Source of the DNA: Flavobacteriales bacterium UBA5871
Lineage (GTDB): Bacteria; Bacteroidota; Bacteroidia; Flavobacteriales_D; Crocinitomicaceae
Direction: 5' to 3'
Assembly: GCA_002432085.1 (NCBI GenBank)
Contig: DJFN01000251.1
Coordinates: 13,276-19,292 of the forward strand
DNA: 6,017 nucleotides
The position numbers and the translations under genes are program-made. The first letter of the stretch is position 1. Each line of letters opens with the position of its first letter. Below, piece by piece: positions 1-6,017 of this stretch. The notes below the pieces were generated by a model. That model saw only the letters and a program-made list of their open reading frames with translations. It did not search any database and was not told the origin of the DNA.

Positions 1-349
1 CGTTGAACACACGCGACAATGGCTGACGCAAACGAATGCTGATCGCCCACTCGCCGCCCATGCGACGGAAAACGTCCACGTTCTCTACTTCGTGCATGGT
101 TTTGATGTAGGCTTCGATGGCCGTTGTCTGCAAGCTGCCCATTTCCTGTCCCGGACGGTATAACCCTTTGCGTTTCAGACGCTGTAACAATTCTTCTTCC
201 GTAAGGAAAGCGTTTTCGTCGATGGCGTTGATGGTGACAACAGGCGGTTTGACCTGCGCCTTGTTCTGCTCATTGGCCGCAAAGCTCAGCAGCACGATCA
301 CCGAAATGACCGCAAAAGCCCAGGATCCTATGCGCAGCCAGCGTTTCAT
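1..349 (-). CDS. ftsQ: Cell division protein FtsQ, N-terminal part (3' end outside window)
   Basis: The first 116 codons are visible. FtsQ is a bitopic inner-membrane protein of the divisome; in other bacteria it links FtsB/FtsL to the rest of the machine. Seen here: a short basic N-terminus (MKRWLR), one hydrophobic segment at about residues 7-25, then an extracytoplasmic region from about residue 37 that fits a POTRA domain. That region has the FLTEEEL stretch (48-54), the amphipathic run around IEAYIKTMHEVENVDV (78-93) and RLRQPLSRVF (106-115), which resembles the 'QR.PI.RV' end of POTRA domains in Bacteroidota FtsQ. The ATG at 349-347 overlaps the TGA of murC (ATGA), so translation is probably coupled. 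No Shine-Dalgarno motif precedes it. The identification rests on topology, the POTRA-like pattern and the position after murC; FtsQ is poorly conserved, but no other family fits this slot. Confidence 0.9.
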   Translation of the reverse strand, partial: MKRWLRIGSWAFAVISVIVLLSFAANEQNKAQVKPPVVTINAIDENAFLTEEELLQRLKRKGLYRPGQEMGSLQTTAIEAYIKTMHEVENVDVFRRMGGEWAISIRLRQPLSRVFN

Positions 350-1737
350 CGGCTATTGGATTTGAGTTGTTCTTTCAATGGCAACACGAGGCGATCGATG
401 TCGCCTGCACCGATCGTGAGCACGACGCCGGAAGTCACGCCTTTGCTCCATTCGAGCACTTCCTGCGGTGTGAGCAACAGTTTGTCGTCGACAGCAATTT
501 CTTTCAGGAGCTCGTCGCTGGTAATGCCTTCGATCGGCTCTTCGCGGGCCGGATAGATGGGCATCAGGATGACTTTGTCGAGCTTGGATAATTCGTCGGC
601 AAAACCGGGCATGAAGTCGCGTGTTCGCGAGTACAGGTGCGGCTGAAAAATGCCCGTAATGTGACGTGTCGGATAGAGCATACGCACCGAATCGATCAGC
701 GCGGAAATTTCCGTCGGATGGTGCGCATAATCGTCGATATAAACGAGCTTTTCCTTGCGGACATGGTATTCAAAACGACGTTTCACGCCTTTGAACGTGC
801 GCAGTCCGTCGAGGATCTCTTCTTTCTTCAATCCCAGCTCGATGCACATGGCGATCACGGCAATCGCGTTCTCACAGTTGTGAATGCCGGGTAATCCCAG
901 CTCGATGCCTTTCCAGTCGACCCCCGGACCTTTCAGATCGAAGAAGAAATGGCCGTCGACCGAGCGCAGGTTTTTTCCGTTGTAAGCGGCCGCTGCTGCG
1001 TTCACGCCGTAAGTAATGTGATTATGCGTTACGCCTTTAGCTGGTGGTGCCGGCTGGATCGGCAGGTTCCATTTCCGGACGATAAAGCCTTCGTCGTTGT
1101 GCTTGTCGGAATAGGTCTGGAAAGCCTGTTTGAAGCTTTCTTCGTCTCCGTAAATATCGAGGTGATCCGGGTCCATAGCCGTAATGATGCTCGCATACGG
1201 CGATAAACGCAGGAACGAGCGGTCGAATTCGTCGGCTTCGATCACCGTGAGCTCGGATTCGGTATCGATGATCACATTCGAATGGAAATTGCTGGAAATT
1301 CCGCCGAGGAAGGCCGAACATTTGTGGCTCGACTGCGACAAGACGTATGCCAGCATGGTGCTTGTGGTGGTTTTTCCATGCGTTCCCGCCACACCGATGC
1401 CTTTGCTGGTACGCGTGATGAGTCCGAGTACTTCGGAGCGTTTCAGGACGTGGTGCTGTTGCTGGAAGTATACCAGCTCGCCCATATTCTTAGGAATGGC
1501 CGGCGTGTAAACCACCATGGTCGATTCCGTATCCTTGAACGCTTCCGGAACCGCTTCGCCGAGGTCGTCGAAGTGAACATCCATTCCTTCCGCGATCAAT
1601 TCGTCGGTGAGCGGCGACGGCGTTTTATCGTAGCCGGCAACAGCGTAGCCTTTCGCATGGAAATAGCGCGCCAGTGCCGACATGCCGATTCCGCCGATGC
1701 CGATGAAGTAAATCCGTTTTACGTCTTCGAATGTCAT
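346..1737 (-). CDS. murC: UDP-N-acetylmuramate--L-alanine ligase MurC
   Basis: Cytoplasmic ATP-dependent ligase that joins L-alanine to UDP-MurNAc, the first step of stem-peptide synthesis. At 463 residues it has the usual MurC length, and all three Mur-ligase domains are present. The N-terminal Rossmann domain has the UDP-binding GIGGIGMSALA (13-23). The central ATPase domain has the P-loop GTHGKTTT (118-125), EADEFDRSF (167-175), DPDHLDIYG (189-197) and GIHNCENA (284-291). The C-terminal domain has DDYAHHPTE (335-343), FQPHLYSRT (364-372) and GAGDI (443-447). The AHHPTE motif is typical of MurC and separates it from MurD/E/F. The ATG at 1737-1735 is chosen because the Rossmann strand begins eight residues later and only a purine tract lies upstream. 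The gene follows murG after a 101-base gap holding an inverted repeat, and its TGA overlaps the ftsQ start. No active-site loss is seen. Confidence 0.98.
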   Translation of the reverse strand: MTFEDVKRIYFIGIGGIGMSALARYFHAKGYAVAGYDKTPSPLTDELIAEGMDVHFDDLGEAVPEAFKDTESTMVVYTPAIPKNMGELVYFQQQHHVLKRSEVLGLITRTSKGIGVAGTHGKTTTSTMLAYVLSQSSHKCSAFLGGISSNFHSNVIIDTESELTVIEADEFDRSFLRLSPYASIITAMDPDHLDIYGDEESFKQAFQTYSDKHNDEGFIVRKWNLPIQPAPPAKGVTHNHITYGVNAAAAAYNGKNLRSVDGHFFFDLKGPGVDWKGIELGLPGIHNCENAIAVIAMCIELGLKKEEILDGLRTFKGVKRRFEYHVRKEKLVYIDDYAHHPTEISALIDSVRMLYPTRHITGIFQPHLYSRTRDFMPGFADELSKLDKVILMPIYPAREEPIEGITSDELLKEIAVDDKLLLTPQEVLEWSKGVTSGVVLTIGAGDIDRLVLPLKEQLKSNSR

Positions 1738-1752
1738 TTTTTTCTTTTTTTC
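1738..1752 (-). promoter_or_regulatory. A-rich leader directly upstream of murC
   Basis: On the coding strand the 15 bases before the murC ATG are all purines: G, seven A, G, six A. There is no Shine-Dalgarno core. Bacteroidota commonly start translation without Shine-Dalgarno pairing and favour A-rich, unstructured leaders, so this tract probably serves as the ribosome landing site. It also lies immediately 3' of the G/C-rich palindrome and would keep the start codon out of that structure. The role is inferred; the tract itself is seen directly. Confidence 0.55.
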
Positions 1753-1838
1753 TCCCCCTTTGGAGGGGGATTAAGGGGGAGGATTTTCCTAACGAATTTG
1801 GTTTGCCACCCTCCTCATTCCTCCCTCAAGGGAGGAGG
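1752..1838. repeat. Composite inverted repeat between murG and murC
   Basis: Two G/C-rich modules of about 30 bases face each other across a spacer of about 25 bases. Module 1 (1752-1782) can pair TCCCCCT (1753-1759) with AGGGGGA (1764-1770), or alternatively CTCCCCCTT (1752-1760) with AAGGGGGAG (1773-1781). Module 2 (1809-1838) pairs TCCTCCC (1819-1825) with GGGAGGA (1830-1836) around a TCAA loop, or alternatively CCTCCTC (1810-1816) with GAGGAGG (1832-1838). The reverse complement of module 2 resembles module 1 along most of its length, so the whole unit is a large imperfect palindrome with nested hairpins. It begins on the base after the murG stop codon. From memory, similar C5/G5 palindromes are scattered between genes in many Bacteroidota, so this is probably a dispersed REP-like element. 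Neither hairpin is followed by a T run in the murG direction, so it is not a standard intrinsic terminator. Confidence 0.75.
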
Positions 1839-2942
1839 TTATTTCTTACTCACATTTTCAATCACATCCGCAATCGCAGCCGTTGCATCCGGCTTGGCCA
1901 TTGCGCGGATGTTTTCAGCTAAACGATTGCTTCTCGTTTCGTCTTTTAATAGTTCGAAAGCGGCGTTCATGACCGCTTCTTTGGCTTCACTGTCTTTAAT
2001 CAGGATGGCCGCATCGTTTTTCACGAGCGCCATGGCGTTTTTGGTCTGATGGTCTTCCGCAACGTTCGGCGACGGCACCAGGATGATCGGTTTCCCAACG
2101 AGGCACAATTCCGAAATGGACAAAGCGCCCGCTCGTGAAACGATCATATCCGCCAGTGTGTAGGCCGCGTCCATTCGCGCGATAAAATCCGTGAGCACAA
2201 CAGTTGAAACCTGTCGCTTGGCGAGCTCGTTGCGCATCGATTCGACATAGTATTTACCGCATTGCCACAAGACCTGCACCTGTTCGCCTTCGTAGCGGTC
2301 GAGCGCGTTCAGCACGCTTTCGTTCAGCGTTCTCGCGCCCAGGCTTCCACCGATAACCAAAATGGTCTTGCGGTTCGGATCGAGATCGGGAAAGTGCGCG
2401 AATGCTTCCGCTCTCGAGAGATGCAATTCTTTCAACTCCTGGCGCACCGGGTTTCCTGTAAACCGGATCTTTTCCGCCGGAAAAACGCTTTCCAGCCCTT
2501 CGTAGGCCGTACAGATCGCCGAAACGCTTTTCGACAGCAGGCGGTTCGTTTTGCCCGGGAAGGAATTCTGTTCCTGCACTACCGTCGGGATTTTCAGGCT
2601 AGTTGCCATTTTCAGAATAGGACCGCTGGCGTAGCCGCCCACTCCGATCACGACTTCCGGTTTGAACTGCTTCAAAATGCGGCGTGCTTTCAGCAGACTT
2701 TTAGCCAGCTTGAACGGCAAAGCAAAGTTCGACAGCGTCAGCTTTCTTTGCAGACCAACGATCGGCAATCCGACGATCTCGTAACCGGCAGCCGGCACTT
2801 TTTCCATTTCCATTTTACCTTCGGCACCCACGAACAGGATCTGCGCTTTGGGATTCCGTGCACGCAGCTCGTTGGCAATGGCAATGGCCGGGAAGATGTG
2901 TCCGCCCGTTCCGCCGCCTGATATGATGACTCTGCTTATCAT
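1839..2942 (-). CDS. murG: UDP-GlcNAc:lipid I N-acetylglucosaminyltransferase MurG
   Basis: Peripheral membrane GT-B (family GT28) glycosyltransferase on the cytoplasmic face. It moves GlcNAc from UDP-GlcNAc to lipid I to make lipid II, the substrate of FtsW. The length of 367 residues is normal. The N-terminal domain carries the glycine-rich SGGGTGGHIFPA (8-19) with the conserved histidine H15, then IGVGGYASGP (99-108), QEQNSFPG (123-130) and GNPVR (163-167). The C-terminal donor domain has the second G-loop GGSLGA (198-203), SRAGALSISEL (269-279) and the AEDHQTKNA stretch (295-303), which fits the UDP-GlcNAc binding region. The start is unambiguous: the codon just before the ATG is an in-frame TGA (2945-2943), so no longer form exists. 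An AAGGAA motif lies 8 bases upstream. Unlike its neighbours, the gene overlaps nothing, with 106 bases on the ftsW side and 101 on the murC side. Confidence 0.98.
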   Translation of the reverse strand: MISRVIISGGGTGGHIFPAIAIANELRARNPKAQILFVGAEGKMEMEKVPAAGYEIVGLPIVGLQRKLTLSNFALPFKLAKSLLKARRILKQFKPEVVIGVGGYASGPILKMATSLKIPTVVQEQNSFPGKTNRLLSKSVSAICTAYEGLESVFPAEKIRFTGNPVRQELKELHLSRAEAFAHFPDLDPNRKTILVIGGSLGARTLNESVLNALDRYEGEQVQVLWQCGKYYVESMRNELAKRQVSTVVLTDFIARMDAAYTLADMIVSRAGALSISELCLVGKPIILVPSPNVAEDHQTKNAMALVKNDAAILIKDSEAKEAVMNAAFELLKDETRSNRLAENIRAMAKPDATAAIADVIENVSKK

Positions 2943-2950
2943 TCAGTTTG

Positions 2951-2956
2951 TTCCTT
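2951..2956 (-). promoter_or_regulatory. Shine-Dalgarno-like site of murG (AAGGAA)
   Basis: The coding strand reads AAGGAA, then 8 bases, then the murG ATG, a standard spacing. It is the only convincing Shine-Dalgarno-like motif before any complete start in this window: the starts of the small gene, ftsW, murC and ftsQ have none. Since murG cannot be reached by stop/start coupling from ftsW across a 106-base gap, an independent initiation signal makes sense. In Bacteroidota such motifs contribute less than elsewhere, so its real strength is uncertain. Confidence 0.45.
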
Positions 2957-2993
2957 ATTTCATTCTCTAAGCGATATGCCGAAGCAAAAAAAC

Positions 2994-3007
2994 AATATCG
3001 CGATATT
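2994..3007. repeat. Perfect 14-bp palindrome in the ftsW-murG gap, followed by a T tract
   Basis: AATATCGCGATATT is a perfect dyad. In the direction of transcription it is followed by one G and then seven T (2992-2986). As RNA it would form only a five-pair A/U stem around a CGCG loop, so it would be a weak terminator despite the T run. As duplex DNA the uninterrupted symmetry would suit a dimeric DNA-binding protein. The rest of the 106-base gap shows no exact match to the Bacteroidota TAnnTTTG promoter element. Function is unknown; the symmetry is seen directly. Confidence 0.5.
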
Positions 3008-3048
3008 AGTTTTGGGGTTGATTATTCTTGAAATCCTAACTCCCCATT

Positions 3049-4224
3049 TTATTCAAACACATTTGCTGCCGCAGCCGGCTGATCGGATTGCTGACGCTGC
3101 GCAATTCCCTGGACAATCCCGATGGAAACGCACGCCATGATCATCGCCGATCCTCCCATGGCCAAAAACGGCATGTTCTGGCCTGTCACCGGGAAAATCC
3201 CCGTGCAGACCATCATATTTACTGCTGCCTGCGACAACAACAGAATGCCGATGCCGAGACAGATATAGGTTTCAAACAAGTTCTCCGCCCGAAGTGCGAT
3301 CCGCATGATCCTGTAAAGCAGAATCAAATAGAATAGCACCAGGAAAACGGCTGCTATCAATCCGAATTCTTCCACGAACGAAGCGAAAAAGAAATCGGCG
3401 TAGGCTTCCGGAATGAATTCCTTCACTTTTCCGTTCCCGACGCCCTGACCGAGCAATCCGCCGTGGTAAATGGCCTGCTCGGCGTTATTAGCCTGCAGGT
3501 TGCCCGGCGCATCGATATCGGAGGAATTATCGTAGCGGTTCGTGATACGGTTCATCCACGTTTCGTAGCGCGGAAGGATGTTGAGGTCCGGCAAAGCCTT
3601 GTGTACACCGACGACCATAAAAAAGAGCAGAATTCCGCCGCAAACAACCGTGAGCATTTTCCCGATCGGCACCCGACCGAGGAACAGCAGTATGAAGCAA
3701 ATCATAAACATAATGGCCGCCGTTGAGAAGTTATCTTTCACAATCAATCCACAAATAATCACAATCGGCGCCATGATCGGCAGGAATCCGTCTTTCCACG
3801 AATGCAGCAATTCCCGTTTCTTGGTGAGCAGACGGGCGAGGTATATCAATAAGGCCAGCTTGGCAAAATCCGAAGACTGGAAGGTCAGTCCCACAAACGG
3901 AATCTTCACCCAGCGGCCGGCTTCGTTTACTTTCGTTCCGAAGAACAAGGTAAAGATCAGCAGGGCGATGGCGGCGTAGAAGATGATCTTCGACATCCGC
4001 GATATGTATTTCGGATCTTTCTTGTGGACCCAATACATGGCCAGAACTGCCAGAACGATGTAAATAAAGTGCTTAAACAGGTATTTGAACGGCGTTCCTC
4101 CTTCCATCTTCACGAGGATAGGCACAAAGCTGTATACGCTCACCAGCGAGAAGCCGAGGAGGATCAGCGTGAGCACCCAGATGACGAGGTCGCCTTTGAA
4201 ATATTTCTGTATAAACTGAATCAT
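3049..4224 (-). CDS. ftsW: Septal peptidoglycan glycosyltransferase FtsW (SEDS family)
   Basis: Polytopic inner-membrane SEDS protein that polymerises lipid II into glycan strands at the septum together with a class B penicillin-binding protein (FtsI). The 391 residues contain about ten hydrophobic segments, starting near 14-34, 49-65 and 80-96, and end in a short polar tail. Family landmarks are TFQSSDFAKLALLIYLA (114-130, the usual QPSE-type motif), DNFSTA (164-169), the extracytoplasmic loop ending PEAYADFFFA (272-281) and PVTGQNMPFLAMGGSA (345-360). D277 in PEAYAD matches the catalytically essential aspartate of SEDS polymerases (E. coli FtsW D297 by motif). FtsW is preferred over RodA because of the dcw context. 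The start overlaps the stop of the preceding small gene (ATGA) and has no Shine-Dalgarno motif, so it is probably translated by coupling. Variants such as QSSD and AMGGSA probably reflect lineage rather than loss of function. Confidence 0.96.
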   Translation of the reverse strand: MIQFIQKYFKGDLVIWVLTLILLGFSLVSVYSFVPILVKMEGGTPFKYLFKHFIYIVLAVLAMYWVHKKDPKYISRMSKIIFYAAIALLIFTLFFGTKVNEAGRWVKIPFVGLTFQSSDFAKLALLIYLARLLTKKRELLHSWKDGFLPIMAPIVIICGLIVKDNFSTAAIMFMICFILLFLGRVPIGKMLTVVCGGILLFFMVVGVHKALPDLNILPRYETWMNRITNRYDNSSDIDAPGNLQANNAEQAIYHGGLLGQGVGNGKVKEFIPEAYADFFFASFVEEFGLIAAVFLVLFYLILLYRIMRIALRAENLFETYICLGIGILLLSQAAVNMMVCTGIFPVTGQNMPFLAMGGSAMIMACVSIGIVQGIAQRQQSDQPAAAANVFE

Positions 4225-4691
4225 TTAGTACCGTTTAAGCGAACGAACGCTTCAAAATCCGCCAGTTTGGTTTTCCATTCGTTTCCTGCCACCGTGAACA
4301 GCAAAATGTGCTTCGCCTGTTTCACCGATCGCAGGATGGTTATTGTTTCTTCCAGGGTTTCCGTTGCTGTAAGCAAACGCATTGGTCCCATCACATCGCC
4401 GGGAATGCTGATCTGCGCACAGTCGTATTGTCCGCACCAGGCCAGCGAGCGCATGCTTTCCGGATCGACCTGCGACAGCTCCTTTATCAGCTCTTCGTTG
4501 CCGAGCCAGAATACAGGGAACGGGAACGTCGTCAGCGTAGCCGAAAGCTCATTCACCGACGGATTGTACCAGGCAAACACGTCCATACCCCACAGCTTGC
4601 CCAACGGGCGCAATGAGTGGCTTTCAGCCTGTTTCAGGCCTTCCTGACGTGCAGCCAGCAGACGGTTGTCCGTTACCTTGGTGTTTTCCAT
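4221..4691 (-). CDS. Small protein resembling a degenerate MurD C-terminal domain
   Basis: I do not recognise this 156-residue protein by name. It is soluble-looking, with no signal peptide or membrane segment. From residue 25 to about 150 it tracks the C-terminal domain of the adjacent MurD (MurD numbered from the window edge): H25/H303, L27/L305, K32/K310, G35/G313 without a gap, then V46-N47/V325-N326, L53/L332, P59/P338, VFWLG (60-64) over VWIVG (340-344), G87/G370, and an ungapped stretch A109/A390, E114/E395, R121/R402, K124/K405, LL 130-131/411-412. The order of predicted strands and helices also agrees. The catalytic motifs are gone: DSKATN becomes WYNPSV-like, there is no DKG, and SPACASFD becomes TVAGNEWK-like. 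There is no P-loop or central domain. It lies 6 bases after murD and overlaps the ftsW start by 4 bases. Inference: a non-catalytic paralogue that may bind or regulate a Mur ligase. Real coding status is supported by the tight fit between its neighbours. Confidence 0.85.
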   Translation of the reverse strand: MENTKVTDNRLLAARQEGLKQAESHSLRPLGKLWGMDVFAWYNPSVNELSATLTTFPFPVFWLGNEELIKELSQVDPESMRSLAWCGQYDCAQISIPGDVMGPMRLLTATETLEETITILRSVKQAKHILLFTVAGNEWKTKLADFEAFVRLNGTK

Positions 4692-4697
4692 GACGGC

Positions 4698-6017
4698 TTA
4701 CAATGAGCGTACGGCTTCCTTGAACTGATTTCCGCGGTCTTCGTAGTTTTCGAACAGGTCGAAGCTCGCACATGCAGGTGAAAGCAGAACCGTTTCCTCT
4801 TTTTTCGCCAGGCGGTAACCGTAAGCAACGGCTTCCATAGCCGAGCTGGCCTCCACGATCGTTTCCACCACTCCGGAGAAGGTGTCGATGATCTTGCGGT
4901 TGTCTTTGCCCAGGCAAATGATCGCTTTCACTTTTTCCTTCACCAGCTCGAGCAGCTCGGTGTAGTCGTTGCCTTTATCGACGCCGCCCACGATCCATAC
5001 CGTAGGATGTTCCATGCTTTCGAGCGCAAACCACGTAGAGTTCACATTCGTCGCTTTGGAATCGTTGATAAATTCAATTCCGCACACCTTGGCTACGAAT
5101 TCCAGTCGGTGTTCCACATTTACAAAGTCGGACAGACTTTCGCGCACTATTTCCTTGCGGATATCCAGCAGACGACCGGTGATTCCGGATGCCAGCGAGT
5201 TTTGGGTATTGTGCTTCCCCTTCAGAGCTAGTTCGTGAATAGACATAGAGAATTGATTGTTGTTAACGTTTATGATGAGTTGCTTGTTTGCTGTATAACC
5301 GCCCTTTTCGAGCGTTTTTGTGAGCGAGAACGGATACTGCTGCGCAGCGATCGTCCGCCCGGCGATTTCTTTCATGATCAGCGCGTCGTCTGCATTGAAA
5401 ATGAAATAGTCGGCTTCTGTCTGGTTTTGCAGGATGCGAAATTTCGAGTTCACGTAGAGCTGCATGTTGTATTCGTAGCGGTCGAGGTGATCCGGCGTGA
5501 TGTTCGTCAGGATCGCGATCTCGGCCTTGAAATCTTCCATATCGTCGAGCTGGAACGAGCTGAGCTCCAACACGTAGATTTCCTTGTCTTCCAGCGCCAC
5601 CTGCTTCGCGAAGCTGTAGCCCACGTTGCCCGCCAGTCCTACGTTCATCCCGGCTTTCGTCAGCATGTGGTGAATGAGCATCGTGGTCGTCGTTTTGCCG
5701 TTGCTGCCCGTGATGCACACCTTTTTCGCCGTCGTGAAGTAGCCTGCGAATTCGATCTCTGAAACGACCTTGATTCCTTTTTCGCGAATGGCTTTCATCA
5801 CCGGCGCTTTTTCCGGAATGCCCGGCGATTTCACCACGATATCGGCCGCCAGAATGCGTTCCATCGAATGCGCGCCCTGCTCCCACTCCAGTCCGTGTTC
5901 GTCAAGCTCCTGCTGAAACGACGGCTTGATCGTGCCGAAATCGGAAACGAACACGGACGCACCTTTCACTTTCGCGAGGATGGCCGCTCCGACACCGCTT
6001 TCGCCGGCGCCCAGGAT
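4698..6017 (-). CDS. murD: UDP-N-acetylmuramoyl-L-alanine--D-glutamate ligase MurD (5' end outside window)
   Basis: Cytoplasmic ligase that adds D-glutamate to UDP-MurNAc-L-Ala using ATP. The open frame runs to the window edge, and 439 residues are visible. The first is already inside the Rossmann motif (ILGAGESGVG, 1-10), so only a handful of N-terminal residues are missing; an internal GTG at 5969 is not the true start. Landmarks, numbered from the edge: P-loop GSNGKTTTT (104-112), LELSSFQLD (150-158), TNITPDHLDRY (171-181), K192 in NSKFRIL (matching the carbamylated lysine of E. coli MurD K198), GKHNTQNSLAS (267-277), then the C-terminal domain with HRLE (303-306), NDSKATN (318-324), GGVDKG (344-349) and SPACASFDLF (413-422). 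All expected functional motifs are intact. The stop is six bases before the next start, so the two genes are surely co-transcribed. Confidence 0.97.
   Translation of the reverse strand: MLGAGESGVGAAILAKVKGASVFVSDFGTIKPSFQQELDEHGLEWEQGAHSMERILAADIVVKSPGIPEKAPVMKAIREKGIKVVSEIEFAGYFTTAKKVCITGSNGKTTTTMLIHHMLTKAGMNVGLAGNVGYSFAKQVALEDKEIYVLELSSFQLDDMEDFKAEIAILTNITPDHLDRYEYNMQLYVNSKFRILQNQTEADYFIFNADDALIMKEIAGRTIAAQQYPFSLTKTLEKGGYTANKQLIINVNNNQFSMSIHELALKGKHNTQNSLASGITGRLLDIRKEIVRESLSDFVNVEHRLEFVAKVCGIEFINDSKATNVNSTWFALESMEHPTVWIVGGVDKGNDYTELLELVKEKVKAIICLGKDNRKIIDTFSGVVETIVEASSAMEAVAYGYRLAKKEETVLLSPACASFDLFENYEDRGNQFKEAVRSL

Follow-up and report, generated by a model that had tools for sequence, protein, structure and literature searches.

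A free-standing relative of the MurD C-terminal domain encoded between murD and ftsW in Crocinitomicaceae and other Bacteroidia

The reading frame between murD and ftsW in the analysed window, a 6,017-nucleotide stretch of a Crocinitomicaceae genome, encodes a 156-residue protein (here called X) that is, as judged by profile comparison, a divergent Crocinitomicaceae form of a family of free-standing MurD C-terminal domains found in many families of Bacteroidia. Among the matches listed in searches of openly accessible literature, no paper described such a free-standing domain. X lies on the minus strand, with its ATG at 4691 and its TGA stop at 4223-4221, in the gene order murD-(6 nt)-X-ftsW-murG-murC, all on the same strand (Table 1). 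A first-pass annotation of this DNA had described an intact frame whose stop is fused to the ftsW start, and this is indeed the arrangement, TGA overlapping the ftsW ATG as ATGA. The window genome groups with other genomes of one genus, and the named relatives of X and of its locus belong to Fluviicola and Crocinitomicaceae.

Table 1. Features of the murD-X-ftsW region, in window coordinates.
Feature	Coordinates	Strand	Evidence or remark
X, free-standing relative of MurD C-terminal domain	4221..4691	-	ORF, AF2 model, fold matches, homologues, profile matches
N-terminal helix of X (residues 5-24; motif L-x3-R-x3-L)	4620..4679	-	predicted secondary structure, alignment
X residues 25-65: first beta-hairpin, then helix and strand	4497..4619	-	conservation, alignment
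Trp41 codon of X, column of MurD Asp317	4569..4571	-	alignment
X residues 105-156	4224..4379	-	alignments; MurD loop SPACASFDLF about 6 residues shorter here
ATGA overlap, X stop / ftsW start	4221..4224	-	sequence
murD, start beyond window	4698..6017	-	Pfam Mur_ligase_M 6.1e-30, Mur_ligase_C 1.4e-13, MurD-like_N 4.3e-8
ftsW	3049..4224	-	frame; named from sequence and gene order

A profile built from 63 relatives of X aligns collinearly with full-length MurD over 127 columns (probability 84, E 7.2e-6 for one comparison), which reach from the final central-domain helix of MurD up to where the SPACASF region begins. The hand alignment of X with the MurD C domain in the first-pass annotation was therefore right in substance. 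As controls, the reversed profile gave 0.19 and ten column shuffles 0.16-0.62, and FtsW, MurG and MurC as targets gave 0.23-0.49. The annotation had also proposed comparing a predicted structure with the MurD C domain; the AF2 model of X finds its best matches among Mur ligase C domains, with the same predicted fold over most of the domain, and the relation of X to MurD is supported. The profile search that it suggested gave a mixed outcome, in that the relatives' profile finds MurD whereas the window protein alone has no match in Pfam, NCBIfam or PDB sequences. MurD was also not found with a Fluviicola-only profile (E 0.3; 0.17 with a broader MurD profile), so the similarity emerges only with the help of relatives or of a model. 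Without its divergent members, the survey set matches MurD weakly (probability 23.6, E 8.6e-4) and the broader MurD profile with probability 89.4.

Standard family cut-offs are not reached. Neither the window protein nor the 48 members of our aligned family profile, A1 (the protein search gave 89 sequences including the window's own), meets the Pfam PF02875 Mur_ligase_C cut-off of 28.4 bits, and the best of the g4-type relatives, P0094, scores 16.7 bits. X has no NCBIfam match at all, the MurD model TIGR01087 having a cut-off of 211.95 bits; five Crocinitomicaceae-type relatives score 33.5 to 42.5 bits against that model, over its positions 295-440 (of 441) only. A MurD C-domain HMM placed 14 of 173 family sequences below 0.01, the window protein not among them, and single-sequence blastp of family members against MurD was useless below about 1e-4, the best decoy reaching 4.2e-4. 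A PDB sequence search with the distant member P0105 gave no match. The Pfam matches of A1 members were weak and to unrelated families only, and the best PDB match of the A1 profile was a designed protein (E 0.69); these candidates were rejected. X is thus like the C-terminal domain of MurD (PF02875/TIGR01087) in predicted fold over nearly its whole length and in a collinearity that includes the last central-domain helix, but unlike MurD it has no room for an N-terminal domain or a central P-loop domain and falls below the Pfam and NCBIfam cut-offs.

When 58 X and 56 MurD sequences are aligned together (L053 and four g7 rows were left out of the residue count), X proves to have lost most of the residues with which MurD holds ATP and D-glutamate. 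R302, described as a handle for rotation of the MurD C domain within the hinge loop 294-304 (PMC4816537), is Arg in 56/56 MurDs and in a single X (L080). The D317 column holds Asp in 55 of the 56 MurDs (the remaining one reads 'X') and in none of the 58 X sequences, 54 of which have Trp. K348, which together with T321, S415 and F422 contacts glutamate-mimicking inhibitors and binds the inhibitor carboxylate (PMC3527612), is Lys in 55/56 MurDs and 0/58 X. Other columns are kept in X to differing extents: T321 in 1/58, K319 in 18/58 and the SPAC serine in 14/58. The window protein itself has H, S, W, N and I at H301, R302, D317, K319 and K348, and the glutamate loop SPACASFDLF is shortened. The alignments thus bear out the earlier statement that DSKATN, DKG and SPACASF are all replaced in this protein. 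Its description as catalytically dead suits the window copy, whose residues are lost, but not the residues of every copy, since ten copies in the wider family, all from f24, keep R302, D317, K319, T321 and K348 together. No free-standing copy should ligate alone, because the frames are too short for a P-loop domain.

What X retains is the predicted fold, the helix linking to the central domain and the hinge-side hairpin. Its N-terminal helix corresponds in the alignment to the helix that closes the central domain of MurD, L11 and R15 being common to both, and R15 and W62 are near-invariant among X sequences. The best conserved stretch is residues 25-65, with the pattern LRPxGKLWGMDVFxWxNP...FPFPVxW, which aligns with the end of the MurD hinge and the DSKATN region and averages 2.69 bits, against 1.35 for residues 66-104 and 1.67 for residues 105-156. 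This contrast is only partly special to X, because MurD conservation peaks at the same stretch, less sharply (3.78 vs 3.13 and 3.35).

A search of 40 genomes recovered one X each in the window genome and 15 relatives, in every case between murD and ftsW. We then surveyed the region upstream of ftsW in 119 of 120 Crocinitomicaceae genomes, accepting X-profile matches with E below 1e-6 (ftsW is matched in 120/120 genomes; G070 was left out for its cut ftsW, and rows L061, L065 and L084 were dropped for a wrong or short frame). A match was present in 76/119 genomes and 14/24 genera, or in 66 genomes without the doubtful g7 and g12, so relatives of X, of the kind that the first-pass annotation had proposed to collect, do exist. 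X was not found in the other 43 of the 119 genomes, where murD and ftsW are at most 102 nt apart in 42 and 191 nt apart in one. On a MurD tree of 115 rows, its presence and absence take at least 11 changes. Among the 38 named loci, 34 have murD upstream and ftsW downstream, three have no adjacent murD and one begins at a contig edge. The three genomes of genus g26, among them Taishania pollutisoli, have murD on a different contig or some 6 or 9 kb distant on the same one, yet X still stands just before ftsW.

Several side observations concern individual genomes of this survey. In Taishania pollutisoli a 611-residue frame (L148:1018-2850) occupies the place upstream of X where murD would be. 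Among the genomes searched in the window's genus, G002 alone lacks X; murD is likewise unmatched in it at E 1e-80, so its assembly is probably incomplete at this place. In four loci of genus g7 (L088, L092, L094, L099) the position of X is taken by ORFs of about 150 residues with an N-terminal helix motif resembling that of X; these are the most divergent, and their AF2 model (12 sequences, pLDDT 81) has no Mur ligase among its fold matches. Records titled Glaciecola amylolytica, Chryseobacterium gleum and Chitinophaga pinensis (L115, L122, L128) show the same gene order; the titles look mislabelled, as the genomes fall in the window's genus or family.

Beyond this family, a profile of g4 and L022 found P0114, a 176-residue free-standing MurD C domain (E 1.9e-10 in 5.8 billion proteins; NCBIfam murD 2.6e-37). 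Searching with P0114 at a threshold of E 1e-25, 55 of 295 Bacteroidia genomes, from 16 families and picked by eye from the search output, have two or more matches, one of which sits in a frame of 156 to 241 residues in all 55; this fraction is a lower bound because eroded copies like the window's escape the threshold. No second match and no short frame were found at E 1e-15 in 89 genomes outside Bacteroidia (of 118 from the phylum). Of 58 wider loci, 51 show the complete order murD-copy-ftsW, one has its murD cut by the contig end and two stop before ftsW. The copy of G306 (f54) keeps ftsW, with murD on another contig, and in a few loci (L236, L276) a gap of several hundred bases separates copy and ftsW. 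Within the window's order, copies occur in seven families including the window's own (f1, f2, f3, f4, f8, f10, f11). The other families of that order have a copy in 16 of 40 loci, the split one of L200 included, and seven of these 16 (L185, L188, L192, L193, L195, L206, L218) hold two different free-standing copies in tandem between murD and ftsW. None was present in any of the 20 loci of f9, where murD is also non-adjacent in three. The remaining three of the 58 wider loci are extra copies away from the mur cluster, seen in genomes that also have a cluster copy (L233:1715-2392, L234:1962-2519, L270:1854-2504, in coding-strand frame coordinates), and the copy of L200 (f3), divided between neighbouring frames of 83 and 93 residues (1859-2389), is possibly broken.

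The residues tracked above were counted in 81 copies, of which a single one belongs to the window's family, leaving out the contig-cut murD of L257 and the split frames of L200. The hinge-side residues are mostly kept (H301 in 69, E304 in 74, D317 in 69), R302 is present in 52 and K319 in 49, and other glutamate-side residues are often kept as well (T321 in 60, the SPAC serine in 77, the last loop Phe in 61 with Tyr in 15). K348 is lost most often, remaining in 15 copies with Arg in 17. By this comparison the Crocinitomicaceae copies appear to be among the most eroded. The A1 profile matches 80 copies from other families with probability 95.5 and E 1.3e-8, against 70.3 and 4e-5 for MurD, which places X closer to the free-standing copies than to MurD. 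The 54-sequence survey set gives 96.9 (E 1.3e-10) for the copies and 89.4 for MurD, and 12 Fluviicola-group sequences give 84.5 (E 6.9e-6) for the copies and 0.3 for MurD; shuffled controls reach 0.049 at best against the copies, and 0.057 at best in the comparison of copies with MurD.

The copies probably go back to a single old duplication that much of the class shares, many lineages having lost the gene since. In a carefully searched tree of 42 MurD and 43 free-standing rows, all MurDs form one clade (90/91) with a minimum of one change; the window sequence is too divergent for this 85-row tree, in which the L022/L287 copy and two g4 copies stand in for its family. The alternative, which concerns origin and not function, is that the 3' end of murD was duplicated many separate times. 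AU tests leave such lineage pairings standing, as neither the grouping of f24 copies with the MurDs of f24 (p 0.41) nor the corresponding one for f22 (p 0.106) is rejected. A 185-row quick tree likewise has one MurD/copy change, but in AU tests trees held to other arrangements outscored the free tree, so it was poorly searched and the smaller careful tree is relied on. Given the single MurD clade and the better match of window-type X to the copies than to MurD, we consider separate duplications unlikely. The partial duplication proposed in the first-pass annotation accordingly stands as a relation to MurD, but X seems not to be a private copy of the neighbouring murD.

Pairwise dN/dS values (Nei-Gojobori; 66 pairs from 12 genomes of the window's genus) have a median of 0.048 and a maximum of 0.407 for X (32 usable pairs), compared with medians of 0.035 for murD (45 pairs) and 0.032 for ftsW (27 pairs) in the same genomes. 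Because synonymous sites are almost saturated, these values are rough; even so, they clearly disfavour neutral decay. In the wider copies the median is 0.04 (22 pairs) vs 0.099 for MurD C fragments (25 pairs). That X might be a decaying leftover of a murD duplication, translated only through its place in the operon, would account for its patchy presence, its fast divergence and the relative split into two frames (L200). With a median far below 1, a conserved motif containing near-invariant R15 and W62, and open frames in many families, we regard this as highly improbable, in agreement with the earlier view that X is not a decaying pseudogene.

As to function, our tentative reading, held with somewhat less than even confidence, is that X does no catalysis itself but docks, where a C domain would sit, on MurD or on proteins in contact with MurD. 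X would dock by its N-terminal hairpin face on the body of a Mur ligase or on MurG, which like MreB is reported to bind MurD (PMC4816537; MurG also PMC6420597). Docking could change ligase closure or hold the ligase near FtsW, and X might in this way couple precursor supply to the septum. An allosteric subunit and a tether near FtsW/MurG, both proposed in the first-pass annotation, are candidate roles too. This face is suggested by the frequent loss of K348 and the retention of the hinge-side columns H301, E304 and D317 in the wider family, and by the conserved hairpin of X. The choice of docking face is weakened because MurD too is most conserved in that stretch, because several residues on the glutamate side commonly persist in the wider copies (T321 60/81, SPAC serine 77/81) and because the nucleotide-side residues R302 and D317 are gone in X. 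The g7 ORFs, which sit at the same place and whose model finds no Mur ligase, also count against this reading. The role must be dispensable or replaced elsewhere, since X is absent from 43/119 Crocinitomicaceae genomes and 20/20 f9 loci, and a simple MurD-subunit reading is argued against by X staying with ftsW when murD leaves.

For that last reason the strongest rival is a divisome adaptor, in which the C-domain fold is a mere scaffold that binds FtsW or MurG with no action on MurD. X directly precedes ftsW in two lineages without an adjacent murD (the three g26 genomes and G306 in f54), and 14 of 63 X genes overlap ftsW by ATGA; gene order is no proof of contact, however, X adjoins murD just as closely in most loci, and L236 and L276 have their gap before ftsW, so that we rate this explanation as rather unlikely. 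It is distinctly improbable that the less eroded copies bind D-glutamate or a muramyl peptide as a sensor, a role that would have been lost in the window copy. The retention of D317 (69/81), T321 and the SPAC serine fits a sensor, as do the ten f24 copies with all five tracked residues, which adjoin MurD in the 185-row quick tree, but the carboxylate-binding K348 (PMC3527612) is kept in just 15/81 copies (17 Arg) and in none of the 58 window-type proteins. Extending the docking-partner reading to the whole family, it is conceivable, if doubtful, that MurD is multi-part in many Bacteroidia, with an ancient second (in some families third) C domain made as its own subunit, which would do no catalysis but link the ligation of D-glutamate to septal synthesis driven by FtsW, a layer of precursor control that model bacteria lack.

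A ligase-type central domain is retained in MurT, which is involved in amidation. X differs from MurT/GatD (PMC6085368; structure 7q8e) in having no such domain. Dead paralogues that control a live enzyme do exist: the prozyme of trypanosome AdoMetDC is, as X would be, a selectively maintained paralogue without the activity of its enzyme relative (PMC5201418), but its complex with the partner is shown, whereas X is a single domain known here from sequence. The proposal of MurG as a scaffold for Mur ligases resembles our idea for X in invoking physical assembly of the cytoplasmic Mur enzymes at the membrane, but no dedicated non-catalytic Mur-derived subunit is described in the accessible text of that source (PMC6420597). 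Whether the cytoplasmic Mur ligases form a complex is an open question, a 2016 paper stating that there was no evidence to date of a complex between them (PMC4816537). X would be a natural candidate subunit, given its strong selection, its position next to ftsW and its occurrence in many families. The copies also form a graded series, from those that keep the tracked residues to the fully eroded, which should be useful for learning how an enzyme domain may become a protein-binding module. The family moreover marks genes that sources call a whole ligase or a hypothetical protein (P0105, P0114).
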